Part shown: piece after piece, positions 1 through 64,000 of the stretch
How the letters are laid out: each line of letters begins with the position of its first letter
How positions within the stretch are numbered: position 1 is the first letter of the stretch
From: a virus
IMG/VR virus record: IMGVR_UViG_3300021197_001596
Location: 1-64,000 of that record
Direction: 5' to 3' (one strand)
Length of the DNA stretch: 64,000 nt
Notes under the pieces: model-generated
Told to the model about the DNA's origin: nothing
What the model saw: only the letters and a program-made list of their open reading frames with translations
The model's database searches: none
Program-made: the position numbers and the translations under genes

Positions 1-90
1 ACTAAAGATGAACTTAAAAAAATTAAGTTTTTAGAAGCTTGGGCAGTTATAGGCCCACTGCTTGGTATAGGAATAGGATTAATATTCTAA
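1..90 (+). CDS. C-terminus of a small membrane protein (5' truncated by window edge)
   Basis: Only the last 29 codons are present, in the first reading frame from base 1 and ending in TAA. The visible part is a charged stretch (TKDELKKIKFLEAW) followed by a glycine-rich hydrophobic segment (AVIGPLLGIGIGLIF) that would span a membrane and ends almost at the C-terminus. It lies on the plus strand like the replication arm at the other end of the window, and converges on the late arm. If the genome is circular or circularly permuted, this would be the last gene of the early/replication arm. Function unknown. Confidence 0.6.
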   Translation, partial: TKDELKKIKFLEAWAVIGPLLGIGIGLIF

Positions 91-94
91 AATA

Positions 95-130
95 AAAAAG
101 GGGCCGCAAAGCCCCTTATTTTTTTTTATT
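95..130. terminator. Bidirectional intrinsic terminator between convergent genes
   Basis: A 5-bp GC stem (GGGGC at 100-104, GCCCC at 111-115) with loop CGCAAA is flanked by an A-run on the left and a long T-run on the right, so both strands show hairpin plus U-tract. It sits between the stop of the plus-strand gene ending at 90 and the stop of the minus-strand gene ending at 126, exactly where the two transcription arms of the genome would collide. Confidence 0.85.
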
Positions 131-539
131 TATTCATCGATTTCTTTGCAGCTTCTCTATCATCAAAATCAAGAGCGGCTTTAAGAATAATTTTATCCAT
201 GACATTATCTTGATTTTCTAATATTTGTTTTTGTAAATCAATTATCATGTGTTCTAAATTATCTTTAGCAGCAACTAAAGTTTCTATCTGGTGATTTTTC
301 TTATCTATTTCACCTTTCAATGCATTAACATCATCTGGTTTAGCACCAGTGATTGTGCTTACTACAATTCCAATACTTGCTGAAATTGTTCCGATTAACA
401 TCATCACAACTTCTTTATTTGTTTCTAATACAGGATATTGCATTAAAATAAAAATAATAGCCATAACAAGTAGGAAGATAAATAATGATCCTACATAGTG
501 ACGAATTTCTTTTGCTACGCCGTTCTTGGGGAGTGTCAT
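126..539 (-). CDS. Small membrane protein with two TM segments and a coiled-coil tail
   Basis: 137 residues. Two hydrophobic segments (about residues 16-36 and 45-65) are followed by a heptad-like charged helix (about 70-125, with EIDKKNHQIETL and NLEHMIIDLQKQI) that should form a coiled coil. The architecture recalls phage holin or lysis-accessory proteins, but a better holin candidate lies next to the endolysin (39854-40267). It is the last gene of the late arm and ends directly at the bidirectional terminator. Family not recognised; membrane location is inferred from hydropathy only. Confidence 0.7.
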   Translation of the reverse strand: MTLPKNGVAKEIRHYVGSLFIFLLVMAIIFILMQYPVLETNKEVVMMLIGTISASIGIVVSTITGAKPDDVNALKGEIDKKNHQIETLVAAKDNLEHMIIDLQKQILENQDNVMDKIILKAALDFDDREAAKKSMNK

Positions 540-542
540 ACT

Positions 543-695
543 TTACTTTTTAGTTATTTTATATATTTGGATAATAGTGTATATTGCCGTAAGCAATAAT
601 ACAATTGTTTGCAATAGTTGGGTTAATGGCGCCATGGTTGTAAATAGTGCTGTAATATTCAATCCGTATACTTTTAGTGAATCTAATGAGTTCAT
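543..695 (-). CDS. 50-residue single-TM protein, possible small holin-like protein
   Basis: 50 codons. A short polar N-terminus (MNSLDSLKVYG) precedes a long hydrophobic run ending TIVLLLTAIYTIIQIYKI, then a basic tail (TKK), a layout like small class II/III holins. The ATG overlaps the stop of the upstream gene as TAATG, indicating translational coupling, and the next gene starts 3 bp after its stop. The opposite strand also has a hydrophobic open frame here, but operon position and TAATG coupling favour the minus strand. Holin function is only a guess. Confidence 0.6.
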   Translation of the reverse strand: MNSLDSLKVYGLNITALFTTMAPLTQLLQTIVLLLTAIYTIIQIYKITKK

Positions 696-955
696 TATTT
701 TTTATATTTGCTTACTCTGCCTTTAGTGTCTTTTTCTCTTTTAGCTCTTGCTTTTTGTGTGGGAGTTAGCTCACCCCATGTGGCCGGAGTTTTACTAGAA
801 ATTTTTTTTGTAGGTCTAAATGTATTTTCCCCTCCTTCGTAGCCTTTTTTACCACTAGGTGTTCTCCAATCTTCTTTAAACCATCTTTTAAGAGCAGCTC
901 CTTTTGCTGTTTTACGCACCTTTTTAAAAGGCGAGTTCTTCATTTTATATCCCAT
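695..955 (-). CDS. Small basic protein, phage DUF5872-like
   Basis: 86 residues, strongly basic. The central part (WFKEDWRTPSG, then FRPTKKISSKTP and a C-terminal Q-K-A-R-A-K stretch) matches a pattern I associate from memory with small basic phage proteins (DUF5872-like: FKE-x-W ... PTKR(V/I)S-x-TP ... basic tail). The N-terminus carries an SPFKK tag (residues 8-12) similar to tags in several other late proteins here. Both junctions are TAATG overlaps, so it is co-translated with its neighbours. Possibly a minor virion or DNA-associated protein; no enzyme motif seen. Confidence 0.65.
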   Translation of the reverse strand: MGYKMKNSPFKKVRKTAKGAALKRWFKEDWRTPSGKKGYEGGENTFRPTKKISSKTPATWGELTPTQKARAKREKDTKGRVSKYKK

Positions 956-1122
956 TACTTCTTAGAATTACCCCAATTAGCTGCGCCAACTTTTCTGCAT
1001 TTTGCCATAGCACCACTTCTATAAGCAGAATTTTTAGGGCCGTATCGGCTTACAACTTTATTATAGCATGCGTCTTTTAAAAGAGGAGACTTAGTGCACG
1101 TTTTACTTGTTATTGGTTTCAT
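955..1122 (-). CDS. 55-residue Cys-containing basic protein
   Basis: 55 residues. The N-terminus reads MKPITSKTCTKSPLLKD, resembling the start of the 105-residue protein at 40278-40595 (MEPITKRVSPLMKK). The C-terminal half (RSGAMAKCRKVGAANWGN) resembles a short conserved tail I recall in other phage small proteins (Y-x-SG-x-x-x-CRKVGA-x-NWG). The start abuts the stop of the giant gene upstream (adjacent codons) and the stop overlaps the next ATG as TAATG. Function unknown; a small virion component is plausible from the late operon position. Confidence 0.7.
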   Translation of the reverse strand: MKPITSKTCTKSPLLKDACYNKVVSRYGPKNSAYRSGAMAKCRKVGAANWGNSKK

Positions 1123-4100
1123 TTAGTTAGTTTTAAATTTTTTTCTTTTAAATCCTTTTTGAAAACTTTTTGTTTTGAATGTTGTTTTAGGTTTAGCACT
1201 TTTTTTAGTTTGCTTTTCAATCATATTAAGATCCCATTTACTCCATCCAAGAGACAATGCAATTGATTGCCATAATTCTGTTTCAGCTTGCATCGCTATA
1301 TATAAGTGATCTGCTTTTTTAACAATTCTATCAGCAGGTAAATTTGTACCGGCAGATATAACTTGCCCAGCCGCCATAAATGCGGGGTTTTCTAAGCTAA
1401 AACCTTCTGTAAACACTTTTTCTTTTGTTTGCTTATAAGTAAAAGTTTTACCAGCAGATATTAATTTTCTTAATTTTGAATTGATTGGTGGTGAAATTGC
1501 TGTAGATTCTATTGCAACTTGAGTATAATCTGGCCTTTTCTTTTTAGATTGCTCTATAATTTCTAATATCATATTTTTTACAGTAGCGGCTGCAGCGCCG
1601 TAAACACCCGTCCCTCTGAGTAATGTGTCAAAACTACTGTTGCCTATTCTAAACAATCTTGATTGAGTTTCTTCATCATCTTCATCATCAAATAATAAAG
1701 CAAAAAGACCTTGCTGTAGAGCGGAGAATATAATATTTTGTATTACGCTATAATATGCAATCTTACTAATATTTGTCTTCCAATCTCCGCGTCCATTAAT
1801 TAAATCTAAAGCAGCTTTTTTAGTTAATCGAGCATATTGCATAGGGGTATTACCAAAAGCCAATATAAGGCGCCCTAATGAGCCCGCTTGCTGTGATGAT
1901 ATTCTATCAGGCCTAGCAGATTGTTGTGTTTCTTCTGCTATTTCTTGAAAATCTGTAAATGCTTTTGATTCTGCTTCTTCTTTACTTAATCCTTCTTTTA
2001 AATATTTTTTAATTCTGTTTCTATAAAATGTTGCACCACCAGATGCAATAGCAAATGAGTCAGCTATTTGTGTTGGGGCAAATCCTATTTTAAGAATATA
2101 ACTTAACATTGCTTTTGCTTTGTTTTGAGAGGTAGCAGCTGCATTAGCAATTTCATCAGCATTTACGTCTGTTTGTAAACCAGAACGTCTTTGTTTTAAG
2201 AAATCTGAATTAAATAATGCTGTAAAATCTTTTACATATTGTGGAAAATTAGCTAAAGCTAATCCCGCATTAATTGGATTGTTATCACTAAAATTTATAA
2301 AGTTAACAGCTGATAACGTTTGTAGTACAGCAGATCTAGCGTTAAAGAACATGATTGTACCAATAGAGTTATTAGTCCAATCCATAAACGCCTTTTCAGC
2401 TTTACTGGCAGCACTTCTTCTATTTCGACCAGTACTCATCCGTATTAATATATCGTCTAGTGCCTCAACATATCTATCACCATATAATGCTTTTAACTTA
2501 TTTTTATTACGGTCATTAAATATTTCTTTTACATTTTCTTTCCATTCTGTTAAATATTCAGATCTTTTTACATCATTAACATATGACACAAGGTCTGTTG
2601 TAATATCTCCGGCTGACCAATCAGCGCTTGGTGGTGGATAACCTTCAGAATTTAAAGCTTTTAATCTATCAGCAAATTCTTTTAGCTTAGGATTATTTTT
2701 TACAATATCAAGATTTTCACTTACTGTTTGCGGATCGTTTTCTAGCCCAGGTATTTCCATACCTTGAGACTTCCATATGTATATTCTAGCAGAGTCTTGA
2801 TTCGTAAATCCTGAATCATTTTCTTTATTAAGTTTTCCAGGAACATCTTTGATAGCTTGTTTCTTAAGATCCATCCACTTGCGTAATGAATTTTGCTTAG
2901 CATTTTCAAATTGTTGAATAGCACGGGAAAATGGTCTGATTAAATTTTCATTATACCACGCCATTTGTTTATTACCAACTTCTCCTTTACCAATTGTTGC
3001 GTATAACAAACCAACAAAATCATCCGCTGAATAAGGTATAAAAAATTTTTTTCCTTTACCTCTTCCTAGAAGCTTTGCTTTAACTGGTGAAAACTCTTTT
3101 GTCCAATCGACTTTAGTAGTTGCTTGTAATAATTGATTAAATTGTTTATCTAAAGATGGCTTTGTAGGAGCATCTCTAAAATATATTAAATCATTATTTA
3201 CATCTAATATACTACTATATCTTTCAACAGTATTTCCAGTTTTTGGTATAACATCTTTACCTTTTTTTCTACTTTGAACTAAATCAACAAAACTTTTATC
3301 TAAAACTTTTTTAACAGCGTTAGTAAATTCTAGTGCGCTATCTCCTTCTTTATGATTATCTATTAATTTTTCAAGCTGTTCTCTTAATGTTGCAATTGGC
3401 GGTGTGTGTTCATATGTAACTTCTTTAACACCTGTTTGATATGATCTTAATTTACCCATCATTCTAAGCGGCGTATCGCTAGCAGTATTACTTCCCCAAA
3501 GCTGTAAAAGATTTTTAGCGTCTTCTTTTCTTCCTTTAAAAGTTAATTTTGTTATTTCTTCTAAAACAACTCTTTTATTGTAATCAGCTTGATTATCAAA
3601 GTTATCTAAATTCTCTTTTATGTATTCAGAAAAATTAGAATCTTTTGCAAAGTAACCGCTTTTTCCTGTCATTGTTTTAGGATTACTTTTTGGGTATAAT
3701 TCTCTTATTTTTTTACCATCAAAATATATTGTAAAATTTACTTTCCCTGTTACTTTAAATCTTTTTAAATCTTCTTTTGATAGTACATTTTGATTTTTTA
3801 TAAACTCAAATAATTCTTTTGAATTATTACCCACTACAAAACCACCATTTTTAAGGGGATCCCCAATATATCGCATGAAGTTTAAAACATCCCCTACATT
3901 TTTTGTTTTTTGTAATTCAGCTATTTTATTGTCTACAATTTTTTTAGCCCTAACTTCAGATATTGCTGTATCTAAATTTTTAACAAATTTTTCATTTGTT
4001 GGAATATCTCCAATATCTTCCGCTTTCTTAAATGTATTTTTAGCTGCATCTTCTAAAGCTTGTTGCTCTTCTTTATTTGGTAAAAGTTTTTTGGCTTCTT

Positions 4101-6759
4101 CAATTGCTTTTTTAAATGCTTTAGCAAAATTACCAGTGGCTTTAAAAGCGAGCTTAAATGCTTTTAAAAATGTTTTTGCTACTGCAATAGCTAGTTCAGG
4201 TACAACTAAAGAAACGTATAAGGTATCATTATTTTTTTGAAGATTATCTAAATAATTTATTGCTCTATCTATTTTTTCAGATATAATTTCAATAAAATTA
4301 CTTGGAACTTCTTGTCCTTGTAATTCTTGAATAGCTTTAAATTTTTCAACAACCTCAGGCTTTGCTAATACACCCAATACATTATCTAATCCAACCTCAT
4401 CCGCAATTACCTCTGCTAAAGAAGTTTTACGAGCACCTTTAACATTACCAGGCGCATCTAAAAAGTATTTTATAAACTCTGCTTTTGCAATGTCTCTTTT
4501 CTTAAATACTTTTTTACCTTCAGCTGTGCGTTCTCTTAATTGTTTACCAGTTTCGGGATCAACAACAGCTTCGTTGAATTCTTTAAACTTTTTATTTATA
4601 GTTTCCTGCGGTATTGCTGGATATATTTTTTCAAAGTTGTCTCTTAAAAACTGCTCGTAAGATGCAGTACGCCCAAATACTTTTTTAAGAGAATTAGTTA
4701 ATTCTGTTCTAAATCCTTTTGTAAGGGCGGGTTTAAATCCTTTATCAGTAACAGCAGGTAGCTTTGTGCCTAAAGTTTTTTCTACAGCCGTTACAATTTC
4801 ATTTTGTGTATTTTCTGAAAGATTTAAATCTTGTGCTAATGCTTTTTTAACTTCTTGCTGAGCTTCTTGTTTAATTTCAATTTGAGTATCAGCTTCAACC
4901 GTATCAGTAACCCCCTTAGCCTCAGTTACATCAGCTTCAAAAGTTTCTTTTAATATTCTTTGTGCAGCTTCAATGCCTCTTGTAGATGCAAATTTATTTA
5001 CATAAGCAGCTAAAGGCACTTTTGTATCAGGATCGTATGCATTGATTAAATCTAATATACCGCGTTTACCAGTGAGTATTTCATCAGTTATAAGTTCCAT
5101 ATCAAATCCAGGAACCATTCTATACTTCGATGCTATACGCTTAGCCATCGGTTTATATAACTCTAATATTTCGGCAATTCCCTCTTTACCTTTTTCATCA
5201 TATATTTCATTTACCTTTTTAGCTTCTTTGCTTGACCGATCTTCAACTCTTTCTTTAACACCTTTAATTCTATTTTTAGCCTCTATATATGTTTTTTTGA
5301 AACCCTCTAAAGCTGTATTATGTTCTTTCGTAGATATTTGGCCATCATCTAATTTTTTATTTAATGTTTTAACTCTTTGTACTTGCAATTTAGCAAGTTC
5401 ATTCATGTTAGTTATATCATCAATATCTTTATTAGAAAAATTTGGTAATATAGAATTAGACTTAGTTATTCTACCATTAAGTCTTTCTTTTATTTCATCA
5501 ATAGATTTTTGAATACCTTCTTTTACGGTATCATCTTTTGCGTTTTGTAATTGTTGATTAAGATTAGAATATTCTTGTACATCTTTTTCAATAGCTTCTT
5601 GATCAACAGGTGCTCTTAAATTACTTACAGACCTTAAAGCATATCGAGAGCCTTTAATTCCACCACCACCTAAAAATCCTTGTAATCCACTTTCTATTCC
5701 TTCTTGCGAACTAATAGCAGATATAAATTCAAAAGCAGCTTGGGTTTTGCTTCCTGTTTCACCTAATTTTTGATTAGCCGCGGTGGCTCCAAATTGTAAC
5801 ATTTCTGTTATAGCTTCACTTTCACTAGCAGCGAGTATATCAGCAACTATAGCTTTTGTTGCTGCATTACCCATAGAATTTGTTAAAGCACCGGTCATTT
5901 TTCCAAAAGCAAAAAACTCAAGAGCTGATTGAACACCCGCTATTGCTATAGGAGCACCTAAATCAGCTTTATCTTCTTTTATAAGAGTGTCAAGTTTTAC
6001 GCCTAGTCTTTTAGCTTTTCCCTCATTATAATCAACATAATTTTCTGCTAAAAAATCCATGAAATATCCAGACCCAAAAGTACCACCCCCATATATAATT
6101 GATCCTAATGCGTTTATACCAGCACCTAGCATAGCTGAAAACCCTTTAACTATTTCTCCTTGCTTAAAACTTTCAATTATAGGTAAAGTTTCTTTTCTTC
6201 TTTCTTGTTGTTTTTTATACTCAGGAATTGCTTCTAATAATTCATTAGATCCCAATCCTTCTGTTAAAAAAGAATCTTCGCCATATTTGGCAACGTAAGC
6301 ATCGACAACATCTTTACCAAATACACCTTGTGCTATTGCTGAAGAAGCAATATCTAAACTAGCAGATTCTCCAGAATAAAATTCCCCAACTCTAGAAGCG
6401 TCTAATTTTAAAGTTGAAAATGCATTTGATAATGATTCTTTTGCTGACAAGCTAGCAACTCTTTCTTCTGCCGCGGCATCTTCTGCAGCTTTACGATCAA
6501 TCTCTTCTTGTGTAATTAATGTTGAATCAACTGTTCCTGTTTGAGGTGATTCCAAAGAAATATCTACCGATGGTGATTCCGTAACGGTTAACTCGGGTGC
6601 TGCATTTTCCTCCACATCCGCACCCGGTGATGTGGGAGTTGTCTTTCCCAGCTCCTTAATCTCATGTTGTTTGATATAATCATCAACAGTCATATTAGAT
6701 TGCGCAGCAGCTGATTGTATTTGCTCGAGTGTAAACTCTTCGTTATTAAATTCAAACAT
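1123..6759 (-). CDS. Giant internal virion / polyvalent protein with sigma-region-2-like segment
   Basis: 1878 residues, the last large gene of the structural operon. The acidic N-terminus (EFTLEQIQSAAAQSNM) is followed by a low-complexity acidic linker, a glycine-rich hydrophobic region near residues 205-240, long charged helical stretches, and a lysine-rich C-terminus. Residues about 530-605 read like sigma-70 region 2 (KPMAKRIASKYR, then ELITDEI, ILDLINAYDPDTKVPLAAY). Residues about 1440-1560 (FFNARSAVLQTLSAVNF and onward) resemble, from memory, the LPD38-type domain of polyvalent proteins. No RNA polymerase DxDGD motif or transglycosylase motif was seen. By size and position it is most likely ejected with the DNA; that is inference. 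Confidence 0.8.
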   Translation of the reverse strand: MFEFNNEEFTLEQIQSAAAQSNMTVDDYIKQHEIKELGKTTPTSPGADVEENAAPELTVTESPSVDISLESPQTGTVDSTLITQEEIDRKAAEDAAAEERVASLSAKESLSNAFSTLKLDASRVGEFYSGESASLDIASSAIAQGVFGKDVVDAYVAKYGEDSFLTEGLGSNELLEAIPEYKKQQERRKETLPIIESFKQGEIVKGFSAMLGAGINALGSIIYGGGTFGSGYFMDFLAENYVDYNEGKAKRLGVKLDTLIKEDKADLGAPIAIAGVQSALEFFAFGKMTGALTNSMGNAATKAIVADILAASESEAITEMLQFGATAANQKLGETGSKTQAAFEFISAISSQEGIESGLQGFLGGGGIKGSRYALRSVSNLRAPVDQEAIEKDVQEYSNLNQQLQNAKDDTVKEGIQKSIDEIKERLNGRITKSNSILPNFSNKDIDDITNMNELAKLQVQRVKTLNKKLDDGQISTKEHNTALEGFKKTYIEAKNRIKGVKERVEDRSSKEAKKVNEIYDEKGKEGIAEILELYKPMAKRIASKYRMVPGFDMELITDEILTGKRGILDLINAYDPDTKVPLAAYVNKFASTRGIEAAQRILKETFEADVTEAKGVTDTVEADTQIEIKQEAQQEVKKALAQDLNLSENTQNEIVTAVEKTLGTKLPAVTDKGFKPALTKGFRTELTNSLKKVFGRTASYEQFLRDNFEKIYPAIPQETINKKFKEFNEAVVDPETGKQLRERTAEGKKVFKKRDIAKAEFIKYFLDAPGNVKGARKTSLAEVIADEVGLDNVLGVLAKPEVVEKFKAIQELQGQEVPSNFIEIISEKIDRAINYLDNLQKNNDTLYVSLVVPELAIAVAKTFLKAFKLAFKATGNFAKAFKKAIEEAKKLLPNKEEQQALEDAAKNTFKKAEDIGDIPTNEKFVKNLDTAISEVRAKKIVDNKIAELQKTKNVGDVLNFMRYIGDPLKNGGFVVGNNSKELFEFIKNQNVLSKEDLKRFKVTGKVNFTIYFDGKKIRELYPKSNPKTMTGKSGYFAKDSNFSEYIKENLDNFDNQADYNKRVVLEEITKLTFKGRKEDAKNLLQLWGSNTASDTPLRMMGKLRSYQTGVKEVTYEHTPPIATLREQLEKLIDNHKEGDSALEFTNAVKKVLDKSFVDLVQSRKKGKDVIPKTGNTVERYSSILDVNNDLIYFRDAPTKPSLDKQFNQLLQATTKVDWTKEFSPVKAKLLGRGKGKKFFIPYSADDFVGLLYATIGKGEVGNKQMAWYNENLIRPFSRAIQQFENAKQNSLRKWMDLKKQAIKDVPGKLNKENDSGFTNQDSARIYIWKSQGMEIPGLENDPQTVSENLDIVKNNPKLKEFADRLKALNSEGYPPPSADWSAGDITTDLVSYVNDVKRSEYLTEWKENVKEIFNDRNKNKLKALYGDRYVEALDDILIRMSTGRNRRSAASKAEKAFMDWTNNSIGTIMFFNARSAVLQTLSAVNFINFSDNNPINAGLALANFPQYVKDFTALFNSDFLKQRRSGLQTDVNADEIANAAATSQNKAKAMLSYILKIGFAPTQIADSFAIASGGATFYRNRIKKYLKEGLSKEEAESKAFTDFQEIAEETQQSARPDRISSQQAGSLGRLILAFGNTPMQYARLTKKAALDLINGRGDWKTNISKIAYYSVIQNIIFSALQQGLFALLFDDEDDEETQSRLFRIGNSSFDTLLRGTGVYGAAAATVKNMILEIIEQSKKKRPDYTQVAIESTAISPPINSKLRKLISAGKTFTYKQTKEKVFTEGFSLENPAFMAAGQVISAGTNLPADRIVKKADHLYIAMQAETELWQSIALSLGWSKWDLNMIEKQTKKSAKPKTTFKTKSFQKGFKRKKFKTN

Positions 6760-6763
6760 ACTA

Positions 6764-8083
6764 TTATTCTCTATTTGTAAAGCCTATTGGCAAATTTCCA
6801 GTATCAATCGGTTTTGTGGTTGGCCTTCTTCCCGCTTCGCCCTGTTTTTGATATTCTGCAAACTGAGGGCTGGCAATTAATTTTCTTAATCCTTCTTCAA
6901 GTTTTTTACGCACGGCGGCTGTATACGATTTATTAGTTTGAATTTCATTAAACAATCTAGTTATATCGTTTTCATTTAATAAATCATAAGTTATGAAGCT
7001 TTCATTCCCATCGTCGTCATAAGTAGCAAGGCTAAATTCACGTGTAACTTCATTAAATTTAGTTTTATCACCTGAAACAGATCTAAAATATTCAGATGGA
7101 TTATTTAAAAGTTTTGAGGCTTCTTGCGCTCCTAATATAATATCGGTATCAGCGCTTTCCCCTTTGCCTTTTGCTTTTGCTTTTTCAAAAGCTAATTTTT
7201 CAGACACTTTTTTGTTGTAAAGCTCTTTAGATCTATTGTAAGCATCGCGCGCAGCAGCTTTATATCTATCGGAAACAATTTTTACAAGATTATCTCTATC
7301 AATAGTATCAAACTGACCGTTATCTTCAAAATCATCTTTTATTTTTTGTTCTAAGCCAAGCGGCAATTCGCCGTCCATTTCATCAACTAATACACTTGCT
7401 AAATCTGCATCTGTATATTTTATATTACTTACCTCATTATCAATTTTATTATTGAATGACGCTTCATCCCATCCTTGTAAACCATATTTTTCATATTCAT
7501 TACCTACGGTTTGTAATTGCTGTAGATATGAGTCTGATCTTCTTGATATTGGCCTTGTATTAACTAAAGCACCAAAATCTTTTACTTCGCCATCATTAAA
7601 TATAAATTGACCATCCTGTACGGTATAATTGCCCTTATATATATCATCAACCTTTGACATTAGTTCAGGGCTATTTAATTTACTTAAATCATCTTGCCCC
7701 ATTTCAGCTAGGTTAGCAATCCATTGCTTAAAATCACCAGCCTGTGTAGCTATCTTATTAACTTTACCCATAGCTTTACTAATAGCTAATTGTCTTTCAA
7801 CAGGGGTTATATTTTTATCTTGAATAGCAGCAATAGCTTCATTACGAATATTCATAGCTTCACCCATTGCGTATTCACGCATTTGCTCTGGAACTTGTGA
7901 TTCATCAAGCATCGGTAATTGTGCAATAGCCTGAGCTTGTAATTCTTGTCGTCTATTTTCTACAGCACGACGTCTAAGTATAGCTTGTTCGCCTCGCATT
8001 ACAGCCTCACCAACGACGTCTCCAACGTCGGTAAACCTATTTGCTGCCATTCGCGCACCTCTAATTAATTGTTGATTTGCCAT
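6764..8083 (-). CDS. Predicted internal virion protein, helical
   Basis: 439 residues, mostly predicted helix, with an arginine- and glutamine-rich N-terminus (ILRRRAVENRRQELQAQ) and no membrane segment or catalytic motif I recognise. It lies between the giant 1878-residue protein and the Gly/Ala-rich 233-residue protein, with only 4 and 10 bp separating the genes. In T7-like phages, clusters of this kind (small membrane-active protein, medium helical protein, giant protein) form the DNA-ejection core. That analogy rests on order and size, not sequence similarity. Confidence 0.7.
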   Translation of the reverse strand: MANQQLIRGARMAANRFTDVGDVVGEAVMRGEQAILRRRAVENRRQELQAQAIAQLPMLDESQVPEQMREYAMGEAMNIRNEAIAAIQDKNITPVERQLAISKAMGKVNKIATQAGDFKQWIANLAEMGQDDLSKLNSPELMSKVDDIYKGNYTVQDGQFIFNDGEVKDFGALVNTRPISRRSDSYLQQLQTVGNEYEKYGLQGWDEASFNNKIDNEVSNIKYTDADLASVLVDEMDGELPLGLEQKIKDDFEDNGQFDTIDRDNLVKIVSDRYKAAARDAYNRSKELYNKKVSEKLAFEKAKAKGKGESADTDIILGAQEASKLLNNPSEYFRSVSGDKTKFNEVTREFSLATYDDDGNESFITYDLLNENDITRLFNEIQTNKSYTAAVRKKLEEGLRKLIASPQFAEYQKQGEAGRRPTTKPIDTGNLPIGFTNRE

Positions 8084-8093
8084 ATTATATATT

Positions 8094-8795
8094 TTATGCT
8101 GCTCCAGCGGCTATTCGTCCAGCTCCCGTAGCTACGTTAGCTATACCACCAACTAAGCCTTTAGTTGCAGCTTGTCTTGCTTCGTCTGCGGCAGCTTTAC
8201 GCTGTTGAGCCATTCCAAATAATGTTTCTGTTCTACCAAATTCTTTTGCTTCTTTTGCTTGCTGGCCCGCAGCTCTTTGAGTTTCTAAATTTGCTTGCCC
8301 TTTTGCTCTTGCCATTTGATTAGCACTTTCTTGTTGTCCAATACTTGCTGAAGCGGCCTGTAGATTGCTTGAAGATTGTTGCGCTAACGTTTGCGCTAAT
8401 GCCGCAATTCCTGATCCACCAGCGGCTCCAGATAAACCTGATAATGTACCAGCTAATCCTTGTTGTTGTTGTTGAGAAGCAAACTGTGCTTGTTGTTGAT
8501 TTACAGTCAAATCCTCAAATGTATTAGTTAAGTTAGCAGAAGGGTCTTTAAATTCAAATGATTCATATGCAGCTCTTTGTTGTGCTAATTCTGCTCTTGC
8601 GGCTTTTTGCTCTCTTCTACGAGCGCGACCACCAATAAGGCCACCAGCAATACCTGCTAGTCCACCAGCAATTTGTCCAAATGCTCCAGGATCGTCTTTA
8701 GCTGCCCCTTTTACAGCACCACCTAAATCAAATTTTTTCAAAGGAGATGTTTCTGCTTGAGCAACATATTTTAAAGGTGTTTTTCTTTCTTCCAT
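8094..8795 (-). CDS. Gly/Ala/Gln-rich internal virion protein (T7 gp14-like role)
   Basis: 233 residues. The N-terminus has two short tags (TPLKY at 6-10, SPLKKFDLGG at 17-26). A glycine-zipper hydrophobic stretch (GQIAGGLAGIAGGLIGGRA, about 41-59) is followed by long Ala/Gln-rich helix, a second glycine-rich patch, and a hydrophobic Gly/Ala C-terminus (GGIANVATGAGRIAAGAA). Low-complexity glycine-zipper and amphipathic composition suits a membrane-inserting ejection protein such as T7 gp14. Neighbours are the other putative internal virion proteins. The functional call is inference. Confidence 0.65.
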   Translation of the reverse strand: MEERKTPLKYVAQAETSPLKKFDLGGAVKGAAKDDPGAFGQIAGGLAGIAGGLIGGRARRREQKAARAELAQQRAAYESFEFKDPSANLTNTFEDLTVNQQQAQFASQQQQQGLAGTLSGLSGAAGGSGIAALAQTLAQQSSSNLQAASASIGQQESANQMARAKGQANLETQRAAGQQAKEAKEFGRTETLFGMAQQRKAAADEARQAATKGLVGGIANVATGAGRIAAGAA

Positions 8796-8797
8796 AA

Positions 8798-9121
8798 TTA
8801 ATTACTACTAAACATTGTTTCGCTGTTTACAGCGTATAATTCACAAAATTCCGTGCTATCATTTTCCATTTTTATAGTGGCTTGATAGCCAATAAGTCCA
8901 CTACTATTTATTACATTATTTTTAGCAAACATAAAGTAATCACCTATAACGGGTCTTTGTGCTTGCACAGGTACATCTACTATAAAGCTTAATCTATCAG
9001 AAGCAACGGAAACACATCCGCCTAATTCTGTTAAATTATCATTTTTTAAAAAATATATAATATCTCCTTTTTGCAAAGAAGTATTTAATGCTTCACCAAA
9101 ATTTACAGTTAAATTAGCCAT
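8798..9121 (-). CDS. Small virion-region protein, predicted beta-rich, unknown
   Basis: 107 residues with alternating hydrophobic/polar pattern typical of a small beta-barrel (KGDIIYFLKN, SFIVDVPVQAQRPVIGDYFMFAKN). No signal peptide or membrane segment. It sits between the nozzle protein and the internal virion proteins with 2-bp gaps, so it is co-transcribed with tail genes and may be a tail accessory or adaptor piece. Family not recognised. Confidence 0.65.
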   Translation of the reverse strand: MANLTVNFGEALNTSLQKGDIIYFLKNDNLTELGGCVSVASDRLSFIVDVPVQAQRPVIGDYFMFAKNNVINSSGLIGYQATIKMENDSTEFCELYAVNSETMFSSN

Positions 9122-9123
9122 TT

Positions 9124-12100
9124 TTATTCATTTTTAGATGGTAGATACATATCTCCTGTATAAAAGTTTTTCCATTGATCAGACTCAGCCGCATCTACCG
9201 TTGCTCTATTGTCTCCTATGTTTATAGTATATAATGATGGAAAATTTGGGTTTTCAATATGATCCCAATATGCTTCATAATTACCTTGAAATACAAAATC
9301 CTTAAGAGAGTAATCATATTCATATTTTGGCTCTGGTTTTTTTGCTCCCGACGTTATTATCATCCTTGTAAAATCCCAATAACTAGCACCTAAACGTTTT
9401 AAATCAGCTGTTGGACCTGAAGCACCAACTATTTGTGGACTATACAAACGTAACCCATTAACATTTACATTTGAATATACTTGAACACCTATAGTAAGCG
9501 TACCTTTACCTTTCGAATCCATTTGTACTTTTGCTTCCCAAGTATTTAAAGAAGGATCAGTTACTTTCCAGCCGTATGTTTCTACGTGTTCAATTGCTTT
9601 TTGAGCATAAATACCTTTTGGATAAGAAGAAGATGTTACGATCATTAATTGTTTATTTCTAGAATTGTTAGAAACATTATTTCCGGATACGTTCGATATA
9701 TTTGTATATCTTTGGTCAAAATAAGTTCCTTTTACTGTTATTTCTTTATTTGCATAAGCTGGATTTTCTAGATAAAACTCTTGGTATTGAATAATACCAC
9801 CACTGTTAGACGGTATGCTTCTTGTGTAACCCATGTTACCTTTATACGCAAGGTATGATGGATCATCGTCAAAATTTGATATTGAACAATTTGTTTCTTC
9901 TATAGTTATTGGAGCTTCTCCTTGCAAAAAATTGTAATGGCCTTTAGGTACAGCTGATCCACCTGCATTAAGAAATTTATTTTCATCACTATAAACAAGG
10001 TTTGGATTATCTTTTATATACACAGGAAATCTATTACCGACATACGCTAAATCACCATCATTTGTTCTTAAATAAATAAGACTACCTTTTTTTAATGGTG
10101 AGTCTTTAGAAATAACATCTACAAAATCTACGTTGTCGTCATGAACTAAATTACATGGATTACTTGTGTGATCAAAATTTCCTATTTTTGCAAGATATTT
10201 GTTGAAAAAATTAGGATGATCGTTAACTGCTGTTATTGTAAGTTCTGGTGCATAATAAGCGTTACCAACGGCATTGTTATTAAAATTGACTAGCATATTA
10301 ACCGTAAGAGTTTTACCGTCCGCGCTAACTTCAAAAGTATTTGTTACTTGTTTTGAATCCCCAAATATATCAGTATAAGTACCAGCAGCTGCTTTTGTAA
10401 AATAACTACCTAAGTTTGTTATATTATACTTTGATGTGCTAGTGTTATCTGGATCCCACCAATAAAATAAACTTTCGGGCATTTTAATCACATGCTGTAT
10501 TAATTTATTTCCCGCAGATCCATCAGTAATCCAATATCTACCAGAAGTTAAATCACTAAAAGAATTATTTACGTTTTGTATTCCATTACCTGCAAAAAAA
10601 GTTTCTAAACCATTAGATCCTTTCCATCTTTGTTTAAAACCATCAACATTACGTACAATACTGTCTATGTTTCTAAACGTTCTTTGATTTTGTGGTCCAT
10701 TTTCAAAAGTTGAACCGGCTGGTGCAGTGTAAAGAGTTGAATTATATGATTCAGAACTTGCATACCCATTTATTTTAGTAAAGCCTGATGATTTTAATTG
10801 CGTTGCAAAAGCTATAAGAGCTCTTATTTCAACACCGGTATTAGCTTCAAAAAGCTCCTCTAAAGGTCTGATTGTATATGTTTGATTTGTTGAGGGCGCA
10901 ACAAAAGTTTTATTTTTAAAACCTACGACAATTTCACTATTGTTAACACTATTGTAAGAACCAAATGAAACTTTTTCATTAAAAGCAAAGGTTGCTGTAA
11001 CATCGTTATTAGATGAGTCATATATTTTAAAAGGTATTATATTAGTAAATGTTTTTTTATTTTTATAACCAGAAGCCGCAGTTAAGGAAAAATGACGATT
11101 AATCATACTCGTGTGTGGCTTATTTGCTTTTGTTGTTACTGTATAAGGTACACTTGCACCGTTATATCCAGCTATAGTATAATTTGACGTAGCCGATCCA
11201 CCAGCTATAGTATTAGAATAAGCAAAAGTTATTGTTACGTTTTTTTCTAATAAATTATTTAAGTTTAATTCAAAAAACTCTGATTCAATAAAACTAGTAG
11301 ATTTTAAATTACCCTTTATTAATAAAGTATCATTAGTTGCTGTAGTTAAAGTAAACGTATTAAATGTTATTTTTGTCTCTGTGTCGTTACTATCAAAAAC
11401 TATGTCGTCCATAACAGGAATCTTACTAAGATTATAGCCAGTTCCATCTAATGTATATGAAAATGTAAAATCAATATCAGCAATATCATCTACATAACCA
11501 GAAACAATAACAGGACTATTTGTTAAAGACTGCGCGGTTGTAATGTTATTTCCAATATTAACAGTAAACGTTATATCATTGACATATCTAACTTTTCTAA
11601 AAATATTAAAAGTTTCATCACCAAAAGTACTAGAAAAAACAGTTCCCGACACTGTTTTCAACTTTACAGTATATGTCTGTGCAGTATCTCCAGCTGGAAA
11701 AACTAAATCTATATAAGACTTTAAAGTATCAGATGGTATTTTCCCATTAACTGTTTTTATAACACTAGACCCTTCTAAAAAAACAAGTTCATATTCTGCG
11801 TTTTTTTCACCGTTTAATACCAACGTTCTAGTCTCACCATTATTATCAATGTCACTAGTGTTTAAATTTTTAGTAAATATTATTTTATCAGGTATTATTA
11901 TTTTATGAGCTACAGCACTTATAGTGTAGTTTATATTTGCAGAATTTGTTCTTGGTATGGTTATAGTTTCTACAACTTCAACATTTCCATTATCTAATTT
12001 GTTTTTACTTATAGAAATTAAAGGATTATCTATAGTTATATCTTCAACATTAATATAATAACCATCTATAGGTTTTATTATTCTTTTATTTATCTGTTGA

Positions 12101-15100
12101 ACCGTATTTGGATCTTCTGTTATTTGATAATTACCGTTTCCAATATCGTCTGTTACAAAAGGACCTTCTACACTATAAGTACCACTTATTTTTACTGGTT
12201 TCAACACTGATTTTCCAGATAATGTAATATTTTTAGTTTCGTTATTAGATGGATTTAAAGATTCAAGATATTCTCCTTTTGTTTTTACAATAACGTTTGG
12301 TGAAGAGTTTTCAACAGTTATTAAATTACTAGGCGTTGTAAATTGTGTTTTTTCTATTAAATAACCATTAGTAGGAATTAATATTATTTCAACATCATCT
12401 ATACTACCATCTTGTTTTATTTCTATCGATTGTTTTATATCACTACTCCAAGACTGACCATCAATTATTTTAACATTAAAATCATCAAGATCCTGTGCAC
12501 CCACAGTAACATCATAATCTATTTCATTTGGTTTTCTTATTGATCTACCTATACCTTGTGTAGAAAAGTTTTTGTGATCTAGAGTATTTAGTTTTTTTGA
12601 TTCTTGCGTTATATTGGTAAAAAATTTATTTTCTTTCGGTGTAAAAGTTGTTTCTAAACCAGTGACTTGATCAGTAGTTATTTTTTTTGCAACCCAACCG
12701 CTGGTGCCTTCGTATCCTAAAGTTTTATATTTTTTAATAACAGATGGATCTTCGTTTATTATGAATTCAACTTCAGAATTATATTGCGTACCATAGAAGT
12801 TATTTCTTAAAACATTTTCGCTGTCATGCCGCCACAATTCACCATTTCTGTATGTATAATAAATATTATTCAAATACACAGAGTTTTCAGGAATAAAAGA
12901 AGCCCTTGTTACCCAACCGTTTACATCCTCAGAAAAACAAACAGTATCTAACCCATCAAAAGAAATATTATACAACTTTCTTCTTGCATCATAGCTTCCA
13001 TAAAAAGTATCTGCAGTAAATAATCTTTGACGGAAAAAACTGTTCATATAGTTTTTTGATATTGGAGTTAATCCATCTTTTGATAATCTAATAATAACAC
13101 CTCTAGTTTTGTCAGCAAAATAGCATCTAAAACCATGTGAAGCAAAAGATTCTGGATGAGTACCAATACCAAACTCACCATTATATTCTATAGGATCTCC
13201 TATCACTCTGCTATCGGATATTAAATTAGAAGAACCATTAGCATTGTAAAGAGCTGATTTATTAGCTAAAACCCTTAGTGTTTTATCTTCGCAAATTACA
13301 ACCATAGAATCATTCCACCCATGCAACTTTTGTATACTTCCATATGATGGTAAAAAATCTTTTGTTATTGGATTTGCCATATTAAACTCATTAGATCTAT
13401 TAACACCAGATCTTGAGTTAACTATACCCGACCATATTAAAGAATTAAACTTGTGTTCTTCTTTGAATGGTTCATCTAAAACAGTTGAAGCTTTGACACC
13501 ATTGTCTATAAACACAGCATTATAATCATCTCTTATTCTATTTGATTCAACACCATTACCAAAAGAAATACAATTATACCAGTTTAAGTTGTAATTCTCG
13601 TTGTGTGTGCTGATAGAAAGTATATCTGAAGCTTCAAAATATATATTTAATTCTGTTTTACTTTCTAACGGTTCTGTTTCAAATATAGCTGGCTCTTTTA
13701 CTACTAGATTTTCTTCTACTCTCTCCTCTAATATCTCCATCCTTGGTTCATTCATCCAAGTGTCGTCACCTCTTGTTACTACATCTTTTAATAATGGTTG
13801 AAAATTTCCATCTTCATCTATAAACCTAAAGTGTAATTCAGTATAACTTCTGCTTTTTACCAAAATACCACCACCATGCTTTGTAGCGTAAGCGGTTCTT
13901 AAAGTTTGACCAATTTCATATACCTTATCGTGATGTGGAGTACCATCTGGATTTACAAATCTTACGAAATTACCAACTTTAGCTGTTTTTTGTAATTTAT
14001 CAACTTCAGAATTTCTACGTCTCGTAGAGGCTTCTACTGTGATATTGTATTCTATTGAACCAGCATCGTGTCTTTTGCCTGTTTCATAAGTACTACCAGG
14101 CGTCACAGTTCCTCCCTTAGAAATAACAAAATCATTTCTTGGGTTGGCAGATGCGCTATCTTTACCTCTGTTTATATTTTTCCATTTGTTAGCTCCAGAT
14201 CTACCTGTACCACTAGCATCTTTTGATGAGTATATACCTATCATGTTAAAATCAAATTTAACCAAATAGCTAACTCCTCCAATATCTTGTGTTATTATAG
14301 AATTTATTAAAGTAGAGTTAGATTTAAGTTTAACAAAAAATCTTCCATCAAATTCTTTATCACCAGCGTCAATAAACTCTTCTAAGACGTTCATGCTAAC
14401 CCCGAGATTTGTGTTTGGATCTCCTAGATTACCACTTGTTTTATTATATATTATCTCTACATCTTCTCCAAAAGGTTCTTCAAAATCTATTTTTATTTCA
14501 TTAGACCCAGCCGGATCTTGTGATAGTCTTTTTATTTTATAAGCTTTTGATTCTTTACCTAAATACTCAAAACTTATATATCTACCAGGCCTTATTTCTT
14601 TAGTTTCTTCTAATTCTACACCGTTAGAACTACCATTAGCTTGTTTCAACTGTACGCTTGCTCTTTCATTCAACGGTGCAGCATTACTAGCATCATCTTT
14701 GTTGGTTATTGTAACTCCTCCACCAGAGCCTTTATAGTCATCAGTAAAAACTAAATTACCCAATGATCTTACGGTTCTTTTTCTAGCAGTTATAAATTCA
14801 GGCGGTTCAGCGGATATGTCTATTATTTTATATCTATTTTCAGTAGAATCAACAGCGTTATTATCTCCATGATTCTTTTTTAACAACAAATAATGTTCAT
14901 CTGTGACTTTGTTCCTTTCTGAAGAAGGAAAACTTATATACATAAAACCGTTTTCAACATCATTGTAAAAACGGTCTGCTGCTAAGTTATAGAATTCACC
15001 AGATGTGTCTTTTATAAAATACCTATAGTGTGTTGCCCAAGGTGGGGGTGGTGTTGTAATAGATGCAGATATTCTGTTTTGTGCAGACGACTTTGATTTT

Positions 15101-16905
15101 GGTACAGTTATAACACCTGTATCATTTGAAAAAACAGGTGTTTGTCTGTTATATTCATCTGAATAAACAACGCCTAGTTGATAGTTGCGATTTGACTTAA
15201 CACTTATTCTTCTGTCTGCATTTGCGGTATTAAGTTTAACATCAAAATTAGGGTCTTTAAATACATCATAATTCTGTATATAATTACCATAAACAACTCT
15301 GTTAGCAGTAACTTCTTGTGCTTTTGCTTTCCTTGGTACATTGTCCCACTGTCTTAGTAACTGGTCATTAGCTACCAACGATTTAATTTGCTCTTTTCTT
15401 ATTGTAAAAGAATTTTCAAAATCTATTCTTTTTTTAGTAGTTAATATATATATATTGTTATTTCTGGTCTCTTTAAATATTATTTCAATATCCTCTACTT
15501 CATCTGATCCTAAATCAAAATCTTCTAATAAAACCTTACGGACTTGGTTTATCATGCCGTAATTGTAGGCCTCTTTACCATCATATTTAAAACCGTTTCT
15601 GTTTACTTTTAAGTTTGGATAAAAAGCTGGTTGTGTAAAAGGCGAGAAAACAGAATATTCTCCGTTTTTATATTTCCATCTATATGCAAATCTCACAAAA
15701 GCTAGTTCGTATATAGGATCTTCTTCTATTAAATTTGCCGTAAATAGATGACTTTGTTTAACAGGGTCGTCTGAATCTATGTTAGAAATAACAACTTTAA
15801 TACTTTTATTGGTAGCATCAATGCTTTGTATCCTACATTCTAATGATAAATCAGCGTCTTCTGTAACAAACAAAGCAGATTGACCAACAACCCAATTAGG
15901 TATATCACCAAAATCAACTATATCAACTTCATCACCGGCTATTTTATCAACAAAATTAACCTGTGCTGTAATCGTAGTATTACCAGTTATGTCAGTATCA
16001 AATAAAGTTAAGTTAGGAGCCTTTAGAGGAGCTTTCTTTATTACAGATATGTCATCTTCATTTATTGGTCTGTAATCAATTTTAAAAGCACCATTTGAGT
16101 CTTTATACTTGTATGATATCTGCGTTTGATTAGCTATGTGTTTGTAATTTTTAAATTCAGATATATTTATTCTTCTGGGCTGATTTACATTATCTGTCCA
16201 AAACAAAAGACCATCAATTATATTTATACCTGTTATTAAATTATTTTTTGAAAAATTTAAAAAACCAGAATCGGTATATGTAAAATTTATATCTAAATTT
16301 CCAAAATGTTTTCCATTGTATGGTATATTTTTAAACTCAATACTTTCATTGTTATTATTTAAAACACTTGTGTTTTTTGGTGCTGTAATTTTTAAATCAA
16401 TTTCTGAGCACTCTATATCTATGTTACTATGTGTTAAACCATATTTTTGAGGAGAATCGGGCGTTGCCTTTTCTAAGTTTTTGCCTAATAAACTATTAAA
16501 CTCTAACTCACTATATGAAAAAGATAACTCGCCTTCTACATTTGAATATACAGAAACATCTTTTATTGTAATTGTTTGAATTGTTTTTTCATCTAACAAT
16601 ACAGGTTTTACTTCTTTAGTCTTTTCATCAAACTCATAAATAGCATCTATAGAATCAGAAGTTACTATCCAATATATTTTATCATTTTTACTATCAGATA
16701 TACTGCCTAATGTTTTTGCATTTTGTAACTGTAGATCAGACAAAAGTTCATTACCTAACGTGTTTTCTATTGATCCAACATCAGATCCTTCTGATGATGA
16801 AATTTGAATATTTAAAGCATCAGTATATTCACCATTAGGTATAAGTCTATCGTCCAGGTCTTTGTTCATTCTACCTGACGTAAAAGTATGCTTTAGTTCT
16901 GCCAT
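9124..16905 (-). CDS. Giant tail nozzle/stabilisation protein (gp12-like, extended)
   Basis: 2593 residues. The N-terminus (KHTFTSGRMNKDLDDRL, NGEYTDALNI, GSDVGSIENTLGN) matches what I recall of the tail stabilisation/nozzle proteins of crAss-like and Cellulophaga podoviruses: a ring protein opening with a short anchor and a beta-propeller. The first about 1400 residues contain repeated beta-strand and propeller-like stretches with conserved aromatic turns (LHGWNDSMVVICED). The remaining about 1100 are threonine/asparagine-rich beta repeats resembling adhesin or Ig-like modules. It overlaps the upstream ring protein by one base (TAATG). Most likely it forms the tail tube end; the long C-terminal extension may contact host surface glycans (inference). 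Confidence 0.75.
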   Translation of the reverse strand: MAELKHTFTSGRMNKDLDDRLIPNGEYTDALNIQISSSEGSDVGSIENTLGNELLSDLQLQNAKTLGSISDSKNDKIYWIVTSDSIDAIYEFDEKTKEVKPVLLDEKTIQTITIKDVSVYSNVEGELSFSYSELEFNSLLGKNLEKATPDSPQKYGLTHSNIDIECSEIDLKITAPKNTSVLNNNNESIEFKNIPYNGKHFGNLDINFTYTDSGFLNFSKNNLITGINIIDGLLFWTDNVNQPRRINISEFKNYKHIANQTQISYKYKDSNGAFKIDYRPINEDDISVIKKAPLKAPNLTLFDTDITGNTTITAQVNFVDKIAGDEVDIVDFGDIPNWVVGQSALFVTEDADLSLECRIQSIDATNKSIKVVISNIDSDDPVKQSHLFTANLIEEDPIYELAFVRFAYRWKYKNGEYSVFSPFTQPAFYPNLKVNRNGFKYDGKEAYNYGMINQVRKVLLEDFDLGSDEVEDIEIIFKETRNNNIYILTTKKRIDFENSFTIRKEQIKSLVANDQLLRQWDNVPRKAKAQEVTANRVVYGNYIQNYDVFKDPNFDVKLNTANADRRISVKSNRNYQLGVVYSDEYNRQTPVFSNDTGVITVPKSKSSAQNRISASITTPPPPWATHYRYFIKDTSGEFYNLAADRFYNDVENGFMYISFPSSERNKVTDEHYLLLKKNHGDNNAVDSTENRYKIIDISAEPPEFITARKRTVRSLGNLVFTDDYKGSGGGVTITNKDDASNAAPLNERASVQLKQANGSSNGVELEETKEIRPGRYISFEYLGKESKAYKIKRLSQDPAGSNEIKIDFEEPFGEDVEIIYNKTSGNLGDPNTNLGVSMNVLEEFIDAGDKEFDGRFFVKLKSNSTLINSIITQDIGGVSYLVKFDFNMIGIYSSKDASGTGRSGANKWKNINRGKDSASANPRNDFVISKGGTVTPGSTYETGKRHDAGSIEYNITVEASTRRRNSEVDKLQKTAKVGNFVRFVNPDGTPHHDKVYEIGQTLRTAYATKHGGGILVKSRSYTELHFRFIDEDGNFQPLLKDVVTRGDDTWMNEPRMEILEERVEENLVVKEPAIFETEPLESKTELNIYFEASDILSISTHNENYNLNWYNCISFGNGVESNRIRDDYNAVFIDNGVKASTVLDEPFKEEHKFNSLIWSGIVNSRSGVNRSNEFNMANPITKDFLPSYGSIQKLHGWNDSMVVICEDKTLRVLANKSALYNANGSSNLISDSRVIGDPIEYNGEFGIGTHPESFASHGFRCYFADKTRGVIIRLSKDGLTPISKNYMNSFFRQRLFTADTFYGSYDARRKLYNISFDGLDTVCFSEDVNGWVTRASFIPENSVYLNNIYYTYRNGELWRHDSENVLRNNFYGTQYNSEVEFIINEDPSVIKKYKTLGYEGTSGWVAKKITTDQVTGLETTFTPKENKFFTNITQESKKLNTLDHKNFSTQGIGRSIRKPNEIDYDVTVGAQDLDDFNVKIIDGQSWSSDIKQSIEIKQDGSIDDVEIILIPTNGYLIEKTQFTTPSNLITVENSSPNVIVKTKGEYLESLNPSNNETKNITLSGKSVLKPVKISGTYSVEGPFVTDDIGNGNYQITEDPNTVQQINKRIIKPIDGYYINVEDITIDNPLISISKNKLDNGNVEVVETITIPRTNSANINYTISAVAHKIIIPDKIIFTKNLNTSDIDNNGETRTLVLNGEKNAEYELVFLEGSSVIKTVNGKIPSDTLKSYIDLVFPAGDTAQTYTVKLKTVSGTVFSSTFGDETFNIFRKVRYVNDITFTVNIGNNITTAQSLTNSPVIVSGYVDDIADIDFTFSYTLDGTGYNLSKIPVMDDIVFDSNDTETKITFNTFTLTTATNDTLLIKGNLKSTSFIESEFFELNLNNLLEKNVTITFAYSNTIAGGSATSNYTIAGYNGASVPYTVTTKANKPHTSMINRHFSLTAASGYKNKKTFTNIIPFKIYDSSNNDVTATFAFNEKVSFGSYNSVNNSEIVVGFKNKTFVAPSTNQTYTIRPLEELFEANTGVEIRALIAFATQLKSSGFTKINGYASSESYNSTLYTAPAGSTFENGPQNQRTFRNIDSIVRNVDGFKQRWKGSNGLETFFAGNGIQNVNNSFSDLTSGRYWITDGSAGNKLIQHVIKMPESLFYWWDPDNTSTSKYNITNLGSYFTKAAAGTYTDIFGDSKQVTNTFEVSADGKTLTVNMLVNFNNNAVGNAYYAPELTITAVNDHPNFFNKYLAKIGNFDHTSNPCNLVHDDNVDFVDVISKDSPLKKGSLIYLRTNDGDLAYVGNRFPVYIKDNPNLVYSDENKFLNAGGSAVPKGHYNFLQGEAPITIEETNCSISNFDDDPSYLAYKGNMGYTRSIPSNSGGIIQYQEFYLENPAYANKEITVKGTYFDQRYTNISNVSGNNVSNNSRNKQLMIVTSSSYPKGIYAQKAIEHVETYGWKVTDPSLNTWEAKVQMDSKGKGTLTIGVQVYSNVNVNGLRLYSPQIVGASGPTADLKRLGASYWDFTRMIITSGAKKPEPKYEYDYSLKDFVFQGNYEAYWDHIENPNFPSLYTINIGDNRATVDAAESDQWKNFYTGDMYLPSKNE

Positions 16906-17798
16906 TAGTGTTTAATTTGTTTAGATTTACCTCTCATTACTTGAGTAAGATCTTCTATGTTTATATTAGCTAATCTAAGTTTAGCTGAACGCATAGCCGC
17001 TTTCTTTTCTTTTTTTATTCTATTTATTTGATATTCAGGAATATTAGCTTTGGCTGACATAATACCTAAAGCGATAGACTTATACATTGCCTCTTCAGCA
17101 AACTTATGAACTTGCATGTCTTCATCGGTATTTAAGCCGTCTGAAACATATTTTATAATAATAATTTTATTTTTTACGCCACTGCTAAATGATATAACAC
17201 CTCTTGGCTGATCAATTATAAATGTATCATTTTTATTTGCACTAGCAGGATCTATGCCATATCTTTTTCCATAATCAACATTATATCCATATCCCTCTTC
17301 TAAATAAGTAATATCCGATGCATCTGTTGTGCTATAAGAATTATTTTTTTGTCCTTTAAATCTTTTTGAAGCCTCCGATTCTTTACCTATTAAAACATTT
17401 CCCTTATCATCGTACAAATAATTATAATCATCGTCTTGTAAATAAGGTACAGGAGCTGATGTATTTTGATTAGGTTTTAAAGGTCTTTCAATACCGGAAT
17501 CGTCCAAACATGTCACTCTTACATAATTTACAAAATCATGAGGTAACGGGATGGACATTGAAGGAGGTATTTCTACTTCAATAGATTTTACATTATTAAT
17601 AGTATCATAGCTAAGCTCTTGTAAAGTTCTTTGAGCATGATAAGACACTTCTGTTCTTTTTGCTGACTTTATAATTTTATCATCGCCAACATACGAAACT
17701 AAAAAGTTACTTATTATATCATCTATTGTAACAAATTGATAGTAGCCTTGATTCTTACTATTATAGTAGTCTTTTTGTGTATATTGTGCTAAAGCCAT
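16905..17798 (-). CDS. Head-tail ring / tail tubular protein
   Basis: 297 residues. The N-terminal helix region (YYQFVTIDDIISNFLVSYVGDD, about 20-41) is followed by a beta segment (VEIPPSMSIPLPHDFVNYVRV) and a C-terminal helical part ending in basic residues. This ordering is what I recall for the second ring protein of crAss-like phages, encoded between the first adaptor and the nozzle. The stop overlaps the nozzle gene's ATG, suggesting tight co-expression. The role in joining the portal to the nozzle is inferred from position. Confidence 0.7.
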   Translation of the reverse strand: MALAQYTQKDYYNSKNQGYYQFVTIDDIISNFLVSYVGDDKIIKSAKRTEVSYHAQRTLQELSYDTINNVKSIEVEIPPSMSIPLPHDFVNYVRVTCLDDSGIERPLKPNQNTSAPVPYLQDDDYNYLYDDKGNVLIGKESEASKRFKGQKNNSYSTTDASDITYLEEGYGYNVDYGKRYGIDPASANKNDTFIIDQPRGVISFSSGVKNKIIIIKYVSDGLNTDEDMQVHKFAEEAMYKSIALGIMSAKANIPEYQINRIKKEKKAAMRSAKLRLANINIEDLTQVMRGKSKQIKH

Positions 17799-17801
17799 CT
17801 A

Positions 17802-18485
17802 TTATGATTTTTCTTTTTGAACTTTTAAATTGTCTTTCTGTTCTGCTACTTGACTTATTTCTGGCTGTTTAATAACAAGGCCAGCGTAGCTTAATATTTT
17901 ATATACTACAGTTATTTCATCTGACTCATGCAATTCAAAATCAGTTGCTGTAGATGAATCATATTTTGCAACATCACTTATTTCAACATAGCCCCATACA
18001 ACTTGTGCTGGTTTTTTAATAAGCGTACAAGATAAACCGGTAATGGTTGTTGGATATACAGTTAATTCATTACCATTTCTAATATATACTGGTTTTTTAA
18101 TATCAGGCTTAGTTAATTTTGATGCGTTAATATGCAAAAAATCATTTTGGTCTATAGCGTCTAGCTCTGTTGTATTATTATAGTAAACAGTGCCTAGCCT
18201 ATATAAATTTGAAGGTAATGTAAAAACAGAATTTGCTTTTGTAAGTGAAGATGTTGTTCGAAATAAATTAATTTTTTCTTTTATATTATTTACAATATTA
18301 GCGTATTCATTAGTAATCTCACCAGCTCTATTAAACTGATTAAGATCATAAAAATATTGCTCAAAAATTTCTAATTGAGCTTGATTTGCTAAAAGGTTGT
18401 ATTCTTGTGGAGTCATATAACCTCTATTCTCTTTATTAAGAATGGCTTGTACTCTTTGGTATACCGTATCTACGCTTATTGCCAT
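17802..18485 (-). CDS. Head-tail adaptor / ring protein 1
   Basis: 227 residues. It begins with helices of a type common in gp4/gp11-like adaptors (VDTVYQRVQAILNKENRG, then YMTPQEYNLLANQAQLEIFEQ), followed by beta-rich sequence (LPSNLYRLGTVYYNN, PVYIRNGNELTVYP). Gene order capsid - 257-residue protein - this - ring protein - nozzle matches short-tailed phage head-tail modules. It starts 24 bases after a strong hairpin at 18510-18541, so its expression may be set by a processed transcript. Assignment is by context and recalled family features. Confidence 0.7.
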   Translation of the reverse strand: MAISVDTVYQRVQAILNKENRGYMTPQEYNLLANQAQLEIFEQYFYDLNQFNRAGEITNEYANIVNNIKEKINLFRTTSSLTKANSVFTLPSNLYRLGTVYYNNTTELDAIDQNDFLHINASKLTKPDIKKPVYIRNGNELTVYPTTITGLSCTLIKKPAQVVWGYVEISDVAKYDSSTATDFELHESDEITVVYKILSYAGLVIKQPEISQVAEQKDNLKVQKEKS

Positions 18486-18509
18486 AATTTTATATTTATA
18501 ATGATAGGG

Positions 18510-18541
18510 CCACCGTAGTGACCCATATCACTACAAGGTGG
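18510..18541 (-). other. Strong RNA stem-loop in an intercistronic gap
   Basis: Perfect 7-bp stem GTAGTGA/TCACTAC with a 6-base loop, extended by CCACC/GGTGG across a two-base bulge (12 bp in all). It begins immediately after the stop of the 257-residue gene and ends 24 bases before the ring-protein start codon. There is no T-run on the minus-strand side, so it looks less like a full terminator than an mRNA-stabilising or processing element, or a leaky attenuator between capsid-level and tail-level genes. Confidence 0.6.
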
Positions 18542-19315
18542 TTATTTTAATTGTTTTTCAATTGCTTTATATACTTCAGTCCCTTCATCAGTTTTAAACC
18601 AAGCGGCTAATGCTGAAAAAGCATTTTCATCAAAAGGTACAGAGAATAATTTTCTTTTTGTTTTACTCCAATGCCAAGATCTTTGGTCTGCTGATAAGTT
18701 AATTATAGCAAGTTCAGATGCTTTAATACCAAAGTTTCTTAGTTGAACATTATCATCATTTGCTAACTGTAAGAAAAGAGCAGAGTTGTTTTTAGCATAC
18801 AACAATATATCTCTTTTTATTTCTTGTGAAGTCATAGATGAAACAGAGCTTCCTTGATCAACTCGCAATACTGCTTCAGCGTGATCTAAATCCATTGATT
18901 TTGCAATGTTTAAAGCTTCAATTTCTAATTCTAAATCAACTAAATCATCCTGAGCCTCTTGGACAGCATCCAATTCCTCATAAATAACATTTTTACCTGG
19001 ATGATATAATGATAATAGTTTTTGTAATGATTGATTTGTTTTTGATACGTATAAAAAACCGTCTTTAAAAACAATATGTCCTAATGTTGATCTACCTTTT
19101 TGTTCATCACGAAGTGGTGATTTTTGGTTGGTAGCATATCTTAATTCTCTTGAATAACCTTTTTCTTCATCCCACCACATTAAAGGTGTTCTTGAATGAT
19201 GCCTTGAGGCTAATGTAAATGTTATAGGTTGTTTACCACCTTTAAGAGCATAAGATCTATCTTTTATAACCCAACTTGGGGTTTGCGGCTTTTTAGCCGT
19301 TGTTTTTGTTGCCAT
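18542..19315 (-). CDS. Structural-region protein downstream of capsid gene, unknown
   Basis: 257 residues. Features: a beta-rich N-terminal half with aromatic and arginine-rich turns (TFTLASRHHSRTPLMWWDEE), then an acidic helical segment (ELDAVQEAQDDLVDLELEIEAL, around 119-140) that may be coiled coil, then a helical C-terminus. Isolated between the capsid terminator (19325-19378) and the hairpin at 18510-18541, it may have its own expression level. I recall similar proteins beside capsid genes in marine phages without known function; a head decoration or completion role is only a guess. Confidence 0.65.
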   Translation of the reverse strand: MATKTTAKKPQTPSWVIKDRSYALKGGKQPITFTLASRHHSRTPLMWWDEEKGYSRELRYATNQKSPLRDEQKGRSTLGHIVFKDGFLYVSKTNQSLQKLLSLYHPGKNVIYEELDAVQEAQDDLVDLELEIEALNIAKSMDLDHAEAVLRVDQGSSVSSMTSQEIKRDILLYAKNNSALFLQLANDDNVQLRNFGIKASELAIINLSADQRSWHWSKTKRKLFSVPFDENAFSALAAWFKTDEGTEVYKAIEKQLK

Positions 19316-19320
19316 GATAT

Positions 19321-19378
19321 AATATAATAAAATTAATAAAAGTAAAGATAGGAGCGCCCGAAGACGCCCCGTCTTTAC
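19321..19378 (-). terminator. Terminator after the major capsid gene
   Basis: Read on the minus strand, an 8-base arm GTAAAGAC is matched by TCTTTAC (at 19342-19378) with an inner GC-rich stem (GGGGCG/CGCTCC, one wobble) and a TCTTCGGG loop, followed by a T/A-rich tract at 19321-19341. It lies just after the capsid stop codon, where partial termination commonly lets the capsid transcript outnumber the downstream tail genes. Confidence 0.75.
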
Positions 19379-19386
19379 ATTAAGTA

Positions 19387-20859
19387 TTAAGCTACCTGTG
19401 AAGCAGTCTTAAATAATACGAAGTTATTCGCACCTTGAACACACAAACATCTTTCAGATAAGAAGTGTACATTCATTTCATCAACGTCAGAAGTATAAAC
19501 TCCACCTACAGATCCAGTGATCCAAGATTTCATTTTACGATCATCAGCTTCAGAAGCTCGGTAACGTACGTGTAAGAATGGTCGCTTGATATTTTTACCA
19601 AGTGATTGATCATATACTGTAGAAGTACCGGCAGGTACAAGTACACCATCAATGTTTCCACCTAAACCACGAGTTGAAGCATCGTTAAGATATTTCCAGT
19701 CAGTTTTGTAGAAGTCATAAGAACCTCTGCGGAAACCGCTAAATCCTAAGTTAAGTGCCATATCCTCACTATTGTTGAATACACCAAAAGATGATCCACC
19801 ATTATAGTGAGCATTAACAGCTCCTAACATATCATCAAAAGTCAATGCAGTAGCACGGTTTAAGAAAAGCATGTTTTCTTCAATGGCTCCTTGCTTGTCA
19901 AGATTCTTAAGAATTTCATCAAAATCTTGTAAACCACCCCTTGCGCCACCATCAGAGTTATCTAATGCGTCTTCTCCAGAGTTAAAGTTTTGATAAATAT
20001 TTCCTCTAGATTCAATAGCAGCAAATAAACCTTCAGTTCCTTTGTAGCTATCTCCAATTGCCCCAGATCCAGCAGCAGCAAGCTCGCCTTCAACCATTGA
20101 CATTTCAAGGTAGTCTTCGAATCTTAGCCTTGTTTCATGCTCAGACTTTAAATACCATAAATATCCTGATGCTCCGTTTTCAGTTGTTACTTCAACCCAC
20201 CCAATTTGTGCAGTATCAGAACCAGAGATAGAATATTTATCTTTGATAATGATTGGTGAGTTGCTGAATTGTTGAAAACCAGCATCTACAGATCCGTCCA
20301 TACCAGCTGTACCTTTTTTAAATTCTGAACCATAAACGAATACCTTAACAGTAACGCCAGTTCCAGAAGTAAGTCCAGCAGCAGTAAGAGTAGCACCACC
20401 GTAAGCTTTAACAGTAAATGTGTTAGTGGCTGCAGCAGATACAACACCTTTTACTACTTTATCAGCAGTCCAAGTAACTCCATCATTTGGATGTGTTCCA
20501 GCTTCAATAATAGCTACTGTTTGTCCTACTCGTACAGCGTGGCCATTTTCGGTAACCACTCCAGTTGTAGTATTTGCAGATGCACTATCATAAGCAATGT
20601 GTAATCTTCCTTGCTCTGACCAAATAACTTGATCTGAAGCGGAAGGAATTTCAGCGCCAACCATACGTAAGAAAGAAGCTACAGAACGGTTTCCGTATCT
20701 TTCAACTTCTTTTTCGTATACGTCGGGTAGAAATTGTTGTGTAAATGTTCCACCTCCTGAGGCAGAATCGAATGTTAGGTAATTTGTACCAAACAAACTT
20801 TTAGTTGGGGCAGGCGTTAATCCGGCTGGAAACGCACCACCTGTTGAAAATAATCCCAT
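19387..20859 (-). CDS. Major capsid protein (HK97-fold, crAss-like type)
   Basis: 490 residues. The N-terminal arm is glycine/alanine/threonine-rich and leads into FTQQFLPDVYEKEVERYG and SVASFLRMVGAEIP. A beta insertion of about 90 residues (100-190; GVTWTADKVVKGVVS and onward) looks like a surface or A-domain insertion. Conserved-looking helices (HETRLRFEDYLEMSMVEGEL) and a C-terminal P-domain-like segment follow. It is the third large gene after terminase and portal, preceded by an acidic scaffold-like gene and followed by a strong terminator. Codon use here is more GC-rich than the neighbours, as in other highly expressed genes. HK97 fold is from family knowledge. Confidence 0.85.
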   Translation of the reverse strand: MGLFSTGGAFPAGLTPAPTKSLFGTNYLTFDSASGGGTFTQQFLPDVYEKEVERYGNRSVASFLRMVGAEIPSASDQVIWSEQGRLHIAYDSASANTTTGVVTENGHAVRVGQTVAIIEAGTHPNDGVTWTADKVVKGVVSAAATNTFTVKAYGGATLTAAGLTSGTGVTVKVFVYGSEFKKGTAGMDGSVDAGFQQFSNSPIIIKDKYSISGSDTAQIGWVEVTTENGASGYLWYLKSEHETRLRFEDYLEMSMVEGELAAAGSGAIGDSYKGTEGLFAAIESRGNIYQNFNSGEDALDNSDGGARGGLQDFDEILKNLDKQGAIEENMLFLNRATALTFDDMLGAVNAHYNGGSSFGVFNNSEDMALNLGFSGFRRGSYDFYKTDWKYLNDASTRGLGGNIDGVLVPAGTSTVYDQSLGKNIKRPFLHVRYRASEADDRKMKSWITGSVGGVYTSDVDEMNVHFLSERCLCVQGANNFVLFKTASQVA

Positions 20860-20880
20860 TTTTAAATAATCTTAGTTTTG

Positions 20881-22128
20881 TTATTGTTTCATTTTAATTT
20901 TTAAACGACTAAAATCATCTCCACTAACTGCTTTAACTTGCATTCCCGCTTGTGTTGTAACATTTTGATGTGTACCACGGGGGTTCATATCTATGTTTTT
21001 AGATTTAGCCATACTGTTTTTAACAGCATCAGCTTTTCCTTGTTCATAAAAATGATTTGCAATTGCATCAGCGTTCATAGCTGTAAATAAAGCTTTGTGA
21101 TAACCCGCCGCATCTTTCATATTATTTTTTTCATCAACAAATCTGCTGACTAATGAATTAATATCAGATTGGGATTCTTGCACATTATTTACATCTTTTA
21201 CTTTAAATCTATATTTGTCTTCTCCAACTTTGTATTCAAAACCTTTGAAGTCGTTGGCAAACAAGTCACTTGTTTTTTGTTCAAATATAGACCGCTGCTG
21301 TTGAGATGTTTCTTGCGTTTGTTTATAATCATCATAAAACTGAACCGCTTCTTTCTGTTGTAGAGTTAACTTTGAGCTTAACTTAAGATCGTCGTAATAT
21401 TTACTCTTTAAATTAGTTAGAGTTGATTTAGCTTCTGCGATAGATTCTTTTAATGCTAGTTTTTTTCTTCGAATATCTCTTTCATCATCTGTTTCTTCAT
21501 CATATGAAAAAGAGTCTTCAATTAAAAAACTTATTTCTTCCTCATTCAAGTGAGGTTTAGACTGCCTATAGTGTTCTCTTAAAACATCCATATCAGCCAT
21601 ATCGGAGTAATCTTTATTAAGATTAACATAATCTTCAAGAGTTCCTCCTGTTTCTTTCATAAAATCAACAAGCTTATTTACATTTTCCGGTAACTCGTTG
21701 ACTTCTTGATTATTATTTACGTCTTCTGACTCCTCTTTAAGCTTATTAGGAATATCTTTTATTTTATCCGCTAATGTTGCTTCTTCTCCTACCTCTTTTT
21801 CGTCTTGTACGAGCTCGAGCACCCCATTTTCATTGTCAACGGTGTTGCTTTCTCCGGTAGGTTCTTCATTTGTTTTTTCGGCGTTTTGCTCTTGTACTTC
21901 TCCGCTAGTTTCGGATTGGTCGCGTACAGAAACCTCATCTGGGCTTTGCTCTTGAACGGCATCGTCGTTTTTGTTTAAGTTTCTAAAATCTACTTTAATC
22001 ATTCCGTCATCATCAACGGATACGTTGCTAGGCCTTTCTGGCTCTTTAGCAATTGGTTGTTTTTCTTCTGTTTGTTGTTCAACAGCATCTTGTACTGTTT
22101 CTTCAACTTGATTTGTTTCTTCTGCCAT
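20881..22128 (-). CDS. Acidic scaffold-like head protein
   Basis: 415 residues. The first about 150 residues are very rich in Glu, Gln, Asn and Asp with valine/threonine, likely disordered. A central helical region has coiled-coil character (SIAEAKSTLTNLKSKYYDDL, ETSQQQRSIFEQKTS), and the C-terminus ends in basic residues (FSRLKIKMKQ). This acidic, coiled-coil, basic-tail design and its location between portal and major capsid genes fit a scaffolding protein, whose C-terminus usually binds capsid subunits. No protease domain seen. Function inferred from context. Confidence 0.7.
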   Translation of the reverse strand: MAEETNQVEETVQDAVEQQTEEKQPIAKEPERPSNVSVDDDGMIKVDFRNLNKNDDAVQEQSPDEVSVRDQSETSGEVQEQNAEKTNEEPTGESNTVDNENGVLELVQDEKEVGEEATLADKIKDIPNKLKEESEDVNNNQEVNELPENVNKLVDFMKETGGTLEDYVNLNKDYSDMADMDVLREHYRQSKPHLNEEEISFLIEDSFSYDEETDDERDIRRKKLALKESIAEAKSTLTNLKSKYYDDLKLSSKLTLQQKEAVQFYDDYKQTQETSQQQRSIFEQKTSDLFANDFKGFEYKVGEDKYRFKVKDVNNVQESQSDINSLVSRFVDEKNNMKDAAGYHKALFTAMNADAIANHFYEQGKADAVKNSMAKSKNIDMNPRGTHQNVTTQAGMQVKAVSGDDFSRLKIKMKQ

Positions 22129-22145
22129 GATATAATATTATAAAA

Positions 22146-24569
22146 TTAACGGGGTTCAAATGATTCTAAGTTAAAGCCGCTCCCCATGGTGTCATTACCA
22201 GCTGACTCAAACTCTTGCTCTCCTTTTTTATCTTTTCTTTGTTCAATAAGTTTTGATTGTTGTGAAGCTTGTATTCTAGTTCTTTCGTCTTTACGATCTT
22301 CTTTATATTGTTCTCTATTAGTGTATACTTCACCTTCTTTATCTTTCAATGCAATATTAAGATCAAACTCAAATCGCATAAGTTCTTTCTTAAGTTCTTT
22401 TTCATTTTGCATTTTCTGCATTTCAAGATCTGCTTCAATTTGTGCAAGCTCTGCTTTTTGTTGTGTAATAGACTGATTCTTTTTAATTTCCATTTCAGCG
22501 GCAACCTGCGTATTTTGGGAATTTGCATTTGCTTGTGCTTCAATGTTTTGTTGCTGGCTTGCTTGATCTTGCTCTAGCTTTTTGCGTCTTCTAACTTTTA
22601 ATAATTGATTAGCGAGCTTTATATTTTTTATTTCTCTAATATCAATAGCATCTTCTAAATAAACTTGATCTTTAGCTAAAGCTTGTTGAATATTATTTTC
22701 AAGCATTTGTTTTTCTTCTTCGTCAGGAGATAACTCAATAAATATACCGAAGTCATGCAAATGCATATTTTTAATATCGTCTAAAGTAGCCACATTAAAT
22801 CTACCAATACTTGATATAAACGCATCTCTAGTCGGAGAAAACTCTAATACATCTGATATTCTTAAGCTTACAGCCTCCGCTGTTTTAGCAGCCAAATATA
22901 AACTTGACTGTAGTATATGCCTTGTAGCCGTATTTGAATTAGCGGCTGCAAGTTTTTGTACGCCAACTAACGCGTTTTTATCTGGTAAAGAACCGTCGCG
23001 AGCTTCATTTAAACCGGTTACATCACGTATCATTTGTAAATAATAATTATAAGTATTAATAAGTGAACCTATTTTATTATTACCTCCATTAGATGTAAGC
23101 TCTTGTATTGGCATGCGGCCTGGATTCATATCACCTTCTTGTGTCATTGATCTACCAATAACAGAACCTGTCTGGAAAAACATATTCAATGCTTCCTGTG
23201 GGTTGTAATTTGTACCGTTACCTAAATCAATTTCAGCTAAGCCATCGGCATCTAAATAAACTCCATCAGGTATCATTCTTGCCATTACCTGCTGCAGCTT
23301 TAAATGTGTAAGCTGTATCATATCAGCAAATCCAGTAATTCTACTTACTAATGATTCAATACGACCTTTATATATACGAGGGGCTACAACATTATAGTTT
23401 AACATAACTTTTGTTGTATCGCTTTTAGGACGAACCATATTTTTTGCAATTTCCCATTTAAGTAACTGTTGAGTTCCTAAAACAAAAGCACCATCATATA
23501 CAACCTCAATTGATCTTGATTCTTTGCTAAATAAGGATCTATTATCTTTAGGTGGGTTAAATTGATCGCTTTTAGGTATTGCTTTATCAGCACCAGTTGC
23601 TGTTTTCTTTATTTTAAATACTTCGTTATTATATGTTTTGTAATTAAAATACAATATTTGTATTGTATTAACATCTAATACAGAGTCTTCGTTTATATAT
23701 CTATTATGTGAGGCTGATGTTTGTACTCCTTGTTTTGATAAATTTGCAAGGTCTTCATCAGTTAAATGAGGAAATTGTTGCTTTAACTCATTGATTGTTA
23801 CTGATTTAACTTCTCCAACATAGTATATATCATCAAAATATGGTGAATGAGTATAAGAATAAACCACATCAGAAGGATCAACATATTTTAATTTTATACC
23901 TTCAGAATTAGTAAATTCATTTTTAACACAACCAATACCTATAACAGCCAGGTCATAATTAATACGACGCTGAGTTAAGTCATAGTTATTAGAATTAAAT
24001 ATAGAATTTATTGCTTGCTCTTCTGCTATTTCAATAGCCTGCTTATACTCTAGTTGCATGTGCAATGCTAGTTCATCTTCGTTTTTGGGCAAGCTGTCTC
24101 TATCGTTGCTATACACATTAAAACCAAGCTGTTGCTGAATTTGATCAGATATTTCTTTTGATTGCATATCTGCTAATACAGATTCAACATAGTCTGTTCT
24201 TTGTTTTACAGAGGAAGGATCTTGAGAAAAAGCTTTAATATCATAAAGCCTATCAGACATTCCATTAACAACTATATCAACAAACTTTGGGATAATTGGT
24301 ACTGGTTTCCAATCTAAATTAAGATATGATAAATCACCATTAATAGATAATTCATCTTTATATTTTTTTACAGATTGTTCTCCTCTTGCATATAAGCGAA
24401 GACGGTGATACTCATCTCTATTAGAGTAAAATCGCGTTGCACCGCTATCTCTTTTGAACCACTCGTGTTCAATAGCACGCGCGACTTTTAAACCATACTC
24501 CTCGGTTGCTTTCTCTACGTCAGATGCTATCTGACTAGGGAATGAGCTTTTTAATAATGTTTCTGCCAT
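22146..24569 (-). CDS. Portal protein
   Basis: 807 residues, between TerL (1-bp gap) and the scaffold-like gene. The N-terminal region (YRLRLYARGEQSVKKYKDEL style helix-turn, then WKPVPIIPKFVDIVVNGMSDR) matches portal wing/stem sequences I recall from crAss-like phages. It contains the typical 'IQLTHLKLQQVMARMIPDG' helix near residue 420 and 'DVTGLNEARDG' near residue 515. The last about 150 residues are Gln/Lys/Glu-rich helix, like the long C-terminal barrel of podovirus portals. Forms the dodecameric DNA channel at the head vertex. Confidence 0.85.
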   Translation of the reverse strand: MAETLLKSSFPSQIASDVEKATEEYGLKVARAIEHEWFKRDSGATRFYSNRDEYHRLRLYARGEQSVKKYKDELSINGDLSYLNLDWKPVPIIPKFVDIVVNGMSDRLYDIKAFSQDPSSVKQRTDYVESVLADMQSKEISDQIQQQLGFNVYSNDRDSLPKNEDELALHMQLEYKQAIEIAEEQAINSIFNSNNYDLTQRRINYDLAVIGIGCVKNEFTNSEGIKLKYVDPSDVVYSYTHSPYFDDIYYVGEVKSVTINELKQQFPHLTDEDLANLSKQGVQTSASHNRYINEDSVLDVNTIQILYFNYKTYNNEVFKIKKTATGADKAIPKSDQFNPPKDNRSLFSKESRSIEVVYDGAFVLGTQQLLKWEIAKNMVRPKSDTTKVMLNYNVVAPRIYKGRIESLVSRITGFADMIQLTHLKLQQVMARMIPDGVYLDADGLAEIDLGNGTNYNPQEALNMFFQTGSVIGRSMTQEGDMNPGRMPIQELTSNGGNNKIGSLINTYNYYLQMIRDVTGLNEARDGSLPDKNALVGVQKLAAANSNTATRHILQSSLYLAAKTAEAVSLRISDVLEFSPTRDAFISSIGRFNVATLDDIKNMHLHDFGIFIELSPDEEEKQMLENNIQQALAKDQVYLEDAIDIREIKNIKLANQLLKVRRRKKLEQDQASQQQNIEAQANANSQNTQVAAEMEIKKNQSITQQKAELAQIEADLEMQKMQNEKELKKELMRFEFDLNIALKDKEGEVYTNREQYKEDRKDERTRIQASQQSKLIEQRKDKKGEQEFESAGNDTMGSGFNLESFEPR

Positions 24570-24570
24570 G

Positions 24571-26778
24571 CTATTGTATTATTTGCGAATGCAATCCTTT
24601 ATTATTAAATCTAGAAAATTTTAAATTTACGTTTTGTTTTTCAACTTTTGGTCTTGGGTGATACAAATGTCTATTACAAGCCATTATTGTTAACCCCGAA
24701 CTTATAGTTGCATCAAATTTTGTTCTTTTATTTATATCAAACTTAGCCCAATCGTTAAGTGTTCTATTAAAATATATATTACCACCCCCGTCTTCATTTA
24801 TTCCCACGTATTTATTTATGTAAGTTTCAATAGCAGCGGCGTGGGCTTGTTTAATATCTTCAGATGAATTAGGAATCCCGCCAATTTCTTTTTCTGTTAC
24901 TGATAGTTTATTCCAAATTTTATCAGGCCTGTTCATTGCAAAACCTCTATAACCTCTTCTTTTTAAATGATATAAAAGCCTTGGTTTATTGTTTTCTGCT
25001 AGTAACGGCATTCCGTAATAAATAATGGCCATGAGAACATCTTCAAAAAACATTTCAGCTGTTTGGGGTCGGGCAATATATTCTAAAAAAAACGTATTAG
25101 GCGGAGCATCCTCCATACTAAATTTTGTTAATCCATGCAAAGATCCCTTAGATCCCTGTCCATCAGTTGTTCCTGATATATCGTAAGAGTCACATCCAAA
25201 TGCCCCCATGTGCTCATTCCCCGGATATTTAGTACCTCCTTTGTTTATTACATTGTTTTCGAGGTTTTTAGGTGGTGTCCATGAGACTAAAAATCTACCC
25301 GATCTATTTGGGGTAAACATTACTTTTGTATCCTTAATACCATTTTCCCAACTAAAACTACCTCTAGTTACAAAACCTTGTCTTTCAAGATCTTCATTAT
25401 AGTCTATTTGTTCGTATATTTTACTTAAATTAAAAATACTATTTTTTGCTTCGTCACGGAATGCGTGCTCTTCAGTCCTGGGGAATTGTCTATAATATTC
25501 GTTTAAACCATCAGAATCGTGTTTTAATCCCTCTACTTCGTTATGCCAAAAATCTATTACCCCTGTATCAATCTCATATCCATTGTTGTCAAAAGTGGCG
25601 TTTGTTGGCGTATTAAATACAGGGTGTCCATAAGTATCAATGTATCCTTCGTAGTTCCATTCCATAGGTATGAACAAAGAATATAATCCTGAGCTAGTTT
25701 GGCCATTTTTATTTCGTTTTGTAACATCTGAGTCATTATATAACTTTTTAAAGTTTTCACCTCCTTTATCTAAAGAATTTGAAGTAGACCCCATCATACA
25801 TTTACCTATAATACGACTACCAAGCCTTAATGTTGTTTTTGTTACACGCCAGTTATTTAATATATTATCAGGTCTTTCCCATTTTCCTGATTCATCATGC
25901 ACTAGCAACCTTAATTTTTCACCATCATAACTGTTGTCACCTGTGTTTTTCCAGTCAATAGTTGTATCTAATCCTTCTAATATTTGTTTTTCACTAGTTT
26001 CGGTAATCGACTTACGGGTGAGTTTACTTGCGGGTACCCTGTATGCCAATTCTGTTTTTGGCCGGTCCATTCCGTCTTGTATTGGTTTGAAAAAGAAGGG
26101 GTAGTTGACGGATATTGGTACCACCTTGTCTGTAAACATTTTTTTAGCATCAGCACCAGATTTGGACAATATCCCAAACCGTGCGTCCGTAGTAATTGTT
26201 GCTTGAGCAACGGATTCTGCTGAAGACATAAAGGAAAAACCAGACCTTCTGTTTTTAAGATAGCACATTCCATAAGACCTGACGTCCGCTTTACAAGCCT
26301 CCCAGAAGATATAGAAAATTCTATTGGCTTCTCTGTAGTCTGGCTTCCCAACATCAATCTTGGTGTGTTGCAAGTACATATAATGAGAGCCAGTAATATA
26401 AGTAGCGATATTTTTATTATAAAACCAATAACCTTTATTACGCCTAGTGAATTCCCTATCAATATATGCATACCATTTATTTTTAAAAGAATCAGGATAA
26501 GACTCCCAATCAAATATAGTATTTATTTGTTTTAATTCTTTTGGATATATATGAGCTTCCCATTTGTCATTAGTATTATCAATGCTTTTAGGTTTTGACG
26601 GAAGTGCTATCGCTAAATTCTGTATTTCAATAATCTCTCCGATTGTACCATCTTTGCTAATGACTATAACATCAAATTCTTTATTATATCCATATACCCA
26701 TTTTTTATATCTGTTATTTCTTTTAATAACATTTTCTTTAATAGGCTTTATTACTTTTATTAGCTTTTGTTCGTACAT
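24571..26778 (-). CDS. terL: Terminase large subunit
   Basis: 735 residues. The ATPase half shows a degenerate Walker A (KNRRSGFSFMSSA, 175-187), Walker B (LLVHDE, 291-296) and coupling motif (GSTSN, 330-334). The C-terminal nuclease half starts with an aspartate-containing strand (FGCDSYDISGT). It packages DNA into the prohead using ATP and cuts concatemers. It lies directly after a TerS-like gene (one-base overlap) and before the portal. The non-standard Walker A matches crAss-like terminases as I remember them. Confidence in TerL is high; exact subfamily less so. Confidence 0.92.
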   Translation of the reverse strand: MYEQKLIKVIKPIKENVIKRNNRYKKWVYGYNKEFDVIVISKDGTIGEIIEIQNLAIALPSKPKSIDNTNDKWEAHIYPKELKQINTIFDWESYPDSFKNKWYAYIDREFTRRNKGYWFYNKNIATYITGSHYMYLQHTKIDVGKPDYREANRIFYIFWEACKADVRSYGMCYLKNRRSGFSFMSSAESVAQATITTDARFGILSKSGADAKKMFTDKVVPISVNYPFFFKPIQDGMDRPKTELAYRVPASKLTRKSITETSEKQILEGLDTTIDWKNTGDNSYDGEKLRLLVHDESGKWERPDNILNNWRVTKTTLRLGSRIIGKCMMGSTSNSLDKGGENFKKLYNDSDVTKRNKNGQTSSGLYSLFIPMEWNYEGYIDTYGHPVFNTPTNATFDNNGYEIDTGVIDFWHNEVEGLKHDSDGLNEYYRQFPRTEEHAFRDEAKNSIFNLSKIYEQIDYNEDLERQGFVTRGSFSWENGIKDTKVMFTPNRSGRFLVSWTPPKNLENNVINKGGTKYPGNEHMGAFGCDSYDISGTTDGQGSKGSLHGLTKFSMEDAPPNTFFLEYIARPQTAEMFFEDVLMAIIYYGMPLLAENNKPRLLYHLKRRGYRGFAMNRPDKIWNKLSVTEKEIGGIPNSSEDIKQAHAAAIETYINKYVGINEDGGGNIYFNRTLNDWAKFDINKRTKFDATISSGLTIMACNRHLYHPRPKVEKQNVNLKFSRFNNKGLHSQIIQ

Positions 26779-27053
26779 TATTTAGATCTTTTTTCAGCAA
26801 ACCCTCCAAAACTTTTTTTACTTTCTGCTGGCTTATCATCCATAATATTTTTTTCCGCTTCTATACGTGAAAGTATTTCAAAAGCATCGAATATCGCTAG
26901 TTTTTTAGTTGCTGCTGCATTTTTTAATCTATCTGCTGCTAATTCGTCTTCCGCACCATCTACAATTATTTCTTCTTCAGCTACTCTAATAAGTTCGTGT
27001 ACCGCTTTATATCCAGCTTGGATTATACTCGATTTCAGTTCCTTCTCTGTCAT
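26778..27053 (-). CDS. Candidate terminase small subunit
   Basis: 91 residues, helical and acidic in the middle (HELIRVAEEEIIVDGAEDEL), then LKNAAATKKLAIFDAFEIL and a basic C-terminus. It immediately precedes TerL with a one-base overlap, and I recall this short helical pattern upstream of TerL in many marine phages. No clear helix-turn-helix was seen by eye, and size is below typical TerS (about 140-180), so the role is inferred from position. Its start overlaps the end of the upstream gene by 47 bases. Confidence 0.65.
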   Translation of the reverse strand: MTEKELKSSIIQAGYKAVHELIRVAEEEIIVDGAEDELAADRLKNAAATKKLAIFDAFEILSRIEAEKNIMDDKPAESKKSFGGFAEKRSK

Positions 27054-27603
27054 ATTTAATTGCTATTGAATTTATAGGTACTCTATATAATTTTTCGTTA
27101 TCAATAACGAACTCATATTCGCTATTCGGCGTAAAGCCTACTAAATTATCTTCTGAAAGATTAAAGCTTCTTAAATGGCTCCCTAGATACTTTAAAATGC
27201 CTATTAATGGCTTTTCTTTTTGCTCGCTAAGCTTTTTATTTTCAGCTATTGGCTTTACAAAACAATAATCTTCCGGAGTGTACCATTTATTATTTCTTTT
27301 ATATAAAAATATTTGGTCTATATAACAAAAAAATAAATCGTCTTTAAAATAATTACTGCTATTGGTGGCTTTTCCTCGCATATTATAATACCTTCTAAAT
27401 GTATTATGATGCACAATAACTTCATCGCCTTTTTGCAATGTAGAATTGTTTATAGGAGTTTCTACAACAACACCTACTCTATTTACGAATTTATGATCCT
27501 CTATAGATGTATTTAAAATTAAATTAGAATCACCTACTTTTTTATTATTAGTATATCTACCATTAATAGGTTTTATAATATAAGCGTGTAAATGCTTCAT
27601 CAA
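27007..27603 (-). CDS. GroES-like beta-barrel protein, unknown role
   Basis: 198 residues. It begins HLHAYIIKPINGRYTN, continues with an apparent co-chaperonin-like layout (NTSIEDHKFVNRVGVVVETP, then LQKGDEVIVHHNTFRRYYN), and repeats beta strands to the C-terminus. The V-V-x-V-x-x-P / KGDEVIVHH pattern is like Cpn10 (GroES) barrels, but the mobile-loop hydrophobic triplet is not evident and the protein is twice the usual GroES length. I recall similar genes beside TerL in marine phages. A second, better GroES is at 41928-42188. The overlap with the next gene suggests coupling. Confidence 0.6.
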   Translation of the reverse strand: MMKHLHAYIIKPINGRYTNNKKVGDSNLILNTSIEDHKFVNRVGVVVETPINNSTLQKGDEVIVHHNTFRRYYNMRGKATNSSNYFKDDLFFCYIDQIFLYKRNNKWYTPEDYCFVKPIAENKKLSEQKEKPLIGILKYLGSHLRSFNLSEDNLVGFTPNSEYEFVIDNEKLYRVPINSIAIKYDREGTEIEYNPSWI

Positions 27604-27821
27604 TATTGTAAATTATATTCAATTGCTACAGCCATATTTTTATTAAAAGATTTCCAAGGTAATACCTCTTCATTTTTCATTATAAAAATATTGTATTTAT
27701 CTTCTTCTTCAATAATTTCTGTGATTGTATGGCCTCCAAAAACCTCTTGACCTACACTGTAATGCATGGCATCATTTTTATAATCACGCCCAATGCTAAT
27801 CTTTCTTATTAGATTCATCAT
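27600..27821 (-). CDS. Small conserved-looking protein before terminase module
   Basis: 73 residues from MMNLIRKISIG, chosen because upstream in-frame codons overlap the preceding gene and the sequence reads as a compact domain from here (YSVGQEVFGGHTITEIIEEE, then NEEVLPWKSFNKNMAVAIEYN). The longer start at 27857 is possible but would add a leucine-rich stretch encoded inside the preceding gene. The domain looks beta-rich with no membrane segment. Function unknown; it overlaps its neighbours on both sides (26 and 4 bases). Confidence 0.6.
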   Translation of the reverse strand: MMNLIRKISIGRDYKNDAMHYSVGQEVFGGHTITEIIEEEDKYNIFIMKNEEVLPWKSFNKNMAVAIEYNLQY

Positions 27822-28047
27822 TTTTAATTTTAGTAAATTTACCAGTCTTAAAATCAATATTTACATTGCCATAAGACTCTTGTAATTCTGCTTTAAATTT
27901 ATTAAGTTCTGAACTTAAAATATCAAACTTATGTAAAAGTATGTGTTTTTGTACTTCAACCTGTCCAACTTGCTCTTTTGTTGTTTGAATTACTGTTAGT
28001 AGATTTTGTAGTTTAGTTAATTCTTCTGTGTTTAATTGATTTTTCAT
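27796..28047 (-). CDS. Small coiled-coil protein
   Basis: 83 residues. A long amphipathic helix (residues 5-60; heptads of L/I/V with E/Q/K, for example LQNLLTVIQTTKEQVGQ and KFDILSSELNKFKAEL) is followed by a short beta-like tail (YGNVNIDFKTGKF) and an acidic-basic end. I recall proteins of this shape next to marine phage terminase modules, with unknown role. It begins the head-module gene cluster after the adhesin gene. Confidence 0.6.
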   Translation of the reverse strand: MKNQLNTEELTKLQNLLTVIQTTKEQVGQVEVQKHILLHKFDILSSELNKFKAELQESYGNVNIDFKTGKFTKIKNDESNKKD

Positions 28048-28081
28048 AATATAAAATTTAATTTATTAAATATACTAATTT

Positions 28082-31000
28082 TTATGCAAATGCCATGTAC
28101 ATGTATGTGCCATTATTTGCGTTCATAGATCCTCCTACTGCGCTGCTATCCATACCAAAGCCAGTTGCTGAAGTTAAAATTGAGCTTGTATTTCCTCCGT
28201 CAGCTTCTACATCAACAGCGTTTCCCCATAAAATTTGTGACATATCACCCGCATTATCTCTAGCAGCATCAAATATTGCCCAATAATTATCACTATCAGA
28301 GCGTTTTATCATTACCCATCTTGGTTGGAATCCTGTGTATATATCATTTACACCGCCCGTTCCATTATAAACACCTATTTTACTATAACCCGGTATACTT
28401 CTCCAACAATAACTAATATATTCATTTGAATCGTTTTTATTAAATTCATTTGCTGATGAAACCCCTGCTGTAAATCCAGTACTTTTATATCCTTGATAAA
28501 AAGTTGATGAGTTAGATATATCTCCTTGTGTGCTTATTTGCATATAATCAAAAAGCTCATACTCTGTCATTCCTCCTACTCCAGAAACCCATGATGTAAC
28601 ATTTGTTAATCCTTTTGTAAAAATTACTTCAGGTGCTTTTTCCATACCGTGTGGGACTGTAATTCCATTTACACCGGTACCTGTCCACTTAGCAATACTA
28701 AATCCTGATTTATCATTTACAGAAACATCTGCGTGTACTAATGCTCCATAAAATTGTTCTTTTGTTGCATCATAATTTGCTTTAACTTGATCAAAAGATA
28801 AAGCAGCGCTGTAAACTCTAGCTTGTGCAAAATTCATATCTGAATATGCACTAGCATTTAAGCCTATTCTAAAATTAAGATCACCAGTAGTGTAAGCTAT
28901 AGTTCCAGACACTTGATGAATAAGTGTTAATTTACCGTTTTTATAAAATTTCATTATTGAACCATCATACGTAGCTGCCACATGAGTCCATACATTTAAA
29001 TCAATGCTAGCTCGTGTATCTATAGACGTCCAAGTACCACCTACATTAAGACCAAATCCATAATTGTCTGTTATATGATGATTATATATCATCCAACCAC
29101 CAAATGGACTTGTCGCGTTCATTGTACCTATAATCCCATCATAAGCACTTGGATGACTTTTCATATAAACCCATCCTTCAATAGTTATATCAGTAGTTCC
29201 GCTAGAAATTATACTGCTAGCTGCAGGGCCTTCAATATAATCGTTTGATCCGTCTAAATAAACATATTTACCTATATTAGATTTTTTTACTGTGCCCCCT
29301 ATTAAAGTTCCTGATCTGTTATTCGAAGTTTTATCGGTTATTCTATTAGCCGTTATTATTGCATCATCAGCAAGTGTTACATTTGACTGACTTCCATTAT
29401 AATTAGTAGATAAGTCATTATAGTTTCCATTAAAATTGTAAGTTGCTATACACGATGTATCCCCTAATATTTGTAACGTACTATTTTGTGATTGTGTTTC
29501 ACTATAAAGTTTTTTCACCTCCGCGTCATTGACAGCTTTATTAAAAATTCTTACTTGGTCCATTGAACCATTTGCATAGTTATTAGAAATATTTCTTTTA
29601 CCAATATAAAAAGTGGGATTTGTATTATATACTATACCAAATTGATTGCCTTGCGCCAGTGAAGATGAGGCAGAAAGGGCATTAACATGTATGCTTGCAC
29701 CGCTAGAAGTCTTAGTAGCTACGACATGATACCATTTTCCTTGTTCTAAAACAACATTGTTACTTATACTGTTTGACGTATTAGGAGATGAAGAGATAAT
29801 CCAATATAAATGCATTTTATTATCTGAACCTTGATAAACCATCCATCCATAAGCTATATTACCAGTTTCATCATATAACCCACCCATAGGTACTTGAAAA
29901 GTATTCATTAAGTTTGGTTTCCACCAAAAAGAAACACTAAAATTATTTGCTAAAACAGTCTTTGAAATTGATGATTGAATAATACTACTACTCCCATTAA
30001 GTACTGCAACTTTATTATCTTTACCCCAGTTAGAATCATATGTATCAAAATCATCAATATCATAATTTAATTGAAGATTTGTTTGTAATACGTTAGCTGT
30101 TGTACCAACACCTTGATACAATGTTCTTGTAGCATCGTAATTAGCTCTAATTTGTGCTTGTGTTAGCACAGCAGTGTACATACGTGTTTGTCCAATTTTG
30201 CCATTAAAATAATAACCGCCGCCGCTTCTACCAATTCTCATATTAGCTTCATAACCATTTGCAGTTTGAGCATAAGGCGTAAGCGACCCTGACGATGCAA
30301 TTTTATTTCCGTTTAAATAAACAGTAAAAGTTATAGCTGAGCCATATGTTCCCGAATATGACCCTGCAAAACCTTCAGTAACAACAGCTAAATGATTCCA
30401 CTCGTATCTTGCAGGCACTAAAATATTCAATATATTATAGTACCCATTAGCCCCAGGAGTACCTTCAGCTATATTTACATCTATTCTACCTCCATTAGAT
30501 GTGAAAAAAAGTGGTTGATTTGTTGATGTTGATACATCAGAGTTAAACCAAAATTCTGCTGTTACATTTGTTGATGTTAAAGCTAAATTTGTTTGTATAT
30601 AGTCATTACTTCCATCAAAATCAAAGTAATTACCGTATGCATTAGTTTTCCATGCGGGACCATTTGTTAATGTACCATCTTTGTCATTTGACGTAAGATC
30701 ATAAACAGTAGTTCCTGTACCTGAATAAGTATTGGAATCAGCAAAGTTATAATGCAATGCTAAATTAGATGTAAGTATACCAGCTGATGTATATGTTGGT
30801 TTTTTTGTTACAGTTGTATCACCTGCTCTCCAGTTCCAAGAAACAAATGTGTCGGTATTTTCATTTGTTCCGCTGGCAGAGCCTAAAGTAAAGCCATTAT
30901 CGTGAAATGCACTAATTCCTTCATCTGATGTATTACCGCTAGTTGATGGGCTATAAATAGCATTCCCGGCACCTCTTACTGTATCAAAAAATCTGTGATG

Positions 31001-34000
31001 CTTAGTATCATTTGTTCTTTTCTTAAGCCATGACAATCCAGGTTTTAACCCAGTTTCAATAAATTGACTTGCTCCATTTCCTGTATAAGTTACTGATTTA
31101 AAATATTCATCTGGATAACCACTTGTTCCTTGATCGGTTTGATCTATAAATTTTTCAACACCTGATTCTTTAGCTGTACCCTGTGAGTACTGTACGGCAT
31201 CATCGGCAAAAGCCATAAATATATATGTTTCTGAATGATTAACGTTTTGACCACTAGCTATTAATTTAAATCCATTAGAAAACATTTGTATTCTTTCGTT
31301 TACTCCATCATCTTCTATTCCAGTAGTATTAAAACGAATATGGTTTACCATATCATTAGAAGCCTCTCTTACTGTATCATGAATAATCCAACTACCTGCG
31401 TCATCAACATTTTTTATCATAACAAACTTAGGCTTAAACCCTGTATAAACAAAAGGACCATTAGCATTTCCATTACCCTCATAAGTCCCTATCTTACTAT
31501 ATCCTTCTACAGAATGCCAAGAATACATTACGTAGTTATTATTAACACCGTTAACATACCAATCGTTTTTTAGTTTTACAACATCGCTTGTAGCTGCTGC
31601 ATTCCAAAAGTAGTTAATTCCACTATAATATGCATTAGCACTATGTAAATACAAACTACCTTCCCAACCACTTCCAAGTAAAGACGAGCCAACTACCCAA
31701 CCACCAGCGCCGCCACTTTGACCAGTTCCACCAGTAGCTTTTATAATTACTAGCTCTGGAGCCTTGTTGAGCCCATGACCTATTTCTGCTGTAGATGAAT
31801 TAGGATAACCAACACCTGTATAAGTTGCAATACTAAATCCAGCGGTGGTATTAGCACTTACTTGAGTTGTTATAGTTCCATCCGTGTTAGGTACCGCATC
31901 GCCCGCGCCTTTAAACGCATAGGCTATATACCCAGATTTTGTAATATTTGCAGCGTTTTGTGAATCTAAATTAGTGCCAATTGAAAATCCATCTGAATTA
32001 AAAGTTTTAAAGCTATCAGTAGTATTAACTTGTACATTAGTAGCATGAGAACTATACAGGACTTTATCAATACCTCTTACGTTATCAACCCATATCCAAT
32101 GATAATTGCTTGAGTTTGTAAAGTTTTTGGTTATTAAAAGATCAGGTTTGAAATCAAGTCCTTTAATATCTTGTTTTAATCCATTACCGTTCCAAGTTAC
32201 AATATCGAAATGATCTCTTGGCTTTTCTTTATCATCTGGACTTATAGTAATTGCAGGTAAATTATGCGTTGCTAAAGCTTTATATCCGCTTGGCAATGGA
32301 TATGTAAACGCTTTTTGACCAAAATTCCAGTCTAAGACTCCTTGACCTGAATTTGTTCTTGTAGTAGCAACAAAATATGTAAGCTCATCTGAAGCTCTTG
32401 TAATACCTCTTACTTGATCAACTATAGCATTGTTTTTATAAAAGGTTACTTCGCTATCATCTAAATTTAAAAGTATACCACATACATCTCCATCTACAGC
32501 TTTGTAATTTGTTGAAGTTTGAGAGCGAGAACCATCAACATATATAACCGCATAATTACCGGCGGAATCATTATCCATATTCCAAAGAGTATATCCTGTG
32601 TTTATACCATTTAGGTTATTAGTGGGGCTACCATTCCAGTGTATCGTTCTATGCGACGCTGCTCCTATTTGTATTGTATTATTTCCTTCATCAGCAACTG
32701 TAACTTCAGCATACCATTTTCCAGATGTTGCAGCTAGCGTTGATTCAAATTGTGCAAAATAGCTATTTGAATTAGTACATCTTAAATTACCTTTAGTTAA
32801 ACCAGGCCCACTTAATAAAGATTGTGTTCTAAGGGTTGCATAATTTTCATTAGGCTTTGAATTTGTATGTGCTTGATACGTGAGATTACTCCCACCTTCA
32901 CTTGAAGCAATTCCATTACCAGATATATCTACTGTACTTACTTGTTCATAGTTACCTTGTGTAGCGCGGTAGTTTGTAATAATTTCTTGAGCTGTTAAAG
33001 CTTTGTTATATACACGTGTTTGTGCGTTTTTTCCATCAACATGATAATCTGGGTCATTATAATGAGCACCTATATAAGTATTTGCTGAAGATAAATCACC
33101 ACTATAAGTTCCACTTGAAGTCTCTTTTCCGTCTACATATGATTTTACATTAGAACCTGATCTTGTTAATACTATATGATGCCATTTATTTGTTGATAAA
33201 ACATTGCCGCTCGTAGCCACATTTACTGCACTGCCAGAGCTATTAATTAACCATGTTCTAACAGTTTGATTTTGTATATAATGTCCTAAACCACCAGTAG
33301 TATTGGTTCCCGCATAATCACTACCACCCCAAAGCATTCTATAATTGTTTAATGTATCAAATTTCCACCACATTTCAATTGTAAAATCTCCAGTTAACAA
33401 ACCGCTAGATGCAATAGAAACAAAATCATTACTACCATCAAAATCAAATACCCCACCATTAGTTGAAGATAAATAGTTTGCTCCTGATATTGTACCGTCG
33501 TTATTATTACTAGTTAAATCATTCCAGTTTGTACCACTACCGCTATATGAAGAGCTATCAGAAGCATCTAAATGTAATTTTAAATTACTGCTGCTATCTA
33601 TGCTACCGGTTGATACATTACTTAAAGGTAAATGCCATCCATTTAAACCATAAAAATATTTATGTTTTGTAGCATTATAGTTTTGAAGAATTTGAGCAGA
33701 TGTAAGTCCACTTGAATATATTTGCACTTCACCTATTTTACCGTTCAAATATTGATACCCGCCCCCGTGACCTAAATATCCACTTGATGCAACATTAAGT
33801 GTTGTTGAAGGTGCTGTTGCAGTGCCAACCCTTAAACCATTAACATATAATTCAAAAATAGAAGATGTTCCATTTACTACATATGATATATGATACCAAT
33901 CAGTAGCGTTAAAATTAGAAGTAGCATAACTAATTGTGGTATTAGAACTACTACTATTTTTTACAGTACAATTTAAATTACCATTATATACATCAAGCGA

Positions 34001-35062
34001 AATATATGGGTTTCTATTATATAAAATCATATATACGGCCGTTGTAGTATTTGTAAGAGACGAACCACTTACCCATAATGATACGCTACCTGTAAGATTA
34101 GTACTAATAGGATTGTTCGGCAAATCTATTCTGCTACTACTCCCGTTAAAACTAGAAACCCCATAATTGTTATTTAAAAAAGTTACATTAGAAGATGTAG
34201 CATTATTACTACCAGTACCATCTAGTAATGAACCATTTGTAAAATCATAGCTTGATACTAATCCAGTGGTAACTAAAGATTCGCTGCTTTGTTTATTAAC
34301 TTCTTTTGGAACCCATATTCCGTATTTTAATTCTCCAAATTCTTTTGGTAATAATGCTTTACCATCTATATATTTAAAATCTGCATATGTTGCGTCAAAC
34401 CCATAACCAGATGTATAAAATACTTCATTTATTTCTTGTGAATAACCAAAATATAAATTTTGACCATCAGATAAATTTCCAATAGTTTCCCAAGTAAGTT
34501 CAATACCGTTAATCCAGTATCTTATTTTATTAGCATCTGTTGGTTGATTCGTATCAATTGACACAACATGATGATACCACCCTGTATTGTCTAAAACAAC
34601 AGCATCTGATATAAAGTTAACTGAATCAACAGCTATTTTAATCTTACTATCTAAACTACTGCCCGAAGTATGTTTTCTAACCCAGATTCTAGCAGTTTGA
34701 CTACTACCTGTAGATATATATGTATTATCACTCGAGTGAGCTTTATTGTGTTCTTTAACCCAAAAACTAAACGTTCCAGCAGTGTTTCTATAATCAGCTG
34801 GATCAATAACAATATGGTTATCACTTGATGTTGGATTATCTAAATGTAATGATTCACCTAAACTGTGTTCATTTATTGAAAACAAAGAAGCACCACGCAA
34901 CTCGGACATAGATCTACCGGTGATTGTGTTACCAAGTGCTGGTGTAGTAAATTTTACAGTATTATTATCACCTAACGACACATCCACTTCGTTTGTGTCT
35001 GCCTGCAGCGTACTGTTTACATCATCATTTAAGCTAATTTGTCCTGTGCTAGGTATTGGCAT
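28082..35062 (-). CDS. Giant LamG/SPRY-repeat adhesin, tail fibre-like
   Basis: 2326 residues, Ser/Thr/Asn/Gly-rich. At least six laminin-G/concanavalin-like repeats are visible, each with a FDGSNDY- or LDGSNDY-type strand, a W-W or F-W sheet and a WYHHV/KWHHI-type strand. They lie near residues 85-215, 265-460, 485-690, 1450-1640, 1660-1850 and 1880-2110. A SPRY-like module (KWYAEVTVADEG, about 770) and repeated FKPKFVMIKN / FDxVR modules (about 970-1430 and the C-terminus) are interleaved. The N-terminus (PIPSTGQISLNDDVN) is a typical phage fibre collar start. LamG domains bind sugars, so this is most likely a host-surface receptor-binding protein. It overlaps the neighbouring fibre gene by 14 bases. 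Confidence 0.8.
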   Translation of the reverse strand: MPIPSTGQISLNDDVNSTLQADTNEVDVSLGDNNTVKFTTPALGNTITGRSMSELRGASLFSINEHSLGESLHLDNPTSSDNHIVIDPADYRNTAGTFSFWVKEHNKAHSSDNTYISTGSSQTARIWVRKHTSGSSLDSKIKIAVDSVNFISDAVVLDNTGWYHHVVSIDTNQPTDANKIRYWINGIELTWETIGNLSDGQNLYFGYSQEINEVFYTSGYGFDATYADFKYIDGKALLPKEFGELKYGIWVPKEVNKQSSESLVTTGLVSSYDFTNGSLLDGTGSNNATSSNVTFLNNNYGVSSFNGSSSRIDLPNNPISTNLTGSVSLWVSGSSLTNTTTAVYMILYNRNPYISLDVYNGNLNCTVKNSSSSNTTISYATSNFNATDWYHISYVVNGTSSIFELYVNGLRVGTATAPSTTLNVASSGYLGHGGGYQYLNGKIGEVQIYSSGLTSAQILQNYNATKHKYFYGLNGWHLPLSNVSTGSIDSSSNLKLHLDASDSSSYSGSGTNWNDLTSNNNDGTISGANYLSSTNGGVFDFDGSNDFVSIASSGLLTGDFTIEMWWKFDTLNNYRMLWGGSDYAGTNTTGGLGHYIQNQTVRTWLINSSGSAVNVATSGNVLSTNKWHHIVLTRSGSNVKSYVDGKETSSGTYSGDLSSANTYIGAHYNDPDYHVDGKNAQTRVYNKALTAQEIITNYRATQGNYEQVSTVDISGNGIASSEGGSNLTYQAHTNSKPNENYATLRTQSLLSGPGLTKGNLRCTNSNSYFAQFESTLAATSGKWYAEVTVADEGNNTIQIGAASHRTIHWNGSPTNNLNGINTGYTLWNMDNDSAGNYAVIYVDGSRSQTSTNYKAVDGDVCGILLNLDDSEVTFYKNNAIVDQVRGITRASDELTYFVATTRTNSGQGVLDWNFGQKAFTYPLPSGYKALATHNLPAITISPDDKEKPRDHFDIVTWNGNGLKQDIKGLDFKPDLLITKNFTNSSNYHWIWVDNVRGIDKVLYSSHATNVQVNTTDSFKTFNSDGFSIGTNLDSQNAANITKSGYIAYAFKGAGDAVPNTDGTITTQVSANTTAGFSIATYTGVGYPNSSTAEIGHGLNKAPELVIIKATGGTGQSGGAGGWVVGSSLLGSGWEGSLYLHSANAYYSGINYFWNAAATSDVVKLKNDWYVNGVNNNYVMYSWHSVEGYSKIGTYEGNGNANGPFVYTGFKPKFVMIKNVDDAGSWIIHDTVREASNDMVNHIRFNTTGIEDDGVNERIQMFSNGFKLIASGQNVNHSETYIFMAFADDAVQYSQGTAKESGVEKFIDQTDQGTSGYPDEYFKSVTYTGNGASQFIETGLKPGLSWLKKRTNDTKHHRFFDTVRGAGNAIYSPSTSGNTSDEGISAFHDNGFTLGSASGTNENTDTFVSWNWRAGDTTVTKKPTYTSAGILTSNLALHYNFADSNTYSGTGTTVYDLTSNDKDGTLTNGPAWKTNAYGNYFDFDGSNDYIQTNLALTSTNVTAEFWFNSDVSTSTNQPLFFTSNGGRIDVNIAEGTPGANGYYNILNILVPARYEWNHLAVVTEGFAGSYSGTYGSAITFTVYLNGNKIASSGSLTPYAQTANGYEANMRIGRSGGGYYFNGKIGQTRMYTAVLTQAQIRANYDATRTLYQGVGTTANVLQTNLQLNYDIDDFDTYDSNWGKDNKVAVLNGSSSIIQSSISKTVLANNFSVSFWWKPNLMNTFQVPMGGLYDETGNIAYGWMVYQGSDNKMHLYWIISSSPNTSNSISNNVVLEQGKWYHVVATKTSSGASIHVNALSASSSLAQGNQFGIVYNTNPTFYIGKRNISNNYANGSMDQVRIFNKAVNDAEVKKLYSETQSQNSTLQILGDTSCIATYNFNGNYNDLSTNYNGSQSNVTLADDAIITANRITDKTSNNRSGTLIGGTVKKSNIGKYVYLDGSNDYIEGPAASSIISSGTTDITIEGWVYMKSHPSAYDGIIGTMNATSPFGGWMIYNHHITDNYGFGLNVGGTWTSIDTRASIDLNVWTHVAATYDGSIMKFYKNGKLTLIHQVSGTIAYTTGDLNFRIGLNASAYSDMNFAQARVYSAALSFDQVKANYDATKEQFYGALVHADVSVNDKSGFSIAKWTGTGVNGITVPHGMEKAPEVIFTKGLTNVTSWVSGVGGMTEYELFDYMQISTQGDISNSSTFYQGYKSTGFTAGVSSANEFNKNDSNEYISYCWRSIPGYSKIGVYNGTGGVNDIYTGFQPRWVMIKRSDSDNYWAIFDAARDNAGDMSQILWGNAVDVEADGGNTSSILTSATGFGMDSSAVGGSMNANNGTYMYMAFA

Positions 35063-38000
35063 CTTCTAATTTTTTTTCTAATTTATTAACTTTATTTGTA
35101 AGCTCTTTAACAGCTTCTATTAGTACTGCACTTAATTTTTCATAGTCAACAGTTTTAACTTTAGTATCATCTATTAATGTTTTGCTATACACAATGTCAG
35201 GCAAAACTTGTTCCACTTCTTGCGCTATAACACCTATGTCTTTTTGACCTTTACGTGAACCGCTATTCCATGTATACGTAACTCCTCTTAACGCTTGTAC
35301 TTTGTCTAGAGCAGTTTCAATAGTTTCTACATTGTCTTTTAACGATATATCTGATGTTGTCGTTGAAAATGCAATAACATCACCATCAACCAAAAGATCT
35401 TTGTTAGTAGAATCTATCTCCATCGCGAGAGTTCCACCAAAATACCAAGAATGTTTAGTTGCGGTTGATTTGTAATAGTTGCTACTATTAAAACCTATTT
35501 GCTCAATATCGTCTCTACAATCAGCATCTATATCCATTGTAGTTCCATTAAGAGTCATACCCGCGCCACCAGTTACACTTGTTTGACTAACAAAATTTGC
35601 TTTTGTAATTGTTTTATGGGAAGTATCAGATGCATCATAAAATAATATTTCATCTGCATCAGCTATTGTTGTTTCAACAGTTAAATCATTTATTGCAAGA
35701 CCTATATTACCTGTTTCTGTAACAGTTCCAGTAAGTCCCGTTGAAGTCCCAACTGATCTAACACCTGCACCTACATAAACCGTACCACCCATGTTTGCGT
35801 GATTAGCACAATAATAATAAAGGGTAGATGGAGTATCTTGTTCAACTGTAATTTCTGTATAAGTTGATGTGGTTGTAACACCTGTAGTGTAAGCAGAACT
35901 ATTGTTTGAATCTGTAGAAAATCTAAGTGGATGGGCTGAAGGGTGCGTGAATCTATATTTAAACCCAGGTTGCAATGTTACGTCAGCTTGTTGTGTGCCA
36001 TCTATATAGTATTTACCACCAGAATCTGTTACAGCTATATCATTTCTAAAATATTTAAGTGATATCTCGTTAGCGGTTTTTCTTGATTCAGTTGTGCTAT
36101 CTTGTAATATAAATTCAGTGTCTGCACTTATATCACTAGTCTTATCGGTTAACTCAGAAAAATCTAAATCAAATGTTATTGTTTCATTAGAACTTTGATT
36201 TGTTGTAAACGCCTGGCCTCCTGATAATCCTGTACCCGCTGTAAGCGTTATAGTGGCATCATTAGCAGCCGAAGGTATTGTAGGTGTTCCAGTGAAGTTT
36301 GCATACGCTAAATAATGCGATCCCTCTTGACCATCTAAAGTGTCTGCATCTAATCCGTTTCCTGTACCTTCACTTGCTGTTGTAAGTATTTCTACTTCTG
36401 CTCCTGCAAGACCAGCATACCATTTATCTTGTGATTCATTCCATATTAAAGAAGCGTTTGTAGAAGTACCTCTTTCAACTTCTATACCACCATTTTGAGA
36501 TGGCGTTCCTGATTCGTTATTATTAAGAACAATAATATTATCATTAACGGTAACTGTTTCAGAATTTACCGTTGTAGTTGTACCTGATACAGTTAAATCA
36601 CCAGTTACGGCAACATTACCCGCAAATCCTACAGTGTCACCTGAATCCGCACCAATTGTAATAGTTTGATCTGCAGCACCTCCTGCCGATTCAAGTGCGG
36701 CAAGTCTAGTTAATAAATTAGCATTTGATACATCTGAGTCTGTATTAGCAATACTAGCCCATGGAACATTTACCACGGCTTGACCATCTGAATTCAACTG
36801 TATACCATATGTTCTACTAGCTGTAGCGCTGACTGTATTAGCGGCAACGGTTTGCACTGTATCACTAAATAATTCTACACCACCTTTTGCGCTACTAGAG
36901 GCTGTGGGTAGAGTATATGATTGGTCATCTACTACTAAATCAATATTATTATTAGTATCATCATATGCTGTTGTAATACGAGTAAGTGTGTTACCGCTTG
37001 TAAACATAGCACCAACAATATCTTGTATTTCTTCGTCTGTTCTTGAAGTTACAGTTTCCGCAGCAGTAGCTAAGCCCGTTACGTGTCCATTGCTATCTAG
37101 TGTTATATCTTGTATGTATGTTCTACCAGAATTATCAGAACTTGTTGCCGCAGTTATATTTGGATGAGCAGATGCTATAGTGAAATTAGGATATGTTCCT
37201 GTAACAGTAATATTACTACCATTAGTAAACGCCACAGTCTTATCATATAAGTTTGTAGACCCCTCTGTTATAGTATCTGTAGTTATAGTAGCATTTTCAA
37301 ATCTACCGTTAGTATTGTTGTATTTTAAAAATTGATTGTTAGATGGTGTTGATACGTTTACATCAGATAAATCACTTAATGATGAAGCAGCAGCTGATCC
37401 GCCTAAACTAGTAGCAGCTAAACTTCTAAATACACCAGATGTCAGTATTTTAGCGTGATCTGTGTTATTTAATACAGAACTTCCTCCTTTAACAATTAAT
37501 GCTCCTAAATATATAGCTTGTGCTGCTGTATTTTCTGCTTCAGTAAATTCTTCTAATAAATAATTTGTTTGCGCCTCATCTATACTATCATAATAGTTTT
37601 TACCATAATATGATACAATTATATCTGGTGTTGTAGGGAAATAAAACAATCTTTGTACACTAAATTTAGAACTTTGCATTGTTTGTAGCGTACCACTTGC
37701 ATTGTCGTATTTAGTATTATCTATAGTATCATAACCAGCACCATCATTACTATCCAACGTGTGACCTGTAGATCCGTCACTATAATACCTATGGATTTTT
37801 GCTTCTGTTTTTGCTGCATCTGAAACTAATGAAGGATTATTAGGGTTAGCTTCGTAAGCTCTACCTTGTGACCAAGCCACACCAGCAGCTCTATCAAGCT
37901 TTAGATTTGCACCATTAGCTGTAACTTTATGTCCAGACTTTTTTAATGGACCAAATATTCTAGTAAACTCCTGTATTTGTGTTACAGCACCATAAGCAGT

Positions 38001-39851
38001 TATAGGAAATGTTTTTACAAAATCAATTGTTCCGCTTGTGTGAATAACAGAACCTATTATAATATTGTTTGACTTTTGAGCGTCTGTGAAATTTGTAGTC
38101 TGTTGATTGATAGTACCATTAGCATCAATATATATCCAAGTATTTTTTTGAGTTGTTGAGCCACTATCTAAGCCTGTACACGTTACAGTTTGTGTAGACC
38201 AACTAATATGTTTTATTTCAGGATATGGTTTTGATGCTGAATTCTCTTTGTTAAGATCGTTTACAATACCCGTACCAGCGGTTATTGCAAATTGAGTGTT
38301 ATTTGCTTTTGATAATATACCACCACTTGTGATACCAGTTGAAATGCCCTCAGTAATAGTATCTATAGGTAATTCGTGATCATGATATCTAAAGTTTAGT
38401 ATATCATGGCTATTTTCTGTTTTGAAATATATAGCATTATCTTGAGTAACACTTGTTTGTGCTGTTGTAAAAGACAACACATCATCTACAATAACATTAT
38501 CTGCTGTTAGATTATTTGTTATTACTACACTATTTGGTAAACCTACAGTCCACGTTCTGTCAGTTGATAAATTTTGTGCACCTCCTGCAACTTCAATTTC
38601 ATTAGTAGTACCTGAAATAGTTAACTCAGTATTTTGATCAAGTATAACAGGCTTATTTTGTATAAATGAATCTACGTTTGTATCAGTTTCAGCCCAGTTA
38701 GACTGTACGTTTTGCTCTGCATTAGCAGCAATACCTGTAAGTTTTGTTCTTTCAGAACTTGTTATAATAATACCAGAACCGGCATTAGAAACATCATTCA
38801 AACTAGTTACGCTGTGATTGCTTAAAACAGTTAAATCCGTTGGTTTATTTTCTATAAAATCATCTTGAGCACTGTCGCTTTGGTTCCAATCAGATTTTAC
38901 ATTAACTTCCGCACCTGTTGCAATACCATTTAATTTAGTTTGCAGCGCATCTGTAAAATCGTTTGTTGATAAACCTTTACCTGTAATTTTATCAACCTTT
39001 CCATCTAATGCTGCTTGAAGTCCAGCAATATTACTTATACTTAAAGAATCTAAAGTTGCTTTATTAGTCTCTATGTAATCTACAACTTCTTGCAATGAAT
39101 CAAGATTAACATTGTCTGAGGTAAGTAAAGTGTTTATTGAGTCTATATACCCTTTTAAAACTACTCCTTGTGAAGCAGCTAAGACTTTTGCTGAATCATC
39201 AGTAGTTACATTGTTAACTATATCGGTAATGTTTACCTTACCACTGACCGTGCCTAGTGTTAGTCTTTCTCCGTCTGTTATAATAGCACCAGAACCAGCA
39301 CTTGTTACATCATTTAACTCTGTTACTGAAAAAGAATTTAGATTTTTTAAGTTATTTCCTAGTGTAGAAATATAATATTCAGCACCTTTTTCTAATTGGC
39401 CTGATGCATCTTGGTTAGACACTGTAAGAACTTTATAAGTATTAGATGTTGAATCTTCAATTGCATCAACTCTATATATACCAAAATTATTAGTGTCACC
39501 TTTTTTGGTTATACGAACATCATACCCGGCTAAAACATCTATGTAGTCATCTACCTCTTGTTTTTGTAAATTTTTAAAAGACATATATAATGTCTGTATA
39601 CTTGCAAAAGAAGTTGATGTATATGTTCCTGTTCCGGTTGTTATAATACCAAATTGATCTGTATCGACATTATAGTCTTGTGCTTTAAATACAATACCAT
39701 CAAATTGTTTAATGAAGTTTTCTGCATTAGCCAGCTCTAACAAACTTTCTACTGAAAAGTTTTTAGTTATATTGTCATTTGAGTTTGACCCTATAACTTT
39801 GTCGTTTAAATTAAGATCAACATCCTGATCGTATGTAAATATTCTTGCCAT
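35049..39851 (-). CDS. Tail fibre with C-terminal S74 chaperone and cupredoxin-like module
   Basis: 1600 residues. The first about 40 residues (MARIFTYDQDVDLNLNDKVIG) are closely similar to the N-terminus of the other fibre at 44078-46285, so both probably dock at the same site on the virion. The middle is beta-helix-like with repeated DTIxEGxxN and SDLSDV patterns. Residues about 1290-1365 form a cupredoxin-like module with His1307 and Cys1348-x2-His1351-x2-Met1354. The C-terminus from Ser1500 (SDISLKDNVETIETALDKVQ, then IGVIAQEVEQVLP) is an S74 intramolecular chaperone that cleaves itself after trimer folding. Receptor binding is expected. Confidence 0.85.
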   Translation of the reverse strand: MARIFTYDQDVDLNLNDKVIGSNSNDNITKNFSVESLLELANAENFIKQFDGIVFKAQDYNVDTDQFGIITTGTGTYTSTSFASIQTLYMSFKNLQKQEVDDYIDVLAGYDVRITKKGDTNNFGIYRVDAIEDSTSNTYKVLTVSNQDASGQLEKGAEYYISTLGNNLKNLNSFSVTELNDVTSAGSGAIITDGERLTLGTVSGKVNITDIVNNVTTDDSAKVLAASQGVVLKGYIDSINTLLTSDNVNLDSLQEVVDYIETNKATLDSLSISNIAGLQAALDGKVDKITGKGLSTNDFTDALQTKLNGIATGAEVNVKSDWNQSDSAQDDFIENKPTDLTVLSNHSVTSLNDVSNAGSGIIITSSERTKLTGIAANAEQNVQSNWAETDTNVDSFIQNKPVILDQNTELTISGTTNEIEVAGGAQNLSTDRTWTVGLPNSVVITNNLTADNVIVDDVLSFTTAQTSVTQDNAIYFKTENSHDILNFRYHDHELPIDTITEGISTGITSGGILSKANNTQFAITAGTGIVNDLNKENSASKPYPEIKHISWSTQTVTCTGLDSGSTTQKNTWIYIDANGTINQQTTNFTDAQKSNNIIIGSVIHTSGTIDFVKTFPITAYGAVTQIQEFTRIFGPLKKSGHKVTANGANLKLDRAAGVAWSQGRAYEANPNNPSLVSDAAKTEAKIHRYYSDGSTGHTLDSNDGAGYDTIDNTKYDNASGTLQTMQSSKFSVQRLFYFPTTPDIIVSYYGKNYYDSIDEAQTNYLLEEFTEAENTAAQAIYLGALIVKGGSSVLNNTDHAKILTSGVFRSLAATSLGGSAAASSLSDLSDVNVSTPSNNQFLKYNNTNGRFENATITTDTITEGSTNLYDKTVAFTNGSNITVTGTYPNFTIASAHPNITAATSSDNSGRTYIQDITLDSNGHVTGLATAAETVTSRTDEEIQDIVGAMFTSGNTLTRITTAYDDTNNNIDLVVDDQSYTLPTASSSAKGGVELFSDTVQTVAANTVSATASRTYGIQLNSDGQAVVNVPWASIANTDSDVSNANLLTRLAALESAGGAADQTITIGADSGDTVGFAGNVAVTGDLTVSGTTTTVNSETVTVNDNIIVLNNNESGTPSQNGGIEVERGTSTNASLIWNESQDKWYAGLAGAEVEILTTASEGTGNGLDADTLDGQEGSHYLAYANFTGTPTIPSAANDATITLTAGTGLSGGQAFTTNQSSNETITFDLDFSELTDKTSDISADTEFILQDSTTESRKTANEISLKYFRNDIAVTDSGGKYYIDGTQQADVTLQPGFKYRFTHPSAHPLRFSTDSNNSSAYTTGVTTTSTYTEITVEQDTPSTLYYYCANHANMGGTVYVGAGVRSVGTSTGLTGTVTETGNIGLAINDLTVETTIADADEILFYDASDTSHKTITKANFVSQTSVTGGAGMTLNGTTMDIDADCRDDIEQIGFNSSNYYKSTATKHSWYFGGTLAMEIDSTNKDLLVDGDVIAFSTTTSDISLKDNVETIETALDKVQALRGVTYTWNSGSRKGQKDIGVIAQEVEQVLPDIVYSKTLIDDTKVKTVDYEKLSAVLIEAVKELTNKVNKLEKKLEDANT

Positions 39852-39853
39852 TT

Positions 39854-40267
39854 TTATTTATGTTTATTGTTTCCAAACACTTTCTCAACGCCACGTGAGC
39901 CAAAATAGCCTCCAATTACGATTGTTAAAAGTCCGGTAATATCATCTAAAGGGTAGCCCATGTACCAGCCAGATACATAACTAATTACTAAAAATACTAA
40001 AGTTAGTGGCCGTACGTTTGCTGCAAGCCATGATCCTGATCTTGCATCAGCAACCCATCTCCTCGTTGTTCCATCTATCTCAGCTCGTTCAAGCTCTAGC
40101 TTTTTTAATGCTACCTCCTTGTCAGCATCACTCATATCGCTCCCGCCAATAATAGCTTGTATAACAGAACCCACAGGTGTATCACCTGCAATGGCTCCTA
40201 CAACATTAGGAATTTTATCTAATAAAAATTTACCAACACCGGTATCCTTAAAGCGCTTTTTAGACAT
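39854..40267 (-). CDS. Three-TM holin (GTA_holin_3TM-like)
   Basis: 137 residues. N-terminal VGKFLLDKIPNVVGAIAGD and GSVIQAIIGGSD, then a charged helix ending ERAEIDGTTRRWVADARSGS, followed by ANVRPLTLVFLVISYVSGWY and LLTIVIGGYFGSRGVEKV. This follows the pattern of the GTA_holin_3TM family (W-x-x-DA-R-S-x-S-x-L...RP). Holins perforate the inner membrane to release the endolysin. The M15 endolysin is two genes upstream in the same operon (40583-41068), which supports a lysis role. Confidence 0.75.
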   Translation of the reverse strand: MSKKRFKDTGVGKFLLDKIPNVVGAIAGDTPVGSVIQAIIGGSDMSDADKEVALKKLELERAEIDGTTRRWVADARSGSWLAANVRPLTLVFLVISYVSGWYMGYPLDDITGLLTIVIGGYFGSRGVEKVFGNNKHK

Positions 40268-40277
40268 TTAAATTAAT

Positions 40278-40595
40278 TTAACAATTCCATCTTCTTCGTG
40301 CAGCTCTACCTCTTTCCCCAGTCCAACCTTTAGATCTAGCGCAAAATGATTTTCTTCTCTTTGCGGCTTTGCTACCAGGTTTTAGTTTACTAGGTGGAGT
40401 GGTTACAGCTGTTTTTAATTTACTTCCAGGGTTATCTGCTTTATATTTATTTACACCCTTTTGAGACATTCCACCTCCAGCTTTTCCGCCCGTACCCGTG
40501 GGGTTGGCTTTATTATAATAGCCTAAAGATTTTTTCTTTGATGGAGCGGGAGGTTTCTTCATAAGAGGAGATACCCTTTTAGTTATTGGTTCCAT
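40278..40595 (-). CDS. Small basic Cys-ended protein with SPLMKK tag
   Basis: 105 residues, very basic. Tag SPLMKK at 9-14 after MEPIT, a glycine-rich middle, then LKTAVTTPPSKLKPGSKAAK and a C-terminus RRKSFCARSKGW...RRRWNC. A tail with SFCAR ... (W)NC is, as I remember, common in small basic phage proteins of unknown role. It overlaps the endolysin gene by 13 bases. High charge suggests nucleic-acid or capsid-interior binding; its place between endolysin and holin suggests late expression. Confidence 0.7.
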   Translation of the reverse strand: MEPITKRVSPLMKKPPAPSKKKSLGYYNKANPTGTGGKAGGGMSQKGVNKYKADNPGSKLKTAVTTPPSKLKPGSKAAKRRKSFCARSKGWTGERGRAARRRWNC

Positions 40596-41068
40596 AATAT
40601 ATATTTTGTCTTGTTATTTTCTTTTACAGCTCTTAATACCCTCATTCTATTTTCGCCTAAAGAATAGCTAACGTGAACCCACGCTGGATTATAATCATCT
40701 CCAAATTCCCATATTAGTTGATCAAATTCTAAATAATCTTTTATATAATTAAAAAAATCAGCATTAGAAGCTTTGCTATACACATCATCAATATCAATAG
40801 CCTCGCCTAAACAATGTTGCGACTTAGAAGAGCCACCGATAGTCTTATTTAATTCTGGAGAACGATAAAATGATGTAATATATATAGGCTCACCTATTTT
40901 TCCTCTAAGCGGTTCAAAAATTTGTTCTGCTGTTATTTTCATTGTTAATAAAGTGTAGGGATCAGGAAAGTTATTTATTCCTAATCTTTCAGCAGTATTA
41001 GATCTAGTAGCCTCTTTTAAGGATACGTGCTCTGAAATAACAAATTTATTTTCCGCCATTTCTTTCAT
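40583..41068 (-). CDS. M15-family peptidase endolysin
   Basis: 161 residues (or 158 if translation begins at the second Met, MAENK). Zinc ligands of the M15 / D-Ala-D-Ala carboxypeptidase fold are visible: His85 and Asp92 in SKSQHCLGEAIDID, and His132 in AWVHVSYS; the general base is probably Glu121 in LIWEFG. ITSFYRSPELNKTIGGS is the typical strand-turn before the first histidine. It would cleave peptide bridges in peptidoglycan at lysis. No signal peptide, so it needs a holin; the 39854-40267 gene is the likely partner. Confidence 0.85.
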   Translation of the reverse strand: MKEMAENKFVISEHVSLKEATRSNTAERLGINNFPDPYTLLTMKITAEQIFEPLRGKIGEPIYITSFYRSPELNKTIGGSSKSQHCLGEAIDIDDVYSKASNADFFNYIKDYLEFDQLIWEFGDDYNPAWVHVSYSLGENRMRVLRAVKENNKTKYILWNQ

Positions 41069-41204
41069 GTAAATACGTTGAAGAACAACTACCCGCTTTT
41101 CCTATAGGAGCTTTGCAAGTAGGACAAATTTCTTCTTTAGCACTTGATTTAGTAGCATGCACTTTTTGTGTAATAGGCATTGCTGTTGGTCCTGACATTC
41201 CCAT
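41046..41204 (-). CDS. Small zinc-ribbon-like protein
   Basis: 52 residues starting MGMSGPTAMPIT; the longer upstream frame overlaps the preceding gene and is basic, so the start 2 bases after the preceding stop is preferred. CPTCKAPIGKAGSC gives a CxxC-x9-C arrangement and a further histidine follows (YLHERNGGK), enough for one zinc ribbon or knuckle. It overlaps the endolysin start by 23 bases. Could be a DNA/RNA-binding or assembly factor; not recognised. Confidence 0.6.
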   Translation of the reverse strand: MGMSGPTAMPITQKVHATKSSAKEEICPTCKAPIGKAGSCSSTYLHERNGGK

Positions 41205-41206
41205 AA

Positions 41207-41494
41207 TTATTTTCTTTTTTGTTTTTTGTAAGCCTCTTTTTCCCAAGGAAGATTACCGGCTCCTTCTTTCATTCCTTTTCTTGAATATTTTTTCCCTTCC
41301 CAGTATATATACTTATCGTCATATCTTAAGTCACCTCTTTTAATTTGGTTTCTATGAACTTTTTCATGACTAAGCGCAATTTTTTGTTGCACTGGAGAAA
41401 GCTCTTTGTTTATATGAATAGTCCCATCATTAAAAGTCATACCGTGTACTCCTTCGGATAATTTTTTTTTTAATACAGGTGGGGCTTTTTTCAT
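41207..41494 (-). CDS. Small HEXXH metallopeptidase-like protein
   Basis: 95 residues. Residues 42-48 (SHEKVHR) give the zinc signature HExxH (His43, Glu44, His47), followed by GDLRYDDKYIYWEGKKYSR and EGAGNLPWEKEAY, which look like the rest of a compact minimal metallopeptidase domain seen in Bacteroidota genomes. A third ligand is not certain (possibly Glu in WEKEAY). The N-terminus carries APPVLKKKLSEG, similar to the (S/T)PxxK tags of other late proteins. Peptidase activity is plausible but untested; role in lysis or virion maturation unknown. Confidence 0.65.
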   Translation of the reverse strand: MKKAPPVLKKKLSEGVHGMTFNDGTIHINKELSPVQQKIALSHEKVHRNQIKRGDLRYDDKYIYWEGKKYSRKGMKEGAGNLPWEKEAYKKQKRK

Positions 41495-41931
41495 CTTGTT
41501 AAATCTTTATTCATTTTATCAATAGCAACGTTATATACTTTATCGCTATAGCTATTGTTTTTATTAAATACGCTTCTTCTTGATATAGGTAAATCTTCTT
41601 GACCTAATAATATTCTATATATACGGCTTATTAAATATTTACACTTAGTTGAAACTTTATATACAGAATATTTTATTGTAGTTCTGTTTCTATGCGCATA
41701 CACCTCAATCCATCCATCTTTACGTAATCTTTCCCATCTATTTTTATCCCAGGAGTATATATAGGTGCCTTTGATATAATCATTACGCGTAAATTTACCA
41801 AGACAATCAAAATGAATAAGTAATTCTAAATCCGCATCATTAAGACTATAGGTTTTACAGGCCCATTTTCTAACGAGCCTGTAATATTTAAATAGACCTA
41901 TATCTCTTAATGTATCCGCACTTATTTTCAT
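41491..41931 (-). CDS. Winged-helix DNA-binding protein (MarR-like fold)
   Basis: 146 residues. FKYYRLVRKWACKTYSLNDADLELLIHF followed by FTRNDYIKGTYIYSWDKNRWERLRKDGWIEVY and NRTTIKYSVYKVSTKC reads as helix-turn-helix then a two-stranded wing, as in MarR/PadR-type winged helices. In crAss-like and other marine phages I recall a similar protein beside the late genes. It overlaps the GroES gene by 4 bases (ATGA type) and the HEXXH gene by 4. Probably a regulator of late transcription or a structural DNA-binder; direct target not deducible. Confidence 0.65.
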   Translation of the reverse strand: MKISADTLRDIGLFKYYRLVRKWACKTYSLNDADLELLIHFDCLGKFTRNDYIKGTYIYSWDKNRWERLRKDGWIEVYAHRNRTTIKYSVYKVSTKCKYLISRIYRILLGQEDLPISRRSVFNKNNSYSDKVYNVAIDKMNKDLTR

Positions 41932-42188
41932 AAGACCGCAATTACATCTTGCTCTTTAATTACGTAAAATAATTTATCATCAAATTCAATGCCATACCCG
42001 GCGTGCTTATCAAAGTATATTTCCGTTTCGGGAGTTAAACCTTCAATAAGATTTCCAACTGATATTACTTTTGCTTTTTGATACCTTATATCATTTTGAT
42101 GTTGTTCAGTTAAAATTAAACCGCCTTTGTTCGTTTTAATTTCTTCTTTAATTTTTTCAATTATTATATATCTATTGACTGCTTTCAT
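41928..42188 (-). CDS. groES: Phage GroES co-chaperonin
   Basis: 86 residues from MKAVNRYIIIEKIKEE; the longer frame start lies inside the GroEL gene and adds only basic residues, whereas this ATG overlaps the GroEL stop as ATGA. Features of Cpn10: mobile loop with hydrophobic triplet (KGGLILTEQHQND, LIL), AKVISVGNL, IYFDKHAGYGIEFDDKLFYVIKEQDVIAVL at the C-terminus. It caps the GroEL ring during folding. Its order, after groEL, is the reverse of most bacterial operons. Confidence 0.92.
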   Translation of the reverse strand: MKAVNRYIIIEKIKEEIKTNKGGLILTEQHQNDIRYQKAKVISVGNLIEGLTPETEIYFDKHAGYGIEFDDKLFYVIKEQDVIAVL

Positions 42189-43735
42189 TGTTCTCTTACG
42201 TTTGAAATTACACAATCAGCAGACATAATAGTTGTTGCAACTGAAGCCGCATTTTTTAAAGCTGTTTTTGTAACAAGCACCGGATCAATAATTCCAGCAG
42301 AAATCATTCTTACTTGTTTACCTGTAACTACGTCAATACCCTTTCCTTTAGTCATTTTTTCGGGAATCTTAATCCCTCCATTTTCAAGGATTTTATTAAA
42401 GGGTGCTTTGATAGAATCAACGAGTATTTTTTCTCCAGGGCAGGAAGGCTTAATACTAGTAGCAGCGTTGATAAGAGCAACACCAGCTCCAGGGACAATA
42501 CCTTCTTTAAGCGCAGCTTTAACCGCATAAATTGCATCTTCAACACGATCTTTCTTTTCTTTTAATTCAACTTTACTATTAGCGCCTACATAAATAACTC
42601 CTACAGATCCAGAAAGCATTGCTTTTCTGTCTTGTAGCTTTTTAAGCAAATAAGGATTTTTTTCTTCTTTTATTTGCTTTTGAATTATATTTATTCTTTC
42701 TTCTGTTTCTTTATTTATATTGCTAGTAGTTATAATCGTGTCTTTTTCATCAGTAACAACTTTAACTGCTTCTCCTAAAACTGACGCATCTATAAGATCT
42801 AAGTCATCTCCTAAGTCTTCATTAATAACTTGTGCTCCAGTAACAACAGCTAAATCTTCTAGCATTTCTCTTCTTAAATTTGAAAAACCAGGAGGATCAA
42901 TAACATTTACCTTTATATTGCCTTTTGCTTTATTCATTATTAAAGCTGATAAAGGTTGTTGGCCTACAGATCCAACAATAAGTATTGCTCTGTTATTTTT
43001 TATAGCGTATTCAAGTACCGATTGGATTTTACGGATCGTTTCAATTTCCGTGTCCACAAGTAAAACCAAGGGACTATCAAGAATAACTTTATTTTTTTCC
43101 TTATCAGTAATGAAGTATTGAGACTTAATTCCCGAATCAAATTTAACGCCATCAACTATTTCTGTATAAGTTTTATCATCTTCTGATTCTTCCATTAAAA
43201 CAACACCATCTTTTCCAACTTTTTCATAAGCACCAGCTATAATGTTTCCTAATTCATAATCATTATTTGTTGATATATTAGCTACATGCGTAAGCATCTC
43301 GTCTTTTACCGGAATTGCTTCTTTATCTAAATACTTAATTACTTTTTTAACAGCATTATTTATGCCGTTTTTTATGCTTCTTAAGTTTGTTAAATTACTA
43401 TTATTGTAATTGCTAAGAATGGAGTGAGCGAGGACAGTAGACGTAGTCGTACCATCCCCGGCTTCTTTAACTGTTTTCTGAGCTGCCTCTTTAATGAGGG
43501 TTGCACCGATATTTTCGGCAGGATCCATAAGGATTACGCTATTTGCAACAGTTACTCCGTCTTTTGTTATTATTGGACGGCCAGTGCCATCTTCATATAT
43601 AACACATTTTCCTGAGGCCCCAAGGGTAGAGGAAACCGCTTTGTTAAGTTTGTCTACCCCGGCCATAATTTTACTTTTAGCGTCTTTGCCAAAATTTAAA
43701 TTTTTGACAATTTCGCTAGGATGATTAAATTCCAT
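42185..43735 (-). CDS. groEL: Phage GroEL chaperonin
   Basis: 516 residues (bacterial GroEL about 548). Diagnostic motifs are intact: TKDGVTVA (Asp59 region), GDGTTTSTVLA (93-103), NLRREMLEDLAVVTGAQVI in the apical domain, KEKKDRVEDAIYA with the ATP-hydrolysis aspartate, and GIVPGAGVALI. The C-terminal GGM-rich tail of bacterial GroEL is absent; the protein ends ...SADCVISNVREQ. It should fold phage proteins in an ATP-driven ring with the phage GroES encoded next. It lies among fibre genes, suggesting a late role in folding large adhesins or capsid. Confidence 0.95.
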   Translation of the reverse strand: MEFNHPSEIVKNLNFGKDAKSKIMAGVDKLNKAVSSTLGASGKCVIYEDGTGRPIITKDGVTVANSVILMDPAENIGATLIKEAAQKTVKEAGDGTTTSTVLAHSILSNYNNSNLTNLRSIKNGINNAVKKVIKYLDKEAIPVKDEMLTHVANISTNNDYELGNIIAGAYEKVGKDGVVLMEESEDDKTYTEIVDGVKFDSGIKSQYFITDKEKNKVILDSPLVLLVDTEIETIRKIQSVLEYAIKNNRAILIVGSVGQQPLSALIMNKAKGNIKVNVIDPPGFSNLRREMLEDLAVVTGAQVINEDLGDDLDLIDASVLGEAVKVVTDEKDTIITTSNINKETEERINIIQKQIKEEKNPYLLKKLQDRKAMLSGSVGVIYVGANSKVELKEKKDRVEDAIYAVKAALKEGIVPGAGVALINAATSIKPSCPGEKILVDSIKAPFNKILENGGIKIPEKMTKGKGIDVVTGKQVRMISAGIIDPVLVTKTALKNAASVATTIMSADCVISNVREQ

Positions 43736-43754
43736 TAGATTAAATTTTAAATAA

Positions 43755-44039
43755 TTAATTAAACGTTTTCACTACAACAGGTCCTTCTGTTAATTTAAGT
43801 TTTCTTTTGTAGTGATCAATAGAAGAGTCAATAGCTCCTTCTGCTCCTTCTACGGTTTCTCTTCGAGTTACTCCTTGCCATTGGTTATTCCGATTAAATT
43901 CAGTTTGATAATAACCATTTGGTAGTTGAGTAATTCTCCAATTGCTTTTTTCAGCGTAGTCTTCCCAAAGTGTTTTGGTTTCTTCGGATACTTGCGGTTC
44001 ATTAGACCACGTATTGGTCTTGTAATAAAAATAGGTCAT
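43755..44039 (-). CDS. Small protein beside fibre gene, unknown
   Basis: 94 residues, no signal peptide or TM segment. Patterns WEDYAEKSNWRITQLPNGYYQTEF and VTRRETVEGAEGAIDSSIDHYKRKL look like a compact alpha/beta domain; I recall similar short proteins next to fibre genes in marine phages. Position between the S74 fibre and groEL suggests a fibre assembly, attachment or chaperone-related role. Not recognised. Confidence 0.6.
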   Translation of the reverse strand: MTYFYYKTNTWSNEPQVSEETKTLWEDYAEKSNWRITQLPNGYYQTEFNRNNQWQGVTRRETVEGAEGAIDSSIDHYKRKLKLTEGPVVVKTFN

Positions 44040-44077
44040 AATTTAAGGTTTTGGTTAAAAAAAAGGTTTTGTTGCTA

Positions 44078-46285
44078 TTAAGCCTGCAACTTGGCTTTTA
44101 AGGTATCTATTTGGTTTTGTTGTTCTTTTACAGTCTCTATTAATAATCCTATAACACCATTGTAATCTACAGCAAGATGTGATGAGGTATCATTTAATTC
44201 TTTTACTTCTGAAACAAGCGACGGCATTACTTTTTGTACGTCTTGTGCTATAATACCACCTGATTGTTTTCCGTTTCTAGCCCAGTTAAACGTTACACCA
44301 TCTAATTGTTTTATCTTTTCTATTGGATCTACAATGGTTTGTATGTTATTCTTTAATTTTTTGTCAGAAGCAACAGTTGTAGAAAAAGCAATAACGTCCC
44401 CGTCAACGTGTAATGTGCCATCTGCTAAAAGTTGCATTTCGTTATTACTGTTTACATACCAGTCAATTTTTGTATTTCCTGTAGTATCCCAAGCTGTTCT
44501 TGTGTTTGCAGCGTTTGGTAAAGCTGATAATGTAACATCACTTTTTAGTTTTGCAAGCGCAACCGCACTCGCTGCTATTTTTCCTTCTGTTACAGCTAAA
44601 TTACCAATCTTACCTGATGTTACAGCTGCTGTACCAATTTTACCTTCTGTTACTGCGCTAGTGTTTATCTGGCTAGTACCAACAGCGTTGTCTGCAATTA
44701 AAGGAGTTGTTATGGCATCATCAGCTATAAGAGCAGTTATTATAGCATCATCAGCAATTTTTCCAGATGTAATAATATCATCAGGAATCATATTAGCATC
44801 AAGCGTTCTAAACTCTACTTGGTTTGCGGCGGCATTTACAACAGCAATTTGATGAGCAGCACCTATTGAGCTAGCTGTATCACTTAAGCCTGTAAAAGTA
44901 GTTGCACCAACTTGTGAGGTATCAATCCATTTTAATCCTAAATGATTAGTGCCTGATTGATTATTCACATCTACTGCTAAAACTTTACCAGCGGTTCCCG
45001 TATTAACCGTCGTAAAGTTATCTACATTACTTACTTTAAAGCTGCTAAATTCTAATCCGTTTACAGCGGCGTTAACTTTTAATATATCACCAGCACTTGC
45101 TGTATACGAAGAAGGCGTGTCTGATAATGCTAAAAAGTTAGATGATCCTCCACCAGCCGCTGTCCAAGCTAAGTTACCGCCTGATAATGACAATACTTGC
45201 CCGTTAACACCTGTCGATGCTGACAATTTAGCCGCTGTTATAGCGCTGTTGTCTATATCTCCAGTACCTACAGTTGTTTTTGTTGCTAAAGCACCAGCAT
45301 CTGTAACATGAGACATTATATGTGTGTGATTAGCTAAAGCAAGCCTAGCAGCATTACGATCTGTAATAGATGTTTGCTTGTCTAAAAAAGCCGCTTCACC
45401 AAAAGTGAAATCAACATCAGTGCCGCCACCACCTAAACTAAATGTAACAACCTCGTTATTCCTACTTACACCATCAAGAAAATAATTGCTAGCGGAGTTA
45501 GCAGCCCATGTAAAACCAGTTGTGCCATCTGATGTTAATACATAGCCAGACGTAGGTGCGTTAGATATTTTTAGTTTTTCTTCTGTAATTGCTTCGGCTT
45601 TTACTTTTAATGTTGTAACAGCGTCTGTGTTTAATTCATTACTACCTATTGTATCTAAATAAGCAAGAGCTTTTAAAGAAGATGTATCTATGTCTGTTAA
45701 TGAAAGAGTGGAAGATAATTGTGTTACTATAGAGGAAACGCTTTCAAAAGCAGCGGATCCAAAAGTCATACTTTGATTAGCAGAACCGTTTACTTCAAAA
45801 GTAACAACATTGCCAGATCTTGTAACACCATTTAAAAAATAATTAGTATCAGCTATACTAGCAGCATTTACCCAAGAAAACGATCCATCACCGTCAGATG
45901 ACAATAGCTGCCCAGAGGTACCATTACCTGCTACGTTTAAATAATACGCAGTAATATCATTTTGAGCTACAACTTGAGATGTATTGAAAGATACATCATC
46001 TGCGGCAAAATCAGTTACAGCACTAAAAGCCGCCGTACCTAACGTCAACTCTTGATCATTAATACCGTTAACTACAAAAGTTACAATACCGGTAGTTTGA
46101 TCGGCTGTTATAGCGCTTAAATAATAATTAGTGTCTACAACACCATCGGATGCCAAGCTAATAAAATCTATTAAAGACCCAACTGAGTAATTTTTTGTTA
46201 TACTGCTATTTTGTGCATCTGACCCTATTAATATATCATCTCTAGATAAAACGAGGTCTCTATCGTATGTGGATATTCTTGCCAT
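44078..46285 (-). CDS. Tail fibre with C-terminal S74 autoprotease chaperone
   Basis: 735 residues. N-terminus (MARISTYDRDLVLSRDDILIG) is homologous to that of the 1600-residue fibre, then a series of similar beta-repeats (FLNGVTRSGNVVTFEVNG, FLDGVSRNNEVVTFSLGG), a run of near-identical short repeats (LIADDAI/IADDAI/SGKIA, about 510-580) and a C-terminal S74 domain from Ser640 (SDKKLKNNIQTIVDPIEKIK, then GGIIAQDVQKVMP). S74 domains cleave after a conserved serine and release the trimeric mature fibre. Together with the other fibre it probably decorates the tail. Confidence 0.85.
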   Translation of the reverse strand: MARISTYDRDLVLSRDDILIGSDAQNSSITKNYSVGSLIDFISLASDGVVDTNYYLSAITADQTTGIVTFVVNGINDQELTLGTAAFSAVTDFAADDVSFNTSQVVAQNDITAYYLNVAGNGTSGQLLSSDGDGSFSWVNAASIADTNYFLNGVTRSGNVVTFEVNGSANQSMTFGSAAFESVSSIVTQLSSTLSLTDIDTSSLKALAYLDTIGSNELNTDAVTTLKVKAEAITEEKLKISNAPTSGYVLTSDGTTGFTWAANSASNYFLDGVSRNNEVVTFSLGGGGTDVDFTFGEAAFLDKQTSITDRNAARLALANHTHIMSHVTDAGALATKTTVGTGDIDNSAITAAKLSASTGVNGQVLSLSGGNLAWTAAGGGSSNFLALSDTPSSYTASAGDILKVNAAVNGLEFSSFKVSNVDNFTTVNTGTAGKVLAVDVNNQSGTNHLGLKWIDTSQVGATTFTGLSDTASSIGAAHQIAVVNAAANQVEFRTLDANMIPDDIITSGKIADDAIITALIADDAITTPLIADNAVGTSQINTSAVTEGKIGTAAVTSGKIGNLAVTEGKIAASAVALAKLKSDVTLSALPNAANTRTAWDTTGNTKIDWYVNSNNEMQLLADGTLHVDGDVIAFSTTVASDKKLKNNIQTIVDPIEKIKQLDGVTFNWARNGKQSGGIIAQDVQKVMPSLVSEVKELNDTSSHLAVDYNGVIGLLIETVKEQQNQIDTLKAKLQA

Positions 46286-46524
46286 TATTTACGTTTTGTA
46301 TTGTTTGTAGATTTGGTTGCGCTCCGATTTGTTCGTACGCTCACAAAACGGTTTCTATTATGGTCATAGTCTAATCCTGTTAGATCTTTGCCATTCTTTT
46401 GTGCCTTACGGCGAAGTCTTTGATTTTCTGCTTTCATAGCTCGGCGCCGCGGGGTCATAGCTTCTTTTTTATCTCGCTCTGCCTTACGGCGCTTTGCATA
46501 TATTGAAAGTACTTGTTTGGCCAT
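46285..46524 (-). CDS. Small basic HNH-like remnant or HNH-related protein
   Basis: 79 residues, lysine/arginine-rich. The C-terminal half (GKDLTGLDYDHNRNRF, SVRTNRSATKS) recalls the core of phage HNH-type proteins (D-x-DH ... R-V-x-S-R-x-NRS), but the second histidine and second zinc loop are missing, so activity is doubtful. Possibly a degenerate or small virion-associated relative. Both ends are tight overlaps (1 base) with the fibre and the 250-residue protein. Confidence 0.5.
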   Translation of the reverse strand: MAKQVLSIYAKRRKAERDKKEAMTPRRRAMKAENQRLRRKAQKNGKDLTGLDYDHNRNRFVSVRTNRSATKSTNNTKRK

Positions 46525-47276
46525 TATTTTTTGCCTCTTTGCATTTTAAGACCCTTAACCCCTTTTTTCATCATAGGAGATTTCTTTTTAGAGCCATAAG
46601 ATTTAGCAGGTGATTTACCAGCTGTTTCCTTCTTTTTAAGATCAGCAGTACTTGCAGATGGCTTACCTGAAGTAGTTGTTCCTTTAGCTTTAATTTGAGA
46701 TGCTGTTTTTTCTTTTACGCCTAAAGCTCTTTTAGTAACCTTAGCACCTTTAGGAGCTGGCCCTTTTGCAACACCTTTTTTCTTTATTTTAGAAACAGAT
46801 GCTTCTTTTACAACTTTAGTACCGTCTGCTAGTGTACGAGTTCCTTTAGCGCCTGAAACGGTAGAGCTTACCATAGCACCTTTACTTCCCTTTGGGCCAG
46901 TGCCTTCCATTCTAGCATATACTTTTGTACCTACTCTACCGGCTCCTTGTCTTTTTGACATTGTAGTGCCAATTGGGGCTCTGCTTCCTTTTTCTACAGT
47001 TTCTGTAGTAATAATATTTTTACCACCCCCTCTTTTTTCGTAAGAACCTTTTTTCCCTCTTTTGATTGTTTCTTTTTTGGTATCTAATACTACATCTGCA
47101 TCTTTCATTACAGGTGATTTTGATTTAGATCCGTAGCTTTTAGCTGGAGATTCTTTCTTAGCTGTCTCAGGAGCGGCTAGTATTTTTTCTTTTAGTTGTT
47201 GAGGTAAGTTAGCTTGCTTACCTACTAAAGCCTTCATCATTGGAGTTTTGGGCTTCATTTTAAATGGTGATGCCAT
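46524..47276 (-). CDS. Lys/Ser/Gly-rich basic protein with repeated SPxxK tags
   Basis: 250 residues, about a quarter lysine plus arginine, with low-complexity Gly/Ser/Thr linkers. It carries SPFKMK (3-8), TPMMKA (11-16), SPAKSYGSK (43-51), SPVMKD (54-59), SPAKSYGSK (222-230) and SPMMKK (233-238), so a motif block is duplicated near both ends. This composition resembles histone-H1-like or DNA-condensing tails. Being first in a late gene block and rich in tags, it may be a virion protein condensing DNA or recruiting other basic proteins. Function is inferred only from composition. Confidence 0.6.
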   Translation of the reverse strand: MASPFKMKPKTPMMKALVGKQANLPQQLKEKILAAPETAKKESPAKSYGSKSKSPVMKDADVVLDTKKETIKRGKKGSYEKRGGGKNIITTETVEKGSRAPIGTTMSKRQGAGRVGTKVYARMEGTGPKGSKGAMVSSTVSGAKGTRTLADGTKVVKEASVSKIKKKGVAKGPAPKGAKVTKRALGVKEKTASQIKAKGTTTSGKPSASTADLKKKETAGKSPAKSYGSKKKSPMMKKGVKGLKMQRGKK

Positions 47277-47346
47277 CGGTTGTTTTTTTTAAGATTAATC
47301 TAATTAGTTTACATGCATGTATTATAACTTGTTATATTACGTTGTA

Positions 47347-47523
47347 TTATTCTTTTTTAAGTGGTTTCATTTTATTATAAAGAGCTTGTGCTAATACAAC
47401 TTCGTCGGGATTACACCGGTCTAAGTTTTCAGTTAACGACTTAAATTCATTTGCCGTGTTTTTTGGGGCTGCGCAGCTTGCGGTCAGACTTGCCACAAGT
47501 GCACTCATTAGTAATGTTCTCAT
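47347..47523 (-). CDS. Small lipoprotein, candidate o-spanin
   Basis: 58 residues from MRTLLMSALVASLTASC; an upstream in-frame ATG at 47556 would extend it by 11 residues. The hydrophobic N-terminus ends in LTAS-Cys, a lipobox, so the mature protein would be anchored in the outer membrane. The short rest (ENLDRCNPDEV, ALYNKMKPLKKE) is polar. It overlaps the 67-residue gene in another frame. With the TM/coiled-coil protein at 47693-47932 it resembles a two-component spanin pair that joins inner and outer membranes during lysis. Spanin role is inference. Confidence 0.6.
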   Translation of the reverse strand: MRTLLMSALVASLTASCAAPKNTANEFKSLTENLDRCNPDEVVLAQALYNKMKPLKKE

Positions 47524-47650
47524 AAGGTTTGTTTGTTTGTGCGATATGTATTTCAATAAGCGCGTTAGTTAGTGCGTCGATACTCTTACGTATCTCCTTT
47601 AATTCGTTACGTATACCGTTACTTTTTACGTTAATTGTTTCTTTGCTCAT
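47447..47650 (-). CDS. Small charged protein, unknown
   Basis: 67 residues. N-terminal half is an amphipathic helix (LKEIRKSIDALTNALIEIHIAQ) and the C-terminal half has CTCG and a basic tail (RKLRSPKKHGK, with a SPKK tag-like element). It overlaps the lipoprotein gene in a different frame. No recognised family. Weak support: open frame, position, and coding-like composition. Confidence 0.5.
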   Translation of the reverse strand: MSKETINVKSNGIRNELKEIRKSIDALTNALIEIHIAQTNKPYENITNECTCGKSDRKLRSPKKHGK

Positions 47651-47692
47651 TATATTTAATTAAATTATGTACGTTACATTATATGATTCAGT

Positions 47693-47932
47693 TTACTTGC
47701 GTTTTGTAACTGCTTCAAGCAAACCTCTTTCATACTCTAGTTGTTTTTCAATTTCAAGTATACGCGTTTCAAGACGATCTATAATAATAATCTTTTCATC
47801 TAATCTGTCATGCACCAAATGTATTTCATCTTTAAGTGAAGTAAACTCAGAGAATATACCACCTGCCGTGAATACAGCGGTAACAAACATAATAACTATA
47901 GATAAGTTATTCTTTATAAATGAATCTTGCAT
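47693..47932 (-). CDS. TM + coiled-coil protein, candidate i-spanin
   Basis: 79 residues. A hydrophobic segment (about 10-29, SIVIMFVTAVFTAGGIF) is followed by a long charged coiled-coil helix (LKDEIHLVHDRLDEKIIIIDRLETRILEIEKQ, continuing to the C-terminus; several heptads). N-in/C-out topology with periplasmic coiled coil is the inner-membrane spanin design; the lipoprotein at 47347-47523 would be the outer-membrane partner. First gene of the left arm after the divergent promoter region. No other function is suggested by sequence. Confidence 0.6.
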   Translation of the reverse strand: MQDSFIKNNLSIVIMFVTAVFTAGGIFSEFTSLKDEIHLVHDRLDEKIIIIDRLETRILEIEKQLEYERGLLEAVTKRK

Positions 47933-48055
47933 ACTTATATGATTACATGCTATTTAAAGAAATCAAAAGTGCGACGTTAGCCTACTACATATATAATATT
48001 AATACCCTATTGTCACATAAATGGGATACTTAATTTTCTAGTAAGAAATATAGAG

Positions 48056-48079
48056 GTAACGTATTACACGTAACGTATT
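48056..48079. repeat. Direct repeat GTAACGTATT x2
   Basis: Two identical 10-mers 14 bases apart (separator ACAC) in the divergent promoter region. Near-helical spacing suggests a dimer-binding operator; no regulator has been matched to it. Confidence 0.5.
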
Positions 48080-48176
48080 GGCAACCAGCCCCTTACACTA
48101 AACTGTTTATTTTACCCCACCCCCGTTACATTTATAACACATTGTTGATTTTTTTTAGCTTTTTAATTTTAGTTTT

Positions 48177-48216
48177 TTACGTGCAAAACACGAACTAATT
48201 TGGATAATCTAGTTAG
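48177..48216 (+). promoter_or_regulatory. Early repeat element copy 1 (TTAC-N8-CACGA-N7-TGGATAAT)
   Basis: TTAC at 48177, CACGA at 48189-48193, TGGATAAT at 48201-48208. Unlike copies 2-5 it is not followed by an ATG within 40 bases; copy 2 lies 78 bases downstream, so the two form a tandem at the head of the early arm. The region between them contains the palindrome at 48231-48249. Confidence 0.7.
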
Positions 48217-48230
48217 GCTCCGACTTCAAT

Positions 48231-48249
48231 TATACATTTTTAATGTATA
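48231..48249. promoter_or_regulatory. Perfect 8-bp palindrome, possible operator or hairpin
   Basis: TATACATT-TTT-AATGTATA, a perfect 8-bp stem with a 3-base loop, located between early element copies 1 and 2. As DNA it could bind a dimeric repressor; as RNA it would fold into a hairpin. Confidence 0.5.
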
Positions 48250-48254
48250 GCAAA

Positions 48255-48294
48255 TTACAAAGCTAGCACGATCCATTTTGGATAATATATATGT
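48255..48294 (+). promoter_or_regulatory. Early repeat element copy 2
   Basis: TTAC at 48255, CACGA at 48267-48271, TGGATAAT at 48279-48286, followed by ATATATATG and an A-rich leader to the ATG of the first early gene (48314), 35 bases after the TGG. The identical spacing in all six copies argues for one recognition factor. Confidence 0.75.
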
Positions 48295-48313
48295 AACAAA
48301 TAAAGAAACAATT

Positions 48314-48526
48314 ATGAATGTTAGATTAGAAATAGTAAAAGAATTAGCAAAGTTTAGAGAAAGAACATCTTTTTATATAGAAGATTATTGGGGAAGTAAG
48401 AAGCAAATAGAAAATGAAATTAAGATCATTAATGAATTAGATAAGATTGTTAACTTAGATAATGAAATGAAATACAATGAAACTATTGTAGAATGGTATG
48501 AAAGAATGCTAAAATTTACAAAGTAA
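48314..48526 (+). CDS. Early small protein 1, unknown
   Basis: 70 residues from MNVRLEIVKELAKF. An upstream in-frame TTG start is rejected because it falls in the early repeat element. Mostly helical and charged (RERTSFYIEDYWGSKKQ, IINELDKIVNLDNEM). It follows repeat element copy 2 and its last codons (LKFTK, stop) form the TTAC half of copy 3. Typical of tiny early host-takeover proteins, but no target is inferable. Confidence 0.65.
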   Translation: MNVRLEIVKELAKFRERTSFYIEDYWGSKKQIENEIKIINELDKIVNLDNEMKYNETIVEWYERMLKFTK

Positions 48527-48554
48527 ACACGACCTCAACTGGATAATATAAATG
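48516..48554 (+). promoter_or_regulatory. Early repeat element copy 3
   Basis: TTAC at 48516, CACGA at 48528-48532, TGGATAAT at 48540-48547, then ATAAATG. The upstream half overlaps the last codons of the preceding gene; the ATG of the next gene is at 48568, 28 bases after the TGG. Confidence 0.75.
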
Positions 48555-48567
48555 AAAATAAACACAC

Positions 48568-48717
48568 ATGAAATTTACTAGACTAGAACTCGAACTGATG
48601 AGGTATGCAATGTACGACCTCCTCAACCAAGATGACAACCATGCTCAAACAAAATGTGAAGAGATCATACACAAAATTGATAAAGGTATTAACACACTGA
48701 GAGACAAAGCACAATAA
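48568..48717 (+). CDS. Early small protein 2, unknown
   Basis: 49 residues (MKFTRLELELMRYAMYDLL and onward), one predicted helix, acidic N-terminal half, KIDKGINTLRDKAQ at the end. Preceded by an A/C-rich leader from repeat element copy 3 and no Shine-Dalgarno sequence. Unrecognised; called because the frame is fully open between two promoter-like elements and composition matches neighbours. Confidence 0.55.
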   Translation: MKFTRLELELMRYAMYDLLNQDDNHAQTKCEEIIHKIDKGINTLRDKAQ

Positions 48718-48758
48718 CATCTACTAAAATTATACTAACAAACAAAATACACACTTTT

Positions 48759-48935
48759 ATGAATACTCAATTACAAAAGAAATTAGCAAGACAAGCCAAG
48801 CAAACTGAAAGACAAATGGGCTTCTATGGTATTGGTATGAAAGGCACAACAAGAATAACCTTTGCACGAAATGCACACTGGAACCATATTGACACAACTA
48901 AGATCTACTATGCACACACAAAGTTACAAGCTTAA
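48759..48935 (+). CDS. Early small protein 3, unknown
   Basis: 58 residues, basic at the start (LQKKLARQAKQTERQ), then GFYGIGMKGTTRITF and HWNHIDTTKIYYAHTK. No signal or TM segment. The end (KLQA, stop) overlaps the TTAC half of repeat copy 4. Unrecognised. Confidence 0.55.
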   Translation: MNTQLQKKLARQAKQTERQMGFYGIGMKGTTRITFARNAHWNHIDTTKIYYAHTKLQA

Positions 48936-48962
48936 TACGATCTTAAATGGATAATATAAATG
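48924..48962 (+). promoter_or_regulatory. Early repeat element copy 4
   Basis: TTAC at 48924, TACGA at 48936-48940 (one base off the CACGA consensus), TGGATAAT at 48948-48955, then ATAAATG. The next ATG is at 48977, 29 bases after the TGG, in an A-rich leader. Confidence 0.75.
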
Positions 48963-48976
48963 TAAAACAAACACAA

Positions 48977-49144
48977 ATGAAAGCAATACAACTAACACAA
49001 CAACAAATTGACACAATTTACTTCACGGCTAAAAACTTTATCAAACACACAGCAAATGTAGATTCAATGTTTGAGTTAGATGAACAACAAAAAATAGACT
49101 ACAAAAATGAATTACTAATCTTAGAAATATTTTCAAAATTATGA
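48977..49144 (+). CDS. Early small protein 4, unknown
   Basis: 55 residues from MKAIQLTQQQIDTIYF; an in-frame start at 48947 would fall inside repeat copy 4 and is not used. Acidic, helical. Its stop overlaps the next ATG (ATGA). Unrecognised. Confidence 0.55.
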   Translation: MKAIQLTQQQIDTIYFTAKNFIKHTANVDSMFELDEQQKIDYKNELLILEIFSKL

Positions 49145-49281
49145 ATACATCACACACAAATTTAATGGACTGGGTCAACACGCTTGACATTCCATGCGAA
49201 GAAAAAATAAACAGAATATACAAATATTATGATTGGCCACTGAGCTATACCGAAACAAAAAAATATTTAATCAATAACTAA
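49141..49281 (+). CDS. Early small protein 5, unknown
   Basis: 46 residues (MNTSHTNLMDWVNTLDIP, then EKINRIYKYYDWPLSY). Starts in an ATGA overlap with the previous gene, so probably translationally coupled. Single cysteine; no motif recognised. Confidence 0.5.
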   Translation: MNTSHTNLMDWVNTLDIPCEEKINRIYKYYDWPLSYTETKKYLINN

Positions 49282-49293
49282 TACTATACACAA

Positions 49294-49638
49294 ATGCATA
49301 TCAAAAGAAATAAATTCAACGAACTAATTGTAAAACAAGTAATGGCTGGTGAAATGCCCGGCTATCACAACTCAAAAAACGGTAACAAATGCTGGTCACT
49401 ATATAAAGGTAATAAACGTATCTATGGCGAGCACGACCTCGACGACCCTCGCGTCACACTGATATTACACCGACCACATTCATCTACACACATCACACTT
49501 GAATGTGACTATATTGAAGTTGCTGAGTACATTACAAATCACGAAATGAATTTTGATAGCTTTGTAAAACAAGATAAATCATTAGCCGAGTACCTAACCA
49601 GTGACGAAGGCGCTTGGGGTAGACAAGACTCATTCTAA
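49294..49638 (+). CDS. Early protein 6, unknown
   Basis: 114 residues, the largest of this block. Basic N-terminus (MHIKRNKFNELIVKQVMAG), then GNKCWSLYKGNKRIYGEHDLDD, a histidine- and threonine-rich strand (RPHSSTHITLECDYIE) and an acidic C-terminus (SLAEYLTSDEGAWG). Possibly alpha/beta. No catalytic motif recognised. Confidence 0.6.
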   Translation: MHIKRNKFNELIVKQVMAGEMPGYHNSKNGNKCWSLYKGNKRIYGEHDLDDPRVTLILHRPHSSTHITLECDYIEVAEYITNHEMNFDSFVKQDKSLAEYLTSDEGAWGRQDSF

Positions 49639-49650
49639 AACAATATAAAT

Positions 49651-49827
49651 ATGATAGATACAAGACCAAACCCATTAATTAGACAATACCACGATAAGCT
49701 ACAAGACACAGTAGACTTTATTGATGAGCTCGTTGAGCTTGGCGTTAACTATGAATTCTTTATGAATGCACAGATAAGCCACAAAAACTTAAAGAAAATT
49801 AAAAAATTATTAGAACAAATAGGATAA
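49651..49827 (+). CDS. Early small protein 7, unknown
   Basis: 58 residues: NPLIRQYHDKLQDTVDFIDELVELGVN then NLKKIKKLLEQIG. Two helices with acidic surface. Preceded by a 12-base gap. Unrecognised. Confidence 0.5.
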   Translation: MIDTRPNPLIRQYHDKLQDTVDFIDELVELGVNYEFFMNAQISHKNLKKIKKLLEQIG

Positions 49828-49831
49828 CATT

Positions 49832-49951
49832 ATGAACCACTTAACCCTTTACACAGGAGAATTTTTTACAGGTATTTTATTAGCTATACCATTTATCATA
49901 ACCATTTTGCTATACGCAAATTACAAAGCAAACACGTTAATAAACGGATAA
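49832..49951 (+). CDS. Tiny membrane protein (39 residues)
   Basis: 39 residues with one strong TM segment (FFTGILLAIPFIITILLYA) and a short basic tail (YKANTLING). The codons for the tail are the TTAC and CACGT parts of repeat copy 5, so gene and element overlap. Could be an inner-membrane early protein (superinfection exclusion, holin-like or toxin-like); no evidence for a specific role. Confidence 0.55.
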   Translation: MNHLTLYTGEFFTGILLAIPFIITILLYANYKANTLING

Positions 49952-49959
49952 TAAATACG
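49921..49959 (+). promoter_or_regulatory. Early repeat element copy 5
   Basis: TTAC at 49921, CACGT at 49933-49937 and CGGATAAT at 49945-49952, with the same 8- and 7-base spacers as copies 1-4. It overlaps the 3' end of the tiny membrane-protein gene; the next ATG (49983) follows 38 bases after the CGG. Confidence 0.7.
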
Positions 49960-49982
49960 AATAACAATTAAAATTAAATATT

Positions 49983-50219
49983 ATGAACACAAACACACAA
50001 CTAAACAACTACATTCAAATGCGTCAAACTGTAACGCGAATTGAAAAACTAATGGGTGGCGACTGGGATGTACGCTATTGCCTTGAAAAAATTGTACCCA
50101 TCTTATGGGCTGATGGTTTTGAAACCGAAGACATTCAAAATTATATAACTGTAAAGCTATCTGAATGTATTGATAAGCTAGAAGATGAAAAAGAAATTAT
50201 AACAACAAACAACCAATAA
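49983..50219 (+). CDS. Early protein 8, unknown
   Basis: 78 residues: mostly helical, with MRQTVTRIEKLMGGDWDVRYCLE and acidic end (LEDEKEIITTNNQ). Starts downstream of repeat copy 5 and ends one base before the next gene. Unrecognised. Confidence 0.6.
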   Translation: MNTNTQLNNYIQMRQTVTRIEKLMGGDWDVRYCLEKIVPILWADGFETEDIQNYITVKLSECIDKLEDEKEIITTNNQ

Positions 50220-50220
50220 A

Positions 50221-50418
50221 ATGCAATTAGACAGATACAAACAAAACCTAAAAATAATTGGCAATGACGTATATTCTTACGATACACACGTTGCAGAAAT
50301 TAAAGATAATAAACTATACAGAATGAACTGGCATGTACCAGGTGTAGGATCGTACAGCGTAACAACTACAAAGCATATTAATTATGTAGCTAACGAACTT
50401 AATCTTGAAATAGCATGA
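50221..50418 (+). CDS. Early small protein 9, unknown, possibly conserved
   Basis: 65 residues. Beta-rich: IIGNDVYSYDTHVAEIKDN, then VPGVGSYSVTTTKHINYVANEL, which I recall loosely from small early proteins of other phages. Stop overlaps the next ATG (ATGA). No known function. Confidence 0.55.
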   Translation: MQLDRYKQNLKIIGNDVYSYDTHVAEIKDNKLYRMNWHVPGVGSYSVTTTKHINYVANELNLEIA

Positions 50419-50537
50419 CCGAGTGTAGCTATTGTAACGAACCGCTCGACGAACTTGAGCAATTATTTGCGGATAAGTATGTACACGAAATACCACTCTG
50501 TGCACAATGTATACAAATACAATATGAATTATTATGA
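50415..50537 (+). CDS. Tiny zinc-ribbon protein
   Basis: 40 residues. Cys4, Cys7, Cys29 and Cys32 (C-x2-C ... C-x2-C in CSYC and CAQC) form a complete four-cysteine zinc site. ATGA overlaps at both ends. Zinc-ribbon micro-proteins can bind nucleic acid or host polymerase; a host-modifying role is conjecture. Confidence 0.6.
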   Translation: MTECSYCNEPLDELEQLFADKYVHEIPLCAQCIQIQYELL

Positions 50538-50737
50538 TGAACACATGGATATTTTATGGTAACGACCATAACGGAATTAAAACAATACATTTTATTAAGG
50601 AATGTAAACGCCCTCAGGCTACTAAAGAATACAAAGAAATGATGTTTTTATTAGAAAACTATACTTATTACACAACAGGGTATATGACTAGTAAAGCATG
50701 GAATAAAGAAAACCAATATATAAAAGTAATACAATGA
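50534..50737 (+). CDS. Early small protein 10, unknown
   Basis: 67 residues: WIFYGNDHNGIKTIHFIKECKRPQ then YKEMMFLLENYTYYTTGY. Alpha/beta by eye. Starts ATGATG within the previous stop. Unrecognised. Confidence 0.5.
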   Translation: MMNTWIFYGNDHNGIKTIHFIKECKRPQATKEYKEMMFLLENYTYYTTGYMTSKAWNKENQYIKVIQ

Positions 50738-50913
50738 GCACACTAATTGAAAACATATCGTCACACCTCATTGAAGAAATTGATGAGCATATCGATAACG
50801 TTATACACTGGCAACTTGATGAAAGCGAGCTTGACGGCGATGACTTCCATGAATTAGAATTAAAAGTAAAACAACAAATATTATTTACATTAATTAAAAA
50901 AGTAACAAAATGA
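50734..50913 (+). CDS. Early small acidic protein 11, unknown
   Basis: 59 residues, acidic with a histidine-rich middle (EEIDEHIDNVIHWQLDESELDG). ATGA overlaps with both neighbours. Small acidic early proteins often bind host proteins or mimic DNA; no specific evidence here. Confidence 0.55.
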   Translation: MSTLIENISSHLIEEIDEHIDNVIHWQLDESELDGDDFHELELKVKQQILFTLIKKVTK

Positions 50914-51230
50914 ATAACATATACACACAACTGGCAAACATACTTAAAGTAGCTGAATTTACAGAAGATTACACACCAAGCGCTGACTTACAAATTAGCG
51001 AGTACATGACCGCTGATAGTTACGACGTACACGTCATGACTAATGACCATATACATATGCAATGGGATATGGATGTGTTTTATTATCAACCAAACTTTAC
51101 TGATATTATTGATCGCATTAAAGAATTAGATAGCGATGCTATTGTATACGTAAGCGATCTTGAAACATACTTACCAGAGTATGAAGTACAAGATTATATT
51201 GAACAACATAAAGACGAAGAAGATGACTAA
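50910..51230 (+). CDS. Early acidic protein 12, unknown
   Basis: 106 residues, about 25 percent Asp+Glu, tyrosine-rich (MTADSYDVHVMTNDHIHMQW, then DSDAIVYVSDLETYLPEYE). A highly acidic aromatic surface could mimic DNA, as phage anti-restriction or anti-CRISPR proteins do. That is speculative; no family match. It is the largest of the acidic early proteins here. Confidence 0.6.
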   Translation: MNNIYTQLANILKVAEFTEDYTPSADLQISEYMTADSYDVHVMTNDHIHMQWDMDVFYYQPNFTDIIDRIKELDSDAIVYVSDLETYLPEYEVQDYIEQHKDEEDD

Positions 51231-51444
51231 AACTAAAGACGAAATATTACAGGAAATATTTGATAACGACCCTATGGGAATATTGGATGATAAGATTGAA
51301 ACAAAACCAATGCCAAGCGACTGGTGGAACCACGGTATTAATCCTATACTAGGATATAAATACGAAAAACCTGTTTGGAATACCCGAACAAGAGATAAAT
51401 GGGAATACCCAGAAGAAGATAACTATAATCCTAATGAAGATTAA
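51223..51444 (+). CDS. Early small protein 13, unknown
   Basis: 73 residues from MTKTKDEILQEIF; the longer upstream start would run inside the previous gene in another frame and adds a basic hydrophobic stretch unlike the neighbours. Acidic with WWNHGINPILGYKYE and an Asp/Asn-rich tail. Overlaps the preceding gene by 8 bases. Unrecognised. Confidence 0.55.
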   Translation: MTKTKDEILQEIFDNDPMGILDDKIETKPMPSDWWNHGINPILGYKYEKPVWNTRTRDKWEYPEEDNYNPNED

Positions 51445-51445
51445 T

Positions 51446-51592
51446 ATGGCAGGAAATAAATACAATACACCATTTGCTATACACCGACCTCATTTTTACG
51501 AATTACAATATAAAAATAAAGATGGTGAAATACATATAATGACGGGCACACCAAAACAAGTGATTAATTATATCCTTAATCAACAACTATAA
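51446..51592 (+). CDS. Early small protein 14, unknown
   Basis: 48 residues: FAIHRPHFYELQYKNKDGE then PKQVINYILNQQL. It is the last gene before the non-coding island; its stop is followed by a T-run and a small hairpin. Unrecognised. Confidence 0.55.
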   Translation: MAGNKYNTPFAIHRPHFYELQYKNKDGEIHIMTGTPKQVINYILNQQL

Positions 51593-51622
51593 ACTTTTTT
51601 TCAAACAGTGTGTGTTTGTTGT

Positions 51623-51679
51623 AAGACCAAAAAACCGTCGTACCTCTGCAGGGGTAAATAAAACCGGCGGTGAGGTCTT
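51623..51679 (+). ncRNA. Three-tier hairpin, possible riboswitch or structured RNA
   Basis: Outer stem AAGACC/GGTCTT (6 bp), an internal loop (AAAAAA opposite TGA), middle stem CCGTCG/CGGCGG (6 bp with one wobble), then a one-base versus nine-base asymmetry, and inner stem ACCTC/GGGGT (5 bp, one wobble) closed by TGCA. Nested stems with A-rich internal loops resemble structured regulatory RNAs, but I cannot match a known class. Confidence 0.55.
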
Positions 51680-51757
51680 TACATTCACAATAATACGGAT
51701 TTTCTTGTGTGTATTCAATTTTCATGCACAAAAATGCCAAATAAAATATTAAGAGCG

Positions 51758-51821
51758 CCGAAGGATTGCTGACGAGCGATATATACTAGTTATAAATGCA
51801 GGTAATGAGCTGCGCCTTCGG
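51758..51821 (+). repeat. CCGAAGG/CCTTCGG inverted repeat
   Basis: Seven perfect complementary bases (eight with one G:T) whose arms are 50 bases apart and flank an AT-rich stretch with TATATACTAGTTATAA. It ends 4 bases before the tRNA-like domain, and the two could form one RNA. Confidence 0.5.
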
Positions 51822-51825
51822 TCAT

Positions 51826-51904
51826 GGGCGTGACGGGTAAGTGCTGACAAAGTTCTAAAGTACACTATCAGCAAACGGAGGTTCGACTCCTCCCGCGTCC
51901 ACTA
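51826..51904 (+). ncRNA. tRNA-like domain lacking a normal anticodon arm
   Basis: Length 75 plus a 3' flank. Acceptor arms GGGCGTG (51826-51832) and CGCGTCC (51894-51900) pair over 7 bp with G3:U70 and a T6:G67 wobble. The T arm, GGAGG-TTCGACT-CCTCC (51877-51893), has the exact T-loop consensus TTCRANY and abuts the 3' acceptor strand as in a tRNA. Discriminator A73 (51901) is followed by CTA, not CCA. Instead of D and anticodon arms there is a 10-base single strand and one 5-bp stem GCTGA/TCAGC with a 20-base loop. G3:U70 and A73 are alanine identity elements, as in tmRNA. It may be a tRNA-like/tmRNA-like mimic or a decayed tRNA. Confidence 0.6.
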
Positions 51905-51921
51905 AATAAAATTAAATTAAT

Positions 51922-52083
51922 ATGAAAACTAAACTAAAACAAACAATAAATAATCAATTTAGGGTCCTATGGTCATACAATAAAGGGCTCAGAGGGGGTT
52001 ACGAAGATTTTAACACTGAAGCGCAAGCTGAGAATTTTAGAAAATTTATAATAAAAAATTGGAAAACTTATGGAAAAACCTAA
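51922..52083 (+). CDS. Early small basic protein, unknown
   Basis: 53 residues (MKTKLKQTINNQFRVLWSYN, then RGGYEDFNTEAQAENFRKF), basic at both ends. First gene after the non-coding island. It overlaps the next gene by 14 bases. Unrecognised. Confidence 0.5.
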   Translation: MKTKLKQTINNQFRVLWSYNKGLRGGYEDFNTEAQAENFRKFIIKNWKTYGKT

Positions 52084-52333
52084 TATAATAGATGATCGCA
52101 TTGAAGCAATGCTAATATCTAAAATAACACATTATAGATCAAAAATACGAAGTGGATTTCGTAATAGACATAATGTTGTTTGGCCAGAATTATCTTATAA
52201 TATTGTAACAGGTGATATTAAAAACTTAAGAATATGGTTACGTATGGCTGAATTAATTGAAACAGCTTACGGTGGCCCATTCACTACGTCAACACCATAT
52301 GTAACTTATAAAGCTAAACAATTATCACAATGA
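52070..52333 (+). CDS. Early small protein, unknown
   Basis: 87 residues: DDRIEAMLISKITHYRSKIRSGFRNRH then LRIWLRMAELIETAYGG. Helical N-terminus with basic residues. Four-base overlap with the next gene. No recognised family. Confidence 0.5.
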   Translation: MEKPNIIDDRIEAMLISKITHYRSKIRSGFRNRHNVVWPELSYNIVTGDIKNLRIWLRMAELIETAYGGPFTTSTPYVTYKAKQLSQ

Positions 52334-52533
52334 GTATACAAGAACTTAAAGATTATATAAAAAATAAACAAAAACAAAACGCACAACAATGGGCTAAAGA
52401 AAAAAAACAGCACGGTGACTGTGAACCATTTACTTTTAAAGAGTATATAAAATATCAAGATATTATTATATGTGGCAAACGTACATACAAAACAAAATTT
52501 GTACACAATAAATTATGGACAATTACAAGATAA
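52330..52533 (+). CDS. Early small basic protein, unknown
   Basis: 67 residues, Lys/Gln-rich N-terminus (LKDYIKNKQKQNAQQWAKE) and a beta-like C-terminus (TYKTKFVHNKLWTITR). The last codons carry the TTAC part of repeat copy 6. Unrecognised. Confidence 0.5.
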   Translation: MSIQELKDYIKNKQKQNAQQWAKEKKQHGDCEPFTFKEYIKYQDIIICGKRTYKTKFVHNKLWTITR

Positions 52534-52557
52534 ACACGAATACATATGGATATTAAA
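52523..52557 (+). promoter_or_regulatory. Repeat element copy 6 overlapping a start codon
   Basis: TTAC at 52523, CACGA at 52535-52539, TGGATATT at 52547-52554 (one base off), with the same N8 and N7 spacers. It differs from the others in that the TGG sits inside the start codon ATGG of the DnaA-domain-IV gene, so a transcript starting after it would be leaderless or would miss the ATG. A binding site for that protein (autoregulation) is an alternative reading. Confidence 0.6.
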
Positions 52558-52953
52558 GACAAAAGAATAATTAGACCTAAAGAAATATTTGATTTAGTTC
52601 AATATGAACTTAGTATAAATAATTTACATTCAAGAACAAGAACAAGAGAATTAGCGCAAGCAAGATTTATATATTTTAAATTAGCTAGAAAATTTTGCAG
52701 ATACGCAAGCTTAACCGCTATTGGTAAAGAAGTAAATCGTGATCACGCTACAGTTATAAATGGTTTAAAAAAATACGACACTGAAGCTAAATACGACCCA
52801 TATATGAATGACGTATATGATAAAATATCTGTTAAATTAGATAGAAAATATATTCCGCCTGGACGTATTCAAGAGTTTGATATGACATTCGAGCGTGTAT
52901 TAAAACGCATTGAAATATTAGAAGAACAATTAAATAAATTAACAAATGATTAA
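52546..52953 (+). CDS. DnaA domain IV-like DNA-binding protein
   Basis: 135 residues. Residues about 30-75 (RTRTRELAQARFIYFKLARK, then LTAIGKEVNRDHATVINGL) fit the DnaA C-terminal DNA-binding domain: helix-turn-helix followed by the signature IG-x-x-x-x-RDH-(A/S)TV. There is no AAA+ domain, so it cannot act as a full initiator alone. It probably binds phage or host origins, or represses transcription. The C-terminal third (FERVLKRIEILEEQLNKL) is a coiled coil for dimerisation. The gene begins inside repeat copy 6, whose TGGATA core resembles half of a DnaA box read on the opposite strand. Confidence 0.8.
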   Translation: MDIKDKRIIRPKEIFDLVQYELSINNLHSRTRTRELAQARFIYFKLARKFCRYASLTAIGKEVNRDHATVINGLKKYDTEAKYDPYMNDVYDKISVKLDRKYIPPGRIQEFDMTFERVLKRIEILEEQLNKLTND

Positions 52954-53179
52954 AGTAAACAAAGAAACAGTACACGTAGATTCTATGGCTATTAGTAAAG
53001 CCGAATATGATTATGAAAATGAAATATTAGATTTAAAGTTTAATGATGGTAAAAAATACAGCTATATTGGTGTACCAACAAATACTTTTTTATCTATGAA
53101 ATATTCTGAATCAATAGGTAAATTTATTAATAAACATATTATAAAAGCAAATAAATATGAATACGCTTACAAAAAATAG
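52946..53179 (+). CDS. KTSC-domain protein
   Basis: 77 residues. VDSMAISKAEYDYENEILDLKFN, then DGKKYSYIGVPTNTFLSMKY and SIGKFINKHI follow the KTSC domain pattern (V-x-S-x-x-I ... L-x-V-x-F ... Y-x-Y-x-x-VP). KTSC proteins are short and often found near mobile or replication genes, with uncertain function (suspected nucleic-acid binding). Overlaps neighbours by 8 and 23 bases. Confidence 0.75.
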   Translation: MIKVNKETVHVDSMAISKAEYDYENEILDLKFNDGKKYSYIGVPTNTFLSMKYSESIGKFINKHIIKANKYEYAYKK

Positions 53180-53351
53180 CTTAGATAATTTACAATACAA
53201 TATGTGGAATTTTGTACACGATTATCAAATTGGCAACTTAGCTGATATGCAAGTAGATATGCCTGAAGGAATTGCTATACACAACATTATTGAAGCTGCT
53301 GAAACTATTGTTTTGAACAAAACTAAACTAAAAGATATATTAAATAAATAA
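53157..53351 (+). CDS. Small acidic protein, unknown
   Basis: 64 residues, start within the KTSC gene's end. NLQYNMWNFVHDYQIGNLADMQ and GIAIHNIIEAAETIVLNKTKL suggest two helices. No recognised family. Confidence 0.5.
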   Translation: MNTLTKNSLDNLQYNMWNFVHDYQIGNLADMQVDMPEGIAIHNIIEAAETIVLNKTKLKDILNK

Positions 53352-53356
53352 TAAAA

Positions 53357-53653
53357 ATGAGTAATATAATAACTTCTATGGCCTTATCAGAACAAGAAAT
53401 AGAAAAAATAGCGGAACTATTATTTCAAAAATTAGTTAAACACCAAGAATCATTTGAAGATCAAACTAAAACTTTTATGGTTTCAGATGAATTTGGTAAT
53501 AATGCAAATGTATCAGAAATTGAATATTATGGTTATGAACTACATAAGCTTGAAAGTATATTAGAAAAATATGTAGCAAATGAAGAATATGAAAAAGCTG
53601 ATATAATCAAAAACAAAATAAGACTTTTAAAAATTAAAATAAATAAATTATAA
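53357..53653 (+). CDS. UVR-motif-like helical protein, unknown
   Basis: 98 residues. The C-terminal helix HKLESILEKYVANEEYEKAD and IIKNKIRLLKIKINKL resembles the UvrB/UvrC interaction (UVR) helical hairpin (L-x-x-x-x-x-A-x-x-x-x-YE-x-A-x-x-x-R). By analogy it may dock to UvrA, UvrC or ATP-dependent proteases. N-terminal helix is acidic. Unproven; no catalytic motif. Confidence 0.55.
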   Translation: MSNIITSMALSEQEIEKIAELLFQKLVKHQESFEDQTKTFMVSDEFGNNANVSEIEYYGYELHKLESILEKYVANEEYEKADIIKNKIRLLKIKINKL

Positions 53654-53805
53654 TGAGTACACTTATAATTGATTGCCCAAGATGGGGTCATGAAGAGTAC
53701 TTAATAAACACAGAAGTACCTTTACACGTACAAGAAGCTGCTATAAATGGTATACTAAAATACTTTAGCCCTGAGGCAGCTATAGATATTGTAAAAATAT
53801 TTTAA
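53653..53805 (+). CDS. Small protein, unknown
   Basis: 50 residues from a TAATG overlap with the previous stop: STLIIDCPRWGHEEYLINTE then AAINGILKYFSPEAAIDIV. Compact alpha/beta. Unrecognised. Confidence 0.5.
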   Translation: MSTLIIDCPRWGHEEYLINTEVPLHVQEAAINGILKYFSPEAAIDIVKIF

Positions 53806-53843
53806 TTATTTCTACTACTTATGCTAACATAAAACTAAAACAA

Positions 53844-54053
53844 ATGATTTTAAAAAAGCTAAAAAGCAGAAAAAGTAAGCATGTAAGTGCAGTATCAAAT
53901 CATCTATATTATCTGCATAATAAATTATCTAAAAATTCTTTAGAAATTTCAGAATTAAAAGGTAAAGAATTAAATAAAAAAGTAAAAGAAATGCAATCTA
54001 TTGGAACAAGAATGAAACAATACAGAAAACATTTAAATCTTGTATTGTTATAA
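53844..54053 (+). CDS. Small basic coiled-coil protein, unknown
   Basis: 69 residues, lysine-rich, helical (LHNKLSKNSLEISELKGKEL, then KVKEMQSIGTRMKQY). Possibly a dimeric nucleic-acid-binding protein. Precedes the HTH regulator by 41 bases. Unrecognised. Confidence 0.55.
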   Translation: MILKKLKSRKSKHVSAVSNHLYYLHNKLSKNSLEISELKGKELNKKVKEMQSIGTRMKQYRKHLNLVLL

Positions 54054-54094
54054 ATGTGACGATAGCAAATTAATTAAATAATAGTAGCAGGCTA

Positions 54095-54712
54095 ATGTCG
54101 CATAGAAAACTCGAGTATTTTAATCGAAGACGTATCGTATATCGACGCGATCCAATAACTGATACCCCTTCTGAAACATTTAGTTGGGGTAACTTTTATG
54201 AGAATGGTACGTATGAATGCTACCAACTATTTAGATCAAAGGCAAAAATTACATCATATAGATCCTTTAAATGGCATGTACTTGTTCTCTGGTATTTAAA
54301 TAAAAGTCTTACTTATGATGATATTTTAGAATTAACTTGCTATCTTGCTGATAAGGATAATGGTTTTGTAACTATAAAGCTTAATGACACAAGCATAATC
54401 AATTTAGTTGATGAAGTGTTTGAAAAAGATTTAGATAAACCACCTAAAAACAAAATACGTAAGATTATATTTAAAGATAGTTCAGGATTAACGACAACTG
54501 AAAAATTAAAAATTGTAGGCAGTATAATTGGTAGAAAGAAAAAAGCAGAGGCACCGGATATATATGAGGCAATGCTGGGCATACACGACAATAATAAAAA
54601 AATAACCATATCAAAAATTGCAAGCTTATTAAACGTTTCAACTAGAACAATTTATAGAAATATAACTTCGGAAATTAAGCAAGAAAAAATGTTATTAAAT
54701 GAAGAAGTATAA
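54095..54712 (+). CDS. HTH DNA-binding regulator
   Basis: 205 residues. N-terminus RKLEYFNRRRIVYRRDPITD and a WGNFYENG segment; the C-terminus has a clear helix-turn-helix (ITISKIASLLNVSTRTIYRNI, about 168-188) plus charged tail. The C-terminal HTH resembles that of homeodomain-like or Mga-type regulators. I recall this layout in marine phage early regions. The stop overlaps the sigma factor start (14 bases), so they are co-translated and may act together. It is likely to control the early-to-late switch; target unknown. Confidence 0.7.
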   Translation: MSHRKLEYFNRRRIVYRRDPITDTPSETFSWGNFYENGTYECYQLFRSKAKITSYRSFKWHVLVLWYLNKSLTYDDILELTCYLADKDNGFVTIKLNDTSIINLVDEVFEKDLDKPPKNKIRKIIFKDSSGLTTTEKLKIVGSIIGRKKKAEAPDIYEAMLGIHDNNKKITISKIASLLNVSTRTIYRNITSEIKQEKMLLNEEV

Positions 54713-55442
54713 CATACAAAATTATGTTAGGTTTAAACATGACTTAGCAAGTTATGGCGACATCCCTGACACAGGAGACGGCAGGCAAGATTTAATTATA
54801 TCTCATATGAGTTTAGTTGAAACAATAGCACGTAAATTTTCTACCTCACAGCAGGCATCAGGAGTTATGACTATAAATGATTTAATTCAAGAAGGAGCTA
54901 TTGGTTTAATAGCAGCAGTAGATAAAATTGATTGGAACCAAATAACAGACTCTACTGAACCTCAACGCACACTTAATAGTTTTTTAAGTAAACGCATTAA
55001 AGGTGCAATAAGAAGGGCTATTGATATAAACAGAGGTAACATACGTATACCTGAGCATAAATTAAATGATATGCGTAAAAATTGTGAAGCTGAAAAGAAA
55101 ACTGTTGAAATGTTTTTTAATAGTATTTTTTATTCTTTAGATGAAACAGATAATGAAAACAATACATTTTATGAAATAGCAGATAATTCAAAAGACTACA
55201 ACATTGATATAATGAATAAATATTTGTTATCAATAATGGAATCTAATTTAAGCATTAAAGAATATGATGTACTGCGAATGAGTTATGGCTTAGACTGTGA
55301 TAAAATGTCCGCTAAAGAAATAGCCGACAAATTGGCAATAAAAGGTACAGCATCATACGTAAGAATATCGCAAATAAAAAGGGACGCAATAAATAAGTTA
55401 ATCGAGAGTGTAAGTCCAGCTCAAGTTATTGATTTTCTGTAA
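54699..55442 (+). CDS. Phage-encoded sigma-70-family factor
   Basis: 247 residues. Region 2: LIISHMSLVETIARKFS and MTINDLIQEGAIGLIAAVDKIDW (core-binding and -10 recognition); region 3-like RNGNIRIPEHKL; region 4: YDVLRMSYGLDCDKMSAKEI then SYVRISQIKRDAINKL (HTH for -35). Region 1 is absent, as in alternative sigma factors. It would redirect host RNA polymerase, most likely to phage late or middle promoters. Encoded with the HTH protein in one overlap. No phage RNA polymerase was seen in the window, so this sigma is the only visible transcription engine. Confidence 0.9.
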   Translation: MKKYNIQNYVRFKHDLASYGDIPDTGDGRQDLIISHMSLVETIARKFSTSQQASGVMTINDLIQEGAIGLIAAVDKIDWNQITDSTEPQRTLNSFLSKRIKGAIRRAIDINRGNIRIPEHKLNDMRKNCEAEKKTVEMFFNSIFYSLDETDNENNTFYEIADNSKDYNIDIMNKYLLSIMESNLSIKEYDVLRMSYGLDCDKMSAKEIADKLAIKGTASYVRISQIKRDAINKLIESVSPAQVIDFL

Positions 55443-55472
55443 GTTTAACCATTAATACGTAATATATATGTT

Positions 55473-56015
55473 ATGACTATTCATGAGAAATTAAGTTTAA
55501 TTCAGCAAGAGTTTAAGTCCAAAAAGTCACGTTTTAACTCGTTCGGCAAATACAACTTCAGATCAGCCGAAGACATCCTTGAAGCACTTAAACCATTTAA
55601 CAAGAAGTATAAAGTATACTTCACTGTTAATGAGAAATACCTAGGCGATGGGGTTATAGAGTCAACAGCAACTGTATTTGATGCAGATGGTGCAAACTTT
55701 ATTCCCGCTACCGCGCTAGTTGGCGTAGACTTTAATCAAAAAGGAATGCAAGTACCTCAGCAATTTGGTTCAGCATCTTCTTATGGTAAAAAGTACGCGC
55801 TTGGAAATCTATTGTTAATTGATGACACGGCAGATTCAGATGCAACTAATATGCATAACAAATCCACATCTAAACCCAAGTTAATTAAGGGAACAGATAA
55901 TTGGACTAAAGCAATTAGTTTTGTCGAATCAGGAGGTGCATTAAAAGCAATATTAAGTAAATATGATGTGTCAAATGATGACATGCTAACACTAAAAGTA
56001 CATGAGCCAAAATGA
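55473..56015 (+). CDS. erf: ERF-family single-strand annealing protein
   Basis: 180 residues. KLSLIQQEFKSKKSRFNSFGKYNFRS then EDILEALKPFNKKYKVYFTV match the ERF fold opening, and GSASSYGKKYALGNLLLIDDTADSD is the family signature (G-x-x-SYG(R/K)KYAL...IDD). Anneals complementary single strands in recombination-dependent replication and repair. Overlaps the nuclease gene by 14 bases and pairs functionally with it. C-terminus is divergent but this is a common architecture. Confidence 0.88.
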   Translation: MTIHEKLSLIQQEFKSKKSRFNSFGKYNFRSAEDILEALKPFNKKYKVYFTVNEKYLGDGVIESTATVFDADGANFIPATALVGVDFNQKGMQVPQQFGSASSYGKKYALGNLLLIDDTADSDATNMHNKSTSKPKLIKGTDNWTKAISFVESGGALKAILSKYDVSNDDMLTLKVHEPK

Positions 56016-56730
56016 GATAATTGAAAAGCTAAGAGATGACAACCATTATTATGGTAATTATGGTAAACAATTTTTAAGCAACTCAGATATTTCCGTATTA
56101 CTTTCAAATCCGCTCGACTTTAAAAAACCCAGTAAACCTTCACCCGCTTTTTTAGTAGGAGGATATTTTCACACTTGTATTCTTGAGCCTGATAAGCTTA
56201 AAAAATATAAAGTTATAGAAGCCTCTACCCGTAACACAAAAATATATAAAGAAATATCGGGAGGTGAATTATGTTTATTGCAACATGAAGTTGACCAAAT
56301 AGAAATAATGCGAGACAAAATGCTTAACAACGAAGTTATAAGTAAATTAATTACAGGTAATGTTGAGTATGAAGTTCCAGGTATTGTTGAAATAGAAAAC
56401 AATATGTGGAAGGGGAAAGCGGATATTATAAACCATGATGAAAAATTAATTATTGATCTAAAAACTACAAACGATATACAAAGTTTTAGATATAGTGCAA
56501 AGCGTTATAATTACGATAGCCAAGCATATATTTATAACAAATTGTTTAATTATGATTTTTTATTTATTGTCGTGGATAAGAATACTCATCAATTAGCTTT
56601 ATTCGATGTGTCCGATAAATTTTATCAAACGGGCTCTGACAAAGTACAAAAGGCAACTGATGTTTATGAACTATTTTATAACACAGAAAATTTTAAACCA
56701 GAAAATTATTTTATTAATCAAACTTTATAA
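56002..56730 (+). CDS. RecE/PD-(D/E)XK exonuclease partner of ERF
   Basis: 242 residues. PD-(D/E)XK features: AFLVGGYFHTCIL (His57 region), Glu129 in GIVEIE, KGKADII with Asp141, and LIIDLKTT with Asp152 and Lys154, followed by YDSQAYIYNKL. This is typical for the RecE/lambda-exonuclease/Cas4-like clade, resecting 5' ends to give ssDNA for ERF. The overlapping start supports joint expression and function as a recombination pair. Confidence 0.85.
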   Translation: MSQNEIIEKLRDDNHYYGNYGKQFLSNSDISVLLSNPLDFKKPSKPSPAFLVGGYFHTCILEPDKLKKYKVIEASTRNTKIYKEISGGELCLLQHEVDQIEIMRDKMLNNEVISKLITGNVEYEVPGIVEIENNMWKGKADIINHDEKLIIDLKTTNDIQSFRYSAKRYNYDSQAYIYNKLFNYDFLFIVVDKNTHQLALFDVSDKFYQTGSDKVQKATDVYELFYNTENFKPENYFINQTL

Positions 56731-56732
56731 CA

Positions 56733-57047
56733 ATGGCAGGAATTATTAAAACAAGTATTAATTTAAGTAACATACCTAAAGATAAAATTATCGAAGGTAA
56801 AAAAGGTAAATATCTACCTGTTACAATAACAATCAACGACGAAGTTGATCAATTTGGAAATCAAGGTCCGGTAATTGTATCTCAAACTAAAGATGAAAGA
56901 GATGCTAAAATGGAAAAAACATATTTAGGAAATGTGCAGGTTGCATGGACTAATGGTGAATTTCCTTCACCACCACCTAGAGATGGTCAGCCATTACCAA
57001 CTACATCAGCTCCGGCAAAAGAAGTAGAGGACGACTTACCATTTTAA
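56733..57047 (+). CDS. ssDNA-binding-protein-like (SSB) protein
   Basis: 104 residues. Beta-rich N-terminus (KGKYLPVTITINDEVDQFGN), then KTYLGNVQVAWTNGEFP and a proline-rich linker ending VEDDLPF, which matches the acidic SSB C-terminal tip (DDDIPF) that docks partner proteins. Located between exonuclease and primase-helicase, it should protect single-stranded DNA in replication and recombination. The OB-fold is not proven by eye. Confidence 0.75.
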   Translation: MAGIIKTSINLSNIPKDKIIEGKKGKYLPVTITINDEVDQFGNQGPVIVSQTKDERDAKMEKTYLGNVQVAWTNGEFPSPPPRDGQPLPTTSAPAKEVEDDLPF

Positions 57048-57048
57048 T

Positions 57049-58764
57049 ATGAATATAAACAATACGGAGATCAATGGTTTTTTGATTGATTCATTCAATC
57101 AATATGATCTACAGGTGGGAAAAAAAGAGGGCACCTGTCCTCTTTGTTCTTCTGATAGAAGACCTGAGAATCAGAAGCGTAAATGTGCTTCTTATGATTG
57201 GGAACGGGGTCTTGGTACGTGTCATAATTGTAATTCAACTTTTCAGCTGCATTCTTATCAAAGAAAAGGTAATGCAGATAAAGTGTACGTAAAACCAGAA
57301 GTGAAGCATGAGGATTTAGGAAGTAAGATTGTAGAATGGTTTGGTACACGTGGTATATCTCAGGCTACTTTAGATTTTTTAAAAATATCTGAAGGGCCTG
57401 AATATATGCCGCAAACGGGTAAACAAGAAAATGCTATACATTTTAATTACTACGCGGGAAACGAATTAATTAACATAAAATATAGAGATGCTAGAAAAAA
57501 TTTTAAGCTGTATAAAGGAGCAGAAAAAATATTTTATAACATTGACAATATTGTCGGTTATGAGTATTGTATTATTGTGGAAGGCGAGATGGATGTTTGT
57601 AGCTTATATGAAGCTGGCCTACCTAATGTGGTATCTGTACCAAATGGAGCCACGTTAAATTCCAACAACTTAGATTACTTAGACAATTGTATTGATTATT
57701 TTACAGATAAAGAAAAAATAATTATAGCAGTTGACCAAGATGAACCTGGATTAGCCTTAAAAGCCGAACTTATAAGAAGATTAGGGGCTGAAGTGTGCTA
57801 TATAGTAGACTTTGAAGATTGTAAAGACGCAAACGAATATTTATTAAAATATGGAAAAGACAAACTGGCGCAGTGTATTGCCAAAGCAAAACCGGTTCCG
57901 CTCGAAAACGTTACAACCCTCAGAGACATTGAAGGAGAAATTACTGATTTTGTTGAAAATGGATTTAAAAAAGGCTTTCAAGTTGGCCTACCTAATTTTG
58001 ATGAAATTTTTTCAACTTATACCGGCCAGTTTATTACTGTTACTGGTATACCTTCTTCTGGTAAGTCTGATTTCGTTGATCAAATGGTAGTTGGCTATAA
58101 TGCAAATTACGGATGGAAAACAGCATTTGCATCACCGGAAAATGCTCCAACATTTTTACACGCCCATAAACTAATGCGAAAGGTTTGGCAAGATATGCCA
58201 CGCAAATCCGACATTGGTGGGGATAAATGGCAATCAATAGCTGGGCATGTTAATGACAATTTCTTTTTTATAGACATGGAGCGCTACACTTTAGAATCAG
58301 TTTTAAAGAAAGGTGCTGAACTGGTTAAAAGAAAAGGTATTAAATGCTTAGTTATTGACCCATTTAATAAAGTAAGAGATGTTGATGCTAAAACGGAAGA
58401 CGTAAACCGCTATACAATGGAATACTTAACTAAAATTGAAATATTTGCTAAAAAATATGATGTTTTAGTAGTAATAGTTGCTCATCCCACTAAAATGTAC
58501 AAAGATGGGAATGGTAAAATTGAAGAGCCTACTATGTATAACATTAAAGGCGGGGGTGAATGGTATGATGCGAGCTATCACGGGTTGCTTGTGCATCGTG
58601 ACTATGAAAATAAAACAGTTAAAGCAAAAGTGCTTAAAGTTAAATTTCAAAACTTAGGTGAAAACGGAGCTGAAGCTCACTTTAAGTGGGAACCAAAGTC
58701 AGGATGTTTTATTCCACATCACGAAACAGTAATTCATGACAAGATGCCATGGGAAGTGGATTAA
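57049..58764 (+). CDS. DnaG-type primase fused to DnaB-like helicase (T7 gp4/Twinkle type)
   Basis: 571 residues. Zinc-binding primase head: Cys30-x2-Cys33 ... Cys58-x2-Cys61. TOPRIM: IIVEGEMDVCSLYEAG (Glu178) and AVDQDEPG (Asp229/Asp231). RecA-like helicase: TGIPSSGKS (Walker A, 332-340), VIDPFNK with Asp437 (Walker B), then GGGEWYDASYHG. It primes and unwinds at the fork. Encoded beside SSB and nuclease and probably the core replicative enzyme; no DNA polymerase is visible in this window, so that enzyme lies elsewhere or is host-derived. Confidence 0.93.
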   Translation: MNINNTEINGFLIDSFNQYDLQVGKKEGTCPLCSSDRRPENQKRKCASYDWERGLGTCHNCNSTFQLHSYQRKGNADKVYVKPEVKHEDLGSKIVEWFGTRGISQATLDFLKISEGPEYMPQTGKQENAIHFNYYAGNELINIKYRDARKNFKLYKGAEKIFYNIDNIVGYEYCIIVEGEMDVCSLYEAGLPNVVSVPNGATLNSNNLDYLDNCIDYFTDKEKIIIAVDQDEPGLALKAELIRRLGAEVCYIVDFEDCKDANEYLLKYGKDKLAQCIAKAKPVPLENVTTLRDIEGEITDFVENGFKKGFQVGLPNFDEIFSTYTGQFITVTGIPSSGKSDFVDQMVVGYNANYGWKTAFASPENAPTFLHAHKLMRKVWQDMPRKSDIGGDKWQSIAGHVNDNFFFIDMERYTLESVLKKGAELVKRKGIKCLVIDPFNKVRDVDAKTEDVNRYTMEYLTKIEIFAKKYDVLVVIVAHPTKMYKDGNGKIEEPTMYNIKGGGEWYDASYHGLLVHRDYENKTVKAKVLKVKFQNLGENGAEAHFKWEPKSGCFIPHHETVIHDKMPWEVD

Positions 58765-59030
58765 AAAGTAAAAACAAAAACACGTGGATGCCTTTTTATC
58801 ATCCAACACCAGAAGAATATGAGGCAAGCCAATTTTGTATTAAAAATAATTTTAGGATTTCCCCCCTAGGCATTAACGGTGAACCCAATAAATGGAAAAT
58901 AGGAATTAATGTAGGGCCATATAAAAAAGGTGAAAAGCCTAATATAGCCCCACACACATATGATAAAAACACGATTTGGGTAGAATATTATAAATTTTGT
59001 AAATATTATTATGATAAATATAGAAGATGA
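58749..59030 (+). CDS. Small protein between helicase and ThyA, unknown
   Basis: 93 residues, Lys/Tyr/Pro-rich: WMPFYHPTPEEYEASQFCIKN then KWKIGINVGPYKKGEK and KFCKYYYDKYRR. No motif recognised. Overlaps both neighbours (16 and 20 bases). May be a small replication accessory protein; the call rests on context. Confidence 0.55.
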   Translation: MGSGLKSKNKNTWMPFYHPTPEEYEASQFCIKNNFRISPLGINGEPNKWKIGINVGPYKKGEKPNIAPHTYDKNTIWVEYYKFCKYYYDKYRR

Positions 59031-59835
59031 ATACAGAGGATTATTATCAGGAGTACTCCATGGCGGAGCTAAAAAACCAGATAGAACAGGCACAGGGACG
59101 TGCGCTGTCTTCGGAAGAATGCTTAAGCATGATATGGCATTGGGATTTCCGATATTAACTAGTAAAAAAATATATTTTGATAAAGCCGTCACAGAATTAT
59201 TATGGATACTATCCGGTAAAACTGATCTTGCTTATTTGCATTCCAACAATGTTAGATATTGGGATGATGATTATAATAGATCAGGTAGAACCGATGGCAC
59301 ACTGGGTCCCGTATATGGCAAGCAGTGGCGTAATTTCGGTGGGGTTGATCAGTTATATGAGCTTCTTAGAGAAATTAAACAAAATCCAACCTCACGTAGA
59401 ATTCTTATTAATGCGTGGAATCCTGCTGAGCTTATGGATATGGTACTTCCTCCTTGCCATTACGGTTTTCAAGTCTATATCAATAATGGCGAGATGAGTT
59501 TAATGTGGCAACAAAGATCAGCCGATTTGTTTTTAGGTTTGCCATACGATATAGTTATGTACGGTTTATTATTAGAAATGCTTGCTGCTGGCAATGGATA
59601 TAAACCGAAGCAGTTAATATGTAGTCTGGGTGATTGTCATTTGTATAATAATCACGTCAATGCTGCTAAAATTCAGCTAGAAAGAACTACCTTTGAATTA
59701 CCGCAACTAGAAATGTCCTTTGGGTTAACCCTTAGAGAAGGTGCTGGTAATTTTATTCATATTCCCACAAAGAATATGATTGAGTTAAATAATTATAAAT
59801 ATCACAAACCAATTAAAGCAAAATTATCGACATGA
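59011..59835 (+). CDS. thyA: Thymidylate synthase
   Basis: 274 residues, typical ThyA length. RTGTGTCAVFGR (phosphate loop, residues 25-36), WDDDYNR, PVYGKQWRNFGG, SRRILINAWNP and LPPCHYGFQVY with catalytic Cys149, then WQQRSADLFLGLPYD. Makes dTMP from dUMP with methylene-tetrahydrofolate, for phage DNA synthesis. Start MINIEDEYRGLLSGVLHGG overlaps the previous gene by 20 bases. Complements NrdA/B and the MazG-type protein in this region. Confidence 0.95.
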   Translation: MINIEDEYRGLLSGVLHGGAKKPDRTGTGTCAVFGRMLKHDMALGFPILTSKKIYFDKAVTELLWILSGKTDLAYLHSNNVRYWDDDYNRSGRTDGTLGPVYGKQWRNFGGVDQLYELLREIKQNPTSRRILINAWNPAELMDMVLPPCHYGFQVYINNGEMSLMWQQRSADLFLGLPYDIVMYGLLLEMLAAGNGYKPKQLICSLGDCHLYNNHVNAAKIQLERTTFELPQLEMSFGLTLREGAGNFIHIPTKNMIELNNYKYHKPIKAKLST

Positions 59836-60242
59836 GAAAATTAAATTTACTTTTACTATTTTTACCACTTTTTATTAATGCACAGTATAGAGGAGCTGTT
59901 AAGTTTCAAAATACCGTAAGATCTTATTACAATATACAAGAGTTATCTACTAATAGACAACTTAAAAAAGAAGCTCAATCTTGGGCTAATTATATTGCTA
60001 TTGAAGATGAGTTAATTTTATCTTCTGATATATATGGAGAATCATTATATAGATTACCTAAAAATGATATAATGAATTCAAGAAATTATTATTTAGACGC
60101 GGCAGTAGCTTGGTTTGAAGCAAATAACACTCCTGAATACTATCAACAATTATGTTATAACTGCACCGAAGTTGGCTTTGGAATGGCTGAAAGCGATGAG
60201 TATATATATGTTGTAGCTAAATATGATAAAATTTATGATTAA
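59832..60242 (+). CDS. Secreted CAP (SCP/PR-1) domain protein
   Basis: 136 residues. N-terminal signal peptide (MRKLNLLLLFLPLFINA, cut before Q). The rest follows a short CAP domain: VKFQNTVRSYYNIQELS, KKEAQSWANYIAIEDEL, GESLYRLPKND, AAVAWFEANNTPEY, CTEVGFGMAESDEYIYVVAKYD. CAP proteins act outside the membrane (protease, lipid-binding or adhesion roles). Finding one in the nucleotide-metabolism block of a phage is unusual. No TM segment apart from the signal. Overlaps ThyA by 4 bases. Confidence 0.75.
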   Translation: MRKLNLLLLFLPLFINAQYRGAVKFQNTVRSYYNIQELSTNRQLKKEAQSWANYIAIEDELILSSDIYGESLYRLPKNDIMNSRNYYLDAAVAWFEANNTPEYYQQLCYNCTEVGFGMAESDEYIYVVAKYDKIYD

Positions 60243-61005
60243 AAAAAATTATTATATTTATCATATTCCTGATCAAAAAATTGGAATGACGTGTAATTTA
60301 AATAAACGCGTTGAATCTGAACAGGGATATAAAAAAGATGAATACGAAGTTTTATTTTCATCCAGGGATGTAGATAAAGCAGCCTTAATGGAAAGAAAAT
60401 TGCAAAAGTTTTATGGATATAAAATTGATAGACAATTATATACTAATTTAATAAAAATTAAATCAATGAAAGTTAATCCGACAGAGCAAACATCAACATT
60501 TGATTGTGAGCGACAAGACTTATTAAAAGTTTTAAATCAGAATGAAGGGTTTAAATGGAAAACAAGTCTTGGAGATTTTGAAATAAATGAAGAAACAAAA
60601 AAATGGATAATAGCAAATGCGAAACCATCTATGTATAATAATGACCGCTGTTTTATCTATAATAAAGCCTATTATGAAGCTTTTTTATCAAAACCTACAT
60701 ATAACAAGGTTGAGATATTTGATCTCATTAGAAGCTGGGCAGATGAGCGTGGCATATATGACAAAGGTGATCCTAAAACACAATTAATTAAATTATATGA
60801 AGAAACAGGAGAACTTGCCAAAGCATTACTTGAAGATGATAAAGACGGTATTATTGACGCTATTGGTGATAGTGTTGTTGTTCTTACTAATCTCTCAAAA
60901 TTGGTCGGATACGACGTTGAAAGCTGTATTCAGTCTGCTTATGATGAAATATCTAATAGAACTGGCAGAATGATAGATGGAACATTTGTAAAAGATACAT
61001 TATGA
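60235..61005 (+). CDS. GIY-YIG-like / MazG pyrophosphohydrolase fusion
   Basis: 256 residues from the ATG at 60235 (the earlier in-frame ATG at 60223 lies inside the CAP gene). N-terminal about 60 residues: YYIYHIPDQKIGMTCNLNKR and ALMERKLQKFYGYK follow the GIY-YIG fold outline, though catalytic residues cannot be confirmed. C-terminal third: LIRSWADERGIYDKGDPKT then LYEETGELAKALLEDDKDG and DAIGDSVVVLTNL are MazG-type (E-E-x-x-E ... E/D-x-x-D). MazG degrades ppGpp and non-canonical dNTPs. It may be a bifunctional protein linking nucleotide clean-up to DNA cutting. Confidence 0.75.
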   Translation: MIKKNYYIYHIPDQKIGMTCNLNKRVESEQGYKKDEYEVLFSSRDVDKAALMERKLQKFYGYKIDRQLYTNLIKIKSMKVNPTEQTSTFDCERQDLLKVLNQNEGFKWKTSLGDFEINEETKKWIIANAKPSMYNNDRCFIYNKAYYEAFLSKPTYNKVEIFDLIRSWADERGIYDKGDPKTQLIKLYEETGELAKALLEDDKDGIIDAIGDSVVVLTNLSKLVGYDVESCIQSAYDEISNRTGRMIDGTFVKDTL

Positions 61006-61229
61006 GAGATAAAATAATTGAACAAGTAATTAATAAAATTAAATCACGATCTGATGTTGGCTTTAAAAAATATGGGGTTACTCTTGAAGATGATGATCAG
61101 TCTTTAGATACATGGCTTAAGCATATCCAAGAAGAATTAATGGATGCCGTTAACTATATTGAAAAAGCCCGCTCTGTATTACGTGAAGAAATTGAAGAGC
61201 TTTACATAAGAGATGCGAAGGAAGTATAA
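61002..61229 (+). CDS. Small MazG-like or dNTP-PPase-like protein
   Basis: 75 residues. VGFKKYGVTLEDDDQSLDTW then KHIQEELMDAVNYIEK gives an E-E-x-x-D signature of all-alpha NTP pyrophosphohydrolases in a very short form. Follows the GIY-YIG/MazG gene with a 4-base overlap. Possibly an accessory or degenerate partner. Identification is by motif and context. Confidence 0.6.
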   Translation: MRDKIIEQVINKIKSRSDVGFKKYGVTLEDDDQSLDTWLKHIQEELMDAVNYIEKARSVLREEIEELYIRDAKEV

Positions 61230-61662
61230 AAAGAAAAGGGGGCCGGTACAATCAAAAAAAATAACTTATGATGGAATTAATTTTGCATCAGGGTTAGAAA
61301 GATATATGTATATGGCCCTTAAAAAAGCAAAAATAAAAGCAAAATACGAAGGAGAAACTTTTGTTCTTATAAATGGTTTTCATTTAGCAAATGAGTCTTA
61401 TGAAAGACAAGCTAATGGAAAAGGAGATTTTATCAATAGAGGTGGTAAAAGAATATTGCCTATAAAATATACACCAGACTTTATAGGAGATGATTTTATT
61501 ATTGAAACAAAAGGCAGAGCTAATGAATCTTTTCCAATTAGATGGAAATTATTTAAACGTTTAGTTTCTGAACAATTTCCTGATTATGTTTTATTTAAAC
61601 CACAAAATCAAAAAGAATGCGACAGGGTAATAGATATAATAAAGGAGACTCGAAGGAAGTAG
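61213..61662 (+). CDS. DUF1064-like endonuclease (T7 endonuclease I-like)
   Basis: 149 residues. FASGLERYMYMALKKAK, then KYEGETFVLINGF, LPIKYTPDFIGDDFIIETKG (D-x-x-x-x-E-x-K, PD-(D/E)XK catalytic core) and RWKLFKRLVSEQFP match DUF1064-type phage nucleases. These resolve branched DNA or process packaging concatemers. Encoded near ERF and replication genes. Overlaps neighbours by 17 and 46 bases. Confidence 0.75.
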   Translation: MRRKYKKKRGPVQSKKITYDGINFASGLERYMYMALKKAKIKAKYEGETFVLINGFHLANESYERQANGKGDFINRGGKRILPIKYTPDFIGDDFIIETKGRANESFPIRWKLFKRLVSEQFPDYVLFKPQNQKECDRVIDIIKETRRK

Positions 61663-61790
61663 CGAGAAAACATTACGCTAATCGTCAAATTGAAAAGTGG
61701 ATTAAATGGACGATAGAAAGCAGGGGATATTTAAAATATAATGAATTAGTACAATTACATGAAGAGCACAATATAAAATGTTATGGCTAA
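61617..61790 (+). CDS. Small basic protein, unknown
   Basis: 57 residues in a frame that begins within the nuclease gene: MRQGNRYNKGDSKEVARKHY then IEKWIKWTIESRGYLKYNELVQLHEEHNIK. Helical with basic surface, compatible with a small DNA-binding or sHTH-type protein. Support is the open frame and tight packing of neighbours (8-base overlap with the next gene). Confidence 0.55.
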   Translation: MRQGNRYNKGDSKEVARKHYANRQIEKWIKWTIESRGYLKYNELVQLHEEHNIKCYG

Positions 61791-61917
61791 AATAGTATTA
61801 TCAAATTATTTAAAAAAATCAAAAGTAAGAAGACCAGGCGTCCATGCAAAAACTAAAACGTCTAAAATAAAATCTTCTAAAAATTATGTTAAACGTTATA
61901 AAGGACAAGGGAAATGA
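61783..61917 (+). CDS. Tiny lysine-rich protein
   Basis: 44 residues, basic: KKSKVRRPGVHAKTKTSKIK then SKNYVKRYKGQGK. I recall a similar small basic peptide next to nrdB in marine phages, but cannot name it. Might bind nucleic acid; no domain. Confidence 0.5.
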   Translation: MAKIVLSNYLKKSKVRRPGVHAKTKTSKIKSSKNYVKRYKGQGK

Positions 61918-62057
61918 ATATACCTAATTGGAATTTAAGTATAGGGTTATACCCAGGAATATTGATAGGATTAAGATCTTATCCGGAAAAAGAATATGTG
62001 CAACATGTGCTTTATCTACCTTTTGTAGATTTGTGCTTAGAAATAGAAAGAAAATAA
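61914..62057 (+). CDS. Tiny hydrophobic protein upstream of NrdB
   Basis: 47 residues: LSIGLYPGILIGLRSY then EYVQHVLYLPFVDLCLEIERK. Two short hydrophobic stretches but no strong TM. Its stop overlaps the NrdB ATG (TAATG) and its start overlaps the previous stop (ATGA). I recall similarly shaped peptides before phage nrd genes; function unknown. Confidence 0.55.
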   Translation: MNIPNWNLSIGLYPGILIGLRSYPEKEYVQHVLYLPFVDLCLEIERK

Positions 62058-63025
62058 TGGGATTATTTGACAAAAGAATACCGTATAAACCATTTGAATA
62101 CCCAGAATATTATAATGATGGATGGCTTAAACAAGCTCAAGCATTTTGGTTGCACACTGAGATACCTATGTCTGGTGATGTTAAAGATTGGAATGAAAAG
62201 CTTACAGCCTCAGAAAAAAACTTAGTTGGAAATATACTTTTAGGTTTTGCACAAACAGAATGTGCGGTTTCTGACTATTGGACCCAAAAAGTTGTATCTT
62301 GGTTTCCAAAACACGAAATACAGCAAATGGCGATGATGTTTGGTTCACAAGAAACCATACATGCAGTAGCATATAGTTATTTAAACGAAACTTTAGGCCT
62401 TGAAAACTTTGAAGCATTTTTACATGAGCCAGCAACGGCTGATAGATTTGATAATCTCGTTACTTATAATGGTAGCGATCCCGTGGGTATTGGTAGATCA
62501 TTGGCAATATTTAGCGCGTTCGCAGAAGGAGTTAGTCTCTATTCTGCTTTCGCTGTTCTTTATAGCTTCCAATTACGTAATTTACTCAAGGGTGTTGGGC
62601 AACAAATGAAGTGGTCAGTAAGAGATGAATCACTTCACAGTAGAATGGGTTGCCAACTATTCAGACATATGTGTGCTGAAAATAAAAACTTATTAGAAGA
62701 ATGTAGAGAAGATGTTATTAAAGCAGCAGAAACCATGCTTGAAGCAGAAGAAAGATATATTGACAAAATGTTCGAACAAGGAGACATTGAAAATCTTAAA
62801 TCTAACGACCTCAAACAGTTTATTAGAAAGCGACTTAATGAAAAATTATCCGAGCTTGGATACTTCGACCTCGGGCAATACTTTGCATATGACGAAAAGC
62901 GAGCAAGCAATTTGGACTGGTTTTATCATCTTACCGGGGGGCATACTCATACTGATTTTTTTGCTGTTCGTCCGACCGATTATTCTAAAGCAAATGAAGG
63001 AGAAGATTTTGAAGATATATGGTAA
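62057..63025 (+). CDS. nrdB: Class I ribonucleotide reductase small subunit
   Basis: 322 residues from MGLFDKRIPY. The in-frame extension upstream (43 more residues) is rejected because it overlaps the 47-residue gene and begins with non-family sequence; the TAATG junction supports this start. Metal ligands and radical site: WLHTEIPMSGD, FAQTEC, GSQETIHAVAY with Glu99, His102 and Tyr106 (E. coli E115/H118/Y122), DESLHSRMG later. Together with NrdA it reduces ribonucleotides to dNTPs for phage DNA synthesis. Confidence 0.95.
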   Translation: MGLFDKRIPYKPFEYPEYYNDGWLKQAQAFWLHTEIPMSGDVKDWNEKLTASEKNLVGNILLGFAQTECAVSDYWTQKVVSWFPKHEIQQMAMMFGSQETIHAVAYSYLNETLGLENFEAFLHEPATADRFDNLVTYNGSDPVGIGRSLAIFSAFAEGVSLYSAFAVLYSFQLRNLLKGVGQQMKWSVRDESLHSRMGCQLFRHMCAENKNLLEECREDVIKAAETMLEAEERYIDKMFEQGDIENLKSNDLKQFIRKRLNEKLSELGYFDLGQYFAYDEKRASNLDWFYHLTGGHTHTDFFAVRPTDYSKANEGEDFEDIW

Positions 63026-63273
63026 AATTAAAAGCACTAGTAAAAGAAAGAAAGCTAAGCCCGTTAGAAAGATTATCTAATAGGCTTGGTTATATGGGAG
63101 CGGGATTTATAATGATTTCGCCTTATTTATTACCCGACTCAATTGGGGCTATAACATATGTAGCCGGAGGAATATTATCTTTACCACAAGTTTTTGTAGC
63201 AAAGCAGTGGAATTTAGTAATAGTAAACATAAATGTAACCTTAGGGTATTTAATTTATTTATATAATGCATAA
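63019..63273 (+). CDS. Small membrane protein between nrd genes
   Basis: 84 residues. Basic N-terminus (MVKLKALVKERKLS), then two or three hydrophobic segments: YMGAGFIMISPYLLPDSIGAI, AGGILSLPQVFVA and VIVNINVTLGYLIYLY. A small inner-membrane protein tucked into the nrd operon. May be unrelated to RNR; function unknown. Confidence 0.65.
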   Translation: MVKLKALVKERKLSPLERLSNRLGYMGAGFIMISPYLLPDSIGAITYVAGGILSLPQVFVAKQWNLVIVNINVTLGYLIYLYNA

Positions 63274-63494
63274 TGAAAGAAAACAAACTAATAGAAATGT
63301 GGAAAAGAGTAGAGATACTCGGAGCGAACCAACAACAAATAATACAGGAGATGCAAAATATGAAAGACCTCTTGATTGGGACGCTAGAGACCTTGAAGCG
63401 GATACCTGGCTACGAAAAAGCCCTAGGTCAACTCAAGGAAGATACACAAAAAGATTCTGGGAATAAAGAAAAAAAATTAGAGAATGTGGAATAA
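63273..63494 (+). CDS. Small coiled-coil protein between nrd genes
   Basis: 73 residues: WKRVEILGANQQQIIQEMQN then KDLLIGTLETLKRIPGYEKALGQLKE, ending in an acidic/basic tail. A different frame in the same region (63266-63466) was considered, but this frame starts in an overlap with the previous stop and overlaps the NrdA start by 11 bases, which fits the operon. Unrecognised. Confidence 0.6.
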   Translation: MKENKLIEMWKRVEILGANQQQIIQEMQNMKDLLIGTLETLKRIPGYEKALGQLKEDTQKDSGNKEKKLENVE

Positions 63495-64000
63495 CGACTG
63501 GAAAAAAGGTGAAGACTACCCTGTATGGGGTGACACGGAAGTTTACAAAAAAACAATATCCGGAGGTTATTTATACAATGGCGAAACACCTAAGGAAGCA
63601 TACATGCGTGTTGCAAAAACAGTTGCAAGACGTTTATATAAACCAGAAATGGCTGATAATTTTTTTCAGTACATATGGGATGGATGGTTATGTTTAGCGT
63701 CACCAGTATTATCTAATACAGGCACAGACAGGGGTTTACCTATAAGTTGTTTTGGAATTGATGTTGCTGATAGTATACAGGATATAGGACAAAAAAATTT
63801 AGAAATGATGCTCTTAGCCAAGCATGGAGGCGGTGTTGGCGTAGGAGTTAATATGATTAGACCCGCTGGAGCTAAAATTACAGGTAATGGAACATCTGAT
63901 GGAGTGGTGCCGTTTTGCAAGATATACGATTCAACTATACTCGCCACTAATCAAGGATCTGTCCGGCGAGGAGCTGCGTCAGTTAATATCAATATTGATC
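63484..64000 (+). CDS. nrdA: Class I ribonucleotide reductase large subunit (3' truncated by window end)
   Basis: First 172 codons of NrdA, from MWNNDWKKGEDYPVWGD. Visible landmarks: YMRVAKTVARRLYKPEMAD, CLASPVLSNTGTDRGLPISC (redox/active-site cysteine environment), MMLLAKHGGGVGVGVNM, RPAGAKITGNGTSDGVVPF, and GSVRRGAASVNI near the end. It catalyses nucleoside diphosphate reduction with NrdB, encoded just upstream. The N-terminal ATP-cone is not seen, as in some phage NrdA. The remainder of the gene lies beyond the window. Confidence 0.93.
   Translation, partial: MWNNDWKKGEDYPVWGDTEVYKKTISGGYLYNGETPKEAYMRVAKTVARRLYKPEMADNFFQYIWDGWLCLASPVLSNTGTDRGLPISCFGIDVADSIQDIGQKNLEMMLLAKHGGGVGVGVNMIRPAGAKITGNGTSDGVVPFCKIYDSTILATNQGSVRRGAASVNINID

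What the first reader, a model, noticed from the sequence alone, without database searches (positions are those of the whole stretch)
51593..51921. Hairpin-rich 329-bp non-coding island in an otherwise gene-packed arm
Genes on both sides overlap or nearly touch, yet 329 bases lack any supported frame. The island contains at least four pairing units (51602-51618, 51623-51679, 51758-51821, 51826-51904). Such compact structured DNA in a phage early region is a good candidate for a regulatory or host-targeting RNA, one long RNA or several.
Basis: seen in the sequence. Interest (0 to 1): 0.75.

Follow-up and report, generated by a model that had tools for sequence, protein, structure and literature searches.

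The report
Phage tRNA-like scaffold with swappable RNAs
A 329-base gap between genes of a marine bacteria-infecting virus holds three separately folded RNAs, one of them a tRNA-shaped carrier that in dozens of related viruses displays about fifteen different interchangeable RNA motifs where a tRNA would have its anticodon, a natural mix-and-match RNA system that matches no known RNA family we could search.

Summary
Window 51593-51921 is non-coding, and three of the four hairpin units (A 51621-51682, B 51755-51823, C 51826-51904) are conserved structures with compensatory base changes; the small first hairpin is not conserved. None reaches an Rfam threshold. The island is one version of a variable cassette of structured RNAs at one locus of a clade of presumed flavobacterial podoviruses. 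About 14 module types are gained, lost, reordered and nested between relatives, often with an initiator-type tRNA-Met. C is the surprise: a D-armless tRNA-like domain resembling the tRNA-like part of tmRNA, with the alanine-type G3:U70 pair. In 41 distinct copies it carries about 15 unrelated RNA motifs in place of the anticodon arm. At least six of these cargo motifs also occur outside the scaffold, core kept and closing helix replaced. Phages with an identical neighbouring gene carry the same scaffold with different cargo. The architecture is well supported. Transcription, alanylation and function are untested; I infer stabilised RNA decoys or effectors aimed at host factors, plausibly anti-defence. 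No matching RNA family or paper was found, but preprints were not searchable.

The parts
51434..51592 (+). Upstream ORF (52 aa as listed; conserved 48-aa part from 51446); its stop codon abuts the cassette
   Evidence: used to find 26 relatives
51593..51921 (+). Non-coding island (RNA cassette locus)
   Evidence: syntenic islands in relatives
51602..51618 (+). Small hairpin CAAACA/TGTTTG; not conserved beyond the nearest relative, not supported
   Evidence: z -1.9
51621..51682 (+). Element A: P1 51623-51628 with 51674-51679, P2, P3, conserved A-rich internal loops
   Evidence: z -3.6; 20 loci by covariance model; covariation
51755..51823 (+). Element B: three-way junction with conserved GACG and GGTAATG loops
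   Evidence: z -2.6; 15 loci; covariation
51826..51904 (+). Element C: tRNA-like scaffold with cargo X. Acceptor 51826-51832/51894-51900 (G3:U70), D-loop without stem 51833-51842, T-arm 51877-51893, A73 51901, tail CTA 51902-51904
51843..51872 (+). Cargo X inside C: closing helix GCTGA/TCAGC around the conserved core CAAAGTTCTAAAGTACACTA (51848-51867); recurs elsewhere without the scaffold
51922..52083 (+). Downstream ORF (53 aa); its ATG lies 17 nt after C

Best explanation
The island is a cassette of independent structured non-coding RNAs (A, B, C) encoded in the same direction as the surrounding early genes of a presumed flavobacterial podovirus. Shown by sequence: A, B and C are conserved and covarying; they belong to a larger pool of modules that relatives reorder, nest and replace at this locus; C is a tRNA-like scaffold (acceptor stem with G3:U70, tRNA-type T-arm, no D-stem) that carries an exchangeable cargo hairpin where the anticodon arm would be. 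Inferred: the modules are transcribed with the early operon and cut out by host tRNA-processing enzymes; the scaffold is CCA-completed and perhaps alanylated, which stabilises and displays the cargo; the conserved cargo cores and elements A and B act in trans by binding host factors, most likely as decoys or sponges against changing targets such as defence systems, which would explain fast turnover of cargo on a constant scaffold.
For: Covariation for A, B and C, 0 of 500 shuffles reaching the score. Module map over about 30 islands with many different orders. Scaffold in 43 viral contigs; all 41 distinct copies have 7/7 acceptor pairs, 5/5 T-stem pairs and G3:U70, with about 15 cargo families. 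At least six cargo families recur outside the scaffold with core kept and closing stem changed; X has nine different closing helices, all paired. Cargo exchanged at syntenic loci: L061 and L108 have a 100% identical downstream protein but different cargo. Absent from sampled host genomes. G3:U70 with A73 is the bacterial alanine identity, without anticodon determinants in the list given (PMC9976931).
Against: No transcript, processing, charging or binding data. Carrier phages are known only as uncultivated contigs; host is inferred from distant isolates. No target identified for any cargo. The 3' scaffold half including U70 was fixed by the search pattern and all copies are related by descent, so G3:U70 conservation is weaker evidence for alanylation than 41 of 41 suggests; one divergent copy (L027) has G3:C70 with U73. 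The anti-defence role rests only on turnover and locus.
Confidence: 0.5

Rival explanations
1. C is a competitor of host tmRNA: an alanylated tRNA-like domain without message that binds SmpB and EF-Tu and occupies stalled ribosomes, blocking or redirecting trans-translation; the cargo replaces the message domain and tunes this.
For: D-armless tRNA-like domain, G3:U70, helix leading into extra RNA as in tmRNA; another copy scores 37.5 bits with the tmRNA model, above the 18-24 bits of ordinary host tRNA-like matches; Cellulophaga phage phi38:1 encodes a full tmRNA with the same ACTA tail.
Against: X and other cargos also occur without any tRNA-like part, so the scaffold cannot be the whole function; cargo is very diverse; the window copy itself scores only 26.5 bits.
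Confidence: 0.15
2. The modules are cis-acting: leader, stability or processing elements (riboswitch-like or tRNA-punctuation) that shape the early polycistronic mRNA, C maturing the 5' end of the downstream message.
For: All lie between co-directional genes; C or a tRNA is usually the last element, 17 nt before the next ATG in the window.
Against: The same modules sit before different downstream genes, in different orders, nested in one another, and some relatives with the upstream gene have no cassette there.
Confidence: 0.2
3. Some modules are RNA anti-CRISPRs (Racrs) that mimic host CRISPR repeats.
For: Small phage hairpins with conserved cores; Racrs are solitary repeat mimics in viral genomes (PMC10651486).
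Against: The X core occurs in no repeat array among 84,980 genomes; models of A, B and C find nothing real in 199 Flavobacteriaceae genomes; lengths and multi-helix structures are unlike most repeats. The true host's repeats were not compared.
Confidence: 0.07
4. Degenerate tRNA genes or attachment-site remnants with chance hairpins.
For: C is tRNA-like but below tRNA and tmRNA cut-offs; tRNA 3' ends are common attachment sites.
Against: 99.2% of pair cells intact with compensatory changes; both acceptor strands always present and paired; A and B are not tRNA-like yet equally conserved.
Confidence: 0.02

Closest known systems
tmRNA (Rfam RF00023), tRNA-like domain
   Same: Acceptor stem with G3:U70 and A73, T-arm, no D-stem, UGGUU-type D-loop, a helix leading into extra RNA in place of an anticodon arm; phage-encoded tmRNAs exist (PMC9004378; phi38:1)
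   Different: No message domain, no tag frame, no pseudoknot ring, 71-152 nt; exchangeable cargo; below the family cut-off
tRNA (RF00005) and phage tRNA arrays
   Same: Acceptor stem, T-arm, same ACTA tail as the neighbouring phage tRNA-Met, same locus
   Different: No D-stem, no anticodon arm, 20.1 bits against a cut-off of 29
Engineered tRNA scaffold for RNA expression (e.g. PMC3753655)
   Same: Foreign RNA motif grafted at the anticodon arm of a tRNA-shaped carrier
   Different: Natural, D-armless, and with cargos that also live outside the carrier
RNA anti-CRISPRs (Racrs, PMC10651486)
   Same: Small phage-encoded RNAs that may act as decoys
   Different: No CRISPR-repeat resemblance detected in the genomes searched; tRNA-like carrier; many unrelated motifs
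GOLLD and ROOL RNAs (PMC12286853)
   Same: Structured phage RNAs of unknown function, often near tRNA islands
   Different: Those are large cage-forming RNAs; no Rfam match here to either family
Theta ribozymes (PMC10879173)
   Same: Structured elements next to phage tRNAs
   Different: No Rfam ribozyme match; modules here are reordered and grafted

Membership tests
tRNA (RF00005) | Score above the gathering threshold (29 bits) | tested here: not met
   C scores 20.1 bits; ARAGORN calls no gene
tRNA (RF00005) | D-stem and seven-base anticodon loop | tested here: not met
   No D-stem; 20-nt cargo region instead of an anticodon loop
tRNA (RF00005) | Acceptor stem and T-arm | tested here: met
   7/7 and 5/5 pairs in 41 of 41 distinct copies; covariation
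tmRNA (RF00023) | Score above the gathering threshold (47 bits) | tested here: not met
   26.5 bits in the window; 37.5 bits in L108
tmRNA (RF00023) | mRNA-like domain with resume codon and tag frame | tested here: not met
   79 nt in all; insertions of 3 and 4 nt and stem covariation exclude a conserved frame
tmRNA (RF00023) | Alanine identity pair G3:U70 with A73 | tested here: met
   alanylation itself not tested
tmRNA (RF00023) | SmpB binding and trans-translation | not testable with these tools
   Needs biochemistry
RNA anti-CRISPR (Racr) | Similarity to a host CRISPR repeat | tested here: inconclusive
   No array hits for X in 84,980 genomes, no hits for A, B, C in 199 Flavobacteriaceae; true host unknown
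Any family in Rfam 15, including GOLLD, ROOL and known riboswitches | Match at the gathering score | tested here: not met
   Window and relatives: only tRNAs match
Theta or other HDV-like ribozyme | HDV-like double pseudoknot and self-cleavage | tested here: inconclusive
   No Rfam ribozyme match; whether theta ribozymes have their own Rfam model was not checked; self-cleavage not testable

The most novel reading that the evidence does not exclude
Flavobacterial phages run a natural RNA display system: an alanine-type, anticodon-less tRNA-like carrier plus a shared pool of about 15 or more exchangeable structured RNA motifs, deployed alone, nested or on the carrier, and swapped between close relatives to counter changing host defences or to seize host factors.
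Probability: 0.4. Interest if true: 0.95.

Novelty: categorically new. Interest (0 to 1): 0.85.

Why it matters
Fast-changing cassettes of small proteins are familiar in phages; a combinatorial cassette of structured RNAs with a common tRNA-like carrier is, to my knowledge, not described. It would be a natural counterpart of the engineered tRNA scaffold, a source of many new conserved RNA motifs with probable binding partners, and a testable way in which phages could act on host systems with RNA instead of protein. Because each motif keeps its core while its closing helix is replaced, core-versus-stem mutants give a direct functional test for every cargo.

Tried and rejected
Ordinary tRNA or tmRNA: rejected by score and anatomy. 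I first read the tmRNA hit of C (E 8.5e-9) as kinship, then found that tRNA-like matches in host genomes score about 18-24 bits with the same model; kinship to the tmRNA tRNA-like domain therefore rests on the missing D-stem and the better score of other copies, and stays tentative. A reading frame through C (GCT GAC AAA ... CAC TAA) is open in the window but broken by insertions of 3 and 4 nt in relatives and contradicted by covariation. TGTGTGTTTGT upstream of A as a promoter: other copies lie in the start region of a gene on the opposite strand; no further support. A B-like hit in a Flavobacteriaceae genome (L092, 28 bits) lies in what reads as a protein gene. An exact search for the window's own T-arm found nothing. 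Cultured phages hold none of these modules at blastn sensitivity; the only match of one relative's island was its tRNA-Met end. Weak Rfam hits at 51424-51555 (BtsR1, mir-957, snoCD11, psRNA6) are far below cut-offs. First alignments of A and B used wrong coordinates for some loci and were replaced.

Full report
What was checked. The island 51593-51921 lies between a stop codon (51592) and an ATG (51922) on the rightward arm. The record is a 65,534-base IMG/VR contig. Portal, terminase and GroEL match phage families. The terminase is nearest to MW202828.1 (62%), then Flavobacterium phages elemo (45%), Cellulophaga phages (36%) and Tenacibaculum phage Gundel_1 (32%), so the host is presumably a member of the Flavobacteriia. 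Nothing in the window reaches an Rfam gathering score or an ARAGORN call.

Structure in the window. The island folds better than shuffles (z -2.9). Single units: A z -3.6, B -2.6, C -2.0, the 51602-51618 hairpin -1.9, the spacer 51683-51754 -0.6. A permissive Rfam search gave one meaningful hit: 51826-51904 to tmRNA with nearly the whole interior skipped (26.5 bits, cut-off 47). The tRNA model gives 20.1 bits for the same stretch (cut-off 29).

Relatives. A neighbouring DnaA-C-domain protein and the upstream 48-aa ORF led to 7 and 26 viral loci. At the same position most of the closer ones carry structured non-coding DNA, but not the same set. The nearest relative has A-B-C; others have D-B-A, D-A-B, D-E-B, G-D-B-F, C-G-B-A-K-tRNA and so on. 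About 14 module types were distinguished (my own letters). Relatives such as L029-L032 and L037 have the upstream gene without a cassette next to it. Several relatives carry a tRNA-Met(CAT) with initiator-type features (three G:C pairs in the anticodon stem, mismatch at 1:72, read from the sequence) as the last element.

Covariation. Models built from checked members were searched against all loci. On the refitted alignments A has 10 of 18 pairs with changes on both sides, 80.8% of cells paired, score 0.321 against 0.166 for shuffles; B 8 of 17, 87.2%, 0.405 against 0.235; C 10 of 20, 99.2%, 0.312 against 0.115. No shuffle of 500 reached the score in any case, and sliding the pairs by 1-3 columns lowered it strongly. 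These alignments lean towards the model and the sequences share descent, so the counts are not probabilities; but the raw sequences show the same by eye. P1 of A is AAGACC/GGTCTT, GGCC/GGCC, GGGTC/GACCC, AGGACC/GGTCCT. The T-stem of C is GGAGG/CCTCC, GCAGG/CCTGC, GTAGG/CCTAC, GAGGG/CCCTC, GCGGG/CCCGC.

The cargo discovery. The loop of C (CAAAGTT..AGTACACTA, here called X) was searched alone. It came back inside the tRNA-like scaffold, but also as a hairpin closed by TAGTTAA/TTAACTA, by TAGCTAG/CTAGCTA, and within GGCGTG..CACGCC. Nine different closing helices surround the same core, all paired over 4-7 contiguous bases, whereas chance matches of the core elsewhere have 0-3. Conversely, a pattern for the 3' half of the scaffold found 43 viral contigs. 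Every distinct copy (41) has GGGCGTG or a compensated variant upstream at a variable distance, 7 of 7 acceptor pairs, a five-pair T-stem, A73 and a CTA or CAA tail, 71-152 nt in all. The 3' half was fixed by the pattern; the matching 5' strand was not. Between the halves lie about 15 unrelated cargos (17 BLAST clusters, two of which I regard as divergent versions of others). At least six cargo families also occur outside the scaffold with the core kept and the closing stem changed, and some are nested inside others (L123 within the scaffold; L120 within another large module). At syntenic loci cargo has been exchanged: L061 and L108 have a 100% identical downstream protein (66 aa) and scaffolds 91-100% alike but different cargo; L118 and L120 (91-92% in that protein) carry a third; L097/L101 against L117 and L121 against L063 show the same.

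Distribution. At most one full scaffold match per record in the 22 records searched whole, some with a stand-alone X besides; L105 seems to hold a second scaffold copy. The X pattern in 84,980 bacterial and archaeal genomes gave seven hits; only one is the element, on an 11.8-kb contig labelled Rickettsiales that reads as phage. Models of A, B and C in 199 Flavobacteriaceae genomes found nothing real (strict filters and no positive control, so weak members could be missed). No module was found in 50,697 GenBank phages apart from tRNA ends. More distant cultured relatives do carry tRNA-like RNAs: Cellulophaga phi38:1 has a full tmRNA ending in the same ACTA and a mini tRNA-like; MW202828.1 has a 53-nt mini tRNA-like with an ACTA tail.

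How it most likely works. Shown: conserved structures, modular exchange, tRNA-like scaffold, exchangeable cargo. From established knowledge: G3:U70 is the major alanine determinant, with A73 and G2:C71 also listed for bacteria and no anticodon determinant listed (PMC9976931); that would suit a carrier without an anticodon, as in tmRNA. Inferred: processing by RNase P and RNase Z, CCA addition, possible alanylation, protection of the cargo by the scaffold; cargo cores, A and B as ligands or decoys for host molecules; defence as the driver of turnover. Each inferred step is open. The rivals I take most seriously are cis-acting leader or processing elements and a trans-translation competitor.

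Novelty. No Rfam family matches A, B or any cargo examined. Ten literature searches over open-access papers found phage tmRNAs, Racrs, theta ribozymes, GOLLD/ROOL and engineered tRNA scaffolds, but nothing describing this system; preprints and most subscription journals were not searchable. I mark it categorically new as an RNA architecture, with function unproven.

Noticed in passing
L073 (Cellulophaga phage phi38:1, KC821614.1) 26803-27164 minus: Full-length phage tmRNA (Rfam 87.6 bits) not listed among the record's annotated features, ending CCTCCACTA; a smaller tRNA-like RNA with the same tail at 15678-15750 minus.
   Followed up: partly
L072 (MW202828.1) 14484-14536: A 53-nt mini tRNA-like RNA: 8-bp acceptor, one hairpin, T-arm, ACTA tail.
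   Followed up: partly
L013, L014, L016, L026, L033, L034, L036, L055, L058, L068: tRNA-Met(CAT) with initiator-type features as the last element of the cassette, encoded tail ACTA rather than ACCA.
   Followed up: partly
L051, L061, L062, L108, L120, L046: A second, larger shared module (my J2) whose interior also carries nested, exchangeable motifs, so the tRNA-like domain is not the only carrier.
   Followed up: partly
window 47300-47666 and 47943-48313: Two further gaps of about 370 bases without a plus-strand ATG ORF of 38 aa or more, at the divergent start of the rightward arm.
   Followed up: no
window 54699-55439: Protein with weak sigma-70 region 2 and region 4 matches, just below Pfam cut-offs: a possible phage sigma factor.
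   Followed up: no
L080 (NZHE01000017.1): A phage contig of this clade (B-C cassette) binned into a MAG labelled Rickettsiales in the genome collection.
   Followed up: partly
L071 (Flavobacterium phage elemoA_7-9A) 10175-10649: Roughly 475-base non-coding gap with an annotated tRNA-Ala beside replication genes, possibly the counterpart of the cassette in a cultured phage.
   Followed up: partly

Follow-up and report, generated by a model that had tools for sequence, protein, structure and literature searches.

What kind of RNA a phage encodes at 51826-51904, and to what use it could be put, is the question raised by this locus, which lies in the window (the whole 64-kb stretch of DNA analysed, itself within a 65.5-kb viral record). 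The element carries a tRNA-like acceptor and T-arm, and neither its sequence nor its fold contains a D-stem or an anticodon arm.

Sequence and fold of the element

From its 5' end the element reads GGGCGTG (positions 1-7), ACGGGTAAGT, GCTGA-CAAAGTTCTAAAGTACACTA-TCAGC, AAAC, GGAGG-TTCGACT-CCTCC, CGCGTCC (66-72), A73 and CTA. Its parts are listed below with the evidence for each.

51826..51832, + strand: 5' acceptor strand, positions 1-7, with the G3 of G3:U70 (sequence, MFE, covariation over 24 distinct cores)
51833..51842, + strand: D-loop-like strand with A8 and GG, without D-stem (102 homologues, Bacteroidota tmRNA layout)
51843..51872, + strand: body module, stem GCTGA/TCAGC with a 20-nt loop (stem covaries, loop kept in 8 relatives)
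51873..51876, + strand: linker AAAC, family consensus TAAC/AAAC, C48-like (a C precedes the T-arm in 94/102 homologues)
51877..51893, + strand: T-arm (sequence, covariation)
51894..51901, + strand: 3' acceptor strand with U70, and discriminator A73 (sequence, family)
51902..51904, + strand: 3' trailer CTA, CCA not encoded (the tRNA genes of these phages have the same trailer)

All seven acceptor pairs form, with G-U at 3:70, and the T-arm is perfect. The MFE structure is exactly the fold described, at -25 kcal/mol with a z of -2.0, and 6 of 200 shuffled sequences folded equally well. Sequence and MFE are thus in agreement with the first-pass annotation as regards a 7-bp acceptor with G3:U70, a perfect T-arm with a TTCGACT loop, and A73. 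The tRNA-like register proposed there also holds, with the length corrected from 75 nt to the 76 nt that the mature element would have (51826-51901), and the D and anticodon arms are indeed replaced by a strand and a stem-loop, the stem having 6 bp in the MFE structure and not 5 bp as first given.

Homologues and covariation

About 180 related viral loci were gathered by DNA patterns and by the primase, for which the closest cultured counterpart is that of Cellulophaga phage phi10:1 (43% identity). Applied to 1.4 Mb of primase-fetched loci, a detector combining T-arm, pairing acceptor and early GG returned 27 full elements, as against 0 in the same DNA reversed, which excludes an origin by chance. 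Where such loci extend at least 8 kb upstream, 19 of the 23 that bear a tRNA-like domain (TLD) have one with G3:U70 and A73. Related phage contigs yielded 102 distinct homologues of the window family, a set that is partly pattern-selected (U70 and A73 were fixed by the search pattern for many homologues and CTA for most, with G3 left free) and in which counts take shared descent as it is.

Kept across the homologues are the 7-bp acceptor, A8, a GG without D-stem and the T-arm. A8 is found in 100/102, and in 102/102 a GG lies no more than 7 nt from the acceptor, at an offset of 2-6. A73 is present in 102/102, a count partly set by the search pattern; CTA follows base 73 in 104/105, although the pattern fixed CTA for most of these. 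The tRNA-Met of these phages ends in ACTA. At position 3:70 we observed G3:U70 in 97 of the 102 homologues and A3-U70 in five, and this split is informative because the pattern did not fix G3, with shared descent remaining in the count. Pairs 4:69 and 6:67 switch to other Watson-Crick pairs while G3:U70 is kept.

Joining acceptor and T-arm with the body removed gave 24 distinct cores with 100% standard pairs, a figure that is partly circular, pairing having been a criterion in the choice of candidates. No such circularity affects the kinds of change: six pairs, or 26 cells, changed on both sides, and 0 of 500 shuffles scored as high in covariation. The acceptor is present in the MFE folds of 102/102 homologues and both arms in 97. 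Among the eight closest homologues each of the three helices is intact, and two of these helices show two-sided changes, in one T-arm pair and three internal-stem pairs; the internal stem occurs as GCTGA/TCAGC, GTTGA/TCAAC, GCAAA/TTTGC and GCGAA/TTCGC, and the loop CAAAGTTC..GTACACTA is nearly unchanged. The first-pass annotation had named loss of the pairing or of G3:U70 in relatives as evidence against its reading; what we find is pairing with compensatory changes, and G3:U70 in 97 of 102 relatives. One of its suggestions, a decayed tRNA, is not supported, since more than 100 homologues have been kept with such changes.

The cultured phage collection gave short T-arm matches only and no cultured relative with the family, and the annotation of 33 kb of phi10:1 (the annotation, not the detector, being the basis here) lists only tRNA-Tyr and tRNA-Phe. 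A scan of genome contigs returned a few MAG contigs assigned to unrelated taxa, which have the appearance of phage DNA swept into the bins, so that no host can be named from them.

A tmRNA-type domain without message

In the 64-kb window ARAGORN reported neither tRNA nor tmRNA, and Rfam at gathering cut-offs gave zero matches. In a lax search of 381 bases of this DNA the tmRNA model RF00023 was the sole good match, to 51826-51904 with 26.5 bits and E 4.6e-9, in an alignment that spans model positions 1-374 with the middle absent. Ordinary tRNAs reach 15-40 bits on RF00023, so that 26.5 bits cannot alone separate tmRNA from tRNA; with tRNA-Ala at 40 bits, this score was rejected as proof of tmRNA origin. 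Against the cut-off of 47 bits, relatives score 32-43 bits and one copy 65 bits, the latter being a 77-nt element without message domain (L021:2668-2747) whose D-loop, ATTGGTTTTGACA, resembles that of Bacteroidota tmRNA. This D-loop and the cultured relatives lead us to guess that the host belongs to the Bacteroidota.

Transfer RNAs have U8 and a D-stem. The 27 Bacteroidota tmRNAs compared have A8 in 26/27, the GG at an offset of 3-5, G3:U70 and A73 in 27/27, and an encoded CCA in 3/27. Because the layout of the phage elements matches these tmRNAs and the L021 copy passes the RF00023 cut-off, the window family is, judged by its sequences, a tmRNA-type TLD without message and not a decayed tRNA, which upholds the earlier comparison to the tRNA-like domain of tmRNA minus its coding part. 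A tRNA assignment of the window element was rejected on the silence of ARAGORN, the missing D and anticodon arms and the A8 of the homologues. A permuted two-piece tmRNA (RF04321), in which the 3' half lies upstream of the 5' half, was likewise rejected, as the 5' acceptor strand here lies upstream of the T-arm and the score was 9.9 bits only. Nor is the family tmRNA by definition, because the 102 bodies contain no tag frame (0 tag-like endings of the ALAA type; the window body has 44 nt) and leave no space for pseudoknots, the pseudoknot ring and the long P2 being absent from elements of 44-175 nt in total. In one relative, ARAGORN calls the TLD at L019:2069-2165 a 97-nt tRNA-Gln(ctg), which is likely a miscall.

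A hypervariable body and further families

It is the part between D-loop and T-arm that varies and gives the elements their range of length. A helix of 6 bp or more closes the body in 67% of cases, compared with 20% of shuffled bodies. For 50/100 bodies a similar copy exists outside any TLD, and for 74/100 in the TLD of another phage; two loci (L055 and L061) share a near-identical body on differing acceptors and T-arms. The loop of the window element recurs as a free hairpin, GTAGTTA-loop-TAACTAC, in four relatives (L100, L141, L170, L176). At the other extreme are minimal elements without body, of 44 nt to base 73 in L050 and of 41-47 nt elsewhere. It is clear from the modular bodies that recombination carries pieces of structured RNA across contexts that differ greatly.

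The same phages carry other anticodon-less TLD families, whose acceptors are unrelated and whose position 73 may hold any base. Such families without alanine identity weaken a purely alanine-based reading and make a function independent of charging possible. Neither they nor the hypervariable modular middle could have been foreseen by the first-pass annotation.

Several variants were noted in their own right. A paralogue with AGGCGTG..CACGCCT and U73, in which alanine identity is lost, occurs at L079:3306, in L177 (with CACGTCT) and in L183, and phages with this paralogue also retain a GGGCGTG..CACGTCCA copy. Minimal 47-nt elements of the form GAGCATA-CTACGGTACTAAGG.-T-arm-TATGCTC, or with GAACATG/CATGTTC, are found in L089 (712-), L131, L134, L145 and L179; in these acceptor/T-arm elements the D and anticodon arms are wholly absent. 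Elements of 41 nt, TGTCACA-ATGGTTAAT-T-arm-CGTGACA, with covarying acceptors, are found in L120, L128, L144, L155 and L179.

Genomic position and neighbouring structured RNAs

The following features surround the element:

51615..51683, + strand: element C, candidate structured RNA with AAGACC..GGTCTT around ACCGTCG..CGGCGGT and an ACCTC hairpin (read from the sequence)
51757..51823, + strand: element A, three-way junction CCGAAGG/CCTTCGG with loops TGACGA and GTAATGAG (7-sequence consensus fold)
51921..52082, + strand: next ORF, about 54 aa, beginning 19 nt past A73 (read from the sequence)

The TLD lies on the strand of its neighbouring genes. By mechanical, uncurated ORF calls, the distance from base 73 to the next start is mostly 13-22 nt, or else 2 nt (ACTATG; CTATG in 12/105), and many elements begin only 0-10 nt past a stop codon. 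In the stretch 5-8 kb upstream of the primase, TLD and tRNA-Met seldom occur together: a locus carries one or the other, and across phages the gene that follows the two is the same. Tandem TLD-tRNA or TLD-TLD arrays with gaps of 2-6 nt occur in L111, L178, L046 and L174, a spacing that, by analogy, resembles that of co-transcribed tRNAs. The window contains one canonical T-arm only, and most phage gene junctions are without a TLD.

Element A shows three pairs changed on both sides in seven sequences (window, L002, L003, L005, L008, L011, L189), with the loop TGACGA invariant and the TACTAGTTA linker near-invariant; it adjoins the TLD in L002, L003, L004, L008 and L189 too. Element C lies in the same noncoding stretch as the TLD and has similar copies in L003, L008 and L009. 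No Rfam match was obtained for either. Arrays of other recurrent structured modules upstream of the TLD were also seen in L024, L026, L030, L033, L045, L048, L061, L065 and L075, examples being GACGAGTAGCTTAATTAGGT..ACATAAGTGAATTGC, CATACTGGTCACGTTAG..TACCAGTCC and TGTATGTGRTGCCGAMTATCGACGG; they are nested mutually at hairpin ends and had no Rfam match in the loci scanned. A PHROG scan of the window further gave a phage GroEL homologue (42185-43735, - strand, E 5e-136) and a sigma-factor-like protein (54699-55442, + strand, E 1.7e-21).

Possible functions

Our leading, still tentative reading, with somewhat less than an even chance of being right, is that of a tagless tmRNA mimic: a phage TLD in which a hypervariable hairpin body stands in for the lost mRNA-like and pseudoknot domains, and whose effect would be to dampen or redirect trans-translation in the host. 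From the observed fold, conservation and TLD type we infer how processing, charging and binding could proceed. The TLD would be co-transcribed with the early genes on either side. Its RNA would then be cut out by RNase P and RNase Z of the host, a maturation by tRNA enzymes suggested by the tandem arrays and the position, and CCA would have to be added since none is encoded. AlaRS would charge the product with alanine, as G3:U70 and A73 lead one to expect, and the elbow (GG of the D-loop, and T-loop) would bind EF-Tu and SmpB, so that the RNA either vies with the tmRNA of the host or gains access to stalled ribosomes while offering no tag template. The intact elbow makes these contacts plausible, and a lone TLD fragment has been crystallised with SmpB (PMC3985003); in tmRNA the third pair is always G-U and the deformed D-arm contacts SmpB (PMC3985003). 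None of 20 phage records encodes an SmpB, so that host SmpB would be needed. Against a mimic stand the five A3-U70 copies and the paralogues without alanine identity, the hypervariable modular body, for which a plain mimic has no need, and the window's own tmRNA score, which falls inside the tRNA range.

That the TLDs serve mainly as host RNase P/RNase Z cut sites in long phage transcripts, as in tRNA punctuation, is also possible, if improbable on balance. Cleavage would release the mRNA that follows, its leader being short or almost lacking, as well as adjacent structured RNAs; body and alanine identity would be incidental leftovers. The tight placement between genes with starts so soon after base 73, the use of one spot by TLD or tRNA-Met, the body-less 41-47 nt versions and the tandem arrays all point this way, and since position and architecture are the same in families lacking alanine identity, this explanation comes close behind the mimic. 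It leaves unexplained why G3:U70 and A8 are so largely kept while nearby pairs drift, and why most junctions have no TLD and the window has a single canonical T-arm. The bodies themselves are best accounted for by a third proposal, unlikely as the main function, in which a stable tRNA-shaped frame shows interchangeable, rapidly replaced modules (aptamer, decoy or kissing loop) to host factors such as defence proteins. It draws on the body copies within and outside TLDs, the free hairpins, the near-identical bodies on different acceptors and the excess of closing helices; the modules could, however, have inserted selfishly or neutrally at a site that tolerates them. The three models are not mutually exclusive.

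A remnant of a tmRNA or tRNA in decay within the phage genome would fit the loss of message domain and D-stem and a body unconstrained in sequence; it is very improbable, being largely refuted by the covariation of intact acceptors and T-arms in more than 100 homologues and by the loop conserved among the window's close relatives. Many phages integrate at the 3' ends of tRNA or tmRNA genes, and an attachment site or tRNA-gene remnant of such integration was considered. It appears the least credible of all, with both acceptor strands present and covarying and a tyrosine integrase not found in the viral record. Returning to the mimic, it is tempting to speculate, though we regard this as doubtful, that the phages possess an RNA class of their own, built on a frame that derives from tmRNA, accepts alanine and presents structured modules open to exchange, a fast-evolving arsenal against host ribosome rescue or defence. 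It is similarly doubtful that the modules of such an arsenal pass from phage to phage and from one kind of frame to another (TLDs, free hairpins, junctions).

Relation to known systems

With bacterial tmRNA (ssrA, RF00023) the phage element shares the 7-bp acceptor, G3:U70, A73, A8, the early GG without D-stem, the T-arm, and a helix after the D-loop in the place of P2. It differs in its length (about 360-400 nt in tmRNA), in having no tag frame and no space for four pseudoknots, in its hypervariable modular body and in being a phage gene. To our knowledge, a message-less tmRNA-type domain has been described from mitochondria only, and we know of no modular bodies in these mitochondrial RNAs. 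Jakobid mitochondrial tmRNAs are reported to lack the mRNA-like region, and tmRNA is reported from oomycete mitochondria as well (cited in PMC7050145). Compared at the level of the TLD only, little beyond the TLD remains there too, whereas those RNAs belong to organelles, and the species concerned have a nuclear SmpB. Phage-encoded tmRNAs, e.g. that of phage Melnitz, occur in 2.3% of surveyed phage genomes; they too are tmRNA-type phage genes, but are reported as complete, in one or two pieces (PMC9004378). Mitochondrial tRNA punctuation is similar in that tRNA-shaped elements lie directly between genes and leave short leaders after cleavage, and differs from the phage TLDs, which have no anticodon arm, would be processed in a bacterium, and for which processing is a proposal. 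Our literature search, of incomplete coverage, found no report of anticodon-less phage tRNA-like RNAs or of a phage TLD family.

Overall, our data suggest that marine phages related to Flavobacteria phages carry an RNA family so far unrecognised, one that standard annotation overlooks, ARAGORN being silent in the window and calling a tRNA-Gln in one relative. This family may tap or block the ribosome-rescue or tRNA-processing machinery of the host. A widespread phage version would offer bacterial systems for studying the role of a TLD without a tag, and for asking whether phages attack or exploit trans-translation and whether tRNA-shaped elements cut phage transcripts.
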